From assembly GCA_022402445.1 (NCBI GenBank), contig JAKRSF010000006.1, positions 584,540 to 648,539 of the forward strand: a stretch of DNA of 64,000 nt, in the 5' to 3' direction. This document shows positions 1 through 64,000 of this stretch, piece by piece. Origin of the DNA: Cyanobacteriota bacterium (GTDB lineage Bacteria > Cyanobacteriota > Cyanobacteriia > CACIAM-69d). How positions within the stretch are numbered: the stretch's first letter is position 1; every line of letters starts with the position of its first letter. The position numbers and the translations under genes are program-made. The notes under the pieces are model-generated. The model made no database searches, was not told where the DNA came from, and saw only the letters and a list, made by a program, of their open reading frames with translations.

Positions 1-2
1 GC

Positions 3-854
3 CTTTCCGCCGTGATTGCGCCCCTGACCGTCGCGCGGCAGATTATTCGCCTTGACGTGCCCTTGACCATTGGCGTGTCCTTTCTGCTGCTGCTGTTTGC
101 CCTCGATGGGCGGCTCCAGCGGACCGATGGCCTGGTGCTGCTGGCGGGCATCATTGCCTATACGGTGTTTGCCGTGGTGCAGGGCATGAAAAGCGGCCGC
201 GACGGCGAAGATGATGAACTGGCGGAGGAATATCACCTAGAGCGTACGGGCTGGCAGGCGCGGCTTCCGGCCCCGTGGCTGGTGGATTGGGCGTTGATTG
301 CCCTGGGTTTGGGCCTGCTGGTGGTGGGGTCGCAACTGCTGGTGGACAGTGCGGTGACGATCGCCCGGGCGATGGGGGTCAGTGAATTAATTGTGGGCTT
401 GACGATCGTGTCGGCGGGCACGTCGTTGCCGGAGCTGGCCACGTCGGTGACGGCGAGTTTGCGCGGCCAGCGGGATATTGCCGTGGGCAATGTGATCGGC
501 AGCAATATTTTTAATATTCTCTGCGTGCTGGGCCTGTCGGCGACCATTTCCCCCGGCGGTTTGATGGTGTCTAGTGCGGTGCTGCGGTTTGATCTGCCGG
601 TGGCGATCGCCACGGCGGTGGCCTGTTTACCGGTCTTTTTCAGTGGCAATGAAATCAGCCGCTGGGAAGGGTTTTTGTTCATCGCCTATTACGGAGCCTA
701 TGCGTCCTATTTGATTTTGAATGCGACGGGCCATGATATGTTGCCCGCGTTCAACTCGGCGATGCTGTGGTTTGTGCTGCCCCTGACGGCGATTACGTTC
801 GCGATCGTGACCCTTCAGACCATGCACCGCCGCCGCCGCCGGTCCCAGTCCTAG
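3..854 (+). CDS. Na+/Ca2+ exchanger family protein, C-terminal part (5' end outside window)
   Basis: This is an inner-membrane cation antiporter of the CaCA superfamily, expected to exchange Ca2+ for Na+ or H+. The frame is open to the left edge and its first residues (SAVIAPL) look like the end of the first alpha repeat, so the true start lies upstream. The second alpha repeat is complete: GLTIVSAGTSLPELATSV followed by GNVIGSNIFNILCVLGLSA, which carries the acidic residue and the Gly/Asn/Ser cation-site signature of the family. A charged cytoplasmic loop (SGRDGEDDELAEE) separates the two halves, and several hydrophobic helices flank it. Bacterial members have about 320-370 residues, so roughly the first quarter is missing. 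Family assignment is firm; ion specificity is inferred. Confidence 0.9.
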   Translation, partial: LSAVIAPLTVARQIIRLDVPLTIGVSFLLLLFALDGRLQRTDGLVLLAGIIAYTVFAVVQGMKSGRDGEDDELAEEYHLERTGWQARLPAPWLVDWALIALGLGLLVVGSQLLVDSAVTIARAMGVSELIVGLTIVSAGTSLPELATSVTASLRGQRDIAVGNVIGSNIFNILCVLGLSATISPGGLMVSSAVLRFDLPVAIATAVACLPVFFSGNEISRWEGFLFIAYYGAYASYLILNATGHDMLPAFNSAMLWFVLPLTAITFAIVTLQTMHRRRRRSQS

Positions 855-1113
855 GGCCGCCCCAAAGGGCAAGGGGATGTGTCAGGGAGCCCTCGCAAAA
901 ATCCAGCCGAACCGCCCCCGGAAAACGGCTTTGGTGGTAGGGTAGATCCAATCGATTGCCCTGCCTCCGGGTCGGGTTCATCGGCCCCATGCGTATCCTC
1001 CTCAAGCGCATTTTTTAGATTTTTGGCCGGTCGGGTCGGTTTTCCTAGGGCTGACCAGGCCCACGGCCAACCCCTAAACCTAACGAACCTTACGATCCAG
1101 AGGGAGTTTGAGC

Positions 1114-1401
1114 GTGTCTGTTGAAACGATCGAACGCCGCGAAACGGTCAGCGTGCGTAAACCTGCGCCCCGCTATCGGGTGTTGCTGCACAATGATGAT
1201 TTCAATTCGATGGAGCATGTGGTGCAGACGCTGCTGCAAACGGTGGCGAGTCTGACCCAGCCCCAGGCGGTGGACATCATGATGGAGGCCCACATGAATG
1301 GGCTGGCGCTGGTGATTGTGTGTGTGCAGGAACATGCGGAGTTCTACTGCGAAACCCTGAAAAACCATGGCCTGACGAGTACGATCGAGCCGGATGAATA
1401 G
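1114..1401 (+). CDS. clpS: ClpS, Clp protease adaptor
   Basis: ClpS is a small cytosolic adaptor that binds the N-terminal domain of ClpA or ClpC and delivers N-degron substrates. The sequence has the family core: YRVLLHNDDFNSMEHVV (the NDDF and ME residues shape the N-degron pocket), then AHMNGLALVIVC and an EHAEFYCETL helix. A TTG at 1108 is in frame, but the AGGGAG at 1101-1106 sits only one base from it and seven bases from the GTG at 1114, so 1114 is preferred. A clpC gene lies in the same window at about 21.4-23.9 kb. The C-terminus is short and acidic, as usual for cyanobacterial ClpS. Confidence 0.93.
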   Translation: MSVETIERRETVSVRKPAPRYRVLLHNDDFNSMEHVVQTLLQTVASLTQPQAVDIMMEAHMNGLALVIVCVQEHAEFYCETLKNHGLTSTIEPDE

Positions 1402-1479
1402 GCTGCCCCTGGGGTCCGTCCCTGGGGCGGATTTTGGTGGGGTGGGGTGGATCTGTTGTTGTTGTCTTGCGATTGATTT

Positions 1480-2379
1480 ATGGGTCAGCCTTGGGTGACG
1501 GCTACGATCGCGCGGATGCCGCACCTGGCGACCCGCCCGATCCCGTGGCGGATCGGTTTTTTTTTGTTGGGGGCGTTGGCCCTGTGGCTGCCGGTGGCGA
1601 TCGTGGCGGTGGTGCCGTTGGGGGTGACCTTTGGCTGGGATGCGGTGGCGACGAATGTGACGGCGATCGCGAGCCTGTATACGGCGATCCTGACGGCGAT
1701 TTGGATCTGGGGGCGGGGGGTGCGGCGGCTGGCGATGCCCCTGCGGTCCTATGGCTGGCAGTGGGGACCGGCGCTGGTGGTGGAAATTGCCTTGGGGGTG
1801 GCGATCGCGATCGCGAGCATGGGGGCGCTGTTTGGCCTAGAGGCGCTCCTGGGGTGGCTGACCTTTGACGTTAAACCCGGCCCCTGGGCGTTCTATTGGT
1901 TCAATGGCCTGGTGGTGGGGGCGGGGGTCGCCTTCCTGGAGGAAATTTTCTTTCGGGGCTGGTGTCTGGCGGAATTCCAGATGAGCTTTTCGCGGCGGCG
2001 CGCGGCCCACTACAGCAGCGCCTTTTTCGCCCTGCTGCATTTTATTAAACCGCCGGAATTTATCCTGGCGACTTGGCCGCAGTTTCCGGGTCTGTGGCTG
2101 CTGGGGCTGGTGTTGATCCAGGGCCGCACCAGTGGATTTCGCCCCCGGCGCGGGTCGTTGGGGGTGCCGGTGGGCCTCCATGGGGCGTGGGTGTGCGCCA
2201 TTACGGTGGCCAATAGTGCGGATTTGATCCAATACACGGGGGCGGTACCGGCCTGGGTCTATGGTCTCCAGGGCAATCCCCTGATGGGGGTGGCGGGGCT
2301 GGCGTTCCTGGGGGGGGTGCTGGGGGGTCTGCGCTGGTGGGGCCGCAACCGTCCCATGCCGCCGCAGCGGGGCTACTAA
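1480..2379 (+). CDS. CPBP-family intramembrane metalloprotease
   Basis: This is a polytopic membrane protein of the CPBP (CAAX protease and bacteriocin-processing, Abi) family. It has about seven or eight hydrophobic segments. The glutamate motif EEIFFRGW near residue 153 matches EExxxR; a histidine follows in the segment ALLHFIKPP and another in LHGAWVC, giving the usual Glu/His metal-site set. Substrate is unknown: members in bacteria act in peptide maturation, and several cyanobacterial ones are uncharacterised. It follows clpS on the same strand by about 80 bases and may be co-transcribed. A later ATG at 1516 would still leave the first membrane helix intact. Confidence 0.85.
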   Translation: MGQPWVTATIARMPHLATRPIPWRIGFFLLGALALWLPVAIVAVVPLGVTFGWDAVATNVTAIASLYTAILTAIWIWGRGVRRLAMPLRSYGWQWGPALVVEIALGVAIAIASMGALFGLEALLGWLTFDVKPGPWAFYWFNGLVVGAGVAFLEEIFFRGWCLAEFQMSFSRRRAAHYSSAFFALLHFIKPPEFILATWPQFPGLWLLGLVLIQGRTSGFRPRRGSLGVPVGLHGAWVCAITVANSADLIQYTGAVPAWVYGLQGNPLMGVAGLAFLGGVLGGLRWWGRNRPMPPQRGY

Positions 2380-2383
2380 GGCA

Positions 2384-2419
2384 AACGCACCGTACCCTGT
2401 CGAGTTGGGCCGGTGCGTT
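2384..2419 (+). terminator. Inverted repeat after the CPBP protease gene
   Basis: A perfect 9-bp inverted repeat (AACGCACCG / CGGTGCGTT, 18-base loop) begins five bases after the stop codon. No T-run follows, so it is either a weak or bidirectional terminator or an mRNA 3'-end stabiliser. The same arm sequence recurs in the terminator after alaS. Confidence 0.5.
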
Positions 2420-2476
2420 CGGGGTGGAGGGCGCGATCGCGGGAACCTTAGGGAAGCAAATGTACCCTAGGGGAAG

Positions 2477-3112
2477 TTACTTGTTCGGCTGGGGCGTCAT
2501 CCGCAGATAGGGCCGAATTTCCGTCACCCCCTTCGGGAATTTCTCGCGGGCCTCCTCCGTGGGAATCGACGGCACCACCACGCAATCATCCCCATCCTTC
2601 CAGTCGGCGGGCGTCGCCACCTGGTGATAGTCCGTCAGTTGCAGGGAATCAATCACCCGCAGAATCTCGTCGAAATTGCGCCCGGTGCTGGGGGGATAGG
2701 TCAAGGTGAGGCGGATTTTCTTCTGGGGATCAATCACAAACACCGTCCGCACGGTCACCTTCGCGTTGGCCGCCGGATGCACCATGTCGTAGAGATCCGA
2801 CACCTTCTTGTCCACATCCGCCAGGATCGGATAGTTGAGGGTGGTTTGCTGGGTGTCTTCGATGTCCTTCGACCAGCCCGCGTGGTCTTCGAGGTTATCG
2901 ACACTCAGGGCGATGGGCTTGACATTGCGCTTGTCAAATTCCCCCTTGAGTTGGGCGACGCGGCCCAGTTCGGTGGTGCAAACGGGGGTGTAGTCCGCCG
3001 GGTGGGAGAACAGCACGACCCAGCTATCGCCAGCCCATTCGTGGAAGTTGATGGGGCCGTGGGTGGAATCTTGGGTGAAGTCTGGGGCGGTGTCGCCAAG
3101 TCGAAGGGACAT
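2477..3112 (-). CDS. 1-Cys peroxiredoxin (Prx6 type)
   Basis: This is a cytosolic thiol peroxidase that reduces H2O2 and organic peroxides. The active-site block SHPADYTPVCTTELG places the peroxidatic cysteine at residue 45, with the conserved Thr/Pro before it. At 211 residues, with the extended C-terminal arm (DCVVVPSIP, FPKGV), it fits the 1-Cys Prx6 class rather than the shorter 2-Cys or PrxQ types. No second conserved cysteine at a 2-Cys spacing is visible. An AGGAG lies about ten bases upstream of the ATG. It is divergent from the RTX cluster. Function is well supported; reductant is unknown. Confidence 0.95.
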   Translation of the reverse strand: MSLRLGDTAPDFTQDSTHGPINFHEWAGDSWVVLFSHPADYTPVCTTELGRVAQLKGEFDKRNVKPIALSVDNLEDHAGWSKDIEDTQQTTLNYPILADVDKKVSDLYDMVHPAANAKVTVRTVFVIDPQKKIRLTLTYPPSTGRNFDEILRVIDSLQLTDYHQVATPADWKDGDDCVVVPSIPTEEAREKFPKGVTEIRPYLRMTPQPNK

Positions 3113-3449
3113 GGGAGATGGGCTCCTGTAAATGCTTGTGGTGAACGGGCACGATGGCCGATGGGTTTATCTTGCCATATACTACGATTTCCCTACCGAG
3201 ATGTCGTGGTTTGTTAAGGATTGGGGCGGGGGCCGATCGCGGTGGAGCTTTTTGGGGGGCTGTTCGTCTGGGGGAGGCGATGGTGGCTCGCGGGGCGATC
3301 GCCGGGGGATTCCGGATGGCCTGGGGGGGTCGCTGAGGGATCCCTAGCCCGTGCCGCTAGGCTGGGGGGTGGGGTGCGATCGCCCGGGACTGCCAAGACG
3401 CATCCCCGCGATCGCGGTTCCGCAGTTCATAAGGAAGGAGCATTGTTAG
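3113..3449. other. Divergent intergenic region
   Basis: This gap lies between the peroxiredoxin gene (leftward) and the first RTX gene (rightward) and must hold both promoters. An AT-richer patch around 3170-3215 is the likely peroxiredoxin promoter area. AAGGAAGGAG at about 3430-3440 is the ribosome binding site of the RTX gene. No RNA gene or convincing operator was seen. Confidence 0.5.
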
Positions 3450-4160
3450 ATGGCTGGCCCGAATTTTCCCTTTTACGATTTGACCGACGCGCAGGACATT
3501 GTCTTTCTGGGGCAGTTGCCGCCGGACCTGCTGACCAATTTCCCGGCGGGGGTGCGGTCCCTGGGGGGCGATGACCAGGTGATTGGCACCGTGACGACGG
3601 ATTTTGTCTTTGGCAACTTGGGCAACGATACCCTCTATGGCTTTGGGGGGGAGGATATCCTCTGGGGCGGCCAGGGGAGTGATGTGCTGCTGGGGTTTGA
3701 TGGCAACGACAACCTCAATGGCAACCTGGGCGATGATGTGGTCGATGGCGGCGCGGGCAATGACCTGGTGCGCGGCGGCCAGGGCAATGATTTCCTGGCG
3801 GGGGCCGAGGGCAATGACACCCTGGTGGGGGATTTGGGCCAGGATACGGTTTCGGGGGGGGCGGGCAATGATTTGTTCGTGCTGCGGCGGGATGCGGCGG
3901 CGGCTCCGGATCCGACGACGGGGGCGATCGGGGCGGATCTGCTGCTGGATGTGACGGTGGCGGACGATCGCCTGGGTCTGACGGGGGGCCTGACGGTGAA
4001 TGATCTGCAACTGATCCCGATTCAGTTGAATGTGGGGGGGCAGGTGCGCGAGAGTACGGCGATTAATTTCGTTGAGAATGGCCAGTTGCGATCGCTCGGC
4101 GTTGTGGCCGGTTTGGTGCCGAGTCAGGTGGCGGCGATCGCGATTCCGATCCAGTTCTAG
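3450..4160 (+). CDS. Short RTX calcium-binding repeat protein (paralogue 1)
   Basis: This 236-residue acidic protein is built on glycine/aspartate nonapeptides of the hemolysin (RTX) type, for example GGAGNDLVRGGQGNDF, running from about residue 31 to 150. Such repeats bind Ca2+ and fold as a parallel beta-roll, usually outside the cell after type I secretion. There is no Sec signal peptide. The N-terminus (DLTDAQDIVFL, then GVRSLGGDDQVIG) and the C-terminal block beginning NDLFVLRRD are shared in outline with the two RTX genes at 5007 and 6945. AAGGAAGGAG precedes the ATG by nine bases. No secretion ATPase or adaptor gene lies in the window. No enzymatic domain is visible, so surface-layer, adhesive or Ca2+-buffering roles are guesses. 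Confidence 0.85.
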   Translation: MAGPNFPFYDLTDAQDIVFLGQLPPDLLTNFPAGVRSLGGDDQVIGTVTTDFVFGNLGNDTLYGFGGEDILWGGQGSDVLLGFDGNDNLNGNLGDDVVDGGAGNDLVRGGQGNDFLAGAEGNDTLVGDLGQDTVSGGAGNDLFVLRRDAAAAPDPTTGAIGADLLLDVTVADDRLGLTGGLTVNDLQLIPIQLNVGGQVRESTAINFVENGQLRSLGVVAGLVPSQVAAIAIPIQF

Positions 4161-4288
4161 GGGCATGGCCCTGGGGATTGGCCCTGGGGACGCCGCCGAT
4201 CTCACTGCGGCCAAGGGTTCGGGACGGTCGCTAGAATGGGTGCGGCTGTCCCTGGCCACCATTCCACCCACCCCAAAGGCGCAATCCC

Positions 4289-4936
4289 ATGGCAAGGCAA
4301 TTTCCCCAGCAATGTCCCCAGCAGCGGCGCGGGCGCGGGGGGGCGGGGCGTCGTCGCCTCTGGCAACGGGGGGGGCTGCTCGTGGCGATCGCCGTGGGGT
4401 GCTGGAGTTTGCTGGTGGCGGGGGCCGGGGCCACGCCCATCGGTGCCGCCCCTTCACCCTCGACGGCGGTGATGGCCTCCCTCTTTGGCCCCCTGTTTGC
4501 CGGTCAGCGGCCCAATAGTCTGGGGGTTCACGATGGCCAATTGAGCGCCTGCCCCCCTAGCCCCAACTGCGTCAGCACCACCGCCGCCCCGACGGATCTC
4601 TCCCACGCGATCGCCCCCTTGACCTATGACGCCGCCGATGGGGCCGCCGCCGACCAGGCATGGCAAACCCTAACCGCCCTGGTGCAGGACAGCGAAGGGG
4701 TCACCCTCGTGACGGCGACGGAGGATTATCTCTATGCGGAATTCACCACGCCCTTGATGGGGTTTGTGGATGATGTGGAATTCCACCGCGATCGCGCCGC
4801 CTCCGAAATCCAAGTGCGCTCCGCCTCCCGCCTGGGGGAATCGGACCTGGGGCTCAATCGCCAGCGCATCGAGCGGATCCGGGGCCAGTTCGAGCGGCAG
4901 CAGCGGCTCTCCGCCAATCCCTTGGGCCATCCCTAG
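4289..4936 (+). CDS. DUF1499 domain protein, secreted or membrane-anchored
   Basis: This 215-residue protein starts with a long Arg-rich n-region followed by a hydrophobic stretch (GGLLVAIAVGCWSLLVAGAGA), which reads as an uncleaved anchor or Sec signal. The rest is a complete DUF1499 domain: CPPSPNCVST near residue 88, a YLYAEFTTPLMGFVDDVEF core and the terminal signature IQVRSASRLGESDLGLNR. DUF1499 proteins have no established biochemical role; they are common in cyanobacteria and chloroplasts and are often annotated as lumenal or periplasmic. It sits between two RTX genes on the same strand with gaps of about 130 and 70 bases. Confidence 0.85.
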   Translation: MARQFPQQCPQQRRGRGGAGRRRLWQRGGLLVAIAVGCWSLLVAGAGATPIGAAPSPSTAVMASLFGPLFAGQRPNSLGVHDGQLSACPPSPNCVSTTAAPTDLSHAIAPLTYDAADGAAADQAWQTLTALVQDSEGVTLVTATEDYLYAEFTTPLMGFVDDVEFHRDRAASEIQVRSASRLGESDLGLNRQRIERIRGQFERQQRLSANPLGHP

Positions 4937-5006
4937 GGCACCCGAAATTCCCCCGCCGTGGGCCAACGGCAACCAACCCGATCGCAGCGATGCACCAAAG
5001 CGACCC

Positions 5007-5759
5007 ATGACCCCTGGCTTCAATGGCAGATTTTTTGACCTGAGCGATCGCCCCGAGCGGTTTCAGGTCTCACCGGGCTTTTTCGTTGGGCCAATTGGCC
5101 GTGGCACCGAACAGTTGCGCGCCCTCGGCGGCGATGACACCCTTTTGGGCTCCCAGGATCTGGACGTGCTCAATGGAAATATGGGCAATGATCTGGCCTA
5201 TGGCGGCGATGGGGGCGATCGCCTCTTCGGTGGCCAGGGGGCCGATACCCTGTTGGGGGAAGGGGACAACGACGCCCTGTTTGGCAATCGCGGCAATGAC
5301 CTCCTCGATGGCGGCGCAGGCAATGATCTGCTGCGGGGGGGCCGCGCTAACGATACCCTCATTGGCGGCGAGGGGGATGATACCCTCATTGGCGATGTGG
5401 GCAGCGATGTGCTCACGGGGGGCTCGGGGCGCGATGTGTTTGTCCTGCGGACGGATCTGGCGATCGCCAACCCCAGCGCCGTGGATCGCATCTTGGACTT
5501 TGATGTTAATGGGGACTTGATCGGCCTCACCGATGGGGTGACCCTGGCCCAGCTCCAGTTTGTGCCCTTCACCGATGCGGCGGGCCTGCCCCCCGGTGCC
5601 CCCGAAGGGACGCCCGCCCCGCCGCCCGTTTCCGGCACCTTGATTCAACTGGCTCCCGATCGCATTTTGGGGTTTGTGGTGAATGTGCCCCCCGATGCCT
5701 TCACCTTTCCGGGCATTAGCCGCTTTACGGATGCTTCACAGTTGGTGCGGATTACCTAA
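5007..5759 (+). CDS. Short RTX calcium-binding repeat protein (paralogue 2)
   Basis: This is a 250-residue RTX protein. The frame stays open upstream, but that part is the out-of-frame shadow of the DUF1499 gene. The ATG at 5007 gives MTPGFNGRFFDLSDRPE, which matches the start of paralogue 1 (FYDLTDAQD). Repeats run from about residue 35 to 145 (GGDGGDRLFGGQGADTLLGE, GGAGNDLLRGG), followed by DVFVLRTDLA and ILDFDVNGDLIGLTDGVTL, the same C-terminal module as paralogue 1. A Pro-rich insert (PAPPPVSG) lies near residue 210. It has no signal peptide. Repeats are expected to bind Ca2+ extracellularly. The pattern points to tandem duplication. Confidence 0.85.
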   Translation: MTPGFNGRFFDLSDRPERFQVSPGFFVGPIGRGTEQLRALGGDDTLLGSQDLDVLNGNMGNDLAYGGDGGDRLFGGQGADTLLGEGDNDALFGNRGNDLLDGGAGNDLLRGGRANDTLIGGEGDDTLIGDVGSDVLTGGSGRDVFVLRTDLAIANPSAVDRILDFDVNGDLIGLTDGVTLAQLQFVPFTDAAGLPPGAPEGTPAPPPVSGTLIQLAPDRILGFVVNVPPDAFTFPGISRFTDASQLVRIT

Positions 5760-6212
5760 GTGTTTAGTTTTTAGGGGTTGAGGGGTCGCAAGGCCGATTG
5801 CGAAAGGCGTTCTGTCCTGGTTCCCGACGGGCGGCAATTTATTAAACTGTCCCATGGCCGCCGGGGGGCACAGCTCCCTTGCCTACACTCAAAGTGACAC
5901 CTGTGACGTGACGGGATCCGCGATGCCCGCGATCGCCGGGGGCGGGTCCACCTGAGGGAGTTGAGTGAACGTGACCCATGGCGATCGCCGGGGGCCGATG
6001 ACCGCTCCGGCTCTCCCTAGCAACCAATCCATCTCGTCCTATTGGGGTGCCTGGGGCGGCGATCGCGGTAACCACCACCCAACCGCGCCCAGGAATTGAG
6101 CCCCCCTGGGTCGATGAACGGCTCCCGCCGGTGCGAAGGACATCCGCGAGCCCTTCCATGGACCCTTTCGGTGGAGCGTACTGTCTGTAAGTGTGTAGAT
6201 CAGGAGGCCGTT
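5760..6212. other. Intergenic region upstream of the DUF4214 gene
   Basis: No gene is supported in this 450-base gap. It contains HIP1 sites and a cluster of three GTGAC pentamers around 5896-5912 that could be part of a regulatory site but is not diagnostic. The last 12 bases hold CAGGAGG, a strong ribosome binding site for the gene starting at 6213. Confidence 0.4.
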
Positions 6213-6830
6213 ATGACGTCCCATAAGCCCTATTTAGCGATCGCGATCGCCCTCTTGACCCTGGGGGTCACCGCAGGCCAAGCCCAAGCCCAGGTGGAAT
6301 GCCGCTGGGAAAATAACCGCCCCGTATGCCGCGACGCCGGGGCCGGAACCACGAATAACAGCCGCGATCGCCGCTATGACGACGATGATGATCGCTACTA
6401 CGATCGCCGCTACGATGACCGGCGTTATGACGATCGCTACTACGACCGCCGCTATGACGATCGCTACGATGATCGCTACGACAGCCGCTACAACAACGGC
6501 CGCTATTACAACTCCAACAGCCGATCGCGCATCAGCCGCGACATTGAACGGCTCTATCAAGACGTCCTCGGGCGCAACCCGGATCGTCGCGGTCTAGATA
6601 CCTACGTCGATCGCGTCGCCGACGGCAGTTGGGATCTCCTCCGGGTGCGGCGGGATCTGGCCGAAAGCCGCGAAGCCGCCGACGCCATCGATCGCGTCTA
6701 CCGGGAAGTGCTGGGCCGCAGCGCCGACTCCAGTGGCCTACGGACCTATCAACAGCGCCTGCGGGAGGGCTGGAGCCTTTCGCGGGTGCGGCAATCCCTG
6801 GCCGACAGCAACGAAGCCCGCCGCCGCTAG
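6213..6830 (+). CDS. Secreted DUF4214 protein with Asp/Arg/Tyr-rich linker
   Basis: The start is fixed by CAGGAGG five bases before the ATG. The 205-residue product has a Sec signal peptide (KPYLAIAIALLTLGVTAGQAQAQ, cleavage near AQA/QV), then a short Cys-containing region (VECRWENNRPVCRD), a low-complexity linker of about 50 residues made of YDDR, YYDRR and YDDRY units, and two DUF4214-type helical repeats (RLYQDVLGRNPDRRGLDTY and RVYREVLGRSADSSGLRTY). DUF4214 occurs next to RTX and surface proteins and is suspected to act in assembly or anchoring. Its place between RTX paralogues 2 and 3 suits an extracellular role. The linker DNA is built around the GATCGC core of HIP1. Confidence 0.85.
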   Translation: MTSHKPYLAIAIALLTLGVTAGQAQAQVECRWENNRPVCRDAGAGTTNNSRDRRYDDDDDRYYDRRYDDRRYDDRYYDRRYDDRYDDRYDSRYNNGRYYNSNSRSRISRDIERLYQDVLGRNPDRRGLDTYVDRVADGSWDLLRVRRDLAESREAADAIDRVYREVLGRSADSSGLRTYQQRLREGWSLSRVRQSLADSNEARRR

Positions 6831-6944
6831 ACCCAATCCCCATTCAAGCTTGCGAGGGACGCGATCGCGAACTCCCTAGAGCAACCATCGCGATCGCCCA
6901 CTTGCCATCTGTCTATCCATTGTTTCAATTTCCCATCATCAACC

Positions 6945-7619
6945 ATGGCCTACCTCGATCTCACCAACGGCAACGATTCCATCGCCCTGCTACCGGGTCA
7001 GGCCGGCCCCCTCGGCACCCGCGCCCTCGCCGGGGATGACTTTGTGCAGGGCTCCGCCGGGGACGACATCGTTTTCGGCAACGGGAGCAATGACACCCTC
7101 GCGGGGGTAGACGGCAATGACTTTCTGCTCGGCGGCCAGGGCAATGACCTGATCGTTAGCGGCAACGGCAGCGACATCCTTGCGGGGAACGTGGGGGATG
7201 ACTTTCTGCAGGGGGATGCGGGCAGCGACATCCTGCGGGGCGGCGAGGGCAACGATGTGCTGATCGGCGGGGCGGACAATGACTACCTGGCGGGGGATTT
7301 CGGCACCGATACGATGATCGGCGGCGACGGGGCGGATATCTTTGGCATCAATGTGGCGGAAGGGTTTGCATCGCTCCGGAATGCGGACATCATTGCGGAT
7401 TTCCAGGCCGGTGTGGATGTGCTGTCGGTGAATGCCCAGGTGAATTTGCACTTTGATTCGAGTGTGGACTATTCCAATTTGCTGGGCCTGGGCGGTGGCG
7501 CACGCGATACGGTGGTGCGCCAGGGGGGGGCGACGGGGCCGATCCTGGCGGTGATTCTGGATACGGATGATCGCGATGCGGCGATCGGCTTCCAGAATGG
7601 ACCGGGCTTTTTGGCCTAG
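6945..7619 (+). CDS. Short RTX calcium-binding repeat protein (paralogue 3)
   Basis: This is the third RTX protein of the cluster, with 224 residues. It begins MAYLDLTNGNDSIALL, equivalent to the DLTD/DLSD starts of paralogues 1 and 2, then ALAGDDFVQGSAGDD and repeats to about residue 130 (GGQGNDLIVSGNGSD, GGEGNDVLIGGADND). The C-terminal module is DIFGINVAEGF, DIIADFQAGVDVLSV and a terminal FQNGPGFLA. It has no signal peptide, so type I secretion would be expected; the exporter is not in the window. A good intrinsic terminator follows. It is more divergent from paralogues 1 and 2 than they are from each other. Confidence 0.85.
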   Translation: MAYLDLTNGNDSIALLPGQAGPLGTRALAGDDFVQGSAGDDIVFGNGSNDTLAGVDGNDFLLGGQGNDLIVSGNGSDILAGNVGDDFLQGDAGSDILRGGEGNDVLIGGADNDYLAGDFGTDTMIGGDGADIFGINVAEGFASLRNADIIADFQAGVDVLSVNAQVNLHFDSSVDYSNLLGLGGGARDTVVRQGGATGPILAVILDTDDRDAAIGFQNGPGFLA

Positions 7620-7665
7620 GGGTCTGGGGGATCGTTTCTGGATTTTCGGTATGGTAATGGATTTG

Positions 7666-7692
7666 GGGCGAGGATTCTCGCCCTTATTTTTT
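7666..7692 (+). terminator. Intrinsic terminator after RTX paralogue 3
   Basis: A perfect 7-bp stem (GGGCGAG / CTCGCCC) with a GATT tetraloop is followed by TTATTTTTT. It lies 47 bases after the stop codon and closes the RTX cluster. Confidence 0.85.
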
Positions 7693-7862
7693 GTTTGGGT
7701 TTTGGGTTGGCGAATGGGTGCTCGCGCTGCTGGGCTAGATTATGGTGCTGCCACCGCGATCGTTGCGGCAGAAGTCCCATAGACGGGAGTGTTATCCTGG
7801 TGTTGCGGCATAGTACCCTTTAGGGAGAAGTTATACCGTAACTGCTTAATAACGCCCTACTG

Positions 7863-7908
7863 AAGTAGTTAGCCGACAATTGCGATCTAATAAGTAGTTA
7901 GCTGACTA
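7863..7908. promoter_or_regulatory. Direct repeat with palindromic second copy, upstream of HEPN-like gene
   Basis: Two 15-base copies (AAGTAGTTAGCCGAC at 7863-7877 and AAGTAGTTAGCTGAC at 7892-7906) differ at one position and start 29 bases apart. The second copy extends into a near-perfect palindrome, TAGTTAGCTGACTA (7895-7908), centred on AGCT. It ends 12 bases before the ATG of the HEPN-like gene, where an autoregulatory operator would be expected. No repressor gene is adjacent, so the binding protein may be the HEPN-like protein itself or lie elsewhere. This is a sequence observation only; regulation is inferred. Confidence 0.5.
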
Positions 7909-7920
7909 AGATAATACAGC

Positions 7921-8658
7921 ATGAATGATTTGACAAAGTCCGAACGACTCCGTTCCTTTATCCTGGAGAATGTTGATTCTCTGGAGTTTGAAGCCTTTGG
8001 TTTCCCATTTGACGAAGTGCCAGATTTTGAGCTTCATGCACGGGATTACTTGCAATATGCTAAAGAAGAGATAAATAGAGGTGCAGATATTAACCTCATC
8101 AACTGTATTGGCAATTTGAAAAGAGCTTTGGATTGTCAGGTGGATTCTTATCTTCACACATTCAATCTATTAGATCTGGTTCGGGGGAAAAATCTAGGAA
8201 TAGACAAGAAGCTTGAATTTCTTAGTAAAGTTGGAATTTTCAGTTCCCGTTCTCTGTCTCGCTTTAACACCATTAGGAATAAAATCGAGCATGAATATAA
8301 AGCTCCGCACATTGAAGACATTGACGTTTATTTCGATCTTATTTCTGCGTTCACCTCGATTTTGGAGAGGGAAACATTAATCCACAGCGAGCTTGAGGGT
8401 TTTTTCAATGGGATACGGAATCAATTCACCATTAAGTATCAAAGAGATCAGATTTGTATTGAAGTAAACTGGGGACAGTATGATGAAGATGCTTTGAAAA
8501 AAGGAGAAGTGAAGCTGAAAAATGAACCTCTAATTGCCTGTGCAAAAAAAGATATTGACGAATTTACATTCTTTTTCAGAGTACTAAACCTGATGTCCTT
8601 GCTGGCAGTCAGACACAGTAGCCGCTCTTATGTAAAATCTCAATTGAAAGGAATCTAA
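7921..8658 (+). CDS. HEPN-like protein, AT-rich orphan gene
   Basis: The function of this 245-residue protein is not recognised at family level. It contains a helical region (about 39-145) laid out like a HEPN domain: helix ARDYLQYAKEEINRG, helix NLKRALDCQVDSYLH and the motif FNTIRNKIEHEY with R119 and H124, an Rx4H motif of the kind that forms the HEPN ribonuclease site. The C-terminal 100 residues (FTIKYQRDQICIEVNWGQYD and a hydrophobic helix LLAVRH) match nothing I know. Codon use is AT-rich and the gene lacks HIP1, unlike its neighbours, which suggests acquisition. HEPN proteins are common in toxin-antitoxin and phage-defence systems, but no nucleotidyltransferase or other partner is next to it. 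HEPN call moderate; RNase activity inferred. Confidence 0.6.
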   Translation: MNDLTKSERLRSFILENVDSLEFEAFGFPFDEVPDFELHARDYLQYAKEEINRGADINLINCIGNLKRALDCQVDSYLHTFNLLDLVRGKNLGIDKKLEFLSKVGIFSSRSLSRFNTIRNKIEHEYKAPHIEDIDVYFDLISAFTSILERETLIHSELEGFFNGIRNQFTIKYQRDQICIEVNWGQYDEDALKKGEVKLKNEPLIACAKKDIDEFTFFFRVLNLMSLLAVRHSSRSYVKSQLKGI

Positions 8659-8668
8659 TAAATAGACC

Positions 8669-8809
8669 TTGTCTCTTACAATAATTACAATAAATGCCAG
8701 CCAACAACGCCAGGGCAAAAGCGAGTTTGCTTGGTTTTACGCCAATCTGACTGGCTGGAGGGCCGGTCGCGAAAAACCTGACCACTACGTTACAGAACTA
8801 CCAGGTTAA
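8669..8809 (+). CDS. Possible 46-codon ORF or gene remnant
   Basis: A TTG-initiated frame of 46 codons follows the HEPN-like gene by ten bases. The second half reads like real protein (SEFAWFYANLTGWRAGREKP, ending VTELPG). There is no convincing ribosome binding site and no family is recognised. It could be a small partner of the HEPN-like gene, the tail of a deleted gene, or chance. Confidence 0.25.
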   Translation: MSLTIITINASQQRQGKSEFAWFYANLTGWRAGREKPDHYVTELPG

Positions 8810-8823
8810 GGAAAGAAGTTGCG

Positions 8824-8855
8824 GGGGGCGAGGGAACTTGCCCCCTTGGTTTTTT
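8824..8855 (+). terminator. Probable intrinsic terminator closing the HEPN island
   Basis: A GC stem (GGGGGC / GCCCCC with a ten-base loop) is followed by TTGG and a six-T run on the plus strand. It lies between the converging HEPN-like and rnz genes and could serve both, though the T-run favours the plus strand. Confidence 0.55.
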
Positions 8856-8868
8856 CTGTGCTGTTTAT

Positions 8869-9879
8869 CTATTTTTCGGTGATTTTGGCGGCTTTTTTGG
8901 TCCCTTGGGTGGGTTGGGGCGCTTCGGAACTGGCGCTGGGGAGGGGCGATCGCCGTCTGGGAATTTCGTAGGACCAGAAGTCTTTGGCCATGTGGGTATT
9001 GGGGAAGATGGCGCGGGCTTCGTCTAATAGGTCCTTGAGTTCGATCGCGTTGCCCGGTGCGTAGCGGGGGCTGAAGTGGGTGAGGATCAAGGCTTCGACC
9101 CCGGCCCCGAGGGCGGTCTGGGCGGCCATGGTGGAGGTGGAATGGAGCCGATCAAAGGCCAGTTGGGCATCCTGGTGGGCGAAGGTGGCTTCGTGGATCA
9201 AGACATCGGCCCCCGCTGCGAGGGTGACGGCGCGATCGCAGTAGACCGTATCGGTGCAGTAGACCAGCTTGCGGCCCGTTTCGGGGGGCGCGCAAAAGTC
9301 TTGACCATTGAACCGCTGGCCGTCCGGGAGGGTGACGGTTTCGCCCCGCTTGAGTTGGCCATAGAGGGGACCGGCGGGGATGCCAGCGGCGATCGCGCGA
9401 TCGAGGTCAAAGCGCCCCGGCCGATCCTTTTCAACAAAGCGATAGCCAAAGGCCGGTACCCGATGCTCAAGGGGCGCGCAGGTGACGAGGTATTCTTCGT
9501 CCTCAAAAATCACTCCAGGCTCGACCGGATGGACGGTGATCGGAAAAGAAAACCGCGTTTGGGAATAGCGCTGGCAGGCTTTGAGGTAATCCGCCAACGG
9601 CGGCGGCCCATAGAGATCAATCGGGTGGGGCTGCCCCGCTAGGCCAATGCTCGCCAGCAAGCCCATCAACCCAAAAATATGGTCCCCGTGCATGTGGGTG
9701 ATGAAAATGCGGGTGATCTGGCTAGGGCGCAGGTCGCTGCGCAAAAACTGGTGCTGGGTGCCTTCGCCGCAGTCGAGCAGCCAAAGCTCTGACCGCTGGG
9801 GCAGTTTCAGGACGATGCCCGAGACGTTGCGCGATCGCGTGGGTACGCCGGAACTGGTTCCCAAAAACGTGACTTGCAC
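8869..9879 (-). CDS. rnz: Ribonuclease Z (tRNA 3' processing endonuclease)
   Basis: RNase Z is a zinc phosphodiesterase of the metallo-beta-lactamase fold that cuts pre-tRNA 3' trailers. The frame is open further upstream, but the family start (M/V)[14 protein letters not shown] corresponds to a GTG at 9879, giving 336 residues. GGGAG lies 11 bases before it. The catalytic HxHxDH motif is [11 protein letters not shown]; downstream ligands appear in [17 protein letters not shown] and [10 protein letters not shown]. The C-terminal 30 residues after WSYEIPRRR are low-complexity and variable. The gene converges with the HEPN-like gene. Confidence 0.95.
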
Positions 9880-10526
9880 GGCGATTGTGTCTCCCGTAAA
9901 CCAATAAAACCCACCAAGGTCAACCCTGGGGTCCGCTTCCATGGTGCCATGGGGCTGCCCCCGCGATCGCCAACCCTAGCCGCCCCGCCATGAATCCCGA
10001 GGGTTCGCAGCATTAACCTGAACAACGAGGCGACCACCCATAAACTTTCTCTAACGGATCAACAATTAAAACTGATAACGCTCCTATAACAGGAATATCG
10101 CCCATGGCCGTGGCAGGGCGCGATCGCTGACGATTTCCACGCCGCTTCCCCCCTACAGGACCGCGTGTCCCCAGGAGCATTTTCTGGCCGACCCCTGGAT
10201 GTGATGACCCCCTAGGGACAATGGATCGATTTCCTGGCGCTGGAGCCGCCAAAAACGCAAGATTAGATTTGTAATCTTGCATCATGCCATCGAATATCGG
10301 ATTCCGAGGGATGAGGCATCCGATCGCCCCCGCCCCGCGTACTAAAAACCAGAGATCCGGGGCCAAAGGCCAGAAACTCCAGACCAGCCACAACAAGACC
10401 AACTAGAAACCGACTGGGGCAGGGGGTCACCACCGCCGCCCCAGGGCCACCAAGGCAGAACCTAATGGGAGGAACCGTCGTCAGAGTTAAAAATTTCTAA
10501 AAAGAGTTGTCTTGAGGGTGTTAATT
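9880..10526. other. Intergenic region between rnz and a small hypothetical gene
   Basis: This 650-base gap has no supported protein gene. It holds the rnz promoter at its left end, a perfect hairpin at 10257-10280 and, at the right, an AT-rich stretch (about 10480-10525) with GAGGG before the next gene. An uncharacterised small RNA is possible, but no known RNA family was recognised. Confidence 0.4.
10252..10280 (-). terminator. Perfect hairpin with T-run on the minus strand
   Basis: GCAAGATTA (10257-10265) and TAATCTTGC (10272-10280) form a 9-bp stem with a six-base loop. Read on the minus strand it is followed by GTTTTT, the layout of an intrinsic terminator. No minus-strand gene ends here, so it may terminate a non-coding transcript or be a protein-binding palindrome. 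Confidence 0.4.
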
Positions 10527-10784
10527 ATGTTTGAGAAAGAGCAGGCGCGATCGCGGACCCACACTTCAGCCATCCGGAACCTGGTCGCCCAGGCCCTGGC
10601 CACGGGCTTTTTATCCACCACCGCCGAGGAACATCTCCGCCTCCTCATGGCAGCGGGCTACGATCTCGAAGACTTCCGCGCCATCATGGACCTGCAATAT
10701 GCGGCGGAGCGGGGTCAGGTGCTCCAGGAATCGCGGTTGAAGCTGGGGGTATCGGAGGCCGTCGCCGTCGCCCAGGCCAGCTAG
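10527..10784 (+). CDS. Small hypothetical protein (85 aa)
   Basis: The ATG at 10527 is preferred over an in-frame TTG at 10512 because GAGGG sits eight bases before it. The 85-residue product is mostly alpha-helical: an Arg/Lys-rich start (FEKEQARSRTHTS), then AIRNLVAQALATGFLSTTAEEHL, AAGYDLEDFRAIMDLQYAAERG and a C-terminal helix. The pattern resembles small uncharacterised proteins found across cyanobacteria, but no named domain is recognised. It has no membrane segment or cysteine and stands alone on its strand. Confidence 0.7.
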   Translation: MFEKEQARSRTHTSAIRNLVAQALATGFLSTTAEEHLRLLMAAGYDLEDFRAIMDLQYAAERGQVLQESRLKLGVSEAVAVAQAS

Positions 10785-10986
10785 CCCCCTAGGCCATTGG
10801 GGGGATTGATCCGGTGATCCCCAGGGCCACCGGCGCTGGAGAACCGATCCCCAAGGGTGACCCCACGCCTCTCCACTCGATTAGCCCAGCGACCCGAATC
10901 CTGGGGGCGATCGCAAGGCCCAGCCCCATCCAGCCGTCGTCGTCGCCGCCGTACCCCTTCACGCAAGAAATTTTGCGGCGATCGCC

Positions 10987-11355
10987 CTAGTGGCCCTGCT
11001 TACGGCGGCGCTGCCACTCCTGGAGAAGATCGAGCCATTGGCCCGGTTCCGCCCGCACGGACTCGAGGAACAGCACCAGGGCCGCCTCGACCATCACTTC
11101 CTTATAGGGGGCATTGGCCTTGCCAAGGGCAAGCTGGAGTTCCAGATGATAGCGATCCAATTCCTCTAGGACCGATTCCCGCACCTGAAAGGTGCCGCGT
11201 TTGAGCTTGGCATGGCTGGACGCGGGCAGAGTGGGCAGGGGGCTTTGGAGGAGGTCGGACGGGGCCTCAGGGGTGCCGAGGGGAGGGCCGTCGTGGGGGG
11301 TGTAGCGATTCAGGCGATCTGGAAAATGGTCGGCGGGGTTAGCACCTTCAGCCAT
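10987..11355 (-). CDS. Hypothetical protein with RHH-like segment
   Basis: This 122-residue protein has a disordered Pro-rich N-terminal half. The C-terminal half opens with KLKRGTFQVRESVLEELDRY, a short strand followed by a helix as in ribbon-helix-helix DNA-binding proteins, and continues with two helices (YKEVMVEAALVLFLESV and PGQWLDLLQEWQRRR). A DNA-binding role is only a suggestion. It is the last of three minus-strand genes after the EndoU gene, but the gap of about 100 bases gives no proof of an operon. Confidence 0.65.
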   Translation of the reverse strand: MAEGANPADHFPDRLNRYTPHDGPPLGTPEAPSDLLQSPLPTLPASSHAKLKRGTFQVRESVLEELDRYHLELQLALGKANAPYKEVMVEAALVLFLESVRAEPGQWLDLLQEWQRRRKQGH

Positions 11356-11455
11356 GGCGTTTCTCTGGGCGTGCGCCTCTACACCGTACTATTGCGCTGG
11401 CGTCCTGTCAGCTAGGGCGATCACCCACTACGGGAGGGGCCGGGGGAAGGGGGCC

Positions 11456-11794
11456 TCAGGGGCGATCGGGCGGCGGGGGGCTTTCGGGGTCTGGGGTCGT
11501 GGCGATCGCGCCCCCCAGGTTCAGGAGCCAGCTATAGCAAGCGTCGTAGAACAGGTCGATGTCGATGGTTTCGATCGCGCTTTCCTCGTCCACCAGGTCC
11601 ATCAGGTGGGCGGCGGTGGGGGTCAGGTCCAGTTGATAGACATTGCCGAGGCGTTCCCAGCGATCGCGCTGGCCGGTGCGCACCGCTTCGACCATGGCAA
11701 TCAGTTCGCTGGCCCATTCGCGGCTGTCCTGGATGTCGAAGGCGAGGAAGGCATCGAGGCGCTGGCGGGCCGCGTCGGTGAGGGGATCGTGCAT
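11456..11794 (-). CDS. Small acidic hypothetical protein, weakly YacL-like
   Basis: The frame extends further upstream, but the Pro/Ser-rich extension looks non-coding; the ATG at 11794 gives 112 residues (MHDPLTDAARQRLDAFLAF). The protein is strongly acidic, with a core RWERLGNVYQLDLTP followed by an acidic loop (DLVDEESAIETIDIDLF) and a helix DACYSWLLNLGG. The order W/G/Y/L, acidic stretch, then aromatic helix faintly recalls the UPF0231 (YacL) family of proteobacteria. It lies about 70 bases downstream of the EndoU nuclease gene on the same strand, so an inhibitor of that nuclease is a possible alternative. Confidence 0.65.
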   Translation of the reverse strand: MHDPLTDAARQRLDAFLAFDIQDSREWASELIAMVEAVRTGQRDRWERLGNVYQLDLTPTAAHLMDLVDEESAIETIDIDLFYDACYSWLLNLGGAIATTPDPESPPPPDRP

Positions 11795-11864
11795 GGGGGA
11801 GGGCCGATAAACCCCAGGCGATCGCCCAGGGGACAGGATGGGGGGTGATGGACAATCGGGGCGG

Positions 11865-12482
11865 CTAGCGCAGGGGGAAGGCGGTGTTGATGGTGCCGTC
11901 ATTGAGGGTGGCCCCGGCGATGGTGTAGGGGGCTCCGTTGTTGCTGCGGCAGTAGCGGTTGGCGATCGCGGCGGTCAGGTTGGCCGGTTGGTTGGCTCCG
12001 CACCAGGCCCAGGAGGGGGCTCCGGCGGGGCAGCGGCTGGGGTTGGTGGCGGCGTGGCGCACGGAGGTTAGCACTTGGCTGGCGGTGCAGCGATCGGGAA
12101 ACATGGTGGAAAATTTGGGGCGATCGGGGTTTTCCACGTGGCTCCATTCGATGCCATAAATGCCTCGGGCGTCGGGGGATTGGGTGATCCGCGATCGGGC
12201 GACGGTGCTGGGGTTACGGCCACCGGGGCGCGAGTGGAAACCGACGGGGTTGCCTCGGCGGAATAGGCCGCAAAAAATGTGGGCTTGGTTGATGGTGGGT
12301 CGCCCTTGATCTGCAATGGCGGCGGCGCAGCCCGGTCCGTTTCTGCCCTCGGCCTGGGGGGCGGCGATCGCCCAGGATCCGGCGACGATCAGGGCCATGA
12401 TCCCAAACCGAAGGCTCCAGGGGTGCCCCCAGAACGGGCGGGGCGATCGGCGGGGGGCGATGGGTTCGGCGGGGTGGGGCAT
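11865..12482 (-). CDS. Secreted EndoU-type nuclease
   Basis: From the ATG at 12482 the product has 205 residues: an Arg-containing n-region, a hydrophobic signal (FGIMALIVAGSWAIAAPQAEG) and a mature domain with six cysteines that could form disulfides outside the cytoplasm. The EndoU signature is clear: H68 in INQAHIFCGL, H83 in GFHSRPGG and the terminal INTAFP near residue 198, equivalent to the family's I-x-T-A-Y/F-P end. EndoU enzymes cleave RNA; bacterial versions serve as secreted or contact-dependent toxins. No polymorphic-toxin N-terminal modules are present, so this is a stand-alone secreted form. It is divergent from polA. Confidence 0.8.
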   Translation of the reverse strand: MPHPAEPIAPRRSPRPFWGHPWSLRFGIMALIVAGSWAIAAPQAEGRNGPGCAAAIADQGRPTINQAHIFCGLFRRGNPVGFHSRPGGRNPSTVARSRITQSPDARGIYGIEWSHVENPDRPKFSTMFPDRCTASQVLTSVRHAATNPSRCPAGAPSWAWCGANQPANLTAAIANRYCRSNNGAPYTIAGATLNDGTINTAFPLR

Positions 12483-12629
12483 GATCAATCTCGCAGGGCA
12501 CTCGCGATCGCGGGGGGGACAATGGGAACGGTTGAGCCCAGGGCCAAAGGCGTCTAGGAACCGTCGCCCGCTACACTTTCCTTCAACGATAGTAAACCTG
12601 ATTTTTCCCCCTCCTCCCCCCTGCACCCC

Positions 12630-15614
12630 ATGACCGCCCCCAAGCCCGTCCCCGAGTCCGCCGCCGCCGCCGCCCAGCCCGAGGGCGATCGCCCGACCCT
12701 GCTGCTGGTGGATGGCCATTCCCTGGCGTTCCGGTCCTACTATGCCTTTGCCAACAGCCGCGAGGGGGGCCTGCGGACTTCGACGGGGCTGCCGACGAGT
12801 GCTTGCTATGGCTTTACGAAGGCGCTGCTGGATACGATCGCGGCGGAACGGCCAGCGGCGATCGCGGTGGCGTTTGACCTGCGGCAGCCGACCTTTCGCC
12901 ACGAGGCGGATGCGACCTATAAGGATGGGCGGGCGGAAACGCCGGTGGATTTCATTGCGGATCTGGAGCTGCTCCAGGAACTGCTGGCGGCGCTGGATTT
13001 GCCGCTGGTGATGGTCCCTGGCTATGAGGCGGATGACGCGATCGGGGCCCTGGCGGAACAGGGGGCGGCGCGGGGCTATGGGGTCAAAATCCTCAGTGGC
13101 GATCGCGACCTATTTCAGTTGGTGGACGATGAGCGGCAAATTTGCATACTGCATTTGGGGGGCCGCGATCTTAAGTCGTCTCGCTATGGGGAATATCGCA
13201 GCGCCCAGGTGATGGAAAAGTGGGGCGTTCGGCCCGATCAGGTGGTAGATTTTAAGGCGCTTTGTGGGGACAAGTCTGACAATATTCCCGGCGTGAAGGG
13301 GGTAGGGGAAAAGACCGCCGCTGAGCTGCTGCAAAAATACGATAGCCTCGATGGAATCTACGGCAATTTATTTGATCTAAAACCCGCCGTCCGCAAGAAA
13401 TTGGAGGCCGATCGCGAGGCGGCCTACCATTCGCAGTTTTTGGCGCGCATTGTGCGGGATACGCCGATCTCGGTGGATTGGGATGCCTGCCAGTTGACGG
13501 GGTTTGATCGCGATCGCGTGGCTCCGGTGCTGCAAAAGCTGGAATTTCAGCAGTTTCTACGGCAGATTGATCGCCTTCAGGAACAGTTTGGCGGCACAGT
13601 TTCTAAGGCTGAAACGGGCTCTAAGTCCCCTAACTCAAAGGCTGAAACCGCCCGAGATGCGGTGGAAAGTTCCGCAAGGATTGATGGGGATCTGGACTTT
13701 TTCAGCGCTGAAGAAACGGACCAAGACATTGCGAACCGCCAATCCCCCGAGGATTTTCATCTAGAGATCATCACGACCCTTGACCAACTGGAAACCCTAA
13801 TCGCCGCGTTGGATCAATGTCGCGATCGCGATCGCCCCGTCGCCTGGGACACGGAAACTACGGCCCTCAATCCCCATGTCGCTGCGATCGTTGGCATCGG
13901 CTGCTGTTATCAACCCCCCGACGCGATCGCCCCCACCGTCGCCTATTTGCCCCTCGCTCACCACAATGGCCCGAACCTAGACCGCGATCGCGCCCTTGAC
14001 CTGCTGCGCCCCATCCTCGAAAGCGCCGATCACCCTAAAGTATTGCAAAATGCCAAATTTGATCGCGCCATTTTCAGGGCCGCAGGCATTGATCTCGCGG
14101 GCGTTGTCTTCGATCCCATGCTCGCCAGCTACGTCCTCAATCCCGACGGCAGCCACAACCAAACGGACCTGAGTTTCCGCTATCTCCACCTCCAGGTCAC
14201 CAGCTACAGCGACCTAGTACCCAAGGGTCAAACCATCGCCGACGTGCCCATGGAAGCCGTCGCCGAATACTGCGGCATGGACGCCTACGGAGCCTTCAAA
14301 CTCGTCGAGCCCCTGCGAGCAGAGTTAACTAAATTCCCTGAACTAGATAAACTCTTTCAAACCATTGAACTGCCCCTAGAACCGGTCCTCGCGGCGATGG
14401 AATGGCGCGGCATTCGCATTGATACGGCCTATCTCGCCAATTTTTCCAAACAGCTTGAGCGGGATCTCGATCACCTGGAAAAACAGGCCCATGAGGCCGC
14501 TGGTGAAACCTTTAATTTGGCGTCGCCCAAACAACTCAGTGAATTGCTCTTTGAGCGACTAGGATTAGATCGCAAAAAGTCCCGCAAAATTAAAACCGGC
14601 TACTCTACCGACGCCGCCACCTTAGAAAAATTGCGCGATGATCATCCCGTGGTCGCCGCGATCGTCGAACATCGCACCCTCGCCAAACTCAAATCCACCT
14701 ACGTCGATGCCCTGCCCGCCCTCGTGGAACCCACCACCGGGCGCGTCCACACGGATTTTAATCAGGCCGTCACCGCCACCGGTCGCCTGTCTTCCTCAAA
14801 TCCCAACTTACAAAATATCCCCATCCGCACCGCCTTCAGTCGCCAAATTCGCCGCGCCTTTTTGCCCGAAGACGGATGGCTTTTAGCCTCAGCGGACTAT
14901 TCCCAAATTGAACTGCGAATTCTGGCCCATTTGAGTGGCGAACCGACCCTCATTGAAGCCTACCGCACGGGGGAAGATGTCCACGGTCTCACAGCAAAAC
15001 TGCTCCTAGAAAAGGACACGGTTTCCTCCGATGAACGCCGCCTCGGAAAAATTATTAACTTCGGCATTATTTATGGGATGGGAGCCACCCGCTTTGCCCG
15101 AGAAGCTGGGGTACCACTGCCGGAAGCGCGGGGATTTATTCAGCGGTTTAACGATCGCTACCCGCAAGTCTTTGACTATCTACAGCAGGTGCAGCGGCAG
15201 GCGATCGCCCAGGGCTATGTCACCACCTTGACCGGACGGCGGCGCTACTTTAATTTCACCAACGCGACGTTACAAAAATTGCGGGGGAAAGATCCCGACA
15301 GCATTGACCTGGATCGCATCAAATCCCCAGGTCAATATGATGCGCAGCTATTGCGGGCCGCCGCCAATGCGCCCATTCAAGGATCGAGCGCCGACATTAT
15401 TAAAATCGCCATGGTCAAATTGGCAGAAGTGCTGAAAAGCTATAGATCGCGGCTCCTCCTCCAGGTCCACGACGAATTGATTTTAGAAGTGCCGCCGGAC
15501 GAGTGGGACGCCGTGCGATCGCCCATTACCGACACCATGGCCGCCGCCGTTGAATTGGCCGTGCCCCTCGCCGTCGATCTCCACGCCGGAGCCAACTGGA
15601 TGGAAGCGAAATAG
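12630..15614 (+). CDS. polA: DNA polymerase I
   Basis: PolA fills gaps and removes Okazaki primers. The 994-residue protein has all three domains: a 5'-3' exonuclease (about 23-300; LLLVDGHSLAFRSYYAF, YEADDAIG, GDRDLFQLV, GDKSDNIPGVKGVGEKTA), a 3'-5' exonuclease (about 375-560) and the polymerase (about 600-994). Proofreading looks active: AWDTETTAL, NAKFDRAIF and YCGMDAYGA carry the DEDD residues. Polymerase motif A is ADYSQIELR (catalytic D756), motif B is RRLGKIINFGIIYGMG and motif C is QVHDE (946-949). A linker of about 60 polar residues separates the exonuclease domains. The first 22 residues are a disordered Ala/Pro-rich leader. Confidence 0.97.
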   Translation: MTAPKPVPESAAAAAQPEGDRPTLLLVDGHSLAFRSYYAFANSREGGLRTSTGLPTSACYGFTKALLDTIAAERPAAIAVAFDLRQPTFRHEADATYKDGRAETPVDFIADLELLQELLAALDLPLVMVPGYEADDAIGALAEQGAARGYGVKILSGDRDLFQLVDDERQICILHLGGRDLKSSRYGEYRSAQVMEKWGVRPDQVVDFKALCGDKSDNIPGVKGVGEKTAAELLQKYDSLDGIYGNLFDLKPAVRKKLEADREAAYHSQFLARIVRDTPISVDWDACQLTGFDRDRVAPVLQKLEFQQFLRQIDRLQEQFGGTVSKAETGSKSPNSKAETARDAVESSARIDGDLDFFSAEETDQDIANRQSPEDFHLEIITTLDQLETLIAALDQCRDRDRPVAWDTETTALNPHVAAIVGIGCCYQPPDAIAPTVAYLPLAHHNGPNLDRDRALDLLRPILESADHPKVLQNAKFDRAIFRAAGIDLAGVVFDPMLASYVLNPDGSHNQTDLSFRYLHLQVTSYSDLVPKGQTIADVPMEAVAEYCGMDAYGAFKLVEPLRAELTKFPELDKLFQTIELPLEPVLAAMEWRGIRIDTAYLANFSKQLERDLDHLEKQAHEAAGETFNLASPKQLSELLFERLGLDRKKSRKIKTGYSTDAATLEKLRDDHPVVAAIVEHRTLAKLKSTYVDALPALVEPTTGRVHTDFNQAVTATGRLSSSNPNLQNIPIRTAFSRQIRRAFLPEDGWLLASADYSQIELRILAHLSGEPTLIEAYRTGEDVHGLTAKLLLEKDTVSSDERRLGKIINFGIIYGMGATRFAREAGVPLPEARGFIQRFNDRYPQVFDYLQQVQRQAIAQGYVTTLTGRRRYFNFTNATLQKLRGKDPDSIDLDRIKSPGQYDAQLLRAAANAPIQGSSADIIKIAMVKLAEVLKSYRSRLLLQVHDELILEVPPDEWDAVRSPITDTMAAAVELAVPLAVDLHAGANWMEAK

Positions 15615-15662
15615 GCCAAAAACTCACCGGATAAAGGGTTTCAGCCCCTGGCTCCCGGTCAC

Positions 15663-16961
15663 TCAACTCGCCGATTCCGCCAACTCTTCGACGATCGCAG
15701 CGATCCGAGCCGCCGCCCCCGACGGGCCACACACCTGCCGGAGGCGATCGCCCATGGCCCGCAACTGTTCGGGATGATCCAAGAGGTCCAGGGCCGCCGC
15801 CGCGATCGCCTCCGGCGTCAGCCGCCCCACCAGCTCCGGCATCACCATCTCCCCCGCCCACAGGTTCGGCCACGCCAGCAGCCCCAACCGCCGCAGGGCC
15901 AACGTATTAATCACCTTCGCAAACAGTCCCCCCACACCGGGCAAATTCGCCAGCAGCCCCGGAATCCCATCCCACGCCCGCATCGCATCCAACTGCTGAA
16001 TCGGCAGCAAAACAATCGCAGGCACCGCCAACGCCCCCAATTCCGCCGTATTTGCCCCCACCGTCGTCAAACAGAGCGCACATGCCCGATAGAACGGCGC
16101 AGCAGGCTGGTGCGGCCACAAAAATACCCGCGTCCCCGCCGGCGTTTCCAGATAGGGCAAATGTTCGAGGGAATCCGCGCGATCGCCCCCCCCATCCCGA
16201 TCCTGCCCATCCACCAGCGTCGCCGTCGTCCCGTCCACCAACGCGATCGCCGGATTGTGGTCCCCTTGCCCATAGCGCGCCAGCTCCGCCAGCGTCAGGG
16301 TTGGAGCCACCGGAATCGCAAACCGCAAATCAGGCCGCGCCCCCCGCAACCGATCCGCCGTCGCCAGCATCAGCGGCACCCCCTGCATCAACTTCGCCCG
16401 CTTCGATCCCGGCAGCAGCCCCACCAACGGCCCCCCTGGGGCAAGCACCGGCGCAGCCCCCTCCCCCTCACCGCCATCCACCATCAAATCTCCCACCACT
16501 TCGCACCTAGGGCGGAAAACCTCCGGCGCATTTTCTAACACATGCTTCCCCGTCACCACCGCCCGATCAATCCAGCGCAGCCATCGTACTTCCCATTCCG
16601 CATAGGTAAGAATTTTGTAGCCTAACCGCTTCCCCGCCACCAGGGCAAAAAACTGATCACCCCCCAGGAAAATCGTCACCCCGCGATCGCGCCAATCCCA
16701 GCCCGCCGCCGTGCGCCCCCAGAGCAAAAACGGCCAAAACGCCTCCGCCCCCTGCACCCGATCCACCTCCGGATAGGCCGCCGCGATCGCCGCCTCGCGG
16801 CCCGTCCCATTACTGCACGGAGACAAAATCACCGAAATCCGCAGGCGATCGTGATCGTCCCCCAGCCGCGCCCGCAACGCCCGCACCACCGGCCGCACCC
16901 AGGTGGTCACCTCCCCCGGCCCATTCGACAAAATCAACACATCCAGCGATCGATCCGCCAT
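15663..16961 (-). CDS. Lipid-A-disaccharide synthase-related glycosyltransferase
   Basis: This 432-residue protein belongs to the cyanobacterial and plastid group related to LpxB but distinct from it. It starts with the group's hallmark LDVLILSNGPGEVTTWV and continues with VISVILSPCSNGTG-like, FLGGDQFFA and a GLLPGSKRAKLMQGVPLML motif that resembles the LpxB UDP-sugar site (LPGSR). The C-terminal half has LCLTTVGANTAELGALAVPAIVLLP, comparable with the LpxB sugar-binding loop. The acceptor is unknown; it should not be read as a lipid A enzyme without proof. It converges with polA, with about 50 bases between the stops. Confidence 0.82.
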   Translation of the reverse strand: MADRSLDVLILSNGPGEVTTWVRPVVRALRARLGDDHDRLRISVILSPCSNGTGREAAIAAAYPEVDRVQGAEAFWPFLLWGRTAAGWDWRDRGVTIFLGGDQFFALVAGKRLGYKILTYAEWEVRWLRWIDRAVVTGKHVLENAPEVFRPRCEVVGDLMVDGGEGEGAAPVLAPGGPLVGLLPGSKRAKLMQGVPLMLATADRLRGARPDLRFAIPVAPTLTLAELARYGQGDHNPAIALVDGTTATLVDGQDRDGGGDRADSLEHLPYLETPAGTRVFLWPHQPAAPFYRACALCLTTVGANTAELGALAVPAIVLLPIQQLDAMRAWDGIPGLLANLPGVGGLFAKVINTLALRRLGLLAWPNLWAGEMVMPELVGRLTPEAIAAAALDLLDHPEQLRAMGDRLRQVCGPSGAAARIAAIVEELAESAS

Positions 16962-17203
16962 TGCCAGCCCCTCCCGCGCCAGACCCGCGCCCCAATGCCG
17001 ACCGTCCCCTATCCAGGGCGATCGTCAGTTTATTAGATTAAGAATGGGGGCAACGGCCCAATCCCCCAAACTCACGCCCGATCCCTGGGAGCGGATCCAA
17101 CCACCGTCGCGGCGTTTCATGCGCCCCCGCATCCCCATTTAATGGGTGATTGATTTTACATAAACTTGTAGTAATTTCACGGATTTTTTAGGAGCGCCCC
17201 GCC

Positions 17204-18085
17204 ATGCGATCGCCCCATACCCACACCCCCCAACCGGCCCTGCGTCCCCTGGCGGAACAGGTGCTCGCCGAAGCCCTGCAAAGCCCCGCCATCCCCCTAG
17301 CGGAACGGGCCGCCCTGGCCATGCGCTACCTCGAACTGGAGCGCGATCGCCCCGACCCGATCCACCATCCCAAAGCCAAAGATGGGAACCCAAACCAGCA
17401 CCCAGGGGCGATTGTCGAACCGGTCCACCTCCACGCCATCAGCCCCAGCGGCGACGCCCTCCCCAGCTTCGCGCCCCCCATCCTGCCCGTCCGCTACCAC
17501 CTCATCCGCAACTTCCTCAGCGCCACCGAGCACCACACCGCCCTCACCACCGCCCTTGATCAACGCGATCGCTTCGTCGGCTCATCCACCACCACCAATG
17601 CCACCGACTATCGTCGCTCCAGCGTGCTCTATGCTACCTTCTACCCCGATCTATTTGAGCTACTGCGCCGCCGCATCCTCAAGCACCTCCCTCAAGTTAC
17701 CCAATCCCTCAAGCTAGAGCCCTTTTTAGTCTCCCAAGTAGAAATGCAGCTAACGGCTCACAATGACGGCTGCTTTTACAAAATTCACAATGATTCCGGC
17801 AGTCCCGAAACCGCCACACGAATTCTGACCTATGTCTATTACTTTCATCAGGAACCTAAAGCCTACGGCGGCGGTGCCCTAAGAATTTACGAAACCGATC
17901 CCTTGGGCGACGCCACCCTGCCGTCCGAAGTCTATGAGGACATCGTGCCGGAGAATAACAGCATCATTTTCTTTGAAAGTCGCTATAAGCATGAGGTGTT
18001 GCCCGTGACCTGCCCGAGTCAGCAGTTCGAGCACAGTCGCTTCACCCTCAATGGCTGGCTGCGACAAACGGCGGTTAATCCCTAG
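17204..18085 (+). CDS. 2OG-Fe(II) oxygenase
   Basis: This 293-residue protein consists of a helical N-terminus (about 1-55; LAEQVLAEALQSPAIPLAERA) and a prolyl-4-hydroxylase-like 2-oxoglutarate/Fe(II) dioxygenase domain (about 90-290). The iron ligands are in YKIHNDSG (His and Asp) and RYKHEVLPV (His); SRFTLNGWLR supplies the arginine that binds 2-oxoglutarate. A YGGGALRIY turn matches the family's GGxL strand. The substrate is unknown: relatives hydroxylate proteins or small molecules. TTAGGAG lies nine bases before the ATG. The gene borders the AT-rich island, and its own second half is less GC-rich than its first. Confidence 0.85.
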   Translation: MRSPHTHTPQPALRPLAEQVLAEALQSPAIPLAERAALAMRYLELERDRPDPIHHPKAKDGNPNQHPGAIVEPVHLHAISPSGDALPSFAPPILPVRYHLIRNFLSATEHHTALTTALDQRDRFVGSSTTTNATDYRRSSVLYATFYPDLFELLRRRILKHLPQVTQSLKLEPFLVSQVEMQLTAHNDGCFYKIHNDSGSPETATRILTYVYYFHQEPKAYGGGALRIYETDPLGDATLPSEVYEDIVPENNSIIFFESRYKHEVLPVTCPSQQFEHSRFTLNGWLRQTAVNP

Positions 18086-18120
18086 GGCGATCGCCCCTGC
18101 CCTGACCTAAAAATCAAGCA

Positions 18121-18172
18121 GCAAAACATCTATCCATCACAGTTCAACTATGTTTTGCATAGTATGTTTTGC
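18121..18172. repeat. Short inverted and direct repeats at the edge of the AT-rich island
   Basis: GCAAAACAT (18121-18129) is repeated in inverted orientation as ATGTTTTGC at 18150-18158 and again at 18164-18172, so there are one 9-bp inverted repeat and one direct repeat 14 bases apart. They start right after the truncated HEPN reading frame and about 30 bases from the first HIP1 site of native sequence. This is compatible with the scar of an insertion or deletion; no transposase is present. Confidence 0.5.
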
Positions 18173-18176
18173 GTCG

Positions 18177-18260
18177 CTAGGGTGAAGATTGGGCAGTGTA
18201 AGCCAAAATTCGCTCTGCGGATGACAGCATATCAAGCAAAAACTGAAGATCCCGTTGCAT
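18177..18260 (-). pseudogene. HEPN (DUF86, HepT-like) toxin gene truncated to 27 codons
   Basis: An ATG at 18260 overlaps the end of the MNT gene by 29 bases in another frame, the usual arrangement in HEPN-MNT operons. It encodes MQRDLQFLLDMLSSAERILA, which is how DUF86 HEPN proteins begin, then YTAQSSP and a TAG stop. Full-length partners have about 110-140 residues including an RxxxxH motif; none of this follows in any frame. The toxin has thus lost its active-site half. The break lies next to the repeats at 18121-18172. Homology is judged from the pattern and gene order. Confidence 0.6.
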
Positions 18261-18564
18261 AAATCACCTGGACAGATGACAGGATTTCTTGGCGACGTAG
18301 GTAATTGCGACTATTTTCAATGCCCTGACGGGTGATTAGATCAATCTCTTGACCAAAGATGATTTTAAGTTCCGCTTCCATCTGATCTAGGGTCCGAAAC
18401 CTGGGGTGAGCGTCTGGGTGAAATTCCACCATTACGTCAATGTCGCTGTCGGGCCGAAAGTCATCGCGTAGGACGGAGCCAAACAGGGCAAACTCTATCA
18501 CCTGCCATTTGTGGCTAAATTCTGCAATTTCTTCCATGGGTAGCTTGATCGTCGCAATTTTCAT
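18232..18564 (-). CDS. MNT-type nucleotidyltransferase antitoxin (MntA-like)
   Basis: This 110-residue protein is a minimal nucleotidyltransferase. GSVLRDDFRPDSDIDVMVEF (29-48) has the GS motif and the two carboxylates D41 and D43; D75 in QEIDLIT is the third. Proteins of this type pair with HEPN toxins: in the characterised systems MntA adds AMP groups to a Tyr near the HEPN active site and neutralises it. Here the catalytic residues look intact while the overlapping HEPN gene (18260 leftward) is truncated, leaving an orphan antitoxin. The gene is AT-rich and HIP1-free. It could alternatively act on another target, as many stand-alone MNT proteins exist. Confidence 0.85.
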   Translation of the reverse strand: MKIATIKLPMEEIAEFSHKWQVIEFALFGSVLRDDFRPDSDIDVMVEFHPDAHPRFRTLDQMEAELKIIFGQEIDLITRQGIENSRNYLRRQEILSSVQVIYATGSSVFA

Positions 18565-18654
18565 CTCAATTGACCAATCAAGGCTCTATATTGTTGTCAG
18601 ATTTAGCCGTCGTGATCGCAGATAAGGATACTCCAAATATATTTATTAAATCGA

Positions 18655-19760
18655 CTAGGAAACTCTAGTGATTTGCAAGCATTTAGCCTTGAACTCCTTG
18701 GCGACCTCTTCCAAGTCAGGCGACTCGCCATCATTTTTGACAAATAACATGACCAGGACGGCAATATACGCTTCACCAATGGCAATCGTAATGGCTGCTG
18801 CTGTGGATGCTAGAATCGTCCCCCCTATCGCAGAACCTGCACCGGGAATTAGTTTGAATAAATTGGCTGCAATAAAGCGTCCAGCGAGTGTACCGCCTGT
18901 GCCGCTGATAATACTTCCGATGATCGTGCTAAGAAAACTCTGGTCAATTGACAAACCAAATGTCGCTGAAATGCTAGACAGCATCCCGATTTGAATAGGC
19001 ATGATGAGAGCTGCATCGGCTAATGGGATGGGCACCAGTGCTATTCCAGCGGCACTAGCTGACGCCAGTCCGACGATCATATGAGACTGTTTTTTTTTGG
19101 ATTCAATATCTACTTTTTGTGCTGCCGTAAAGGCATTCTCCAGTCCTTTTGGCACAATCTGCATCGTCGCTCTGACAAGCTCTTTTAATCCCTTGGGAGG
19201 AAGGATAATACCTTCATCTAGTTCTTCCTTGATCGCGCGAACATTAACTGCATTACTCACTAGTGGCAGAATTCGTAAAACCTCAGCACGAAATCCGTTA
19301 TCAGCTCGTGATTTTGTAATTACAGCAAGGATGGGTATGCGACGATCCTCTAGCATTTTGACAAGCTCTTCTTCCGCAGGCTCGACGCGCCTAGAATCTT
19401 CCGAGATGCAAATCCAAGCGATATGAATATGTTGATTTGGGTCGATATTTACTGAGCGTTCTTGAATTAGAGACTTTAGGGAGTCTAATGTCTCGGGGAA
19501 GTCTGCCATCTCCAGGCCACGGGTATCAAAAATAGACAAGGGAATTCCACCTTTCCTGATTTCTCTTGTTCCCTGGGTGACGGGGCGACCCTGGCCGATC
19601 GTCGCAAAACTTCCCTGAAAATCGCATTGATGAGTGTACTTTTACCCACGCCGGTGCGCCCAGCAATCAGAATATTAATATGGCCTCGATCCTTCATTGC
19701 TTTCTCTAGAGACTCTTTGAGAATGGAGGCAAAATTAAAATCTTCCACGCTATTCGTCAC
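18655..19760 (-). pseudogene. DUF697-type GTPase gene split by a frameshift
   Basis: Two overlapping frames form one gene. The first (from 19760) has the P-loop IAGRTGVGKSTLINAIF and then runs into a nonsense tail. The second carries the continuation ATIGQGRPVTQGTREI, the G3 motif FDTRGLE, the G4-like VITKSRAD, a helical region and a C-terminal DUF697-like hydrophobic part (GLASASAAGIALVPIPLADA; LIPGAGSAIGGTILAS). Restoring one base at the AAAA run at 19606-19609 (plus strand) yields a single 368-residue protein. So this is either a 1-bp deletion in a short homopolymer or a sequence error. AT-rich and HIP1-free; the neighbouring gene at 19896-21332 is its intact GC-rich relative. Confidence 0.8.
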
Positions 19761-19895
19761 TCTGACTTGAAAGGGCGGGCGCTTCTCTATTGAATTGGGT
19801 AATTTTTCTCACGTCAAGGCAGAATTTACAAGTCTTGAGCTATTATGCGAACCTTTTAAGGTTGTTCATTCTCACCTAGTCTAATGTCCTACTAG

Positions 19896-21332
19896 CTATG
19901 GCTTTTGATCGCGGTGTTTGAAGCGCTCTTGGGCTTCGGCAAAGGCTTCGGCCATGACGGTTTGGATGCGTTGGGGATCGGGCTTTTTGCCCCCCAGCAA
20001 ATCCCCAAAATAGGCGCAGGCCCCTTCCCCTAAGGCCCAGGTGTAGGCGGCGGCCCAGGTGGCGGCGATCGCGGTGCCGAAGCCGGGAATAATTTTGATC
20101 AGTTCACGGCCAAGGGTTTGGGCCACGAAGCCCCCCGCGATCGCGCTGAGAACACCGCCCGCTTGTGAGATAGATAAGGATTGGCCGTAGAGCTTGCCCA
20201 GGGCCACCACCAGGGACACTTGGACGGCGGTGAGGACGGGCATGGTGGCAAAGGGCAACGGCACGGCGGCCAAGGTGGCGGCGGCGATCGCGAAGGCCAG
20301 GATTTGGCGGCGGGCGGCGGTGCGGTACAGGTCACCGAGGCGATCGCCCGTTTCCCCTTCGAGCAGTTGGTGGAGGGTGCGGGCTTCCGCTTCGGGCAGC
20401 AGCGTCGCGATCGCATCCCGGAGCGCCTCTAGGCCATAGAAAACCGGGTGATAATCGTCCTCTTCGAGGGTGAAATCAATCCACACGGTGTGATCGCACA
20501 GGCCCGCAAAATTGGCTGCGATCGCCTCGGCGGGGCGGCTGACGGTTTCTAGATCCGGGGGATGCTCGGGGGGATGGTCGGCGCGATCGCGGGGATAGAC
20601 CTCGTGGAGACAGGTGATGGCGAGCAAAATCGGCACCTGGGGGAACCGCTGCCGGAAGCCCTCGACCACCTGCCGCAGGCTATCGGTGGCAAAGTCAGTG
20701 ATCTTGACGGTGACGATCGCAATGCCCGCCCGCCGTTGGCCGTCTTCACTCACAAAGGTGGCCCCCAACTCTTCGATCAGAGCGTCGCGATCGCCGCGAT
20801 CGCGCTCTAGATCCCCCAGGCCCACCGTGTCGGTAAACACCAGTAAAGGCAGCGCTTCGGAGGGATAGGCATAGCGGCTGGTGTGCTGGGTATGGGGCCG
20901 AAACCCTTGGCCCACCATGGCCGCCGAGCCCCCCGTCAGGCCGCGCGCGATCGAACTTTTGCCCGCCTGGGTTTTGCCCAGCAGCAGCGCCTCGGTGGTG
21001 GGTAATTCCGCCCGCACCGCTGCCAAAATTTCCGCCACCTGGTCGTCGCGCACCCGAAAACTATCCGCTAGGGCCTTACCCAGTTGGCGCGGATCCAGAT
21101 TGATCGCATCAAGGTTGAGGCCATCGAGATTGAGCGTAGCCCCAAACCCCTCGCGCCAGCTCTGTAACCCTTGCTGGGCCGATCGCCCCAGGCTTTGGGT
21201 TTGGCCGATCGCGCCGCCGATCCAGCGACCGAGGCGCTCCACCCACCGACCCCGAGGATCCTCCTTGGGCGCATCGGAGGGGGAATCGGGGGATGGATCC
21301 GGCGGCGGTTCAGGGGACGAAGGGGGCACCAT
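19896..21332 (-). CDS. DUF697-containing membrane-associated GTPase
   Basis: This 478-residue protein has a Pro-rich leader (about 1-30), a helical region with two LD-rich repeats (NLDGLNLDAINLD), a GTPase domain and a hydrophobic C-terminus. The P-loop is LLGKTQAGKSSIARGLTG near residue 119-136, G3 is FTDTVGLGD and a switch-like HTQHTSRY lies between them. The C-terminal block (LAFAIAAATLAAVPLPFATMPV, then LIKIIPGFGTAIAATWAAA) is the DUF697 type, suggesting two or more membrane-inserted helices. Members are related to Era-like and dynamin-like GTPases of unknown role. It lies 136 bases downstream-side of the AT-rich frameshifted paralogue, on the same strand. Confidence 0.82.
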   Translation of the reverse strand: MVPPSSPEPPPDPSPDSPSDAPKEDPRGRWVERLGRWIGGAIGQTQSLGRSAQQGLQSWREGFGATLNLDGLNLDAINLDPRQLGKALADSFRVRDDQVAEILAAVRAELPTTEALLLGKTQAGKSSIARGLTGGSAAMVGQGFRPHTQHTSRYAYPSEALPLLVFTDTVGLGDLERDRGDRDALIEELGATFVSEDGQRRAGIAIVTVKITDFATDSLRQVVEGFRQRFPQVPILLAITCLHEVYPRDRADHPPEHPPDLETVSRPAEAIAANFAGLCDHTVWIDFTLEEDDYHPVFYGLEALRDAIATLLPEAEARTLHQLLEGETGDRLGDLYRTAARRQILAFAIAAATLAAVPLPFATMPVLTAVQVSLVVALGKLYGQSLSISQAGGVLSAIAGGFVAQTLGRELIKIIPGFGTAIAATWAAAYTWALGEGACAYFGDLLGGKKPDPQRIQTVMAEAFAEAQERFKHRDQKP

Positions 21333-21374
21333 GGCAGGGGGCGCAGGGGACGATCGCTGGCAGCAACAAAACCC

Positions 21375-23867
21375 TTAGGACGCGATCGCGGGGACCGGTG
21401 CCACCAAGGGCGATCGCGTCTGGAGGATCACCTGTCCATCGTCGTCGAGATCCACGGCGATCGTCTCCCCCTCTTGGAAACGGCCCGCCAAAATCCCTTC
21501 CGCCAGCACATCTTCTAGCAGTTCCGTTACCTTGCGCCGCAGGGGCCGCGCGCCCAACGTTGGGTCATAGCCCTCGATCGCCAGCCGCTCCTTGACGCGA
21601 TCGCTCACGGTCAAGGTGAGTTGCCGCTCCGCCAGCCGCTCGGCCACCTGCACCACCATCAAATCGGCAATGCGGCGCACCTCCGGCTGAGTCAGGGGCC
21701 GAAACACAACGATCTCGTCCAAACGGTTGAGGAATTCCGGGCGGAAGAAATTTTTTAGCTCCTCCTGGACGCGATCGCGCATCCGCCGGTAGGCCCCATC
21801 CCCATCCGCCTCCACATGGAACCCCAGACCGCCGCCCCCCTTCGCGATCGCCGTCGCCCCCAGGTTCGAGGTCATGATCACCAGGGCATTTTTGAAACTC
21901 ACCACCCGCCCGCGCGAATCCGTCAGCCGCCCGTCATCGAGCAGTTGCAGGAGCAGGTTGAACACGTCCGGGTGGGCCTTTTCAATTTCGTCAAACAGCA
22001 CCACGCTATAGGGCCGACGGCGGATCGCCTCCGTCAGCGTGCCGCCATCTTCGTAGCCCACAAATCCAGGGGGCGCACCGATGAGTTTAGAAACCGTGTG
22101 GGCCTCCATAAACTCCGACATGTCCACGCGGATCATGGCGTCATCGGCCCCAAACAGGTAGGACGCCAGGGCTTTCGATAATTCCGTCTTGCCCACCCCC
22201 GTCGGCCCCAGGAACACAAAACTGGCAATGGGCCGGTTCGCATCCCGCAAACCCGATCGCGCCCGCCGCAGCGATCGCGCCACCGCCGACACCGCCTCCT
22301 CCTGGCCAATGAGCCGCTCATGGAGGGTGTCTTCGAGATGCATCAACAGGGCCGCCTCAGACTCACTCAGTTTAGTGACGGGCACCCCGGTCCAGGTGCT
22401 CACAATCTGGGCGATATCCTCGACGCCCACCTGGGGACAATCCGCCCCCGGAGCCGGTTGCCGCAGGGTTTGCAGTTCCTTTTTGAGGGCCAGCTCGCGA
22501 TCGCGCAACTGACCGGCCAAATCAAAATTTTCCTGATCGATCGCCGCCTCCTTCTGGGCCGTCACCGTCGCCAGGGTCGCCTTAATTTGGCGGATTTGGG
22601 GCGAAAGCTGGGCGTGGTTGAGGTGAACCCGCGACCCGGCCTCATCAATTAAATCAATGGCCTTATCCGGCAAGAAGCGATCGCTAATGTAGCGCTCCGA
22701 CAACTGCACCGCCGCCACCAGGGCCGCATCGGCAATTTTGACCTTGTGGAACTGCTCATAGGTCGGCCGCAGGCCCAGCAAAATTTCCACCGCCTCATCC
22801 GCCGTCGGTTCCCCCACCTTCACGGGCTGAAAGCGCCGCTCCAGGGCCGCATCCCGCTCGATGTGCTGGCGGAATTCATCCAGGGTGGTGGCCCCGATGC
22901 ACTGCAATTCCCCCCGCGCCAGGGCCGGTTTAAGCAAATTCGCCGCCGTCAGGCCCCCCTGCATGGACCCGGCCCCCAGGAGGGTGTGGACCTCATCAAT
23001 GAATAGGATGATGTCGCCCGCCTCGCGCACCTCTTCGACGATCGCCGTGAGCCGTTCCTCAAATGCGCCGCGATATTGGGTACCCGCCACCAGCAGGCCC
23101 AGATCGAGGCTGATCACCCGTTTCTTCGCCAGATTTTCCGGCACATCCCCCAGGGCAATCCGCTGGGCGAGGCCCTCCGCGATCGCGGTTTTGCCCACAC
23201 CGGGCTCCCCGATCAAGATGGGATTATTCTTCGTACGGCGGCCCAGGATCTGCACCACCCGCTCCGTCTCCCGCGATCGCCCCACCACCGGATCCAGCTG
23301 ATCCGCCTGGGCGCGGGCCGTCAAATCCGTCCCAAATTCCTGCAAAACACTGGATTGCTCCCGCTTCTGGCCCGGTCGCTCCGTCCGCGCCGATCCCTTG
23401 CCCCCCGCCGGAGCCGTGATCGCCTGTTCCCCCAGATGGCGCAGCAGCTCCACCCGCAGTTGGGTCGGATCAAAGCCCAAATCCTGCAAAATCTTCACCG
23501 CCGCATTGTCGCGATCGCGCACCAAAGACAGCAGCAAATGCTCCGGCGTCACGTACTGCTGATCGTTATTGCGCGCCTCCGTCAAAGCCCGCTCCAGGAT
23601 CTGCTTCGCCTTCGGCGTGAAAGGAATTTCCGGCGGCACATAGCCCGACCCGCGCCCCACCATCGCCTCCACCCGCGATCGGAAGGCATCGAGATCGAGC
23701 CCCCCCCGGCCCCCCTCCAGGAGCAGCCGAGCCCCGTGGCTATTGCCCTCCCCCACCAGGCCCAGCAAAATTTGCTCACTGCCCACCAGGCGCTGCCCGA
23801 GGCGGCGGGCCTCCTCCTGGGCCAGAAGGATGACTTGGATGGTGCGATCGGTGAAGTACTCGAACAT
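21375..23867 (-). CDS. clpC: ClpC, Hsp100 ATPase of the Clp protease
   Basis: ClpC unfolds substrates for the ClpP/R protease. The 830-residue protein starts with a double Clp-N repeat ([37 protein letters not shown]) that docks adaptors such as ClpS. AAA module 1 has Walker [14 protein letters not shown] and Walker [15 protein letters not shown]; a UVR/M-domain segment follows ([20 protein letters not shown]); AAA module 2 has [13 protein letters not shown] and [13 protein letters not shown]. The loop [10 protein letters not shown] is the ClpP-binding type, which separates it from ClpB. Cyanobacteria often have more than one clpC; whether this is the essential copy cannot be told. It is divergent from the carboxypeptidase gene. 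Confidence 0.95.
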
Positions 23868-24283
23868 AGGGCGTTCGGCGGTCTTGGACCTGTAAATTTT
23901 TCTTTACATCCTGAGCTTTACTGTAGGTTACTTTGGGCACCTCCGGGCGTCCGGGCGGGGGGCGGGATGCCTCACCCCAAGGGGGCGGTCGGGGCTGGCG
24001 GCGCGCGATCGCCCGAGGGGGGTGACGGTTAGCACGGATCGCTACGGGGGTATGGCATTCCCTGGGGCCGCGATCGCCCTGGGGGGTCAGCTACCGCAGG
24101 GGCTAGGGCCGGTGTTAGAGTTGCCCTATCGCCATACGGGGGGCTCAGCCCGGATCCGATGGACGGGATTGACGTGCTTGCAATCCCAGTCGAGTTCTTT
24201 GGAGCCCTGGCCCACAGGTGCCACCCCATGCCCGTACCGTTAGGGTGCGACTCGGATCGTCATCGCTCAGTCTGCATTGACCC
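23868..24283. other. Divergent intergenic region between clpC and the carboxypeptidase gene
   Basis: The clpC side holds an AT-rich patch (23885-23935) with a TGTAAA-N6-TTTACA inverted repeat. The carboxypeptidase side (24010-24283) is GC-rich with HIP1 sites, and no gene is supported there. No RNA gene was recognised. Confidence 0.4.
23891..23908. promoter_or_regulatory. Inverted repeat in the clpC 5' region
   Basis: TGTAAA (23891-23896) and TTTACA (23903-23908) flank a six-base spacer, 24-41 bases upstream of the clpC ATG. The position would suit a repressor site or an RNA hairpin in the leader. There is no match to a known heat-shock operator such as CIRCE. Confidence 0.35.
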
Positions 24284-26164
24284 ATGTCGCCATTACTCAA
24301 TTCCGCAACGTCCGCCGAACCCACCGTCGAGTCCACGCCGTCTACCTCCAGTCCTCCTTCCCCCAGTGCTGAAGTCCATAGCCCTGGAAGCCATAGCCCT
24401 GAAAGCCGCGCCGCCGATGGGGATTTAGATGGGCTGCCCCCCCGGTTTGATCGGCTCTATCGCTACGGGGAACTGTGGGATCTGCTGCGGCGCTACGGAA
24501 CGGCCTATCCCCATTTGGTAACCGTTGATACCCTAGGCCGCAGCTATGAGGGGCGCGAGATTCCCCTGGTGCGGGTGACGGCTCCCCTGGGGGAGGGCCA
24601 GGGCGATCGCGATCGCCCCGCCCTATGGATTGACGGCAATATCCACGCGACGGAGTTGGCGGCCTCGACGGCGGTGCTGTATTTCCTCGATGCCCTGGTG
24701 CGGGGCTACGGGAGCGATCCGGAGATCACCCGCGCCCTGGATGGCTGCACCTTTTATTTATGTCCTCGGATCAATCCCGATGGGGCGGAGTTGGCCCTGG
24801 CGGATTCGCCGCGTTTTGTGCGATCGAGTACTCGGCCCTACCCTGGCGATCGCGTGGCCGGGAGTGATTTTGAGGTGATGGATCTCGATGGGGACGGCCG
24901 CATCCGCCAAATGCGCGTGCCGGATCCCAATGGGGCCTGGAAAGTGTGCGAGGCGGATCCACGGCTGATGGTGCGCCGGGAGCCGACGGAGCTGGGCGGC
25001 ACCTATTACCGGTTATTGCCCGAGGGGCAGGTGCGCAACTATGACGGGGTGACCGTGGCCATGCCGGGGCCGGAGGCGGGCCTAGACCTCAACCGTAACT
25101 TCCCGGCCCAGTGGCGTCCGGAGGGGGAACAGCAGGGATCGGGGCCATTTCCTGCCTCGGAGCCGGAGGTGCGGGCGATCGTGGACTTTTTCGATCGCCA
25201 CCCGAATATCGCCGCCGCCGTGTCGTTCCATACCTTTGGCCGGATGCTCCTGCGCCCCTACAGCCACGCGGCGGATACGGATCTGCCGCCGGAGGATTGG
25301 CAACTGTTTAAGGCGATCGGCGATCGCGGGACGGCCCTGACGGGCTATCCGGCCTTTTCGGTGTATGAGGGCTATTTGGATCATCCCCAGCATGTGATGA
25401 CGGGGGCCTTTGACGACTGGGCCTATGAAGCGCGGGGGATTTTGGCCTGGACCGTGGAGCTTTGGAACCTGCCGGAGGCGGCGGGGGTGAAGGTGGAGCG
25501 GCTACTAAATTGGCTTGATGAGCATCCGGTGGAGGAGGATTTACAGATTCTCCACTGGGCGGATGAGCATTTGTGTGACGCGGGCAATGGGACGGGCAAT
25601 GGAGAAGGGGGCGATCGCGGCTACGGCCCCTGGCGTCCGTTCGATCATCCCCAGTTGGGGCCGGTGGAGTTGGGGGGTTGGGATTCGCTGTACACCTGGC
25701 GCAATCCCCCGGCGGATTTACTCGAAGCGGAGGTGGCCCGGTTCCCCCGCTGGCTGATCTGGCAGGCGCTGCTGTTGCCCAAGCTGACCGCGATCGCGCC
25801 GCCCCAGATCGACCCCCTTGGCCCGAACACCTACCGCCTCACCTGGACCGTCCAAAATACCGGCTGGCTCCCCACCGCCACCACCCGCCGCGCCCTAGAT
25901 CAACGGCTCGTGCGCCCCTGCATTGCCCGCATTGATCTGCCCCCCGAGGCGACGTTACTGACGGGCCAGCCGGAGCAGGAAGTCGGTCACCTGAAGGGGC
26001 GATCGCACCAGCCCAGCGCCCCCTACTATGACCATGACGACGCCACCGACGATCGCGTCCGCCTGGTGTGGCTCATCAGCGCCCCCGCTGGCACCACCGT
26101 CACCCTCACGGTTCGCGGCGATCGCGCCGGTCAAGTGCAAACCCAGGTCACCTTACCCAGCTAG
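24284..26164 (+). CDS. M14-family zinc carboxypeptidase
   Basis: This 626-residue metallopeptidase starts with a Ser/Pro-rich leader of about 50 residues. The catalytic domain (about 60-420) has the zinc motif GNIHATELAAS (HxxE), the substrate segment LCPRINPDGAEL, a third ligand in AAVSFHTFGRM and the catalytic glutamate in LAWTVELWN. An insert of about 100 residues (IRQMRVPDPNGAWK to LDLNRNFPAQW) lies between the first ligands and the His. The C-terminal 120 residues are beta-rich (TYRLTWTVQNTGWLP; TTVTLTVRGDRAG), a likely accessory domain. It lacks a clear signal peptide. Substrate is unknown; peptides or cell-wall peptides are possible. Confidence 0.88.
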   Translation: MSPLLNSATSAEPTVESTPSTSSPPSPSAEVHSPGSHSPESRAADGDLDGLPPRFDRLYRYGELWDLLRRYGTAYPHLVTVDTLGRSYEGREIPLVRVTAPLGEGQGDRDRPALWIDGNIHATELAASTAVLYFLDALVRGYGSDPEITRALDGCTFYLCPRINPDGAELALADSPRFVRSSTRPYPGDRVAGSDFEVMDLDGDGRIRQMRVPDPNGAWKVCEADPRLMVRREPTELGGTYYRLLPEGQVRNYDGVTVAMPGPEAGLDLNRNFPAQWRPEGEQQGSGPFPASEPEVRAIVDFFDRHPNIAAAVSFHTFGRMLLRPYSHAADTDLPPEDWQLFKAIGDRGTALTGYPAFSVYEGYLDHPQHVMTGAFDDWAYEARGILAWTVELWNLPEAAGVKVERLLNWLDEHPVEEDLQILHWADEHLCDAGNGTGNGEGGDRGYGPWRPFDHPQLGPVELGGWDSLYTWRNPPADLLEAEVARFPRWLIWQALLLPKLTAIAPPQIDPLGPNTYRLTWTVQNTGWLPTATTRRALDQRLVRPCIARIDLPPEATLLTGQPEQEVGHLKGRSHQPSAPYYDHDDATDDRVRLVWLISAPAGTTVTLTVRGDRAGQVQTQVTLPS

Positions 26165-26215
26165 GGGCCATGGGGCGGCTGGCGGCCCGTGCCCGTGATG
26201 GCGCATCCTTAACCA

Positions 26216-26704
26216 TTAACCATTGCGCGGCTTAATAAAACTCAGAGCATGGCGGCCCCGGGTCGCCGCCATGGTCTGCGGGAACACCCCCACCACCATC
26301 GCCAGGGCCGCGTGGGAGACCTGATACACCTGGTCCCGCTCGAAATATTGCTCGAACTGCTCCAGAATTTGACGGCTCCGCACCGCTGGCGCATCAATCA
26401 CCGTGAAGCGGCTGGTGAGCTTGAGCCATTGCAGCCGGATGCGGTAGGCCGTCTGGCGCTCGGTGCTGTTCTGGGGCGTCAGCAACTGCAAATTACCGAT
26501 GGGAATCGCCGCGAGGCAGTCGCGATCGAACTCACCCCCCACCGCCGCCCCCGGCCCCGCAAATTCCGCATAGTAGGGTTTGACCAACAGCACCCCATTG
26601 CGGCGGCGGCTGTTGACCACGCTCAGGGCTCCGTGGGCGATGGCCTCCAGCGTGGCTGGATCGCCCTGGAGGCTGGGATCACTCATGGGGGACCAATCCT
26701 TCAT
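26216..26704 (-). CDS. Hypothetical protein (162 aa)
   Basis: No family is recognised. The protein is soluble and mixed alpha/beta: SVVNSRRRNGVLLVKPYYAEF, then AAIPIGNLQLLTPQNS, RIRLQWLKLTSRFTVIDA, a helix RSRQILEQFEQYFERDQVY and a terminal GVFPQTMAATRGRHAL. An ATG six codons in (26686) is an equally good start. It is the last gene of a minus-strand run with the GNAT gene (11 bases upstream) and the membrane protein before it, so the three are probably co-transcribed. Confidence 0.7.
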   Translation of the reverse strand: MKDWSPMSDPSLQGDPATLEAIAHGALSVVNSRRRNGVLLVKPYYAEFAGPGAAVGGEFDRDCLAAIPIGNLQLLTPQNSTERQTAYRIRLQWLKLTSRFTVIDAPAVRSRQILEQFEQYFERDQVYQVSHAALAMVVGVFPQTMAATRGRHALSFIKPRNG

Positions 26705-26715
26705 GGGCCAGTACC

Positions 26716-27342
26716 TTACGCCAACCGCTTGTGCAGGAACAGCCGTTGGGGCCGCCCAAAGGACCAGGGCAACGGGGGCGCGATCGCGGGGATGCAGCGA
26801 TAGCCCAGCCGTTCATAGAGCCGCCGCGCCGCGTGGTTGTCGTCGAGCACATGCAGATAAATATCCTGAAACCCCCAGTCTCTGGCGGTCGTTTCGCAGG
26901 CCGCCAGCAGTTGTTTTGCCACCCCCCGACGGCGGCAATCCGGACGCACGGCCAGGTTGGCAATGTAGGGATAGCGGCCCCCGTTCCAGCCGAGGGGCAT
27001 GGACGATCGCGCCGACAGCTCCACCGTCCCCACCAGCTCATTGGGCACGGCCGCCGCGATCGCCGTAGGGGGAAGGGGTGGCCCCGCGATCGCGGCCCAG
27101 CAGCGATACTCCTGGGGACTGCGGCGAATGCGGATGCGCAAATCTTCGTAAATGCCCATGCGGAAAAACGGATGCAGCCAGCCAAACCAGCCGCTGCGAT
27201 CGTGGAAGCAATTCGCCAGCAGGTCCGCAAGGGCGTCCAGATCCGCCGATTCTGCGGCCCGCACGATCGCGCCTACCCTGGCCCGACCGGCGGCGGGCTG
27301 GACGGGCGTCGGCCCCACGGGTGGCACTGAAGAGGCACTCAC
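26716..27342 (-). CDS. GNAT-family N-acetyltransferase
   Basis: This is a 208-residue acetyl-CoA-dependent acyltransferase. After a variable leader, the domain starts at AIVRAAESADLDALADLLANCF; motif A, which binds the pyrophosphate of acetyl-CoA, is ANLAVRPDCRRRGVAKQLL near residue 131-149; motif B is IYLHVLDDNHAARRLYERLGY. It resembles RimI-like and other protein or small-molecule acetyltransferases, but the acceptor is unknown. An extra segment (FFRMGIYEDLRIRIRRS) before the core is also seen in plastid-type GNAT enzymes, so plastid-like dual protein/metabolite acetylation is one option. Its ATG overlaps the stop of the upstream membrane protein gene. Confidence 0.88.
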   Translation of the reverse strand: MSASSVPPVGPTPVQPAAGRARVGAIVRAAESADLDALADLLANCFHDRSGWFGWLHPFFRMGIYEDLRIRIRRSPQEYRCWAAIAGPPLPPTAIAAAVPNELVGTVELSARSSMPLGWNGGRYPYIANLAVRPDCRRRGVAKQLLAACETTARDWGFQDIYLHVLDDNHAARRLYERLGYRCIPAIAPPLPWSFGRPQRLFLHKRLA

Positions 27343-27806
27343 GAGAGATGGTGTTGGATCCGTTCGACGAGCCGCGCACGACTGGCGATCGCCACGCGAT
27401 TTCCTTGAATGTTCACGAATACCTTACCCGACATCCACCGCCAACGGGAGGTGTTTTGGTAAACGATGGTGCCCTTGGGCAGGCCATTGGCATCGGCCCC
27501 CTCGGCGCGATCGCCCTCCGTCGCCGCGATCATTCGGGTAAACTGCCACCCCTCCAGAAGCCGCTGGAGGTCCTGTTCCAGGCGCTGGGGTTTTTTGGTA
27601 GTAATTTCAATGGTTTTGCTGTGGTTGGCCTTGGCCCCGATCGCCCCGATAATCGCCGCCAGGGGCACCCCCCAGGCAAAGGCACGGGGATCAAAGGGAC
27701 TACCGAGCAACTGCGACCCGACGGGCACACCAATCAGGACGCAGCACAGGAAATAGTAGGCAAAGGTGGGGACCAAGCCGGGGCCGGATTTTTCCAGGGG
27801 ATTCAC
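27339..27806 (-). CDS. Small membrane protein of unknown function
   Basis: This 155-residue protein has two hydrophobic segments (VPTFAYYFLCCVLIGVPVG and WGVPLAAIIGAIGA) followed by a soluble domain (IEITTKKPQRLEQDLQRLL, GTIVYQNTSRWRWMSGKVFV, NRVAIASRARLVERI). The domain looks like a small beta-rich module facing the cytosol. No named family is recognised, but the layout resembles conserved cyanobacterial hypothetical proteins. Its stop overlaps the ATG of the GNAT gene, indicating translational coupling. Confidence 0.75.
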   Translation of the reverse strand: MNPLEKSGPGLVPTFAYYFLCCVLIGVPVGSQLLGSPFDPRAFAWGVPLAAIIGAIGAKANHSKTIEITTKKPQRLEQDLQRLLEGWQFTRMIAATEGDRAEGADANGLPKGTIVYQNTSRWRWMSGKVFVNIQGNRVAIASRARLVERIQHHLS

Positions 27807-27928
27807 GGGGGCAGTTGAGGGGGGGAACTGGATGGGGGGGCGGTCAACGTTAGGCGATCAACCTAGTCTAGTGGAAATGGTCAGAGGACTAGCGCCGTGG
27901 CCGGTGGCGATCGCGCCCCACCCCATCC

Positions 27929-29278
27929 CTAGCGGCGGGAGAGTCGCCGGGGGCCATCGAGCCAGTAGGTGCTCACAAACCCTTTGCCCTTGATGGCGAT
28001 GCGGCCTCGGGGGTAGCAACTGTAGTGATCGCGCAGGTGGCGGTAGGTATTGGGGCCAAGCTGAATCTTGCCCGTTTGCCCCTGGGTTTCCATACGGCTC
28101 GCCATGTTCACCGTATCGCCCCAGAGATCGTAGGCATGGCGCAGGGTGCCGATGGTGCCCGCCACGACGGGGCCGGTCTCAATGCCCATGCGCAACTGGA
28201 GGTTCAAGGGGGAATGAATCGCGCCGGTCCGCCGCTGGAGCCTCGGGAAGGTGGCGGAAAAGTCGGCGGAAAAATTGGCGGAAAAGTCGGCGGAAAATTC
28301 CGTGGTGACCCGCTGCATCGCCAGGGCTAAATCCGCGATCGCCACGGCCCCCTCCTGGATCCCCATGGGGGTAGGCAGCCCCGCCGCCGCCATGTAGGCA
28401 TCGCCAATGGTTTTAATCTTTTCGAGGTGGCGCTCCTGCACCAGGCGATCAAACCGGCAAAATAAATCGTCCAGCAGGGCAACGAGCAACTGCGGATCTA
28501 GCCGCTCCGCCAGGGCCGTGAAATTCACCAGATCCGCAAACAGCACCGTCACCGCCTCGAAGCGATCAGCGATCGGGCCGGGTTTTTCCTTGAGGCGCTG
28601 GGCGATCACCGTGGGCAGCATATTTTCCAGCAGCCGTTCCGACTTATCCCGCTCCTGCTGGAGATATTCCTCCGCCCGCTCCCGGCGGCCAATTTCCTGA
28701 TCCATTTCCTGCACCTTCAGGCGCAGTTCCATCTGGGCCACCACCTGCCGCGCCAAGGCCCGCAAACTGGCAATGCGCTCCGGCTCCAGGGTGCGGGGCT
28801 GCTGATCAATCACGCACAGGGAGCCGATCGCCTGGCCGTCCGGCGTCACCAGGGGCGCACCCGCATAGAACCGAATATGGGGCGGCCCCACCACGAAGGG
28901 GCTAGAGGCAAAGCGCGGATCGACCAGGGTATCCGACACCACCAGCACCCGTCCCGCATCCAAAATCGTATGGCCGCAAAAGCTGCCCGATCGCGGCAAT
29001 TCCTGGGTGCCAATGCCAATCTCCGACTTGAGCCACTGGATATCGTTCGACACCAGGCTGATGAACGCACTGGGGGCGTCGCAGAGTTCCGCCGCGATCG
29101 CCGTGAGATCATCAAAGGCCGTCTCCGGCAGTGTCCCCACCAGGCCATAGCGATCAAGGGCCGCCTGACGGACCACCTCCAGATCGGGAATGGGCGTAAT
29201 CGCCAACTCGCAGTACTGCCCCCCCGATCGCCCCATGGGGTCAGGGTCAGCGGGCAACGACGGCGCATCAATCACCAT
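27929..29278 (-). CDS. GAF-domain adenylate cyclase (class III)
   Basis: The protein joins a GAF sensor domain (TAIAAELCDAPSAFISLVS to IGSLCVIDQQPRTL), a coiled linker (EEYLQQERDKSERLLENMLP) and a class III cyclase domain. Metal-binding Asp residues lie in VTVLFADLVNFTALAE and IKTIGDAYMAAAG; the Lys of KIKTIGD and the Asp of YDLWGDTVNMASR are the adenine-specifying pair, so cAMP is the likely product. A four-unit 12-bp tandem repeat puts the peptide EFSADFSANFSADFSATF inside the domain. The frame is open to an ATG at 29389; I prefer 29278 because the extension looks non-coding. Cyanobacterial cyclases of this kind respond to light, bicarbonate or redox; the GAF ligand is unknown. Confidence 0.88.
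   Translation of the reverse strand: MVIDAPSLPADPDPMGRSGGQYCELAITPIPDLEVVRQAALDRYGLVGTLPETAFDDLTAIAAELCDAPSAFISLVSNDIQWLKSEIGIGTQELPRSGSFCGHTILDAGRVLVVSDTLVDPRFASSPFVVGPPHIRFYAGAPLVTPDGQAIGSLCVIDQQPRTLEPERIASLRALARQVVAQMELRLKVQEMDQEIGRRERAEEYLQQERDKSERLLENMLPTVIAQRLKEKPGPIADRFEAVTVLFADLVNFTALAERLDPQLLVALLDDLFCRFDRLVQERHLEKIKTIGDAYMAAAGLPTPMGIQEGAVAIADLALAMQRVTTEFSADFSANFSADFSATFPRLQRRTGAIHSPLNLQLRMGIETGPVVAGTIGTLRHAYDLWGDTVNMASRMETQGQTGKIQLGPNTYRHLRDHYSCYPRGRIAIKGKGFVSTYWLDGPRRLSRR
28253..28300. repeat. 12-bp tandem repeat inside the cyclase gene
   Basis: Four tandem copies of GGCGGAAAAGTC and variants (two exact, two with two or three changes) encode a four-residue FSAD/FSAN period on the minus strand. 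Being in multiples of three, copy-number changes would keep the frame. Confidence 0.8.
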
Positions 29279-29935
29279 GGATCTAGAACCAGCAGCAATA
29301 GGGGTGGCACTGGCGAGATGCCGCGATCGCACCGGACTCACCGGGCGACACAATTTCGACGACTTCGGACATTCAGAAGAACGCATCATGGACCCACAGG
29401 CGATCGCAATGGTGACCCTTCAGACCCCGAGGCCGACCTCGTAACAAACCGACAGGAATCGATAGAACTCGAAACCGTCTGAACCGTAGTCCCTAGAGGA
29501 GGTCTGAACAGTGGACACCGTAGCCATGGCCTTGGCCTGATCCCTCGCCAATCGGAACGTTGGGAACCTTGAGCCCTTCGCCCCACCGAGGTCTAATCCT
29601 AGATCACGAGATCAGGTCCTAAGGGGCACTGTCCAGACATCCTCTCAACAAGCGTATCCCCCGATGGCACCCCAGGGTCCGTATTCCCTAGATCATCCCA
29701 TAGGAACGGAAGCGCAATTGTTCAACCTAATGTCTGACTTGATAGTTCGCGATCCTTCGTCAATCGGCGGCCCACCCCCAGCTACGGCTTAGCAAATCTT
29801 TGGCAAGGCTTCATGGATACGCAACAGGATCCCCGCCGCGATCGCCCCCACCCGGAACGGTTTGAACCTCGCCCCCGCCGCCCCCCAACAACAGTGCTAG
29901 TATCTTGGTTTGTTGCCAGCGATCCCGGCTGGCGG
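29279..29935. other. Divergent region between the cyclase gene and the thiC leader
   Basis: About 650 bases carry no supported gene. The right end holds a TAGTAT hexamer at 29898-29903, a possible -10 element for thiC, and a GCCAGC/GCTGGC hairpin at 29915-29933 just before the TPP aptamer. The middle part has few HIP1 sites and shows nothing recognisable. Confidence 0.4.
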
Positions 29936-31454
<1,519 letters not shown>

Positions 31455-31514
31455 GGTAGCCGCGATCGCGCATTCCCTGCCCACCATTACATTGGCCGAA
31501 TAATCTCACCCAAG

Positions 31515-31547
31515 CCCCTGGTTTCCTGGATGGAAACTGGGGGTTTT
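31515..31547 (+). terminator. Intrinsic terminator of thiC
   Basis: A 12-bp stem (CCCCTGGTTTCC paired with GGAAACTGGGGG, two G-U pairs) with a five-base loop is followed by TTTT. It starts about 60 bases after the thiC stop codon. Confidence 0.85.
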
Positions 31548-31643
31548 GGGCATGGCTGAAACAGGGCAGATGGACAAGCACAAACCGCGATCGCGGGCGA
31601 CCCCCCTTAAAAATCATCTACAATTCATAAACAATATTTATTT

Positions 31644-31660
31644 ATATGCGCCTTGCATAT
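31644..31660. promoter_or_regulatory. Inverted repeat upstream of the CP12-like gene
   Basis: ATATGC (31644-31649) and GCATAT (31655-31660) are separated by five bases in an AT-rich promoter region, 71-87 bases before the CP12-like ATG. The arm-N5-arm layout resembles LysR-type sites such as those of RbcR/CcmR, but the arms do not match a known consensus closely. Confidence 0.4.
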
Positions 31661-31730
31661 TTTGCTGAATTATCAATAGAATAGTGGTGGTTCAGGAAGC
31701 CATCGGTGAGAGTTCACCAGGAGTTGAGCC

Positions 31731-32018
31731 ATGACAGCCATCACGACGACCGTTGTTCCCACCCTTGCCCTGGCGACCCCCCAAGGCGTCCTTGCCCCGG
31801 AGTTTTCCCTAGAGGCGGAACTGCGGGCCGCCCGGGAACATGCCCGCCGCCTGACGATGATGCACGGCATTGATGCTCGCGATGTGGCCGTGGCCTGGGA
31901 CGCGGTTGAAGAACTGATGACCGCCAAAGCCCGCCAGCGATCGCGCGCCCTGTCGTCCTTCGAGCAATATTGCCAGGACCACCCCGACGCGGCAGAAGCC
32001 CGCATGTACGACGTTTGA
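31731..32018 (+). CDS. CP12-family protein lacking three of four conserved cysteines
   Basis: CP12 is a small, largely disordered regulator that links GAPDH and phosphoribulokinase and switches off the Calvin cycle in the dark. This 95-residue protein has the core motif AWDAVEEL (55-62) and the C-terminal signature YCQDHPDAAEARMYDV. The N-terminal cysteine pair before AWDxVEEL is absent, and of the C-terminal pair only C81 remains; the position of the second is A90. Without disulfides the redox switch cannot work as described, so this is a variant CP12 that may bind constitutively or have another target. AGGAG lies seven bases before the ATG. Confidence 0.85.
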   Translation: MTAITTTVVPTLALATPQGVLAPEFSLEAELRAAREHARRLTMMHGIDARDVAVAWDAVEELMTAKARQRSRALSSFEQYCQDHPDAAEARMYDV

Positions 32019-32181
32019 TCGCCCCGCGCGATCGCCCAAACCAGAGCCATCCCCAGTCCCCTAACCTAGGGATCAACTGAACGATCTAAAACCAAGGGCA
32101 GCCAAGGATTCATCGTCCCTGACTGCCCTAAGGTTATTGAGGCTCAAATCACCATCAGTTGAGCTTTGGCCTAGTCTTGTA

Positions 32182-32253
<72 letters not shown>

Positions 32254-32314
32254 TTGGGCAGGTGCGCCGTCGCGCCCTTGCGGAATACCAATATACATAG
32301 GTCGCCCAAAAAAC

Positions 32315-33046
32315 TCAACCCCCCTGCGGATATTCTTCCCAGAGGCCCGTATTTTGCCGCAGGCTGTAGTGGTTGCCCTGGCCGACGATGAGGTGATCGA
32401 GCACCGGCAGATCCAGCAACTGGCCGCATTGCAGCAGGGTGCGGGTCAGATCGAGGTCTTCGACACTGGGCTCGACGCTGCCGGAGGGGTGGTTGTGGGC
32501 CACGATGCAGCGGGTGGCCCCCTGGCGGATGGTTTCGCGGAAAATTTCGCGGGGGTGGGCGAGGGTTTCGGTGGCGGTGCCGATGGAGATCAGTTGGGTA
32601 TTGAGGAGGCGGTGTTTCACGTCGAGCATGAGGACGGCGAAACGCTCCTGGGGTGACCACATCAGGGTTTGGCTGAGGGCGGCGGCGGCGAGTTCGGGGC
32701 TGTCGATGGTGGTTTTTTCGAGGGGACGGACGCAGGCCATGCGCTTGCCAAGTTCGATCGCGGCGAGGATGGTGGTGCCCTTGGCGGGGCCGACCCCGTG
32801 GATGGCGGTGAGTTCGGCGAGGCTCACGTCGCGCAGGGCGGCCAGGGGTTCGCGATCGCGCCCACCGATCACCTGCAAAATCAGTTGCCCGAGGCCGACG
32901 GCGGACAGTTGACCAGCCCCCTGGCCGGTGCCGAGGAGGATGGCGAGCAGTTCGGCATTCGAGAGGCTTTGGGGGCCAAGCTCCATGAGCCGTTCCCTGG
33001 GCCGTTCGGTGGGGGGCAGGTCAATGATGCGCAGGCTGTAGGGCAT
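32315..33046 (-). CDS. radC: RadC-family JAB-domain protein
   Basis: From the ATG at 33046 ([20 protein letters not shown]) the protein has 243 residues, the usual RadC length; a longer frame to 33094 exists. The N-terminal part has a helix-hairpin-helix-like segment ([24 protein letters not shown]). The C-terminal JAB/MPN domain has the JAMM zinc motif [18 protein letters not shown] and the upstream E of [11 protein letters not shown]. RadC was named for DNA repair, but its activity remains undefined. The tRNA-Val gene lies just downstream on the same strand. Confidence 0.92.
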
Positions 33047-33217
33047 GGGTGGACGGTGGGAAGGGGTGGAGAGGTGGGGACCGCGATGGGTCAATTTTCG
33101 TAGGATATCTGGAATTTAGGGGGCTTTTGGGCCTTGGGCGGTGGCGGATGGCCCTAGGCGGGGGGCTACCCTAGGGCTGGGGTGTGGGGACAAGGTGCGC
33201 GGATGCGAAGGAAGCCC

Positions 33218-34432
33218 ATGAAGCCGATGCAAAAGCCGATGAATAAGCTACTGATTTTGGCCTCCCATCCGGTGCAGTACCACGCGCCGGTGTTTCGGGG
33301 CATTGCCCAGCGGTTGACGGCGGCGGGGGGCAGTTGCGTGGTGGTGTACCTGTCGGATTTTTCGATTCGGGGCTACCGCGATCGCGAGTTTGGCACCAGT
33401 TTTGCCTGGGATGAGCCGCTGCTGGCGGGCTATCGGTCGGTGGTGCTCAATGAAAATCAAACGGCGCAACCGGCGGGGTTTGGGGATTTGGATGCGCCGG
33501 GTTTTGATGAAATTCTGGCGGCGGAGCGGCCCGATCGCGTGCTCGTCCATACGTTGAACTATCGCGGGGCGATCGCGGCGACGGTTCGCGCGCGGCTGCG
33601 GGGGATTCCCTGCACGTTGCGGGTAGAAACGAATGATGTGGCGGTGCCCCGGAGCCGTTGGAAGGGGATGGCGCGATCGCTGCTGTATCGGCTGCTATAT
33701 CGCCTGTTCGATTCGGCGGTGGCGATCGGATCCTACAGCCGCGAGCATCTGATCCGCCACGGCATCCGGCGCGATCGCGTGGCCGTCGCCTACTATTGCG
33801 TGCCCGATCGCTTCGCCGCCATCCTCGATGAGGAAAAACAAACCCGCCGCGATCGCCTGCGCAATGAACTCAACCTCGATCGCGATCGCACGGTCATCCT
33901 CTTCAGCGGCAAACTCATCCCCAAGAAAAATCCAGGGCTGATCCTCGACGCGATCGCCACCTTAGCCCCCGAGCAGCGGCAACGGTTTGCGGTCCTGTTC
34001 CTCGGGGCGGGGCAACTGGAGGGGGTTCTGCGCGATCGCGCCGCCCAACTGCCCGACGTGCCCATCCACTTCCTAGGGTTTAAAAATCAAACGGAACTGC
34101 CCCCCTACTACCTCGCCGCCGACGCCCTGGCGCTGTTGTCCCAGCGGGCGGGCGAAACCTGGGGATTAGTGGCCAACGAAGCGCTCCAGGCGGGGCTGCC
34201 CTGCATCGTCACCGAAGCGGTGGGCTGCCATCGGGATTTTGCCCCCTTCCCCCACTTCCAAACCGTGCCCGTCAATGACGCGATCGCCACCGGCCAAGCC
34301 TTCGCGAATTTAATTAACCTGCCGCGCCAATTTGACCGCTACCGCGACTTACTCGAAGACTTTTCCGTTGATCGCGCCGTCGAACGCATCACCGCCGCCC
34401 TTTCCACCTTCCCTAACCAGCCGCCGTCGTAG
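33218..34432 (+). CDS. GT4-like glycosyltransferase
   Basis: This is a cytosolic glycosyltransferase of the GT-B fold, about 400 residues long. The N-terminal domain opens with KLLILASHPVQYHAPVFRGIA; the C-terminal nucleotide-sugar domain has ILFSGKLIPKKNPGLILDA, FLGAGQLEGVLRD and a GETWGLVANEALQAGLPCI motif with the E(x7)E acidic pair. Acceptor and donor are unknown; cell-surface polysaccharide is the usual role. The start is uncertain: in-frame ATGs occur at 33218, 33227 and 33239, within a repeated ATGAAGCCGATG-like stretch, with GAAGGAAG just before 33218. Confidence 0.88.
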   Translation: MKPMQKPMNKLLILASHPVQYHAPVFRGIAQRLTAAGGSCVVVYLSDFSIRGYRDREFGTSFAWDEPLLAGYRSVVLNENQTAQPAGFGDLDAPGFDEILAAERPDRVLVHTLNYRGAIAATVRARLRGIPCTLRVETNDVAVPRSRWKGMARSLLYRLLYRLFDSAVAIGSYSREHLIRHGIRRDRVAVAYYCVPDRFAAILDEEKQTRRDRLRNELNLDRDRTVILFSGKLIPKKNPGLILDAIATLAPEQRQRFAVLFLGAGQLEGVLRDRAAQLPDVPIHFLGFKNQTELPPYYLAADALALLSQRAGETWGLVANEALQAGLPCIVTEAVGCHRDFAPFPHFQTVPVNDAIATGQAFANLINLPRQFDRYRDLLEDFSVDRAVERITAALSTFPNQPPS

Positions 34433-34447
34433 GGGCGGGGTTTCCCT

Positions 34448-34503
34448 GCCCAGTCCCCGCGATCCCTAAAAAGCCCGTCCCGTAACGCCCAGTCCCCGCG
34501 ATC
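34448..34503. repeat. 17-bp direct repeat after the glycosyltransferase gene
   Basis: GCCCAGTCCCCGCGATC occurs at 34448-34464 and again at 34487-34503, 39 bases apart, in the gap before the dispersed element at 34498-34575. It includes part of a HIP1 site. Confidence 0.7.
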
Positions 34504-34575
34504 GCGGATAGGCCCAAGCAGGTTGAACGGAGTTGTGATCATCGGTTGGGGCGCTTTGGGAAACCCAACCCCTAC
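34498..34575. repeat. Dispersed intergenic repeat, copy A
   Basis: About 78 bases match a second copy at 45003-45079: both run CGCGATCGC, then AGGCCCAA, GGTTGAACGG, GTTGTG and end in GGGAAACCCAACCCCTAC. The last part is a short palindromic GGGTTGGG/CCCAACCC-like element seen often between cyanobacterial genes. The CTA of this copy at 34572-34574 provides the stop codon of the zinc-ribbon gene on the minus strand. Confidence 0.75.
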
Positions 34576-35159
34576 GGTGCGGACTGCTGAATTGGCCCCG
34601 CCGACGAAAACCGACGCATCAAATAGGCCACCGCAAAATCCCCATTCGGGTGCTGCTCCAGGATCGCCGCCAGATCAAACACCGTCTCCGCCACCTCATC
34701 CCCCACCTTTTCCCGCAGGGCGCGCCGCTCCTGAATACTTAATTCCCGCTGACGCACCTGCTCCTGCCAACTGCTGGTGAACAGCCGATCAATCGTCGCG
34801 CTCAGGCCCAGCCGCGTCAAAATATTCCATTCGCCGCGATCGCACCAAATGCCCCCACAGTTCTTGCAGCGCTCCACATAGAACGACGGCTCCAGCCCCA
34901 CCTTTGCCCTAGACAAATAGTGCTGACATTCCGGACACAGGGCCGCACGGGTGTCATAGGGGGACTGCACAAAATCCACCTCCAGCACCTCCGGCAGGGC
35001 CTGGGCATCGGGGATGATCTCCCCCTGGGCCGCCTGCCACAGCTCATAGCGCTCAGCGGGAATCCAAGTACCCTGGCAATCGGCGCAGTGGAACCCCTCT
35101 AGGTTTTCCGCCAATTGCCCCATTTCAAGCTCAGTTTTGCGATCCTTCGGACAGAGCAC
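34572..35159 (-). CDS. TFIIB-type zinc-ribbon protein
   Basis: This 195-residue protein has two zinc ribbons: MLCPKDRKTELEM with FHCADCQGTWIP (about 2-32), and ALCPECQHYLSRAK with RCKNCGGIWCDRGE (about 73-110). The GxWCDRGE ending of the second ribbon is typical of the zf-TFIIB family of bacterial proteins. The C-terminal half is helical and charged (SSWQEQVRQRELSIQERRALREK; LAAILEQHPNGDFAVAYLMRR). The function of these proteins is not known. The stop codon falls in a dispersed repeat, which may have altered the last residues. Confidence 0.85.
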   Translation of the reverse strand: MLCPKDRKTELEMGQLAENLEGFHCADCQGTWIPAERYELWQAAQGEIIPDAQALPEVLEVDFVQSPYDTRAALCPECQHYLSRAKVGLEPSFYVERCKNCGGIWCDRGEWNILTRLGLSATIDRLFTSSWQEQVRQRELSIQERRALREKVGDEVAETVFDLAAILEQHPNGDFAVAYLMRRFSSAGPIQQSAP

Positions 35160-35787
35160 GGCGCTCCTCTTGCCTGTTGGTTACTGCATCGGGTCCATTC
35201 GGCTCCCATCATACCCCCGGCGATCGCCCTGGGCACCCTTCGATGGAGGTCTGTGGCCCCTCAACGGCCCCCCAAAAAATTCCCCGAAAGCGCCCCGCCG
35301 CCCCGGACGGATCCCCCATCCAAACCAGGGCCAATCGACCCCGGACCCCCCAGGGGAAATCCTCAAGCGTGTGTTAAAACATGCCAGAATAGACTGGACT
35401 GCCTTTGTAGTTTTGTATTGTTTTTATGTTTTCTACAAAGACTCGTCCCAAAATCGCACTTTTTGGTCTATGGAACGGTAATTTTCGCGATTGTTGAGCG
35501 CATATCTTCAGCGGGGGCAAATGGGTGATGGGGCCAGTCCTGTGGGGGCAGGGAAGGGGAAAAGGGATGGACGAATTCGTCTGGAAAAGGCTTTTGGCGT
35601 CGCGGTTTGGGCGGGCGATCGCGGATTTTTGTGTCTGGGGAGGAGTGCGGGGCAGCGATGGCGACCCTGGCGGTCTAGGTGGCCCGATTCTCCCCGTTTG
35701 AATCCGATTTGATTGATCCGAATCTAGACGGGAAAATCAAGTCTCAATTTTTACATCCTTTCCCTTTTTTTCGTTGAATTGCGTTCT
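35160..35787. other. Intergenic region upstream of the GGDEF-EAL gene
   Basis: This 630-base gap has no supported gene. It contains an AT-rich section with an 8-bp inverted repeat (CTTTGTAG at 35403-35410, CTACAAAG at 35433-35440, 22-base loop) and a second AT-rich stretch at 35705-35785 that probably holds the promoter of the downstream gene. Confidence 0.4.
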
Positions 35788-38673
35788 ATGAAATCCATCA
35801 TTTGGCAACAGAATCCTTGGCGGAGGATGCTCCTATTCGGGGTGTCCCTGGGCCTGGTGATGGGGCTGAAGCAGGGGGTGATTGCGCGGGGGCCGTTGGG
35901 GGGGGCGGCGGTGCCGGATCGGGAGCTGGGCGATCGGTGTGCGGCGTGGGTGGGCCTTGGGGTGGGGGCTGGGGCGGGGTTGGGCCTCCTGGTGGCGATA
36001 GGGGGTAGAGCGCGGCGGCGGGGTGCCCTGGGGGGCGGGGCCGGGGCGGGGGTGATGCTTGATGGGGCGGCGGTGGGCCTGGTGGCGCTGGATTTGGCGG
36101 GGCAGGTGCTGGAGGTGAATCGGGCGGCGGCGATCGCCCTGGGGGTGGCGGCGCGATCGCTGGTGGGGCAGCCCTGGGTGAGTCTGCTGGGGGCGGGCGA
36201 TCGCACGGCCTTTGAGGCCCGGTGTCGGGCGCTGTTTTCGGCCCAGTTGGAGGCCCTAGGACGTGAGGATCCGACGGAGCATCCCCAGACGGGAGAGGCG
36301 GCGGCGCAGCGCGATCAGCCCCTACGGCAGCGGTTGATGGTGCCCCAGGGGGACGAGGGGGAGCCGGAGGGGCCAAGGCCAGGGACGCCATTGCGGGAGG
36401 TTTCCTGTGCGGTCCATCTGGCCCTGGTGGGCGATCGCCGGGGACGGCCCAGTTATTTTCTGCTGACCCTGATGCCCCTGGGCGATCGCGGGGGCCAGGA
36501 ATCCCTAGAAGTGGGCAATGAGCAGCGCTACCGCGAACTGGTGAACCGGCTGCGGGAGGTGGTATTCCAGGTGGATGGCCAGGGCCGCTGGCGGTTCCTG
36601 TCGCCCGCCTGGGAACGGCTGCTGGGCTATCGGGTGGCGGACAGTTTGGGGCGATCGGTGAAGGATTTTCTACACCCGTCCCACACGCAGACGGCAATGA
36701 TCTGTATGCAGGAGCTGCTATCGGGGGCAAAGCCCTGGTGTCGGCGGACCTTGCAGTTTGTGGAAAGCAGTGGGGCGGTGCGCCATGTGGAGATTTTTGC
36801 CCAGCCGGAGCGGAATGCGGCAGGGGCCATCATCGGCATTGCGGGCAGTTTGGATGATGTGACGGAGCGCTTCCAGACGGAGGACGCCCTGCGGTCGAGT
36901 GAGGAACGGCTGCGGGCGCTGTTCGAGCAGGCGGCGGTGGGCATCGGCCAATTGACCCGCTCGGGGCACTACATTCAGGTGAACAATAAGTTCTGTAGTT
37001 TGGTGGGCTACAGCGCGGAGGAAGTCCGGACGATGACGTTTCTGGACTTGACCCATCCGGCGGATCGCGATCGCAACCGCGCCCTAGCGGAACAGCTTTG
37101 GAAGGGGCAAATCCCGTCCTATTCCATTGAAAAACGCTTTGTCCGCAAAAATGGCAAGGTGCAGTGGGTGAACGTGACGGTTTCCCTGGTTTCCCATGGC
37201 GATCGCGGGGCGGAAAGCTGGACCCTGGCGATCGTGGAGGACATCAGCGGCCGCAAGCAGGCGGAGGAGCAGCTCACCTACAGCGCCTTTTATGATCAGT
37301 TGACGGGGTTGGCGAACCGCAATCTATTTGTGACGCGACTCCAGGGGGCCTTGCAGCGGGTGGTGGAGGGGGAAATTTTTGCCCTGCTGTATATCGACCT
37401 CGATCGCTTCAAGGTGGTCAACGACAGTTTGGGTCACCAGGCGGGGGACGATTTGATTGTGCAGATTGCCCAGCGGCTCCAGGGCTGTGTGCGCTGCAAT
37501 GACACGGTGGCGCGGCTGGGGGGCGATGAGTTTGCGGTGCTGCTCGAACTGGCGGTGGAGGAGGCGGAGGCGATCGCGATCGCGGAGCGCATCCAAACCA
37601 CCCTGCGACAGCCCTTTCGGATCCATGAGCACGACTTCTACAGCAGCGCCAGTATCGGCGTGGCCTTCAGCAACAATCCCCACACGGGCCGCCCCTACGA
37701 AAGCTGGGAGGCCATGATGCGGGACGCGGACATCGCCATGTATCGGGCCAAAAATGGCGGACGGGCGCGCTGCTGCGTCTTCGAGGGGCCAATGCACCAC
37801 CGCACCCTCACCCAACTGAACCTGGAGGCGGATTTGCGGCAGGCCATGGCCCGCCAGGGGCTCGATGTACATTTTCAGCCGATTGTGGCCCTGGCGGACC
37901 TGCGGCTGGTGGGCTTCGAGGCGCTCCTGCGCTGGGAGCATAGCCAGTGGGGGCCGGTGTCGCCAGCGGAATTTGTGCCGGTGGCGGAGGAGACGGATCT
38001 GATTGTGGAGCTGGGGGAGTGGGTGCTGCGGGCGGCCTGCCAGCAGATTCGCGCCTGGCGGATGGCGGGGGTGTTGCAGCCGGAGATGACGGTGGCGGTG
38101 AATGTGTCGGGGCGGCAGTTTGAACGGCTCAATTTTGGCGATCGCGTGGGGGAAATTGTGCGGAATGCGTCGATCGCGGCGACCCACCTGCGGCTAGAGG
38201 TGACGGAAACCGCGATCGCCCAGCAGCACAAATCCGCCGCCGCTATCCTGAGCCAACTGCGGGAAATGGGCATCCGTTCCAGCATCGACGACTTCGGCAC
38301 GGGCTACTCCTCCCTGAGCCGCCTCCACAAATTCCCGGTGGACCTGCTCAAGATCGATCGCTCCTTCGTCAAACGCATGGCCACCTCGGAAGACGGCCGC
38401 GAAATTGCCCGCACCATCGTCAACCTCGCCCGTAGCCTCAACCTCAAAACCGTCGCCGAGGGCATCGAAACCCCCCAACAGCTCCAGCAATTGCAGGCCA
38501 TGGGCTGTGACTACGGCCAGGGCTACTTCTTTGCGCCGGCCCTTGAACCCCAGGCGGCGACGATGCTGCTAGAGCAGGGCCATGGGGCCTTTCAAGAAAC
38601 CTGGCAGCGGCTGGCGATCGCCCCATCGGCCCCCGCCACCCCGGAGCGGGACCAGAAGGCCAATCCCGAGTAG
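35788..38673 (+). CDS. PAS-GGDEF-EAL c-di-GMP signalling protein
   Basis: This is a protein of about 961 residues. An N-terminal hydrophobic pair (MLLFGVSLGLVMGL and VGLGVGAGAGLGLLVAIGG) suggests a membrane anchor. Three PAS-like domains follow (VGLVALDLAGQVLEVNRAA; EVVFQVDGQGRWRFLSPAW; VGIGQLTRSGHYIQVNNKF). The GGDEF domain has LARRLGGDEFAVL-type signature RLGGDEFAVLLE with an RxxD inhibitory site (RCND) five residues before it; the EAL domain has FEALLRWEH and DDFGTGYSSLSRL. Both catalytic motifs look intact, so it could make or break c-di-GMP. A TTG at 35779 is an alternative start. The first 200 residues are very GC-rich and poorly conserved in pattern. Confidence 0.92.
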   Translation: MKSIIWQQNPWRRMLLFGVSLGLVMGLKQGVIARGPLGGAAVPDRELGDRCAAWVGLGVGAGAGLGLLVAIGGRARRRGALGGGAGAGVMLDGAAVGLVALDLAGQVLEVNRAAAIALGVAARSLVGQPWVSLLGAGDRTAFEARCRALFSAQLEALGREDPTEHPQTGEAAAQRDQPLRQRLMVPQGDEGEPEGPRPGTPLREVSCAVHLALVGDRRGRPSYFLLTLMPLGDRGGQESLEVGNEQRYRELVNRLREVVFQVDGQGRWRFLSPAWERLLGYRVADSLGRSVKDFLHPSHTQTAMICMQELLSGAKPWCRRTLQFVESSGAVRHVEIFAQPERNAAGAIIGIAGSLDDVTERFQTEDALRSSEERLRALFEQAAVGIGQLTRSGHYIQVNNKFCSLVGYSAEEVRTMTFLDLTHPADRDRNRALAEQLWKGQIPSYSIEKRFVRKNGKVQWVNVTVSLVSHGDRGAESWTLAIVEDISGRKQAEEQLTYSAFYDQLTGLANRNLFVTRLQGALQRVVEGEIFALLYIDLDRFKVVNDSLGHQAGDDLIVQIAQRLQGCVRCNDTVARLGGDEFAVLLELAVEEAEAIAIAERIQTTLRQPFRIHEHDFYSSASIGVAFSNNPHTGRPYESWEAMMRDADIAMYRAKNGGRARCCVFEGPMHHRTLTQLNLEADLRQAMARQGLDVHFQPIVALADLRLVGFEALLRWEHSQWGPVSPAEFVPVAEETDLIVELGEWVLRAACQQIRAWRMAGVLQPEMTVAVNVSGRQFERLNFGDRVGEIVRNASIAATHLRLEVTETAIAQQHKSAAAILSQLREMGIRSSIDDFGTGYSSLSRLHKFPVDLLKIDRSFVKRMATSEDGREIARTIVNLARSLNLKTVAEGIETPQQLQQLQAMGCDYGQGYFFAPALEPQAATMLLEQGHGAFQETWQRLAIAPSAPATPERDQKANPE

Positions 38674-38837
38674 GTCGAATCGCGGTGCCCGGTGCCGCCC
38701 CCCAGGACACTTCTGGCCCGGTTCTAGGGGATTCTAGGCCGTTTCTCGGTGCCCCCCAGGGCGATCGCCCCGGCCCGCACCCGGAAAACCCGATATCCTG
38801 GCAGGTGAAGTTTTTTTAAGATTGGCCGACCCCCACC

Positions 38838-39590
38838 GTGCTGCGACTGATCACCGATTTTGACGGCCCCGTCATGGACGTTTCCGAGCGTTATTACCGG
38901 GTCTATCGCTACTGTTTAGAGCGTTTGAGTACGCCGGACGGCCCGCCCCTGCGGGTGCTATCGAAGGCGGAATTTTGGGATTGTAAGCGGGCTCAGGTGC
39001 CCGAGCGGGAAATTGGTCAGCTTTCGGGCCTCGATGAAGCGCGATCGCTGGAATTCGCCCGCCTGCGCCGCGAGACGGTCCATACCCTGCCCTACCTTGT
39101 CCACGATGGCCCGGTGCCCGGTGCGGTGGCGGCCCTTGAGCGCGCCCAGGCCCTCGGGTGGGATTTGGTGGTCATGACCATGCGTCGGGTGCGGGAATTG
39201 GACGATGCCTTCAATCGCCACGATCTCGGACGCTTTTTTCCGGCGGCGGGGCGCTATTGCTTGGCGGATGACTACGTAAAAACCAGGGACGTCGAAGACA
39301 AGCCGAAGCTTATGGCGCGGGCGATTGGGGAGTTATCTCCAGCGGCGGCCACCTGGATGGTGGGGGATACGGAGGCGGATATTGCGGCGGCCCGGGCGGG
39401 CGGAATTCCGATCATTAGCGTCCTCAGCGGCATTCGCAATCGCGATCGCCTCGCCGCCCACCAACCGGACGCGATCGTTGACAATCTAGATGCGGCCATT
39501 GATTTCATCTTGGCGCGCAGGGCGGTGGCAGGAGGATTACCCCAAACGGTGTCTTCCCCCGTGCAGCCGCTTCAGTCATCGGTGGGTTAG
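38838..39590 (+). CDS. HAD-family hydrolase
   Basis: This 250-residue haloacid dehalogenase-type phosphatase starts at a GTG. Motif I is LITDFDGPVMDVSE, with a Pro-Val in place of the more common TLxD; motif II lies in LVVMTMRR; motif III is the Lys of VEDKPKLMA; motif IV is WMVGDTEADIAAARAGG. The cap is helical (C1 type). A phosphoglycolate phosphatase-like or nucleotidase role is possible, but the substrate is not deducible. It precedes the DUF4332 gene by about 30 bases on the same strand, so the two are probably co-transcribed. Confidence 0.88.
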   Translation: MLRLITDFDGPVMDVSERYYRVYRYCLERLSTPDGPPLRVLSKAEFWDCKRAQVPEREIGQLSGLDEARSLEFARLRRETVHTLPYLVHDGPVPGAVAALERAQALGWDLVVMTMRRVRELDDAFNRHDLGRFFPAAGRYCLADDYVKTRDVEDKPKLMARAIGELSPAAATWMVGDTEADIAAARAGGIPIISVLSGIRNRDRLAAHQPDAIVDNLDAAIDFILARRAVAGGLPQTVSSPVQPLQSSVG

Positions 39591-39617
39591 GGGTTTTGTT
39601 GCCCCAGGAGGAAGCCC

Positions 39618-40100
39618 TTGAAAAGCTGTTTTTGGTCCCTCGATCGCTTACCCGGTCTGACGGAGAGCGATCGCGAGGGATTGGCAACCCTGGCGATTAC
39701 CAACAGTCAACAGTTGCTCCAGCGGGGGGCGACGGTGGAGGCGCGGCGAATGATCGCCCAGACCCTCCATCTCCATGAACACCATGTCCACAAGTGGGTG
39801 GTGCTGGCGGATTTAGCGCGGGTGCCCAGTGTGGGCGATCGCCACTGCGGTCTGCTGCTCCACGCGGGGGTGACCTCGACGGTGCAGCTTGCCCAGGCGT
39901 CCGTGGGGCGGCTCCATCGGGACCTGGTGCGGTTCCATGTGACGCTCTACCACCACCGGCGCTGGTGTCCGGCCCGGACGGATACGGAGCAGTGGATCGA
40001 GGATGCGCGCCAGTTGGTGCGGACCTGGCAGCAGCGCCAGCGGGCTACGGAGTCGGCGGCGGCGTTTGCGGGGGCCGGGGCGGCGATCGCGGTGCCCTAG
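39618..40100 (+). CDS. DUF4332 (helix-hairpin-helix-like) protein
   Basis: Translation probably starts at the TTG at 39618, because AGGAGGAAG lies directly before it and no in-frame ATG precedes the conserved part. The 160-residue protein has a first unit LPGLTESDREGLATLAITNSQQLL and a second DLARVPSVGDRHCGLLLHAGVTSTVQLAQ; both resemble the helix-hairpin-helix repeats of DUF4332. The C-terminus ends in an Ala/Gly-rich tail. Such repeats often bind DNA without sequence specificity; the role here is unknown. Confidence 0.8.
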   Translation: MKSCFWSLDRLPGLTESDREGLATLAITNSQQLLQRGATVEARRMIAQTLHLHEHHVHKWVVLADLARVPSVGDRHCGLLLHAGVTSTVQLAQASVGRLHRDLVRFHVTLYHHRRWCPARTDTEQWIEDARQLVRTWQQRQRATESAAAFAGAGAAIAVP

Positions 40101-40122
40101 GGGGTTCTAGGGAGCCCTAGCC

Positions 40123-40783
40123 CTAGCTGTGGATGCGGGGATGGGGGTGGAGGGTGTCAAGGATCTGGTGCTCGATGCGGGCCAATTCCCCGAGGCGGGT
40201 TTGGACGATCGTGCGATCGTAGTACCGATCCGCCAGGAGCCAGTAGACGCCATAGTGGCGTGCTTCGGAGGCCATCAACCCCCGATAGAAGGCGGCCAGT
40301 TGCGGGTCGGGGCAGTGCTGTCCCAACAGGCCGAGCCGTTCGTGGCTGCGTGCTTCGATGAGGCCGGCCACCAGGAGGCTATCGAGGAGCCGCTCCGGTT
40401 CCTGCCGCCGGATTTGCGATCGCAGGGCGCTGCCGTAGGGGGGGGGCTGCCGGTGCTCGCAGGGGGACGCCCCGCCGCTCTAGCCAGCGGTTGACCTGTG
40501 CAAAGTGTTCGAGTTCTTCCACGGCGATCGCCGTCAGTTCCTGCACCAAATCCGGCTTGCTGGGATACTGGGCCATCAGTTGCAGGGCCACCGCTGCCGC
40601 CTTGCGCTCACATTGGGCATGATCGAGCAGGATTTCATCGAGGTTGCTGAGGGCTTGGGCGAGCCAGCGATCGCTCGATGGGGCCTGAAGAAAGCGGATC
40701 ATCGGCAGTGCGTCAGTGGATGGGGCGGTTGGGGGGGCCATGGTTTCAGGATTTCTCAAGTTGGCTAGGGTTGATTCAATCAT
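40123..40783 (-). pseudogene. miaE: MiaE, tRNA-(ms2io6A)-hydroxylase, frameshifted in a G9 tract
   Basis: MiaE is a non-haem di-iron enzyme that hydroxylates ms2i6A37 in tRNA. The first frame has the iron-binding helices (DEILLDHAQCERKAAAVALQ; IAVEELEHFAQVNRWLERRG) and then loses homology. The second frame resumes at YGSALRSQIRRQEPERLLDS and LLVAGLIEARSHERLGLLG, with the second E/H ligand set in SEARHYGVYW. The break is at a run of nine G on the plus strand (40438-40446); eight would restore one frame of 219 codons. So this is a 1-bp insertion in a homopolymer, a possible phase-variable tract, or a sequence error. Start could also be 40741 or 40702. Confidence 0.88.
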
Positions 40784-40827
40784 GGGCTGGGGGGGCTAGG
40801 GGGCGATCGCGGCTCCCTAACAGTTCC

Positions 40828-41238
40828 CTACTCGATCCATTTCGGTTGACCTAGGGCGCGAATGGTTGCTTGGACGGTATCTTGAAATCCTTGAATCGTC
40901 ATCAACAATACGGCTCGTTCCGCCTCGGATATGCCCGCATCTTGCATAACCATTTCTCGAATTGTGATCGTTTGAATATTTGAGATGCAGTTGGAAACCA
41001 GCCAGACCAAATCACGTTCTTGGCCTGCCGTCAGATATCGACCTGACTCTTTAAATCTAGATAATCCTTCATCCGTATGAAAATCCAGAGTTCTATATGT
41101 ATTTTCTGCGGATTGAAAAAGGCTATGAACTAATTTGTAGGAAATGCTCTGGGTGCCCAAGGTCGAAATTTGATCGCGCGTCAGCGTGTAGAACTGACTG
41201 ACATTGGGCATCATTTCTCGCAATCGAAACTGTTTCAT
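40828..41238 (-). CDS. Hypothetical protein (136 aa), lower GC
   Basis: The ATG at 41238 has GAGG six bases upstream. The product is soluble and predicted mainly helical: QFYTLTRDQISTLGTQSISY, LVHSLFQSAENTYRTLDF, ESGRYLTAGQERDLVWLVSN and AERAVLLMTIQGFQDTVQAT. No family is recognised. Its codon use is more AT-rich than the flanking miaE and alaS genes and it holds no HIP1 site, so it may be a more recent arrival or a gene under different selection. It is divergent from alaS. Confidence 0.7.
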   Translation of the reverse strand: MKQFRLREMMPNVSQFYTLTRDQISTLGTQSISYKLVHSLFQSAENTYRTLDFHTDEGLSRFKESGRYLTAGQERDLVWLVSNCISNIQTITIREMVMQDAGISEAERAVLLMTIQGFQDTVQATIRALGQPKWIE

Positions 41239-41457
41239 CTTGAACCTCAGTCTTCTTTTCCTTCGCCGTAACGGCCTCACCGATTATCCCTTGCGTCCAG
41301 GGATTGCCGTCCGCCGCCGCGATCGCCCCCCGCAGACCAGCCCCCAACCCATCCCACCGCCGTATCCCGCCGCCCAACGATCCGGACCCCATCCAAGCTA
41401 AACTCGTAAACTGGATTTATATCGCCCATCCCCATCGCGTCATCGTCGCAGCGTCCT

Positions 41458-44112
41458 ATGTCGTCGTCCCCCGCCCGCCTGTCCGGTCCCGCCATTCGCG
41501 AAAAATTCCTCACCTTCTTCGAGCAGCAAGGGCACAAACGCCTGCCCAGCGCCTCCCTGGTGCCGGAAGACCCGACGGTGCTGCTGACGATCGCGGGGAT
41601 GTTGCCCTTCAAGCCGATTTTCCTGGGCCAGCGGCAGCCGGAAACCCCTCGGGCGACCACCTCACAAAAATGTATTCGCACCAACGACATCGAGAACGTG
41701 GGCCGCACCCAGCGCCACCACACCTTCTTTGAAATGTTGGGCAACTTCAGCTTCGGGGACTATTTCAAGGCGGAAGCGATCGCCTGGGCCTGGAAACTAT
41801 CGACCGATAAAACGGTGGGTTTTGGCCTCGATCCGAAAAACATCGCCGTTAGTGTATTTGAAAGCGACGACGAAGCCTTTGAAATCTGGCGCGACAAAAT
41901 CGGCATCCCTGAAAAGCGCATTCTGCGGATGGGGGAGGCGGATAACTTTTGGGCCTCCGGTCCCACCGGCCCCTGCGGTCCCTGCTCGGAACTCTATTAC
42001 GATTTCCATCCGGAATTGGGGGACGAGGCCATTGATCTGGAGGACGATAGCCGCTTCATTGAGTTCTATAACCTCGTCTTTATGGAACTCAATCGCGACG
42101 CGGATGGCAATTTAACGCCCCTGCAAAAGAAGAATATCGACACGGGTATGGGTCTAGAACGGATGGCCCAAATCCTGCAACGGGTGCCGAATAACTATGA
42201 AACGGATTTGATTTTTCCGATCATTAAAACGGCGGCGGATTTGGCGGGAATTGACTACGCCAAGGCGGACGAAAAAACCCGCATTTCCCTCAAGGTGATT
42301 GGCGACCATGTGCGGGCGGTGACGCATTTGATTACCGATGGGGTGGCCGCCTCTAACCTGGGGCGTGGCTATGTCCTGCGGCGGCTGATCCGGCGGGTGG
42401 TGCGCCATGGCCGTTTGGTGGGCATTGAAGGGGCGTTCATTAAATCGGTGGCGGCGACGGCGATCGCGTTGGCGGAGGAAGCCTATCCGACGGTGCGCGA
42501 TCGCGCGGACCACATCCAAGCAGAACTGGAACGGGAAGAGGCGCAATTCCTAAAAACCCTGGAACGGGGTGAGAAATTGTTGGCGGATATCCTCGCCAAA
42601 AAGCCCAAAACCATTTCTGGGGCCGATGCTTTTACGCTCTATGACACCTATGGGTTCCCCCTGGAATTGACCCAGGAAATCGCCGAAGAGCAGGGTCTCA
42701 CGGTGGATGTGGATGGCTTTGAAGTGGAGATGGAAAAGCAGCGGGAGCGCGCCCGTTCTGCCCATGAAACCATTGATTTGACGGTCCAAGGATCCCTCGA
42801 TGCTTTGGCGGAACAGGTGGAAAAAACCACATTTTTGGGCTATCAATCCACCGTCGCCCAGGAGGCTTTTTCCTGCACCCTTGAGGCGCTCCTGGTGGCG
42901 GGCCAAACGGTCACCACGGCCACGGCAGGGGATGAGGTGCAAATTGTCCTAGATCGCACGCCTTTCTATGCGGAATCGGGGGGGCAAATTGGCGATCGCG
43001 GCTACCTCAGCACGGAAACGGCCCTGGTTCGCATCAACGATGTGCAAAAGGAATCGGACTTTTTTGTGCATTTTGGCCGCATTGAACGGGGCACCCTAAC
43101 CGCTGGCGAAACGGTCAATGCGCGCATTGATGCGGCCTGTCGGCGGCGGGTGCAGGCCAACCACAGCGCCACCCATTTGTTGCAGGCGGCCCTAAAACTG
43201 CTGGTGGATCCGAATATTTCCCAGGCCGGTTCCCTGGTGGACTTTGATCGTTTGCGGTTTGACTTCAATAGTCCTCGGGCCTTGACGGTGGAGGAGTTGG
43301 TCGCCGTGGAGGGGCAAATTAATAGCTGGATCGCCGAAGCTCACGGGGCAGAGGTGGCGGAAATGCCGATCGCCCAGGCCAAGCAAAAGGGCGCGACGGC
43401 AATGTTTGGTGAAAAGTACGGTGATGTGGTGCGCGTCGTAGATTTTCCCGGCGTTTCCATGGAACTGTGCGGCGGCACCCATGTGGGCAATACCGCTGAA
43501 ATTGGCGCATTCAAAATCATTTCGGAAACGGGCATTTCCTCCGGCGTTCGACGCATCGAGGCGGTGTCCGGTCCGGCGATTTTGGACTATTTAAATGTGC
43601 GCGATCGCGTGGTGCGGGAATTGGGCGATCGCTTCAAGGCCAAACCGGAGGAGGTGGTTGATCGCGTCTTTGCCCTCCAGGAAGAATTGAAGGCTAGCCA
43701 AAAGGAATTGGCCGCCCTGAAAGGGGAATTGGCGATCGCGAAATCCGACACCCTCCTGGGCGAAGCGATCGCGGTGGGCGAGTTTTACGTATTAGTGGCG
43801 GACCTGGGCAGCACCGACGCCAAGGCCCTCCAAACCGCCGCCGAACGACTCTGCCAAAAACTCGGTGATCGCGCGGCGGTCGTTCTCGGTTCCATCCCCG
43901 AACCCGACAAGGTGAGTTTAGTGGCCGCCTTCGGGAAAGACACCGTAGCCAAGGGCCTCAAGGCAGGGCAATTGGTGGGGGCGATCGCCAAACTCTGCGG
44001 CGGCGGCGGCGGCGGACGGCCCAACCTCGCCCAGGCCGGGGGCCGCGATGCGTCGAAGCTACCGGAAGCCCTTGACGCGGCCAAAACCCAACTGAAGGAC
44101 GCCCTCGGGTAA
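41458..44112 (+). CDS. alaS: Alanyl-tRNA synthetase
   Basis: AlaS charges tRNA-Ala and edits misacylated Ser and Gly. The 884-residue protein has the class II core ([62 protein letters not shown]), the tRNA-recognition region ([11 protein letters not shown]), the editing domain with [11 protein letters not shown] and CGGTHV zinc-type motifs, and the C-Ala domain with a coiled coil ([20 protein letters not shown]) and a Gly-rich end ([16 protein letters not shown]). All parts are complete and in frame. A strong terminator follows. Confidence 0.98.
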
Positions 44113-44160
44113 ATTCTTCTCACAACATCGCGATCGCGACTCCAACACGCCAAAAAATTG

Positions 44161-44201
44161 AACGCACCGGCAGAACTTTTGAGCTGTCCGGTGCGTTTTT
44201 T
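44161..44201 (+). terminator. Intrinsic terminator of alaS
   Basis: A perfect 10-bp stem (AACGCACCGG / CCGGTGCGTT) with a 17-base loop runs into a T-run (44196-44201). The 9-base arm AACGCACCG is identical to that of the hairpin at 2384-2419. Confidence 0.9.
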
Positions 44202-44258
44202 ATCGGTAATTTTTTGGGGCAATGATTGGTTCAAGGAACGCGACGATCAACCGGTCGA

Positions 44259-44858
44259 TCACCCATTATTGCTTGGCCCCTCCAGGCGATCGCTCAACCA
44301 TAGGGACACCAGCAGCCCCACAAAATTTGCCGCACTCGCCGACAGGTTCGCCAACGCCACAAACACATCCAACGGCCGCACAATCTTCGTCGTATCAGAA
44401 ATCGTCGCCCCCGGCGGCTGCGACACCGCCTTCGCCACCAGCACCAGCATCGAAATCCCCGACCCCACCAGGGCGATCGCCATCCCCCCGAGGGCCACAT
44501 ATAGCCCCACCTTCAGCAATTGCAGCGTATCCCCCTTGCGCGGCTGCGGCACCCCCCGATCCTTCCCCAGCAGCCGTCGGGCAATGCGCGTATAGCGGAA
44601 CGACAGGGACGTACTGAACCCCGCCACCCCCACCGCCGCGATCGCCCAGAGCATCGCAAAACTAATCCCCTGGGACGCATTTTCGCCAAAGAGCGCCCCC
44701 GGAATCGCAATCAGCAGCAGGACGATCGTCGTCAGCCCCAGGGCAAACTGCGCCCAAAATCCGAGCCAACCCGCCGTTTGCAGCGCGGCGGCAATGCGTT
44801 GGAGCGACGGCTTCGGACCCTTCGGGCGGTTTGGGGTGGGATTCGGCTGGGCCAGCAT
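44259..44858 (-). CDS. DUF3611 family membrane protein
   Basis: This is a membrane protein of about 199 residues from the ATG at 44858 (MLAQPNPTPNRPKGP). It has four hydrophobic segments: WAQFALGLTTIVLLLIAIPG, GISFAMLWAIAAVGVAGF, VGLYVALGGMAIALVGSG and LANLSASAANFVGLLVSLWL, separated by a basic loop (RYTRIARRLLGKDRGVPQP). The pattern and spacing match DUF3611, found in cyanobacteria and plastids, where function is unknown. It converges with alaS. Confidence 0.82.
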   Translation of the reverse strand: MLAQPNPTPNRPKGPKPSLQRIAAALQTAGWLGFWAQFALGLTTIVLLLIAIPGALFGENASQGISFAMLWAIAAVGVAGFSTSLSFRYTRIARRLLGKDRGVPQPRKGDTLQLLKVGLYVALGGMAIALVGSGISMLVLVAKAVSQPPGATISDTTKIVRPLDVFVALANLSASAANFVGLLVSLWLSDRLEGPSNNG

Positions 44859-45002
44859 GGCAAGGGGCACCGGGAACGGGGGAGGACGTGGGAAACATCC
44901 TAGCAACCCACGCCCCTCGGGAACCTATCGCGTGCGTTGATCCCCCGATCGCGGCCCCATCCGCCCCAATCCCATGGGTGATCGAACCTCCCCGCCTTGC
45001 CC

Positions 45003-45079
45003 CGCGATCGCTGACAGGCCCAAGGTTGAACGGGGTTGTGGCGATCGCGCCGGTTCGGGTTGGGAAACCCAACCCCTAC
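45003..45079. repeat. Dispersed intergenic repeat, copy B
   Basis: This is the second copy of the element at 34498-34575 in the same orientation. The copies share AGGCCCAA, GGTTGAACGG, GTTGTG and GGGAAACCCAACCCCTAC; the middle differs, and here it contains a full HIP1 site. Confidence 0.75.
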
Positions 45080-45102
45080 ATCAACGGCATTGAGAACAGG
45101 TC

Positions 45103-45843
45103 CTAATGCTCGCGGTCCATCAACGGCAGGGTGCGGATATCGAGGCCGGGATGGATGCGGCGGGTTTGCAGGCCCACGGAGCGCGCTCCGACTAAATGCT
45201 GGGCCGTGTCTTCTAAAAATAGGGTCCGGGCCGGATCGAGCTGATTCTCGTCAATCACCCGCTGGAAGAGGCTGCCGTGGGGCTTGCGATCACCGCATTG
45301 GTGCGACAGGTAAACCCGTTCAAATAAATCCCCCCAGGTGGCGTCCGGGCCAGCCCCTTGGCGCAATAGCTCGTCGCAGCGGCTGAGGTGGATCTCGTTG
45401 TTGTTGGATAGCAAAAAGGTGCGCTTTTGGCCCCTGAGGCGGCGTAGCCAGTCAATGCGTCCCGGCGGCAGATGCAAAATCAGGGCATTCCAGGCGTCAT
45501 CGAGGGCCGAGTCGCTGCAACCGCCCCGATCCGCTGGGGCCATGTCCAGCAACGCTCGCAGGCCAGATCGAAACGCGATCGCGTCAATCCGCCCCGTTTC
45601 AAAATCGTCAAAGAGGGGATCCTGCTGGTGCTGGGCGTAGCGATCGCCCACCTCCCCAACGCTAAGGCCACTGAGGGCGCTGAGGGCCGCGATCGTTTGG
45701 CCGTAGTCCAGATCAATGATCACACCGCCCATGTCGAAGATGACCGCATCGATCGCGCCGTAGTCCAACTCTGAGTCCAAATCTGGGCTGTCGAGGGAGG
45801 CGATCGCCGGATCAGCAGGGGAAGAGGGATTAGCGGAAGCCAT
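45103..45843 (-). CDS. HAD-family hydrolase (subfamily IA-like)
   Basis: The ATG at 45843 gives 246 residues. Motif I is IDAVIFDMGGVIIDLD, the DxGGV form typical of YihX-like and epoxide-hydrolase-like HAD enzymes; motif II is RTFLLSNNNEIHL; motif III is the Lys of GDRKPHGSLF; motif IV is TLFLEDTAQHLVGARSVG. A helical cap lies between motifs I and II. YihX of E. coli acts on glucose-1-phosphate, but substrate transfer by homology is unsafe here. The N-terminal 30 residues are disordered and acidic. Confidence 0.87.
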   Translation of the reverse strand: MASANPSSPADPAIASLDSPDLDSELDYGAIDAVIFDMGGVIIDLDYGQTIAALSALSGLSVGEVGDRYAQHQQDPLFDDFETGRIDAIAFRSGLRALLDMAPADRGGCSDSALDDAWNALILHLPPGRIDWLRRLRGQKRTFLLSNNNEIHLSRCDELLRQGAGPDATWGDLFERVYLSHQCGDRKPHGSLFQRVIDENQLDPARTLFLEDTAQHLVGARSVGLQTRRIHPGLDIRTLPLMDREH

Positions 45844-45922
45844 GGCTTGAAAGGGCAAAGGACCAAAATTCCCCACACCCCGCCGGATGGGGGCACGGGG
45901 AACGGATCGGAGTTTGGGCGGA

Positions 45923-46027
45923 CTAGATCAGCTTGACGCCGCGCAGGATCAGGCGCATCACCACCGACAGCGCCAGCATCGCGGTGAGGGCAACGAAGTA
46001 GGTAATGGCACCAGAGGTGGTCATCAT
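45923..46027 (-). CDS. petL: PetL, cytochrome b6f subunit VI
   Basis: This is a 34-codon gene. The product MMTTSGAITYFVALTAMLAL has one transmembrane helix and ends RLILRGVKLI, the (I/V)KLI terminus of cyanobacterial PetL. PetL stabilises the cytochrome b6f complex in the thylakoid membrane. AGGAG lies 11 bases before the first of two adjacent ATG codons (46027 and 46024). It stands alone between an HAD gene on the same strand and aroB on the opposite strand. The call rests on length, topology and C-terminus, not on alignment. Confidence 0.75.
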   Translation of the reverse strand: MMTTSGAITYFVALTAMLALSVVMRLILRGVKLI

Positions 46028-46200
46028 AGGGCGTTCAACTCCTGTAGGGGATGGTTAGGGGTGAATGTTAAAGGGGCTTTGAGGCCCAGCTTGTCTCCCT
46101 ATTCAATCATTCTCCCGGCGATGGGGGCCATGCTGCGCGCTAAAATACGGGCCGCGTCCCTGCCCTGCTGCTGTTCCTCAATCATTTCTCCCCGGTGCCC

Positions 46201-47313
46201 ATGGCTGATCTGGTTGCTGATCTGATTCCCGTTGCCCTGCCCCAAAATCCCTATGAGATCGCGATCGCGGCGGGGCTGCTCGATGATCTGGGGCCACAGT
46301 TGCGCGATCGCGCGGGGCTGAAGAACCGGCGGCTGTTGGTGGTGTCAAATCCGCTGATCTTTAAGCACTACGGCGATCGCGCGATCGCCTCCCTGACGGC
46401 GGCGGGCTATGACGTGGCCCGGTGCATCCTCCCGGCGGGGGAACGCTACAAAACCCCGCGATCGATCCAAAAAATCCATGACGCGGCCCTCGACCATCGC
46501 CTGGAACGGGGCTCCGCGATCGTGGCGATCGGCGGCGGCGTCATTGGCGACATGGCCGGATTCGCGGCGGCCACCTGGCTGCGGGGCATCGGCGTCGTCC
46601 AGGTGCCCACTTCTTTGCTAGCCATGGTTGATGCCGCGATCGGGGGCAAAACCGGCGTCAACCACCCGCGCGGCAAAAACCTCATCGGCGCATTCCACCA
46701 GCCCAAACGGGTGCTGATCGATCCGACGGTCCTCAAAACCCTGCCCGTGCGGGAACTGCGGGCCGGCATGGCGGAAGTCATTAAATACGGCGTGATCTGG
46801 GATGCGGCCCTGTTTGAACAGCTAGAAGCGGCCCCCCGCCTCGATCGCTATGGGGACATCGCCCCCCTGTTGCAGGACATTTTGAGATGCTCCTGCCAAG
46901 CCAAGGCGGAGGTGGTGGCCCAGGACGAAAAGGAAGCGGGCCTGCGGGCGATTTTGAACTACGGCCACACCATCGCCCACGCGGTCGAAAGTTTGACGGG
47001 CTACCGGTCGGTGAACCACGGGGAAGCCGTCGCGATCGGCATGGTGGCCGCCGGGGCGATCGCCACCGCCCTGAACCTGTGGGAGCCGAGTTGTGAAGCG
47101 CGCCAGCGGGCCTTGATTGAAAAAACCGCCCTCCCCGTCGCCCTGCCGCCCGGTCTGGCGATCGCGGACATCCTCGACAGTTTGCAGCTCGATAAAAAAG
47201 TCAAAGACGGCCAAGTGCAATTCATCCTCCCCACCGCCATCGGCCAGGTGGAAATCCGCGATCGCGTCCCCACCGACGTATTGCGCCAAATCCTCACAGC
47301 GATGCAGCCTTAG
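46201..47313 (+). CDS. aroB: 3-dehydroquinate synthase
   Basis: AroB converts DAHP to 3-dehydroquinate, the second step of the shikimate pathway. The 370-residue protein has the NAD+-binding segment [19 protein letters not shown], the Lys/Asn active-site stretch [21 protein letters not shown], the metal ligand E of [13 protein letters not shown] and the two histidines in [12 protein letters not shown] and [12 protein letters not shown]. All catalytic features are intact. A GTG two codons upstream (46195) is an alternative start. It is divergent from petL and followed at 140 bases by the WecA-type gene. Confidence 0.97.
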
Positions 47314-47453
47314 GACTGCCCCCCGTCCAATACCCAATAAATACCCATAAGTTGGTCTTGGCCCCCGCGATCGGTCCCCAGGTAGATGTAGTAGACTCTG
47401 GCTGACAGCTTCTTGATCGAATTCCTTCACAATTCCCCCGTCACGTCAGCCCC

Positions 47454-48506
47454 ATGGGTCCACACCTCTATCACCTCATCGCCTTCATGGCCGCCTCCCT
47501 CGTGGTCATGTGGACAACCCCCATGGTGCGGACGGTGGGCCTCAAGAGTGGCCGCGTCGATCTGCCCGGTGGCCGCAAGGTCCACGATCGCCCCATGGTG
47601 CGGCTGGGGGGCGTCTCGATTTTCTGCGGCACCGTGCTGGCCCTGGTGCTGGTGTGGTGGCTCGGGGGCTTTGGCATTTTGCCCCTCCAGGAAGAACGGG
47701 GCGTCTGGGGCGTTGCCCTGGGGGGATTAGCGTTCTTCGCCATTGGCCTAACGGACGATCTGCTGGGCCTGTCGCCCTTTTCGCGCCTGGTGATGCAGGT
47801 GGCCGTCGCGACGGTGTGCTGGCATGTGGGGGTGAGCATTGATTTTCTGACGGTGCCGGGGATTGGCCTGGTGCAGTTGGGCCTGCTGAGCCTGCCGGTG
47901 ACGGTGATCTGGCTGGTGGGCATGGTCAATGCCATCAACTGGATCGATGGCCTCGATGGGCTGGCGGCGGGGGTGTCGGGCATTTCCGCATCGGTGATGC
48001 TGTTCGTTTGTATCTTCATGGGCCAACCGGCGGCGGGGCTGATTGCGGCGGCGCTGGCGGGGGCGGCGCTGGGATTTTTGCGCTACAACTTCAATCCGGC
48101 CCAGATTTTCATGGGGGACGGCGGCTCCTATTTCATGGGGTTCACCCTGGCGGGGGTCGGCGCGATCGGCATGGTGAAGACGACGGCGATCACGTCGGTG
48201 CTGCTGCCCTACATCATCTTGGCGGTGCCGCTGCTGGATATGTCGGCGGTGATTCTGCGGCGTTTGATGGATGGCCAGTCGCCGTTCCGGGCCGATAAGC
48301 GCCATTTGCACCATCGTTTACTAAATGCGGGCCTGTCCCATCGGCTGGCGGTGCTGTTTATCTATGCCCTGACCCTGTGGGTGGGGTCGATTGGGCTGGC
48401 GTTTTCGGGGATTCCTAGCGGTGGTGCGTTTGCCCTGGGGGCGACGGGGCTGCTGAGCTATACGAGTTGGCAGGTGTGGCGGCAGGCGCGTACGTCGTCG
48501 TCCTAG
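47454..48506 (+). CDS. WecA/TagO-type polyprenyl-phosphate sugar-1-phosphate transferase
   Basis: This 350-residue integral membrane enzyme belongs to the MraY/WecA/TagO family and starts cell-envelope glycan synthesis by moving a HexNAc-1-phosphate onto undecaprenyl phosphate. It has about ten hydrophobic helices. Diagnostic cytoplasmic motifs are GGRKVHDRPMVRLGG, the Mg2+ site LTDDLLGL, NAINWIDGLDGLAAG, YNFNPAQIFMGDGGSYFMG and the C-terminal RADKRHLHHRLL histidine cluster that marks WecA-type over MraY. The donor sugar is not deducible. It lies before the GUN4 gene. Confidence 0.93.
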   Translation: MGPHLYHLIAFMAASLVVMWTTPMVRTVGLKSGRVDLPGGRKVHDRPMVRLGGVSIFCGTVLALVLVWWLGGFGILPLQEERGVWGVALGGLAFFAIGLTDDLLGLSPFSRLVMQVAVATVCWHVGVSIDFLTVPGIGLVQLGLLSLPVTVIWLVGMVNAINWIDGLDGLAAGVSGISASVMLFVCIFMGQPAAGLIAAALAGAALGFLRYNFNPAQIFMGDGGSYFMGFTLAGVGAIGMVKTTAITSVLLPYIILAVPLLDMSAVILRRLMDGQSPFRADKRHLHHRLLNAGLSHRLAVLFIYALTLWVGSIGLAFSGIPSGGAFALGATGLLSYTSWQVWRQARTSSS

Positions 48507-48554
48507 GTTGTTGTCCTAAACGTGGTTGGGCAGGGGCTCTCGGTGGCGGATCCA

Positions 48555-49382
48555 ATGGGACAGTTGAGCGCCTTGTGGTTTGTGAGTGGCCTGACCTGCG
48601 GGGCGCTGGGGATGTTGGTGTACTGTTCGGGGCGGCGCGATCGCGGCCCAGCCCAGACCATCCAGCGGCAGGTGCAGGAGACCCTAGAGCGCTTCGAGGC
48701 CCATTGGGATGCGCGGCTGACGGCAGAAATTCAGACCCAAATTCAGGCGCAGCTTCAGGAGTGGCGGTCGGAGTCGGGCCAGTGGCATCAGGCGACCTAC
48801 GACGCGATCGCGGCCCTGAGCGCCCAATTAACCGAGCCAACCACTTTAGCGGCCCCGCCGCCCCCTGAACCAGAGCCCACCTCAGAAACCCTGCCGATCG
48901 ATCCGCTGGCCTCCGACGCGGCCATTGACTACCGGCCCCTCAACGACGCCTTGGGCCAACGCCACTGGAAAGCCGCCGATGAAGAAACCCGGCGCTGTTT
49001 GGTGCTGGCGGCGGGGCGGGGCGATCGCGGCTGGCTGTCCCTCGAAGATTGGGCCAGGATTCCCGCGACGGATCTGCGGACCATCGACCACCTCTGGCGC
49101 TACTGGAGCGATGATCGCTATGGCCTGTGGCCCCAATGGCACCTGTGGCAAACCTGCGGCGGCGACTATGGCACCTTCTGCGATCGCAACGGCTGGCGGC
49201 GCGACGGGGAAGCGTGGCTCGACTACGAAGACCTGTGGTTCTCCAGCGACGGGGCGATCGGCCATTTACCCACCGCCGTCTGGCATAAACGCGCCTGCTA
49301 TGGCATCGGGGCCGACTCCGCCGGGCGATCGCTCGAAGCCCTGCTCTACGCCTACGGAGCCGCGATCGGTGTCTTGAATTAG
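48555..49382 (+). CDS. Membrane-anchored GUN4-domain protein
   Basis: From the ATG at 48555 the protein has 275 residues; a GTG at 48522 is an alternative. It begins with one hydrophobic helix (LWFVSGLTCGALGMLVYCSG), then a coiled region (ETLERFEAHWDARLTAEIQT) and a Pro-rich hinge. The GUN4 domain (about 135-275) has YRPLNDALGQRHWKAADEET, GWLSLEDWARIPATDLRTID, LWRYWSDDRYGLWPQWHLW and a C-terminal RRDGEAWLDYEDLWFS. GUN4 binds porphyrins and stimulates Mg-chelatase. The genuine GUN4 is soluble; anchored paralogues in cyanobacteria are uncharacterised, so this may not be the chlorophyll-pathway copy. Confidence 0.85.
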   Translation: MGQLSALWFVSGLTCGALGMLVYCSGRRDRGPAQTIQRQVQETLERFEAHWDARLTAEIQTQIQAQLQEWRSESGQWHQATYDAIAALSAQLTEPTTLAAPPPPEPEPTSETLPIDPLASDAAIDYRPLNDALGQRHWKAADEETRRCLVLAAGRGDRGWLSLEDWARIPATDLRTIDHLWRYWSDDRYGLWPQWHLWQTCGGDYGTFCDRNGWRRDGEAWLDYEDLWFSSDGAIGHLPTAVWHKRACYGIGADSAGRSLEALLYAYGAAIGVLN

Positions 49383-49404
49383 AGTCTTGGGTTAGCGCCA
49401 AAAA

Positions 49405-50640
49405 TCAACGCATCGCCGCCATCCGCTTCATCCGCCGCGACAGCAGCCTCAACACCGCCACCCCAAACAGCGTACTCGCCGCCAGCCCCAGCCAATAGAC
49501 CCGCACCGTCCCATCCGACTGATCCAGCGCCAGCCCCCCCAACGGCGGCCCAACCGTGTAGCCCACCGCCCAGCACAGGGAATTAATCGACAGGTACGTC
49601 CCCCGCAACGACTCCGGCGCAATATCCGCCACCAACGATGACCCCGCCGGGGTGTAGGTCGCCATGCCCAGCGACAAAATCCCCAGCGCCGCGATCGCCC
49701 AGCCCATGGCAGTCGGCGCATTTTGCGGTTGGCCCGTCCACCACAGGCCCACAAACCCCACTGCAAATAGCCCACTCGCCAGCGTCAGGGCCTGGGTATG
49801 GCTCAGGGGCCGCAGCAGCCGCGCCACCGGCAGTTGGGTCACAATCACCACCACAATGTGCCAGGTGAACAGGATACTAATCTCCCGCTCCGCGATCGGA
49901 TAGGCCGCACTGCCCGCCACATTGCGCAAATAGAGCGGCATCGTCGAATCCAGTTGCGACATATAGACCGTGAAGGCCGTATTGACCACCGCGAATACCT
50001 GCAAAACCGGATCCGCGATCGCCCGCCCCCAGCCCGCCAACCGTCCCTGACCCTCCGGCGCTGGCGGCACCGGCCGCTCCTTCACCGCGAAATACAGCAC
50101 CGCCCCAAACACCACAAACGACACCCCATCAAACACAAACAGCCAGCGATAGCCCCCCGTCTGGGCCACCACAATGCCCCCCAGCACCACCCCAATCCCC
50201 AGCCCCAGGGCATCCGAGAGGCGCGTCAGGGCATAGGCATCGCGCCGGTGGTCCGCCGGGGTCACATCCGCCACCAGCGCCTCCATGGCCGGCCAATAGA
50301 ACCCAATCCCCAACCCCATCAAGGCATTGCCCACAATCAGCAGGGGCAGACCCTGGGCCGAAAACAGAAAAATGTCCGCGATCGCGGAAAAGGCCGCCGA
50401 CAGCAGCAGGGTTTTGCGGCGACCCCACCGGGGCGAATCCGCCATCGATCCACTGAGAATCCGGCCCCCGATGCCCGCCACCTGGCCCAGCCCCACGGCA
50501 ACCCCCATCGCCGTCGCCGACACCCCCACCTCATTGACAAAATAAATTGCCGCATAGAACAGCACGAAGCCGGTGCCCAGTTGCAGCAGCACCCGCCCCA
50601 ATACCAAAATCCAAACAACGGGCTGAAATGACGGCAGCAC
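49405..50640 (-). CDS. MFS transporter
   Basis: This 411-residue protein has about twelve hydrophobic helices and belongs to the major facilitator superfamily. The GTG at 50640 (LPSFQPVVWILVLGRVLLQ) is preferred because TAGGA lies six bases before it and the further open frame has no membrane character. The loop 2-3 motif is GSMADSPRWGRRKTLLLS, the usual GxxxDRxGRR form. It resembles drug/H+ antiporters of the MdtH/YceL type, but the substrate is unknown. The C-terminus ends LLSRRMKRMAAMR. It converges with the GUN4 gene. Confidence 0.88.
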   Translation of the reverse strand: MLPSFQPVVWILVLGRVLLQLGTGFVLFYAAIYFVNEVGVSATAMGVAVGLGQVAGIGGRILSGSMADSPRWGRRKTLLLSAAFSAIADIFLFSAQGLPLLIVGNALMGLGIGFYWPAMEALVADVTPADHRRDAYALTRLSDALGLGIGVVLGGIVVAQTGGYRWLFVFDGVSFVVFGAVLYFAVKERPVPPAPEGQGRLAGWGRAIADPVLQVFAVVNTAFTVYMSQLDSTMPLYLRNVAGSAAYPIAEREISILFTWHIVVVIVTQLPVARLLRPLSHTQALTLASGLFAVGFVGLWWTGQPQNAPTAMGWAIAALGILSLGMATYTPAGSSLVADIAPESLRGTYLSINSLCWAVGYTVGPPLGGLALDQSDGTVRVYWLGLAASTLFGVAVLRLLSRRMKRMAAMR

Positions 50641-50781
50641 GACGGTTCCTATCCTCGGGAGCGCAGATCTGCCATCATAGCCGCCCGCCGCGATCGCGTC
50701 GTTCCGCCCGACCCTCCATGACGGGCCGCAGAACCTTGAGTGAGATTCCCGCAAAAACTTCAGCGGCGGGCCATCTCCCCC

Positions 50782-51558
50782 CTAGCGACAGCCCTGCTGG
50801 GAGGGGTGCCCATCGGGCAGGATTGCGCCGCAGAGGTTGGCCCCCTTGAGGTTAGCCCCGTCGAGGCTCGCGCCGCTGAGGTTGGCCGATCGCAGGTCCG
50901 CATTTTGCAGATTGGTTTGGTTGAGGTTGGCGTCCCGCAGGTCGGCGTAGGTGAGATTGATGCCCTGGAGGTTACTGCCCCGCAGGTCGGCGCGGGCGAG
51001 GCTGCTGTCGCGCAGGTCGGCGTTTTGCAGTTGGCTGGTTTGCAGCAGCGCCCCTTGGAAATTTGCGCCGATCGCGACGGCCTTTTGCAAATCCGCTGAG
51101 AGGAGATGGCTGCCGCTGAAGTTAGCCCCGCTCAGGTCCGCTTCCGTGAGGCTGGCGCTATCGAGGGTGGCATTTTTGAGATTGGCCCCGATTAGGTAGG
51201 CGCGATCGAGGCGGCTGTGGGGTAGGTTTGCCCCATCGAGCTGGGTGCCGATCAGGTAGGAGCCGGTGAGGGCGGCGTAGTCAATATTGATGCCGCTGAG
51301 GTTGGCATAGCTCAGGTCGCAGCGGGCACAGACGGCGCTACGGAAGAGGTGCTGGAGGTCACTGAGGCTTTCGGCGGCGGCGGCGGGGACGATCGCGCCC
51401 CAGAGGGTCAGGATGCCGCACAGGACCATCGCCACGAAGGAGATCCCCAGGCGCGATCGCGGGGGCCGTCCCTGGGGGCGATCGCAGCGGCGCAGGATAA
51501 ACGGCGGCAGGGGCAACGGGAGGGGGAAACGGATAGCCACGGGAGGAACTCGGGTCAC
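50782..51558 (-). CDS. Secreted pentapeptide-repeat protein
   Basis: This 258-residue protein carries an export signal (ISFVAMVLCGILTLWGAIVPAAAA) after a long basic leader; an ATG at 51429 would start just before it. The mature part begins LQHLFRSAVCARCDLSYANL, the Cys-x-x-Cys start seen in thylakoid-lumen or periplasmic pentapeptide proteins, then about 30 A(D/N)LxX repeats (LIGANLKNATLDSASLTEAD and so on) and ends ANLCGAILPDG. The repeats form a right-handed quadrilateral beta-helix. No enzymatic role is known for these proteins in cyanobacteria. Confidence 0.88.
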   Translation of the reverse strand: MTRVPPVAIRFPLPLPLPPFILRRCDRPQGRPPRSRLGISFVAMVLCGILTLWGAIVPAAAAESLSDLQHLFRSAVCARCDLSYANLSGINIDYAALTGSYLIGTQLDGANLPHSRLDRAYLIGANLKNATLDSASLTEADLSGANFSGSHLLSADLQKAVAIGANFQGALLQTSQLQNADLRDSSLARADLRGSNLQGINLTYADLRDANLNQTNLQNADLRSANLSGASLDGANLKGANLCGAILPDGHPSQQGCR

Positions 51559-51997
51559 GGGGGCAGCGGATCGCAGGGCGCGGGGGGCAGATGGAGCAGG
51601 ACTCCTTCCATCATGGTCTTACCTGAGGGGGAGCGCCGGTCCCTAGGGTCGATACAAATCGTCGCAACCCCACAGGCGGCACAGCAGGTAATGGACGGCG
51701 ACGGCGGGAATCAGGGAACCGAAAATCAAAACTTCAGCCATGGAAGGGGGGCGCGATCGCGATGGGAAGGGACAGGGGCGGCGGGCCATGGGACAACGCC
51801 GATGGAACCGTCCCCTAGGTTCAGGGGTAGGGCTGGGCTAGGCTCGCGCCCCTGTGCCACTTCTCTAGAATGCTGCTGAAGGCCGGAGAATGCGGCGATC
51901 GCGCGCCCCCCGCCCCCTGATCGTCATCGTGCTAAATCGCGATCGCGATCACCCCTTCCCGATTGCCCCGCCCCTTGGGCCGCCCCGCCCCGATCGC
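51559..51997. other. Intergenic region with one possible small ORF
   Basis: The gap between the pentapeptide gene and mntP contains only the 32-codon minus-strand ORF described separately. The remainder is GC-rich with HIP1 sites; no RNA gene, repeat or clear promoter was seen. Confidence 0.4.
51643..51741 (-). CDS. Possible small membrane peptide (32 aa)
   Basis: An ATG-started frame gives MAEVLIFGSLIPAVAVHYLL, a single hydrophobic helix, followed by CRLWGCDDLYRP. The size fits small thylakoid subunits but no known family is matched. No ribosome binding site is visible, which weakens the case. Confidence 0.3.
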   Translation of the reverse strand: MAEVLIFGSLIPAVAVHYLLCRLWGCDDLYRP

Positions 51998-52579
51998 CTA
52001 GCTAGCCGCCATCGGATCGAGCAAAATTTTGAAGCCAATCGCCACAAGGATCAGCCCCCCCGCGATCGTCGCTGGCCGCACCCACCGGCAGCCGATGCGC
52101 CGCCCCAACAGCATCGCCATCAAACACACCCCAAACGTCACCGCCCCAATCACCGTCGCCGCCGCCGCCAACCCCTGGCCCGTGGCCGCAATCCCCACCC
52201 CCGCCGCCAACGCATCCAGGCTCGTCGCGATCGCCATCAACCCCAATGCCGCCGTATCACCCGGATTGCAGCCCTCCGGCTCCCCTTCGCCACCCAGCAC
52301 ATCCCGCAGCATCTTGCCGCCGATCGCGCACAAAATCCCAAAGGCCAGCCAGCGATTCACCAGCAGCAGCAGCCCCCACCGGTCCGCCCCGCCCCGCAGA
52401 CCCACCCCCAACAGCCCCCCCAAAAGGGGCATCATCCCCTGAAAGCCCCCAAAAAAAAGCGCCACCTTCAGGGCCTTATTCAACCGCACATACTTAATTG
52501 AAAAACTGCTCGCCAAGGCCACCGCAAACGCATCGGCGGACAGGCCAAAGGACAGGGGTAAAAGGGTAGAAAGCTCCAT
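51998..52579 (-). CDS. mntP: MntP-family manganese efflux pump
   Basis: This 193-residue protein has six hydrophobic helices in two related halves. Each half has the family motif: PLSFGLSADAFAVALA in helix 1 and LMAIATSLDALAAGVG in helix 4, with the Asp residues that bind Mn2+. The loop between halves is acidic (GGEGEPEGCNPGD). MntP exports Mn2+ and guards against its toxicity. Expression in other bacteria is often under a yybP-ykoY riboswitch; I could not find one upstream. It lies leftward of a 470-base intergenic region. Confidence 0.9.
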   Translation of the reverse strand: MELSTLLPLSFGLSADAFAVALASSFSIKYVRLNKALKVALFFGGFQGMMPLLGGLLGVGLRGGADRWGLLLLVNRWLAFGILCAIGGKMLRDVLGGEGEPEGCNPGDTAALGLMAIATSLDALAAGVGIAATGQGLAAAATVIGAVTFGVCLMAMLLGRRIGCRWVRPATIAGGLILVAIGFKILLDPMAAS

Positions 52580-53049
52580 GGGAACCAGGGTAAAGAACGG
52601 GGTTAGGGGAGGATTGGATCCGCTGCCCTGAGGGGAATTTCGGCGGATAATTTCACCCTACCAAAGAAATATTTATTTTTGTTTCACGATCACTTCATAG
52701 TTGCCAATCTGTGAAATTTTCCCACGAGCCGCCCGGTGTCGCTCCCCCCTGCCCTGCCCACGCGATCGGGGCAAGTTGCCCTGCGGGGCGATCGCGCGGG
52801 GGAGCCCAAAACCTCTATCCCACGGGATCCGGGGAGCTGTCGCGGGGGCCGGAGACAGCCCTGGGGTGGCCCTAGATCGCAGGAAAAACCAGAGATTGAT
52901 CATGTGCCGCGCGATCGCACCCCCCCACCGACGGCCCCATCCGGCAGAATTTTCACCGGCATTCTTCCCTAAGAAATGTAATAATTGGTTGACGTTTGGC
53001 AACTCCCCTTCGCCGATCCCGCCCCCAACCTAACTAGCCCCTAAATCCC
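52580..53049. other. Divergent intergenic region between mntP and a small ORF
   Basis: About 470 bases without a supported gene. An AT-rich stretch at 52640-52730 probably holds the mntP promoter and another at 52960-53000 may serve the small gene at 53050. A GCTGTC/GACAGC inverted repeat with a GC-rich loop lies near 52830-52860. No recognisable RNA was found. Confidence 0.4.
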
Positions 53050-53184
53050 ATGGAACCAAATTCATTTTTGGAGCGTTTCTTGGTCGATGGCCTTTTTATT
53101 GGCTTTGCATCCGTGCTGCTATTGGGCGCATTTTTGACCATGTTCAATGGAGCCCTCACCCGCTTTCGGGATGGCTCCAAGTAG
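53050..53184 (+). CDS. Small single-pass membrane protein (44 aa)
   Basis: An ATG-started frame encodes MEPNSFLERFLVDGLFIGFA, a transmembrane helix continuing through SVLLLGAFLTMFNGA, and a basic tail LTRFRDGSK. The orderly N-out hydrophobic basic-tail layout and AT-richer codons suggest a real gene, similar in size to small photosystem or NDH subunits, but none is matched. No strong ribosome binding site precedes it. It converges with the gene at 53212. Confidence 0.5.
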   Translation: MEPNSFLERFLVDGLFIGFASVLLLGAFLTMFNGALTRFRDGSK

Positions 53185-53211
53185 GGCATCGTTTCCTGGC
53201 GGCTCTGTTCC

Positions 53212-53442
53212 CTAGGGCCAACCTTCGAGCGATCGCAACTGTTCATGGGCCGCTGCCGTCGCCGCGATCGCCACGGACACAAATAACTCCCACTCGCCCG
53301 TCCGTTCAAACCGCGATCGCATCCGGCGGTTCCAGCGAAACTGTTGCCAATGATCCCCCCGTTCCGGCACCTGCCCATCCAGATCACAGTAGCTCTGCAC
53401 CCGAGCGGCAGCGGCCCCGAGCAAAGTATAGGAAAACGCCAT
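53212..53442 (-). CDS. Small hypothetical protein (76 aa)
   Basis: This 76-residue protein has no recognised domain. It begins MAFSYTLLGAAAARVQSYCD, with a central basic, aromatic section (HWQQFRWNRRMRSRFERTG) and a C-terminal helix WELFVSVAIAATAAAHEQL. It is probably cytosolic. Codon use is like its neighbours and the upstream gap on the minus strand is AT-rich, which supports a real gene. Confidence 0.6.
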   Translation of the reverse strand: MAFSYTLLGAAAARVQSYCDLDGQVPERGDHWQQFRWNRRMRSRFERTGEWELFVSVAIAATAAAHEQLRSLEGWP

Positions 53443-53784
53443 TGTCGCCTCAGTGAATACGGTTTAAATCCCGTTTTTCCGAAAAAATTTATGGACCCTT
53501 AACGGCCCCCCTGCGGAAACCCTAGACATGGCCCGTAGAACTAGGCAGTCCGGATCACACCAGGGATCGGGCCAGGGGCCATCTTCCCCAGCCCACGGGG
53601 AGTTCGCCCCGCGCCATCGTGGATCGTTGGCCTGTCCCTAGGCCATGCTGGATCTAGCGAACCGGGCGGTCCCCGTCCCGAGGGGATAACCGGCGATCCC
53701 ACGGGTAATCCAGAGGGTATGTCCCCATATCCAGTCCCCGCGTTCCACGGCTTTACCTTAGCGTCTAGCGTCCATCTCCAGCCC

Positions 53785-54819
53785 ATGACACCCGAGCGCT
53801 CCCTCTCCTCCTCTCCTCCTGCGGTGGCTGCCTGTCCGCCCCCGGAGGCCCTGTCGCCCCCCCAGCCGCCCCCGGCCCTGCGGCCGTTCACCAGTTTTGA
53901 GGAGGCGGCCCAGATGGCGTTGGCGCTGTTGCATGAGCGGCTGGGGTTTCAGCTTTGGATGGTGGCCCGCACGGAGGGGGAGGATTGGATTGTGCTCCAG
54001 GCCCATGACCATGGCTACGGCATCCAAGGGGGACAGGCGCTCCCCTGGGGTGATTCGATCTGTGCGCGGATGGTGGCGGGGCTCGGTCCCCAGATGGCTC
54101 CGTCGGTGCAGGAGGTGGAGGTCTATTGCCATGCGCCGATCATGGGGCGGTTGACCATTGGGGCCTATATTGGGGTGCCGATCCACCGGGCCGATGGCAG
54201 TTTTTTTGGGACGCTCTGCGCGATCGATCCGCTGCCCCAACCGCCAGAAATCCAGCGGGAGTTGGAGTTTGTACATCTGATGGCGCGGTTGCTGGTGACG
54301 GTCCTCGAACAGGAGCTGACGGCCCAGGCGCTGGCGCGGGAGTATGACCGGGCGCAATTGGAGTCGCAGACCGATGCGATGACGGGGCTCTATAACCGGC
54401 GCGGCTGGCTGCAACTGCTGGCGGCGGAGGAGGAGCGGTGTCGGCGCTATGGCAATGTGGCGGCGGCGATTTATGTGGATCTCGATAATCTCAAGGATGT
54501 GAACGATCGCGAGGGGCACGGGGCGGGCGATCGCTTGATCCAGGCGGCGGCGCTCCAGTTGTCGGCGACCCTGCGGCAGACGGATGTGATTGCGCGGCTG
54601 GGGGGGGATGAGTTTGCGGTGCTGTGCGTGGAGACGGATCTGATGGCGGTGCGGCAGTTGGTGGAGCGGCTGGAGGTGACCTTTGAGCACCACGGCATTG
54701 GGGCGTCCATTGGCTATGCGGTGCGTTTGCCGCCGGAGTCGTTGGCGGAGACGCTCCACCGGGCCGATTCGGCGATGTATACCCGCAAGCAGTATCGCAA
54801 GGGGCTGCTACGATCTTGA
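53785..54819 (+). CDS. GAF-GGDEF diguanylate cyclase
   Basis: This is a protein of about 344 residues from the ATG at 53785; an upstream ATG at 53719 is in frame. A Pro-rich leader is followed by a GAF domain (EEAAQMALALLHERLGFQLW to SFFGTLCAIDPLPQPP) with the YIGVPIHRADG core, a short coiled linker and a GGDEF domain. The cyclase site is RLGGDEFAVLCVE, with the RxxD inhibitory site (RQTD) five residues before and metal-site Asp in IYVDLDNLKDVND. No EAL domain follows. It should make c-di-GMP; the GAF ligand is unknown. The GAF domain lacks the Cys of typical cyanobacteriochromes in the expected place. Confidence 0.9.
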   Translation: MTPERSLSSSPPAVAACPPPEALSPPQPPPALRPFTSFEEAAQMALALLHERLGFQLWMVARTEGEDWIVLQAHDHGYGIQGGQALPWGDSICARMVAGLGPQMAPSVQEVEVYCHAPIMGRLTIGAYIGVPIHRADGSFFGTLCAIDPLPQPPEIQRELEFVHLMARLLVTVLEQELTAQALAREYDRAQLESQTDAMTGLYNRRGWLQLLAAEEERCRRYGNVAAAIYVDLDNLKDVNDREGHGAGDRLIQAAALQLSATLRQTDVIARLGGDEFAVLCVETDLMAVRQLVERLEVTFEHHGIGASIGYAVRLPPESLAETLHRADSAMYTRKQYRKGLLRS

Positions 54820-54832
54820 TCTCTTCGGCGGG

Positions 54833-57790
54833 CTAGGCGATCGCGGCTTCGGTGGCGGGGGGATGCTGGGCGAGCACCTGACGCAGATAGTGGCCCGTGT
54901 AGGAATTGGGGCAGGCGGCGACGGTTTCGGGGGTGCCCGTGGCGATGATCTGGCCCCCGCGATCGCCCCCCTCCGGCCCCAGATCAATCACCCAGTCGGC
55001 GCAGCGGATGAAGTCGAGATTATGCTCGATCGCCAACACCGTATTGCCCCGATCCACCAGACGCTGCACCACATCCAGCAATTTATGCACGTCGTAGAAC
55101 GACAGGCCCGTGGTGGGTTCATCAATCAAATAAAGGGTTTTGCCCGTGGCGCGGCGCGAAAGTTCCGTCGCCAGCTTCACCCGCTGGGCCTCGCCGCCGG
55201 AGAGGGTCGGAGCCGTCTGGCCTAATTTCACATAACCGAGACCCACATCCACCAGGGTTTGCAGCCGCGTCGCCGCCTTGGGCAGGTTTTCAAAGACGCC
55301 CACCGCCTCGGCCACGGTCATATCCAGCACGTCCGCGATCGAATGGCCGCGATATTTCACCTGGAGCGTTTCCCGGTTGTAGCGCGCCCCCTTGCACACA
55401 TCGCACTGAACGTAAACGTCCGGCAAAAAGTTCATCTCAATGACATTGACCCCCTGGCCGCCGCAGGCTTCGCAGCGTCCTCCTTTGACATTGAACGAAA
55501 AACGCCCCGCCTTATAGCCCCGGGCCTTCGCTTCGATGGTTTGGGTGAAGGCATCGCGGATCACGTCGAATGCGCCGGTGTAGGTGGCGGGGTTGGAGCG
55601 CGGCGTGCGGCCAATGGGGGACTGGTCAATGACGATCGCCTTATCGATGAAGTTGAGTCCCTGAATCTCACTTAGCTCCTTGGGGAAGGGGATTTTGTGG
55701 CCGAAATGGTGTTGCAGGGCCGGGTAGAGCAGTTCGTTGATGAGGGTGGATTTGCCGGAGCCGGACACGCCCGTGACGCAGACGAACCGCCCGAGGGGGA
55801 TGTCGATGTCAATATTTTGGAGGTTGTTGCGGGCCGCGCCGCGAATTTTGAGGGTGGAACCGGTGCCGGGGCGACGCTGGGCGGGGGTGGTGATCTCTAG
55901 GCGACCGGAGAGGTACGCGCCCGTAATCGATTCGGCGCTGCGGGTGAGGTCTTCGAGGCTCCCTTCGGCGACGATGCGGCCCCCGTGGATCCCTGCGCCG
56001 GGGCCGATGTCCACGAGGCGATCGGCGGCGCGGATGGTGTCCTCGTCATGCTCCACGACGATGAGGGTATTGCCCAAGTCCCGCAGTTTTGTGAGGGTGG
56101 CGAGGAGGCGATCGTTATCCCGCTGGTGGAGGCCGATACTGGGCTCATCGAGGACGTAGAGCACGCCGGTCAGTCCCGCGCCGATTTGGGTGGCGAGGCG
56201 GATCCGCTGGGCTTCGCCGCCGGAGAGGGTGGCGGCGGATCGATCTAAAGTGAGATAATCGAGGCCCACATCCAGCAGAAATTGCAGGCGCGATTTAATT
56301 TCCCGCAGAACCAGGTCGCCGATCTGCTGCTGGCGATCGCTCAGGAGCGGTGTTGCATTCGGTTCTCTGTTCGGTTCAGTTTGGGCGGTATCGTCCCCCG
56401 TCAGTTGTCGCACGCGATTGAGGCAGTCCGCGATCGAGGCACCGGTCAGATCCGTGATGCGATAGGGGCCAAGGCGCACCGCCAACGATTCCGGTTTGAG
56501 GCGCTGGCCGCCGCAGGTTTCGCAGGCGCAATCCACCTGATATTGTTCGAGCTTTTGTTTATATTGCTCGGACGTGGTTTCGCGATATTGCCGTTCGAGG
56601 ATTCCTAAAACTCCCTCATAGCGGCGATGGTAACCGCGACTGTCCCGGAAGCGGGAATCCGTTTCAATCCAGATTTCTTCTTCGGTGCCGTAAAGCAAAA
56701 TCTGGCGCTGTTCATCCGTCAGTTTGTCCCACCGGGTTTGAATCTCAAAACCGATCGCCTGACCCACACTATGGAGGAGCGATAAATAGTAACTACTGTC
56801 CTTGTCCGACCAGGGGGCGATCGCGGCATAGACCGGTAGTTCTGGATTGGGAACCACCAACTCCGCCGAAAATTTGCGTAAAAAACCCAGACCATGGCAA
56901 TCTGGGCAAGCCCCATAGGGGGAGTTGAACGAAAACATGCGCGGCGACAGTTCCTCCATCACCGCCCCATGTTCCGGGCAGGCAAAGTTTTCGGAAAACA
57001 CCAGGGGCGGCGGTGCCGTTTCCCCTTCGGCGACTACAAAATCGATGACCGCAACCCCTTCGGAATGCTTGAGGCAGGTTTGGAGGGAATCGATCAGCCG
57101 CTCCTGTAAATCCGGTTTGACAATCAGGCGATCAATAACAATATCAATGTCGTGATTTTTGGTTTTTGCCAGGTCAATATTGTCACTCAGCTCCAGAATT
57201 TCCCCATTCACCCGCACCCGCGCAAACCCTTCGGACACCAGGCTCGACAGCAATTTTTTGTGGGTGCCCCGCTTGCCCCGCACCACCGGCGCAAGGATCT
57301 GAAACCGCGTGCGTTCCGGCAGGGCCAGGATGCGATCGCACATTTCATCGATGGACTGGGGCGCGATCGCGCGATCGCAGTGGGGACAATGGGGCTCCCC
57401 CGCGCGGCCATAGAGCAGCCGGAGATAGTCATAGATCTCCGTCACCGTACCCACCGTCGAGCGCGGGTTATGGCTGGTGGACTTTTGGTCAATGGAAATG
57501 GCCGGACTGAGGCCCTCGATCGCGTCCACATCCGGCTTATCCACCTGGCCGAGGAACTGGCGCGCGTAGGCACTGAGGGACTCCACATAGCGGCGCTGGC
57601 CCTCCGCAAAAATCGTGTCAAACGCCAGGGACGATTTACCGGAGCCCGACACCCCCGTGAACACAATCAACTGATTGCGCGGCAACTCCAGGTCAATGTT
57701 CTGGAGGTTGTGCTGCCGTGCCCCGCGAATGCGGATGACGTTGCGCGGGCTGGCGGGGGCGGGCGATTGACGCTTAGCGGATTTCGGCAT
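54833..57790 (-). CDS. uvrA: UvrA, excinuclease ABC subunit A
   Basis: UvrA is the damage-sensing ATPase of nucleotide excision repair. The 985-residue protein has two ABC modules: Walker A in GVSGSGKSSLAFDTIFAEGQ near residue 50 and GVSGSGKSTLINELLYPA near 690, with signatures LSGGEAQRIRLATQ and LSGGEAQRVKLATE. Zinc-finger cysteine pairs occur in CPHCDRAIAP-type, CETCGGQRLKPE and CEACGGQG/CDVCKGARYN segments. The UvrB-binding region is present. A 20-residue insert (TAQTEPNREPNATPLLSD) lies before the first signature. The gene is complete and divergent from the family 2 glycosyltransferase gene. Confidence 0.98.
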   Translation of the reverse strand: MPKSAKRQSPAPASPRNVIRIRGARQHNLQNIDLELPRNQLIVFTGVSGSGKSSLAFDTIFAEGQRRYVESLSAYARQFLGQVDKPDVDAIEGLSPAISIDQKSTSHNPRSTVGTVTEIYDYLRLLYGRAGEPHCPHCDRAIAPQSIDEMCDRILALPERTRFQILAPVVRGKRGTHKKLLSSLVSEGFARVRVNGEILELSDNIDLAKTKNHDIDIVIDRLIVKPDLQERLIDSLQTCLKHSEGVAVIDFVVAEGETAPPPLVFSENFACPEHGAVMEELSPRMFSFNSPYGACPDCHGLGFLRKFSAELVVPNPELPVYAAIAPWSDKDSSYYLSLLHSVGQAIGFEIQTRWDKLTDEQRQILLYGTEEEIWIETDSRFRDSRGYHRRYEGVLGILERQYRETTSEQYKQKLEQYQVDCACETCGGQRLKPESLAVRLGPYRITDLTGASIADCLNRVRQLTGDDTAQTEPNREPNATPLLSDRQQQIGDLVLREIKSRLQFLLDVGLDYLTLDRSAATLSGGEAQRIRLATQIGAGLTGVLYVLDEPSIGLHQRDNDRLLATLTKLRDLGNTLIVVEHDEDTIRAADRLVDIGPGAGIHGGRIVAEGSLEDLTRSAESITGAYLSGRLEITTPAQRRPGTGSTLKIRGAARNNLQNIDIDIPLGRFVCVTGVSGSGKSTLINELLYPALQHHFGHKIPFPKELSEIQGLNFIDKAIVIDQSPIGRTPRSNPATYTGAFDVIRDAFTQTIEAKARGYKAGRFSFNVKGGRCEACGGQGVNVIEMNFLPDVYVQCDVCKGARYNRETLQVKYRGHSIADVLDMTVAEAVGVFENLPKAATRLQTLVDVGLGYVKLGQTAPTLSGGEAQRVKLATELSRRATGKTLYLIDEPTTGLSFYDVHKLLDVVQRLVDRGNTVLAIEHNLDFIRCADWVIDLGPEGGDRGGQIIATGTPETVAACPNSYTGHYLRQVLAQHPPATEAAIA

Positions 57791-57933
57791 GGGCGAGGGG
57801 TGGGGGCGCGGCCGCTGCTTAAAACTGCTTCACAATCCTAGCGCTGCTTGCCAGACCGGGTGCGATCGCGTTTGGGTCCATGGGCCGCCGTGGGGTACGA
57901 TCGCGCCGGTCCGCCCGCCGTTGATCCGTTGCC

Positions 57934-58824
57934 ATGGTCATTACCCTCGATTCCTGCCCCGTCCTGCCCCCTGTTCTGGACTCGTTCACCGTGGTCATCC
58001 CCGTCCACCATGCGGTACAAACGGCGGCGCGGCGGCAGGTCTTCCTCGAAACCCTGGCCTCGATCGCCCAAGCCCTCGCCTACTTTGACGAGCATTATCC
58101 CTACCGCGATCGCGTCACCTGGGAAGCAATCCTCGTCGATGACGGCTCCACCGATGGCACCCTTGAGGCGATCGTGGACTGGATTCGCGATCGCGCCGGT
58201 TGGGGTCTCGTGCGTCACAGCATCAACCGGGGTCCTGGTGCCGCCCGCAACAGTGGCGTGGGGGCCTCTAGGGGGGCGGCCATTTTCTTCTGCGACAGCG
58301 ATGATCGCTACGCGCCGACCCATTTTTTCGTGGGATTTGCGGCCCTCAATGCTCCCCTGCCGCCCCACATTTCCCCCGCAACCGCCCCCAGTTCACCGAT
58401 TCCTGGCATCGGCGATCGCTACCCCGGCACCGTCAAAACCGCGATCGCCTTCAGTGATCCCGTCCACCCCGACTGGCGCGCGGCCCTAGAAAACACCCTC
58501 GTACAAAACCGCGCCGTGCGCCGGGAACTCCATGAATTTGTCGGCGGCTTTCCCGAAGTTGATCTGTTCAAAAAAGGCTACGAAGACAGTGCCTATGACT
58601 ACATTTGCAGTCATTTTGCACCCTCAATTTTCTTGCCAGTCAGAACCGTTGAATACCTGCGGCATCCAGATAATGCCTTTGATCGGCAACTCGCCCAATT
58701 TCAGCGGCCCATGTCAGAAGCGACCCAGCATTTGAGTCCACAGGATTGGGAAAGAAGGCGCGATCAGGGCATATTTGCGAGAGATAAAGTCATTAAACTG
58801 CAAGAAAAGATACAAAAAAGCTAG
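57934..58824 (+). CDS. Family 2 glycosyltransferase
   Basis: This 296-residue GT-A enzyme has FTVVIPVHHAVQTAARRQVF near the start, AILVDDGSTDGTLEAIVDWI, the NRGPGAARNSGVGAS motif and the metal-binding FFCDSDDRYAP (DxD). The C-terminal part (RRELHEFVGGFPEVDLFKKG, YEDSAYDYICSHF) contains the ED pair used as catalytic base in many GT2 enzymes. It lacks membrane helices. Donor and acceptor are unknown. The last 60 residues are encoded by more AT-rich DNA than the rest. Confidence 0.9.
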   Translation: MVITLDSCPVLPPVLDSFTVVIPVHHAVQTAARRQVFLETLASIAQALAYFDEHYPYRDRVTWEAILVDDGSTDGTLEAIVDWIRDRAGWGLVRHSINRGPGAARNSGVGASRGAAIFFCDSDDRYAPTHFFVGFAALNAPLPPHISPATAPSSPIPGIGDRYPGTVKTAIAFSDPVHPDWRAALENTLVQNRAVRRELHEFVGGFPEVDLFKKGYEDSAYDYICSHFAPSIFLPVRTVEYLRHPDNAFDRQLAQFQRPMSEATQHLSPQDWERRRDQGIFARDKVIKLQEKIQKS

Positions 58825-58913
58825 ATTGAGGTCGCTATGGTGACCGCAACCCAAAACACTCATTCATCCGAAAAGCTGATGGGTGTGTGCCATTTGAATA
58901 ATGGGTATTTTCT

Positions 58914-59147
58914 ATGTCTCAAGTGACCGCACAAACCTGCCCCGTCTGCGGTGTTCGCATTGAAGCGGCGGCTTCGGGCGATCGCGTGTATTTTTCCTAT
59001 GGACCGCCGGGAACCCGCGCCAAATTGTGGAGTCGCGTCTGTCAATATGCCCAAAAACCGGCCTGTATCAATAGCGATCGCGAGGCGGTCGGCCCCATCA
59101 CCAGCAGCGACGGCTACGACGCCAACCCAAATCTAAGCCTCGGCTAG
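58914..59147 (+). CDS. Small cysteine-containing protein (77 aa)
   Basis: This 77-residue protein has four cysteines: CPVC (9-12) and the pair in SRVCQYAQKPACINSD. The arrangement suggests a small zinc-binding fold. A conserved-looking core, VYFSYGPPGTRAKLW, lies between the pairs. No named family is recognised. It follows the glycosyltransferase gene by 90 bases on the same strand; no ribosome binding site stands out. Confidence 0.7.
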   Translation: MSQVTAQTCPVCGVRIEAAASGDRVYFSYGPPGTRAKLWSRVCQYAQKPACINSDREAVGPITSSDGYDANPNLSLG

Positions 59148-59244
59148 ACCGCTTCGATCATTAGACCCAACCATTGCCGCGATCGCGGCCCATTCGCTAC
59201 CGTCGAGGGTGTTCCATGCACCATTCCACCGGACGCTAGCCACC

Positions 59245-59919
59245 ATGGGCATCCCCATCAAATACGCCATCAATCTCCATAAGGGCATCACCGCGATCGT
59301 GGTTTTGGGTCTAATGATCGCCTACCAAAACTTTTCCATCGGCCCCTGGGTGTATCTTGCTCTCCACGGCACCTACGGCATTCTCTGGCTTTTCAAAGAT
59401 CGCCTCTTTCCCGATAAGCAATGGGAAGAGCGCCTCTCTCCCCCCACGGCCCTGGTTACCTTCATTCTGTTGGGCCTCTACTGGATTGCTCCCTTTCTGC
59501 TGATCAGTCGCGGCTATGAACCCCCCGCACCCCTCCTGGCCGCCGCGATCGCCCTCAACATCTTCGGCGTATTCCTGCACTACGGCAGCGACGCCCAAAA
59601 ATACTTCACCCTCAAATACCGCCCCGGCCTCATTGACGAAGGCTTCTTCGCCAACTGCCGCAACACCAACTACCTCGGCGAAGTTTTTATTTACCTCAGC
59701 TTCGCCCTCCTGGTCGGCCACTGGCTCCCCTACGCCATCCTGGGGCTGTTCTTCGCCCTAGTCTTCGTGCCCAACATGCTCAAAAAAGATCGATCCCTCG
59801 CCCGCTACCCAGAATTTGCCGCCTACCAAGCCCGCTCCGGTCTGATCTGGCCCCAGTTCTGGAGCGCCGCCCCCGCGCGATCGCCCCAAACCGCCCCCCC
59901 AGCCACCCCAGAAAACTAG
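59245..59919 (+). CDS. ICMT/DUF1295-like membrane protein
   Basis: From the ATG at 59245 (MGIPIKYAINLHKGITAIVV) the product has 224 residues and about six hydrophobic helices. The C-terminal part, RPGLIDEGFFANCRNTNYLGEV followed by two helices and RYPEFAAYQARSGLIWP, matches the isoprenylcysteine carboxyl methyltransferase / steroid-reductase-like superfamily, whose R-N-P/T-Y and final E-Y/F elements bind cofactor. The substrate is not deducible. An upstream ATG at 59209 is in frame. It precedes secA by about 130 bases. Confidence 0.82.
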   Translation: MGIPIKYAINLHKGITAIVVLGLMIAYQNFSIGPWVYLALHGTYGILWLFKDRLFPDKQWEERLSPPTALVTFILLGLYWIAPFLLISRGYEPPAPLLAAAIALNIFGVFLHYGSDAQKYFTLKYRPGLIDEGFFANCRNTNYLGEVFIYLSFALLVGHWLPYAILGLFFALVFVPNMLKKDRSLARYPEFAAYQARSGLIWPQFWSAAPARSPQTAPPATPEN

Positions 59920-60052
59920 GTTCGGCAACCGGTTCGGCGATCGCCCCCCACCCGCCCTAGGACCGCCGCGATCGCCGGTGGTAGGATGAGAGCACGATTA
60001 ACAACCGTTAACGAAAATCCACCCTCCGCAATCCCTATATCCGTAGACGGCC

Positions 60053-62863
60053 ATGCTAAAAGCTCTGCTGGGCGACCCCAATAAGCGCAAGCTCAAGCGG
60101 TTTCAACCCGACGTGGTCGAGATCAACCTGCTGGAGCCGGAGATCGAAAAACTCTCCGACGAGCAACTGCGCGCCAAAACCGCCGAGTTCCAAGAGCAGC
60201 TCGCCAAGGCCAGCACCTACGAAGAAGAACAAACCCTCCTCGACGACATCCTCCCCGAAGCCTTCGCCGTGGTGCGCGAAGCCGCCCGCCGCGTCCTGGG
60301 GATGCGCCACTTTGACGTGCAGCTCCTGGGGGGCATCGTCCTCCACAACGGCCAAATCGCCGAAATGAAAACCGGCGAAGGGAAAACCCTCGTCTCCACC
60401 CTGCCCGCCTACCTCAACGCCCTCAGCGGCAAAGGGGTCCACGTCGTCACCGTCAACGACTACCTCGCCCGCCGGGACGCGGAATGGATGGGCCAGGTCC
60501 ACCGCTTCCTGGGCCTGTCCGTCGGCCTGATCCAGCAGGGCATGAGCCCCGAAGAGCGCCGCAAAAACTATAGCTGCGACATCACCTACGCCACCAACAG
60601 CGAACTGGGGTTTGACTATCTGCGCGACAATATGGCCGCCTCGATCGAAGAGGTGGTGCAGCGCCCCTTTAACTATTGCGTCATTGACGAGGTGGATTCG
60701 GTCCTCATTGACGAAGCGCGCACGCCCCTGATCATTTCCGGCCAGGTGGAACGGCCCACGGAAAAATACATGACGGCGGCGGAAATGGCGGCCCGCATGA
60801 GCCCCGACGAACACTATGAAGTGGACGAAAAGGCCCGCAATGTGATCATGTCCGATGAGGGCTTCATTGCGGCGGAACAGATGCTGGGGGTGACGGATCT
60901 CTTTGACCCGAAGGATCCCTGGGCCCACTACGTGTTCAATGCCATTAAGGCCAAGGAACTGTTCATTAAGGACGTGAACTACATCGTCCGTAATGATGAG
61001 GTGGTGATCGTTGATGAGTTCACGGGCCGCGTGATGCCCGGTCGCCGCTGGAGTGATGGTCTGCACCAGGCGATCGAAGCGAAGGAAGGGGTGGAAATTC
61101 AAAATGAAACCCAAACGTTGGCCTCCATTACCTATCAGAATTTCTTCCTGCTCTATCCCAAATTGGCGGGCATGACCGGCACCGCCAAAACGGAGGAGGC
61201 GGAATTTGAAAAGATCTATAGCCTAGAGGTGACGATCGTTCCCACGAACCGTCCCCAGGCGCGGATTAATTATTCCGATGTGGTCTACAAAACCGAACCG
61301 GCAAAATGGCAGGCGGTGGCGGAAGATTGCGAGCAAATGCACAAGCTGGGGCGGCCGGTCCTGGTGGGGACGACGAGCGTTGAAAAGTCGGAGCTGCTGT
61401 CGCAACTGCTGGCTGATCGCGGGATTCCCCACAATTTGCTCAACGCGAAGCCGGAAAACGTGGAGCGGGAATCGGAGATTGTGGCCCAGGCGGGGCGCAG
61501 TGGCGCGGTGACGATCGCAACGAACATGGCCGGTCGCGGGACGGACATTATCCTGGGCGGTAATGCGGAATATATGGCCCGTCTGAAATTGCGGGAATAT
61601 TTCATGCCGCAGATTGTGCGCCTGGAGGACGATGGTTTTGGCGTTGCCCAGGTGGCCAGCATTTCCGGGCCGCGTCCCAAGGGTAAGGGCTTTGGGGATG
61701 GGGCGAATACGAAGGCGAAAACCTGGCGGGTGGCTCCGGATATTTTCCCGACGGAACTGTCGAGCGAGGCGGAAACCCTTCTCAAAGATGCCGTTTCCTT
61801 TGCCGTAAAAGAGTGCGGTTTGCAGTCCCTCTCGGAACTGGAGGCGGAGGAGATGGTGGCGATCGCGTCGGAGAAAGCGCCGACGGATAACCCGGTGATT
61901 CAACAGTTGCGATCGGCCTATGTGACCATCCTGAAGGAGTATGAAGCCTTCACGGAGCGGGAGCACGATCGCGTGATTGAACTGGGTGGTTTGCACGTCA
62001 TCGGTACGGAACGCCACGAGTCGCGCCGGATTGATAACCAGTTGCGCGGGCGGGCGGGCCGCCAAGGTGACCCCGGTTCGACGCGCTTTTTCCTGAGTTT
62101 GCAGGATAATTTACTGCGGATTTTCGGCGGCGATCGCGTGGCCGGTTTGATGAATGCCTTCCGCGTTGAAGAGGACATGCCCATCGAATCGAAAATGCTC
62201 ACGCGATCGCTCGAAGGGGCACAGAAGAAAGTCGAGACCTACTATTACGACATCCGTAAACAGGTCTTTGAATATGACGAGGTGATGAACAACCAGCGGC
62301 GGGCCATCTATGCGGAACGGCGGCGAGTTTTGGAAGGGCGTGATCTGAAGGAACGGGCGATCGAATACGCCGAAAAAACGATGGATGACATCGTGGATGC
62401 CTACATCAACCCTGATCTGCCGCCGGATGAATGGAACCTGGACAAGATGGTGGACAAGGTGCGGGAATTCGTCAAATTGCTGCGGGATTTGACGCCCCAG
62501 CAGTTGGATGATCTGAACCCGGCGGAAATTCGCCAATTCCTCTGTGAACAGGTCCGCATTGCCTACGATCTCAAGGAGGACCAAATCGAGCGGATTCAGC
62601 CCCAATTGATGCGCCAAGCGGAGCGATTTTTCATCCTCCAGCAGATTGATACCCTCTGGCGCGATCACCTTCAGCAGATGGATGCCCTGCGCGAATCCGT
62701 AGGTCTGCGGGGCTACGGCCAGAAGGATCCGCTGGTGGAATACAAGAGCGAAGGCTATGAACTGTTCCTGGAAATGATGACGAATATGCGCCGCAATGTG
62801 GTCTATTCGCTCTTCCAGTTCGAGCCCCAGGGGCAGCCGGAGCCGGTGACGGAAACGGTTTAG
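60053..62863 (+). CDS. secA: SecA, preprotein translocase ATPase
   Basis: SecA drives export through SecYEG to the periplasm and thylakoid lumen. The 936-residue protein has Walker [21 protein letters not shown] near residue 103, the DEAD box [17 protein letters not shown], the preprotein cross-linking domain, [16 protein letters not shown] and [20 protein letters not shown] of the second nucleotide-binding fold, and the helical wing and scaffold domains. An insert of about 75 residues ([20 protein letters not shown] to [14 protein letters not shown] region) sits between GGNAEYM and the ERHESRR motif, as in cyanobacteria and plastids. The zinc tail found in E. coli SecA is absent; the end is [14 protein letters not shown]. 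Confidence 0.97.
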
Positions 62864-62956
62864 GGCAGTGGGCAACCCGTGGGGTTGGCGGGCAAGGATT
62901 CGCCCCCCACGGGACAATAGCAAAAAGCCTTTGGGAGCCGGATCGTCGCTCTCGGT

Positions 62957-63002
62957 GGGACAGGGGATTTTAACGTTTAGAAAGCCCCTTGTCCCGTTTT
63001 TT
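62957..63002 (+). terminator. Intrinsic terminator of secA
   Basis: GGGACAGGGG (62957-62966) pairs with CCCCTTGTCCC (62985-62995, one bulged T) and is followed by GTTTTTT. It lies about 95 bases after the secA stop and may also stop transcription of the converging gene. Confidence 0.85.
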
Positions 63003-63062
63003 GTGGCCTATTTTTGCCGTTCCCCAATCCGCCACGGCCCAGGGCGATGATCGAGTGGACCC

Positions 63063-63998
63063 CTAGCAGAACCGGGGGAGTTCGACCGCTGCGAGGGAGG
63101 GGCGACGGCGACGGCCCGCGACATCGGACGGGAGGATGGGGGCGGGGGCGCGGCGTTCTGGAACGGGGGCGGCGATCGCGTGGGGCTCGGGCAGGTTTAG
63201 GGGTTGGCGATCGCGGGGGCTTTCCGTCGCGGCTGGTTCCAGGAGATCGGCCCCATCTTCGAGGATTTGGGCGACGGGCGGTAGGGCATCGGCGATTTGT
63301 TGATCGCCCTGCTCGCTATGCTGAATCTTTGGCTCCTCGGTGTTCTCATCCCACAGGCCCACCCGGATGGCACCCCTGGGGCGATCGCGGTTCACGGGCG
63401 TCTGGACCGGGGACTCCACAGCGTCCGTCGGCTCAGCACTCGCGGGGGGCGCATCGCCATGATCGCGGCGATCCAACTGCCAATCCAGCAGCGCCAAAAT
63501 CTCCTCCGCCTTCAAGGCCCCATCCCGCACCAGGGAACCGCTGTGGCCAAAGGACGGCAGCTCCACCCGCACCAGGGGCGCGATCGCCGGGTCCGCCTGT
63601 TGGGGCAGATCCTGATCTGAAGCCGCCGCCAACGGAGCCCAGGGATGGATGCCGCCGCGATCGCCCGACACCTCCGTCGTTTCTAGGGCAATTGGGTCGC
63701 CGGAGGCTGCGTCCCCATCGGTCGCCCCTTGATCCAATAATTCCGCCAGGACCGAATCCGGCTCATCCGCCGCCACCACGTCAGGGATGTGCTGCCGCCC
63801 CTGCAAATCCAGGCATTGCTCCAGGGCCGCGCGGAATTGGAGGGTTTGGCGCTGCTGCCGGTGGAGACGCGATCGCAACTCCTGCCCCAACTGTTCCGCC
63901 TGGGCCAACTGAGTCGCCCGTTCCAAATTCCGCTGCTGCAACAGGGCGCAGGCCCGCTCGAGCTGCGCCACCCGCGCCTGGGACGCCTCCAACTGCCG
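63063..63998 (-). CDS. Coiled-coil hypothetical protein, C-terminal part (5' end outside window)
   Basis: The frame is open to the right edge of the window, so the N-terminus is missing. The visible part (about 312 residues) begins with a coiled coil (QARVAQLERACALLQQRNLE and EQLGQELRSRLHRQQRQTLQ), then a conserved-looking FRAALEQCLDL, and continues as a long acidic, Pro/Ala-rich disordered tail with short motifs (HPWAPL, IRVGLWDE). The very last part is basic (SDVAGRRRRPSLAAVELPRF). The family is not recognised; similar coiled-coil proteins with disordered tails are common in cyanobacteria. Confidence 0.7.
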   Translation of the reverse strand, partial: RQLEASQARVAQLERACALLQQRNLERATQLAQAEQLGQELRSRLHRQQRQTLQFRAALEQCLDLQGRQHIPDVVAADEPDSVLAELLDQGATDGDAASGDPIALETTEVSGDRGGIHPWAPLAAASDQDLPQQADPAIAPLVRVELPSFGHSGSLVRDGALKAEEILALLDWQLDRRDHGDAPPASAEPTDAVESPVQTPVNRDRPRGAIRVGLWDENTEEPKIQHSEQGDQQIADALPPVAQILEDGADLLEPAATESPRDRQPLNLPEPHAIAAPVPERRAPAPILPSDVAGRRRRPSLAAVELPRFC

Positions 63999-64000
63999 CG

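Follow-up and report, generated by a model that had tools for sequence, protein, structure and literature searches.

HEPN domains carrying an Rx4-6H motif are predicted to be metal-independent RNases that leave cyclic phosphate ends, and several of them are abortive-infection proteins (Anantharaman et al. 2013, PMC3710099). We analyzed a gene for a protein of this kind in a 64,000-nucleotide stretch of a Cyanobacteriota genome (hereafter the window; assembly GCA_022402445.1, contig JAKRSF010000006.1). Like the RNases described in PMC3710099, its product is predicted to have a four-helix bundle, in which helix 3 ends with the motif and a polar N follows the R. It differs from them in giving no match to the Pfam models of the superfamily and in having a C-terminal beta/alpha part of its own.

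A second point of comparison is the integron cassette HEPN family represented by Vpc_cass2 (PDB 3JRT), a protein described as helical, in which two additional helices separate helix 3 from helix 4 (PMC3548836). The window protein shares with it the HEPN bundle and a conserved motif, and four relatives of the window protein are likewise carried by integron cassettes. The model of the window protein lacks the two-helix insert (nothing helical intervenes between helices 109-125 and 131-152) and ends in a beta/alpha part. The modelled architecture, compared with 3JRT as published, thus places the window protein outside the described cassette family. When PDB chains were searched with a profile, 3JRT was absent from the matches with E values of 10 or less, but HEPN families often lie beyond sequence detection.

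HepT of the HepT-MntA system also shares the HEPN fold, and the SO_3166-SO_3165 and MntA-HepT entries align with the window model at Z 9.3-9.5. However, no MNT nucleotidyltransferase gene was found to adjoin the window gene, and none occurs in the annotated loci of its relatives. Because the window gene has no such neighbor, it is not a HepT-MntA pair. AbiF, AbiD, AbiJ, AbiU2 and AbiV are likewise predicted HEPN RNases proposed for phage defense, but the window protein matches none of the PADLOC models.

The gene and its immediate neighborhood

The coordinates of the gene, of the parts of its product and of the nearby sequence elements are given in Table 1.

Table 1. Features of the HEPN locus (positions in the window)
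Feature	Position	Strand	Remarks
Stand-alone HEPN protein gene	7921..8658	+	Intact frame, 245 aa; AT-rich island; relatives in several phyla
Pair of 15-nt direct repeats (AAGTAGTTAGCYGAC), 29 nt apart	7863..7906	+	Just 5' of the start codon
Helix and strand at the N-terminus (residues 6-26), not part of the HEPN core	7936..7998	+	Model secondary structure
HEPN helical core, residues 40-152	8038..8376	+	AlphaFold2 helices; PDB HEPN matches over residues 31-154
Predicted active-site motif R119-N-K-I-E-H124	8275..8292	+	R, N, E and H invariant in the 18-sequence alignment
C-terminal beta/alpha part, residues 157-243	8389..8649	+	Full-length model; no confident structural match
Terminator-like hairpin with T-run, 3' of the HEPN gene	8823..8846	+	Consensus match only

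A sequence-only reading of this DNA had described the gene as AT-rich and free of HIP1 sites. Both statements are true. The GC content is 37.8%, versus 61.1% across the window, and is the lowest of any equal-sized segment in the window. The HIP1 point is of little value, because 12% of the window's 738-nt stretches also contain no site, and the absence of HIP1 is weak evidence of foreign origin. Base composition and the patchy distribution of the family (see below) are stronger arguments, and by these the gene is foreign to its cyanobacterium and was probably acquired horizontally.

The same reading had seen no antitoxin next to the gene, and this was borne out: no same-strand ORF of at least 60 aa was found in the AT-rich island, and the neighbors are an RTX-repeat gene upstream (6945-7619) and a tRNase Z gene downstream on the opposite strand (8869-9942). 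The tRNase Z gene was rejected as a functional partner, as it is present in all five other genomes searched from the same taxonomic family, and a HEPN gene adjoins it in none of the four regions read. Synteny on the HEPN side is absent in related genomes, hence an empty site could not be demonstrated. A 46-codon frame downstream of the gene (8669-8809) has a protein-like translation and is perhaps a gene remnant; our searches found no homologue, and it was rejected as an antitoxin on this ground. The direct repeats upstream have too few units for a type III antitoxin RNA. They are a possible operator, which is a guess. A further terminator-like site lies between the RTX-repeat gene and the HEPN gene (7665-7684).

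The window copy was also considered, and rejected, as an integron cassette. The stretch 8690-8808 looks attC-like by eye, yet folds no better than shuffled sequences (z -0.3 to -0.5). No attC fold better than shuffles was found after the gene (8659-8808), there is no second copy of the attC-like stretch in the genome, and no integron integrase scored over the cut-off in the source genome.

Other features were seen in the window. Just 5' of the HEPN gene, a DUF4214 gene lies between two RTX calcium-binding-repeat genes (4764-7619). Farther along are a TPP riboswitch (Rfam RF00059, 59.9 bits) at 29930-30055 on the forward strand and a tRNA gene at 32182-32253 on the reverse strand.

Predicted fold, active-site motif and C-terminal part

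An AlphaFold2 model of the full-length protein, computed from an input alignment of nine sequences, reached a pLDDT of 87.3 and a pTM of 0.85, with helices at residues 40-53, 56-80, 94-103, 109-125 and 131-152. The top Foldseek match in the PDB, with E 0.12 and probability 0.99, was 2hsb, which is a HEPN protein. When the Foldseek PDB matches were aligned with VIA-align, nearly all of the top 24 alignments were to HEPN structures, with Z from 12.2 to 8.4. The first was again 2hsb (Z 12.2, 113 residues, 3.1 A); taken alone, a Z of 12 for a helical bundle could reflect a common arrangement. Other HEPN structures among these top alignments were 4nqf, the sacsin HEPN domain 3o10, HepT and Csm6. 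A library of viral structures gave no match at E <= 0.001. In our judgement, membership of the HEPN superfamily by fold and motif is secure, because the top PDB alignments are near-exclusively HEPN and because of the position of the motif. The four-helix bundle, on which the sequence-only reading had staked its HEPN assignment, is thus present in the model at about residues 31-154.

That reading had also placed an Rx4H motif, RNKIEH, at residues 119-124 of a helical N-terminal half, and in the model these residues are the last part of helix 3 (109-125). By itself an Rx4H motif is not significant: one occurs in 32% of shuffles of the window protein, and the protein has a second, RETLIH, at residue 150. 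The longer form RN-x3-H occurs in 2.4% of shuffles. RNKIEH is significant because it is invariant in 18 divergent family members and because, in a model with the HEPN fold, helix 3 ends with it. In the family alignment, whose mean column identity is 29%, R119, N120, E123 and H124 are the only invariant columns, so that the R and H on which the assignment depended are conserved in the homologues. K67, in helix 2, and P129 are nearly invariant. Helix 2 also carries D75 (14 of 17 sequences) with no clear Ex3[KR]; a second conserved acidic residue there, often within Ex3[KR], is typical of many HEPN families, though not of all.

A separate C-terminal domain of no recognized fold had likewise been proposed, and the model agrees: about 90 residues form a beta-sheet with two helices and have no confident structural match. 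The strands are at residues 157-162, 167-174, 179-187 and 204-207, the fourth being short, and the helices at 212-229 and 235-243. In the full-length model, block means of pLDDT over residues 157-245 range from 70 to 94, and the pLDDT is 62 when this part is predicted alone. The low value may mean that the part needs the HEPN bundle to pack against, or may reflect only a shallow, divergent alignment. Structure searches with this isolated model returned nothing above noise. PUR and Whirly nucleic-acid-binding chains recur among the matches to the C-terminal part (Z 4.1 for 3nm7, with 72 residues aligned, and Z 3.6 for 4kop, with 69) at scores within noise, and the modelled likeness is only a lead. 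Among relatives the C-terminal part varies, and it is shorter in those of Acinetobacter and Serratia.

A rare and patchy family

Searches of the window protein against the Pfam, PADLOC and NCBIfam models at E values up to 10 gave no match, and Pfam models of the HEPN superfamily matched only single relatives, weakly. The protein belongs to the known HEPN superfamily, and its family there is unnamed, absent from these three libraries and possibly described elsewhere. The gene had been called an orphan. This holds for its neighborhood, which contains no partner gene, but not for the family, whose members were found in plasmids, bacterial genomes and viral contigs, and among Cyanobacteria, Bacillota, several Proteobacteria and Campylobacterales.

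The distribution is rare and patchy. Among 386 cyanobacterial genomes, the family profile found a credible member only in the window's own genome; among another 196 genomes, sampled from the order to which Symplocastrum torsivum belongs, the S. torsivum genome alone carried one. Gammaproteobacterial genomes had matches in 3 of 369. Two weak candidates were not accepted as members: a partial match (E 7.7e-4) inside a 753-aa frame (L002), and a weak cyanobacterial match with internal stops (L017). In the phylogenetic tree, the window protein groups with the Symplocastrum protein (support 99/98), and the pair is placed beside two viral-contig proteins with weak support (80/85), a placement that would fit transfer through phages.

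Two relatives are disrupted. The one in Burkholderia (L005:8022-8486) lacks the N-terminal half, and the one in a Campylobacterales metagenome assembly, where an error is possible, is split into two frames (L043:7613-8445).

Genomic contexts of the relatives

Integron cassette arrays, recognized by repeated attC-type sites at cassette spacing, hold four relatives, and prophages or viral contigs hold five (L007, L013, L014, L030 and L031), these shares being biased by the collections searched. The integron-borne relatives, all flanked by attC sites, are two on Vibrio plasmids (L003 and L015) and two in gammaproteobacterial genomes (L040 and L041), with nine copies of the site in L041. In one of these genomes (L040:6279-8651; G536), three HEPN-like genes occupy consecutive cassettes: a DUF4145 gene, a gene with an RNELYH motif and the family member. 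Among the phage-associated relatives, one has terminase and integrase-like genes nearby (L007) and another integrase and HNH genes (L031). A third, with 28% GC, is opposed in orientation to the phage genes and adjoins a PIN_8 gene (L013).

The neighborhood survey that the sequence-only reading had proposed found defense genes near two relatives and none beside the window gene. One is an RT-TIR gene (PADLOC RT-TIR_XII, E 4e-184) near the Serratia relative, and the other a HEC-01A/B pair a few genes away from the Campylobacterales relative. The Serratia plymuthica island (L012:4751-9872) comprises the RT-TIR gene, the family member and an adjoining 389-aa gene with a Swt1-type HEPN match. Contexts of mobile elements and defense genes could point to a defense role only indirectly, by guilt by association and not as proof. 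Accessory regions are rich in defense genes anyway.

A different arrangement is found on the Acinetobacter baumannii plasmid p2VB280821 (L004:3739-10339), where 7 bp separate rtcB from the start of the family member and the genes run rtcR, ribonuclease Z, rtcB, HEPN, DIP1984-type gene, rtcA. This would place a gene predicted to cut RNA within a locus for RNA repair. We found no published description of this rtcB-HEPN arrangement of A. baumannii.

Proposed function and alternative explanations

The window protein is probably a mobile single-gene HEPN RNase of the anti-phage type. By analogy with described HEPN RNases, two protomers would pair so that their motifs join into one metal-independent active site, which would cut RNA to leave 2',3'-cyclic phosphate ends. 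The C-terminal part may keep the enzyme quiet, or may recognize a phage trigger or the RNA substrate, and activity during infection might stop translation and so act as abortive infection; these last two steps are weaker than the first two. Fold and motif conservation are computational findings, whereas RNase activity, toxicity, trigger and defense role are what we infer for the window protein. The anti-phage reading appears the most likely because Rx4-6H HEPN proteins are predicted RNases, several of them Abi proteins, and anti-phage genes are now known to abound in integron cassettes (PMC12409362). Against it, the window gene has no adjoining defense gene, and the relative in the RNA-repair operon fits a stress role better. 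Taken as a whole, the reading of a HEPN endoribonuclease encoded by one horizontally acquired gene, belonging to an unnamed mobile family and acting in infection as an abortive-infection protein, has in our view about an even chance of being right.

The A. baumannii locus, with rtcR and rtcA around the rtcB-linked gene, is what makes an RNase of stress or growth control, coupled to RtcB-type repair, the main rival. Such an enzyme, not mainly anti-phage, would cut tRNA or mRNA under stress, and re-sealing of an RtcB type would make the pause reversible. We consider this rather unlikely: a single relative lies in an rtc context, the others being in mobile elements or isolated, and no rtc gene adjoins the window gene. 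The fold match to HepT toxins (Z 9.3-9.5) and the frequent carriage of toxins by integrons and prophages would also suit the toxin half of a toxin-antitoxin system, with its antitoxin encoded elsewhere or made as a small RNA. This is distinctly unlikely, however, given that neither an MNT gene nor any other antitoxin-like gene adjoins the window gene, that the genes adjoining relatives change from locus to locus, and that the downstream 46-codon frame has no homologue.

A non-catalytic RNA-binding protein, or a decaying gene without current function, would suit two observations: RNA binding has been proposed for HEPN domains without the motif (PMC3710099), and two relatives are disrupted. This reading is all the same very improbable here, as the motif is fully kept in 18 of 18 aligned sequences, very distant ones included, and the window frame is intact.

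Within the anti-phage reading, a more specific picture is that of toxin and regulator in one chain, in which the C-terminal beta/alpha part would restrain the RNase and sense a phage product or RNA. The gene would then be a minimal one-gene defense unit moving between integrons, prophages and chromosomes across phyla, and for the branch linked to rtcB, the operon's RNA ligase would re-seal the cuts and so make them reversible. We consider this picture speculative and unlikely.

Biological meaning

If the anti-phage function is confirmed, the set of compact anti-phage genes would grow by a one-gene RNase family, and there would be a testable role for integron cassettes whose function is unknown. 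Work on rtc induction in Salmonella did not identify the tRNA-cutting enzyme behind it (PMC7790460). With the rtcB-linked relative, one could test directly whether the broken RNAs on which bacterial Rtc repair acts come from a HEPN enzyme.
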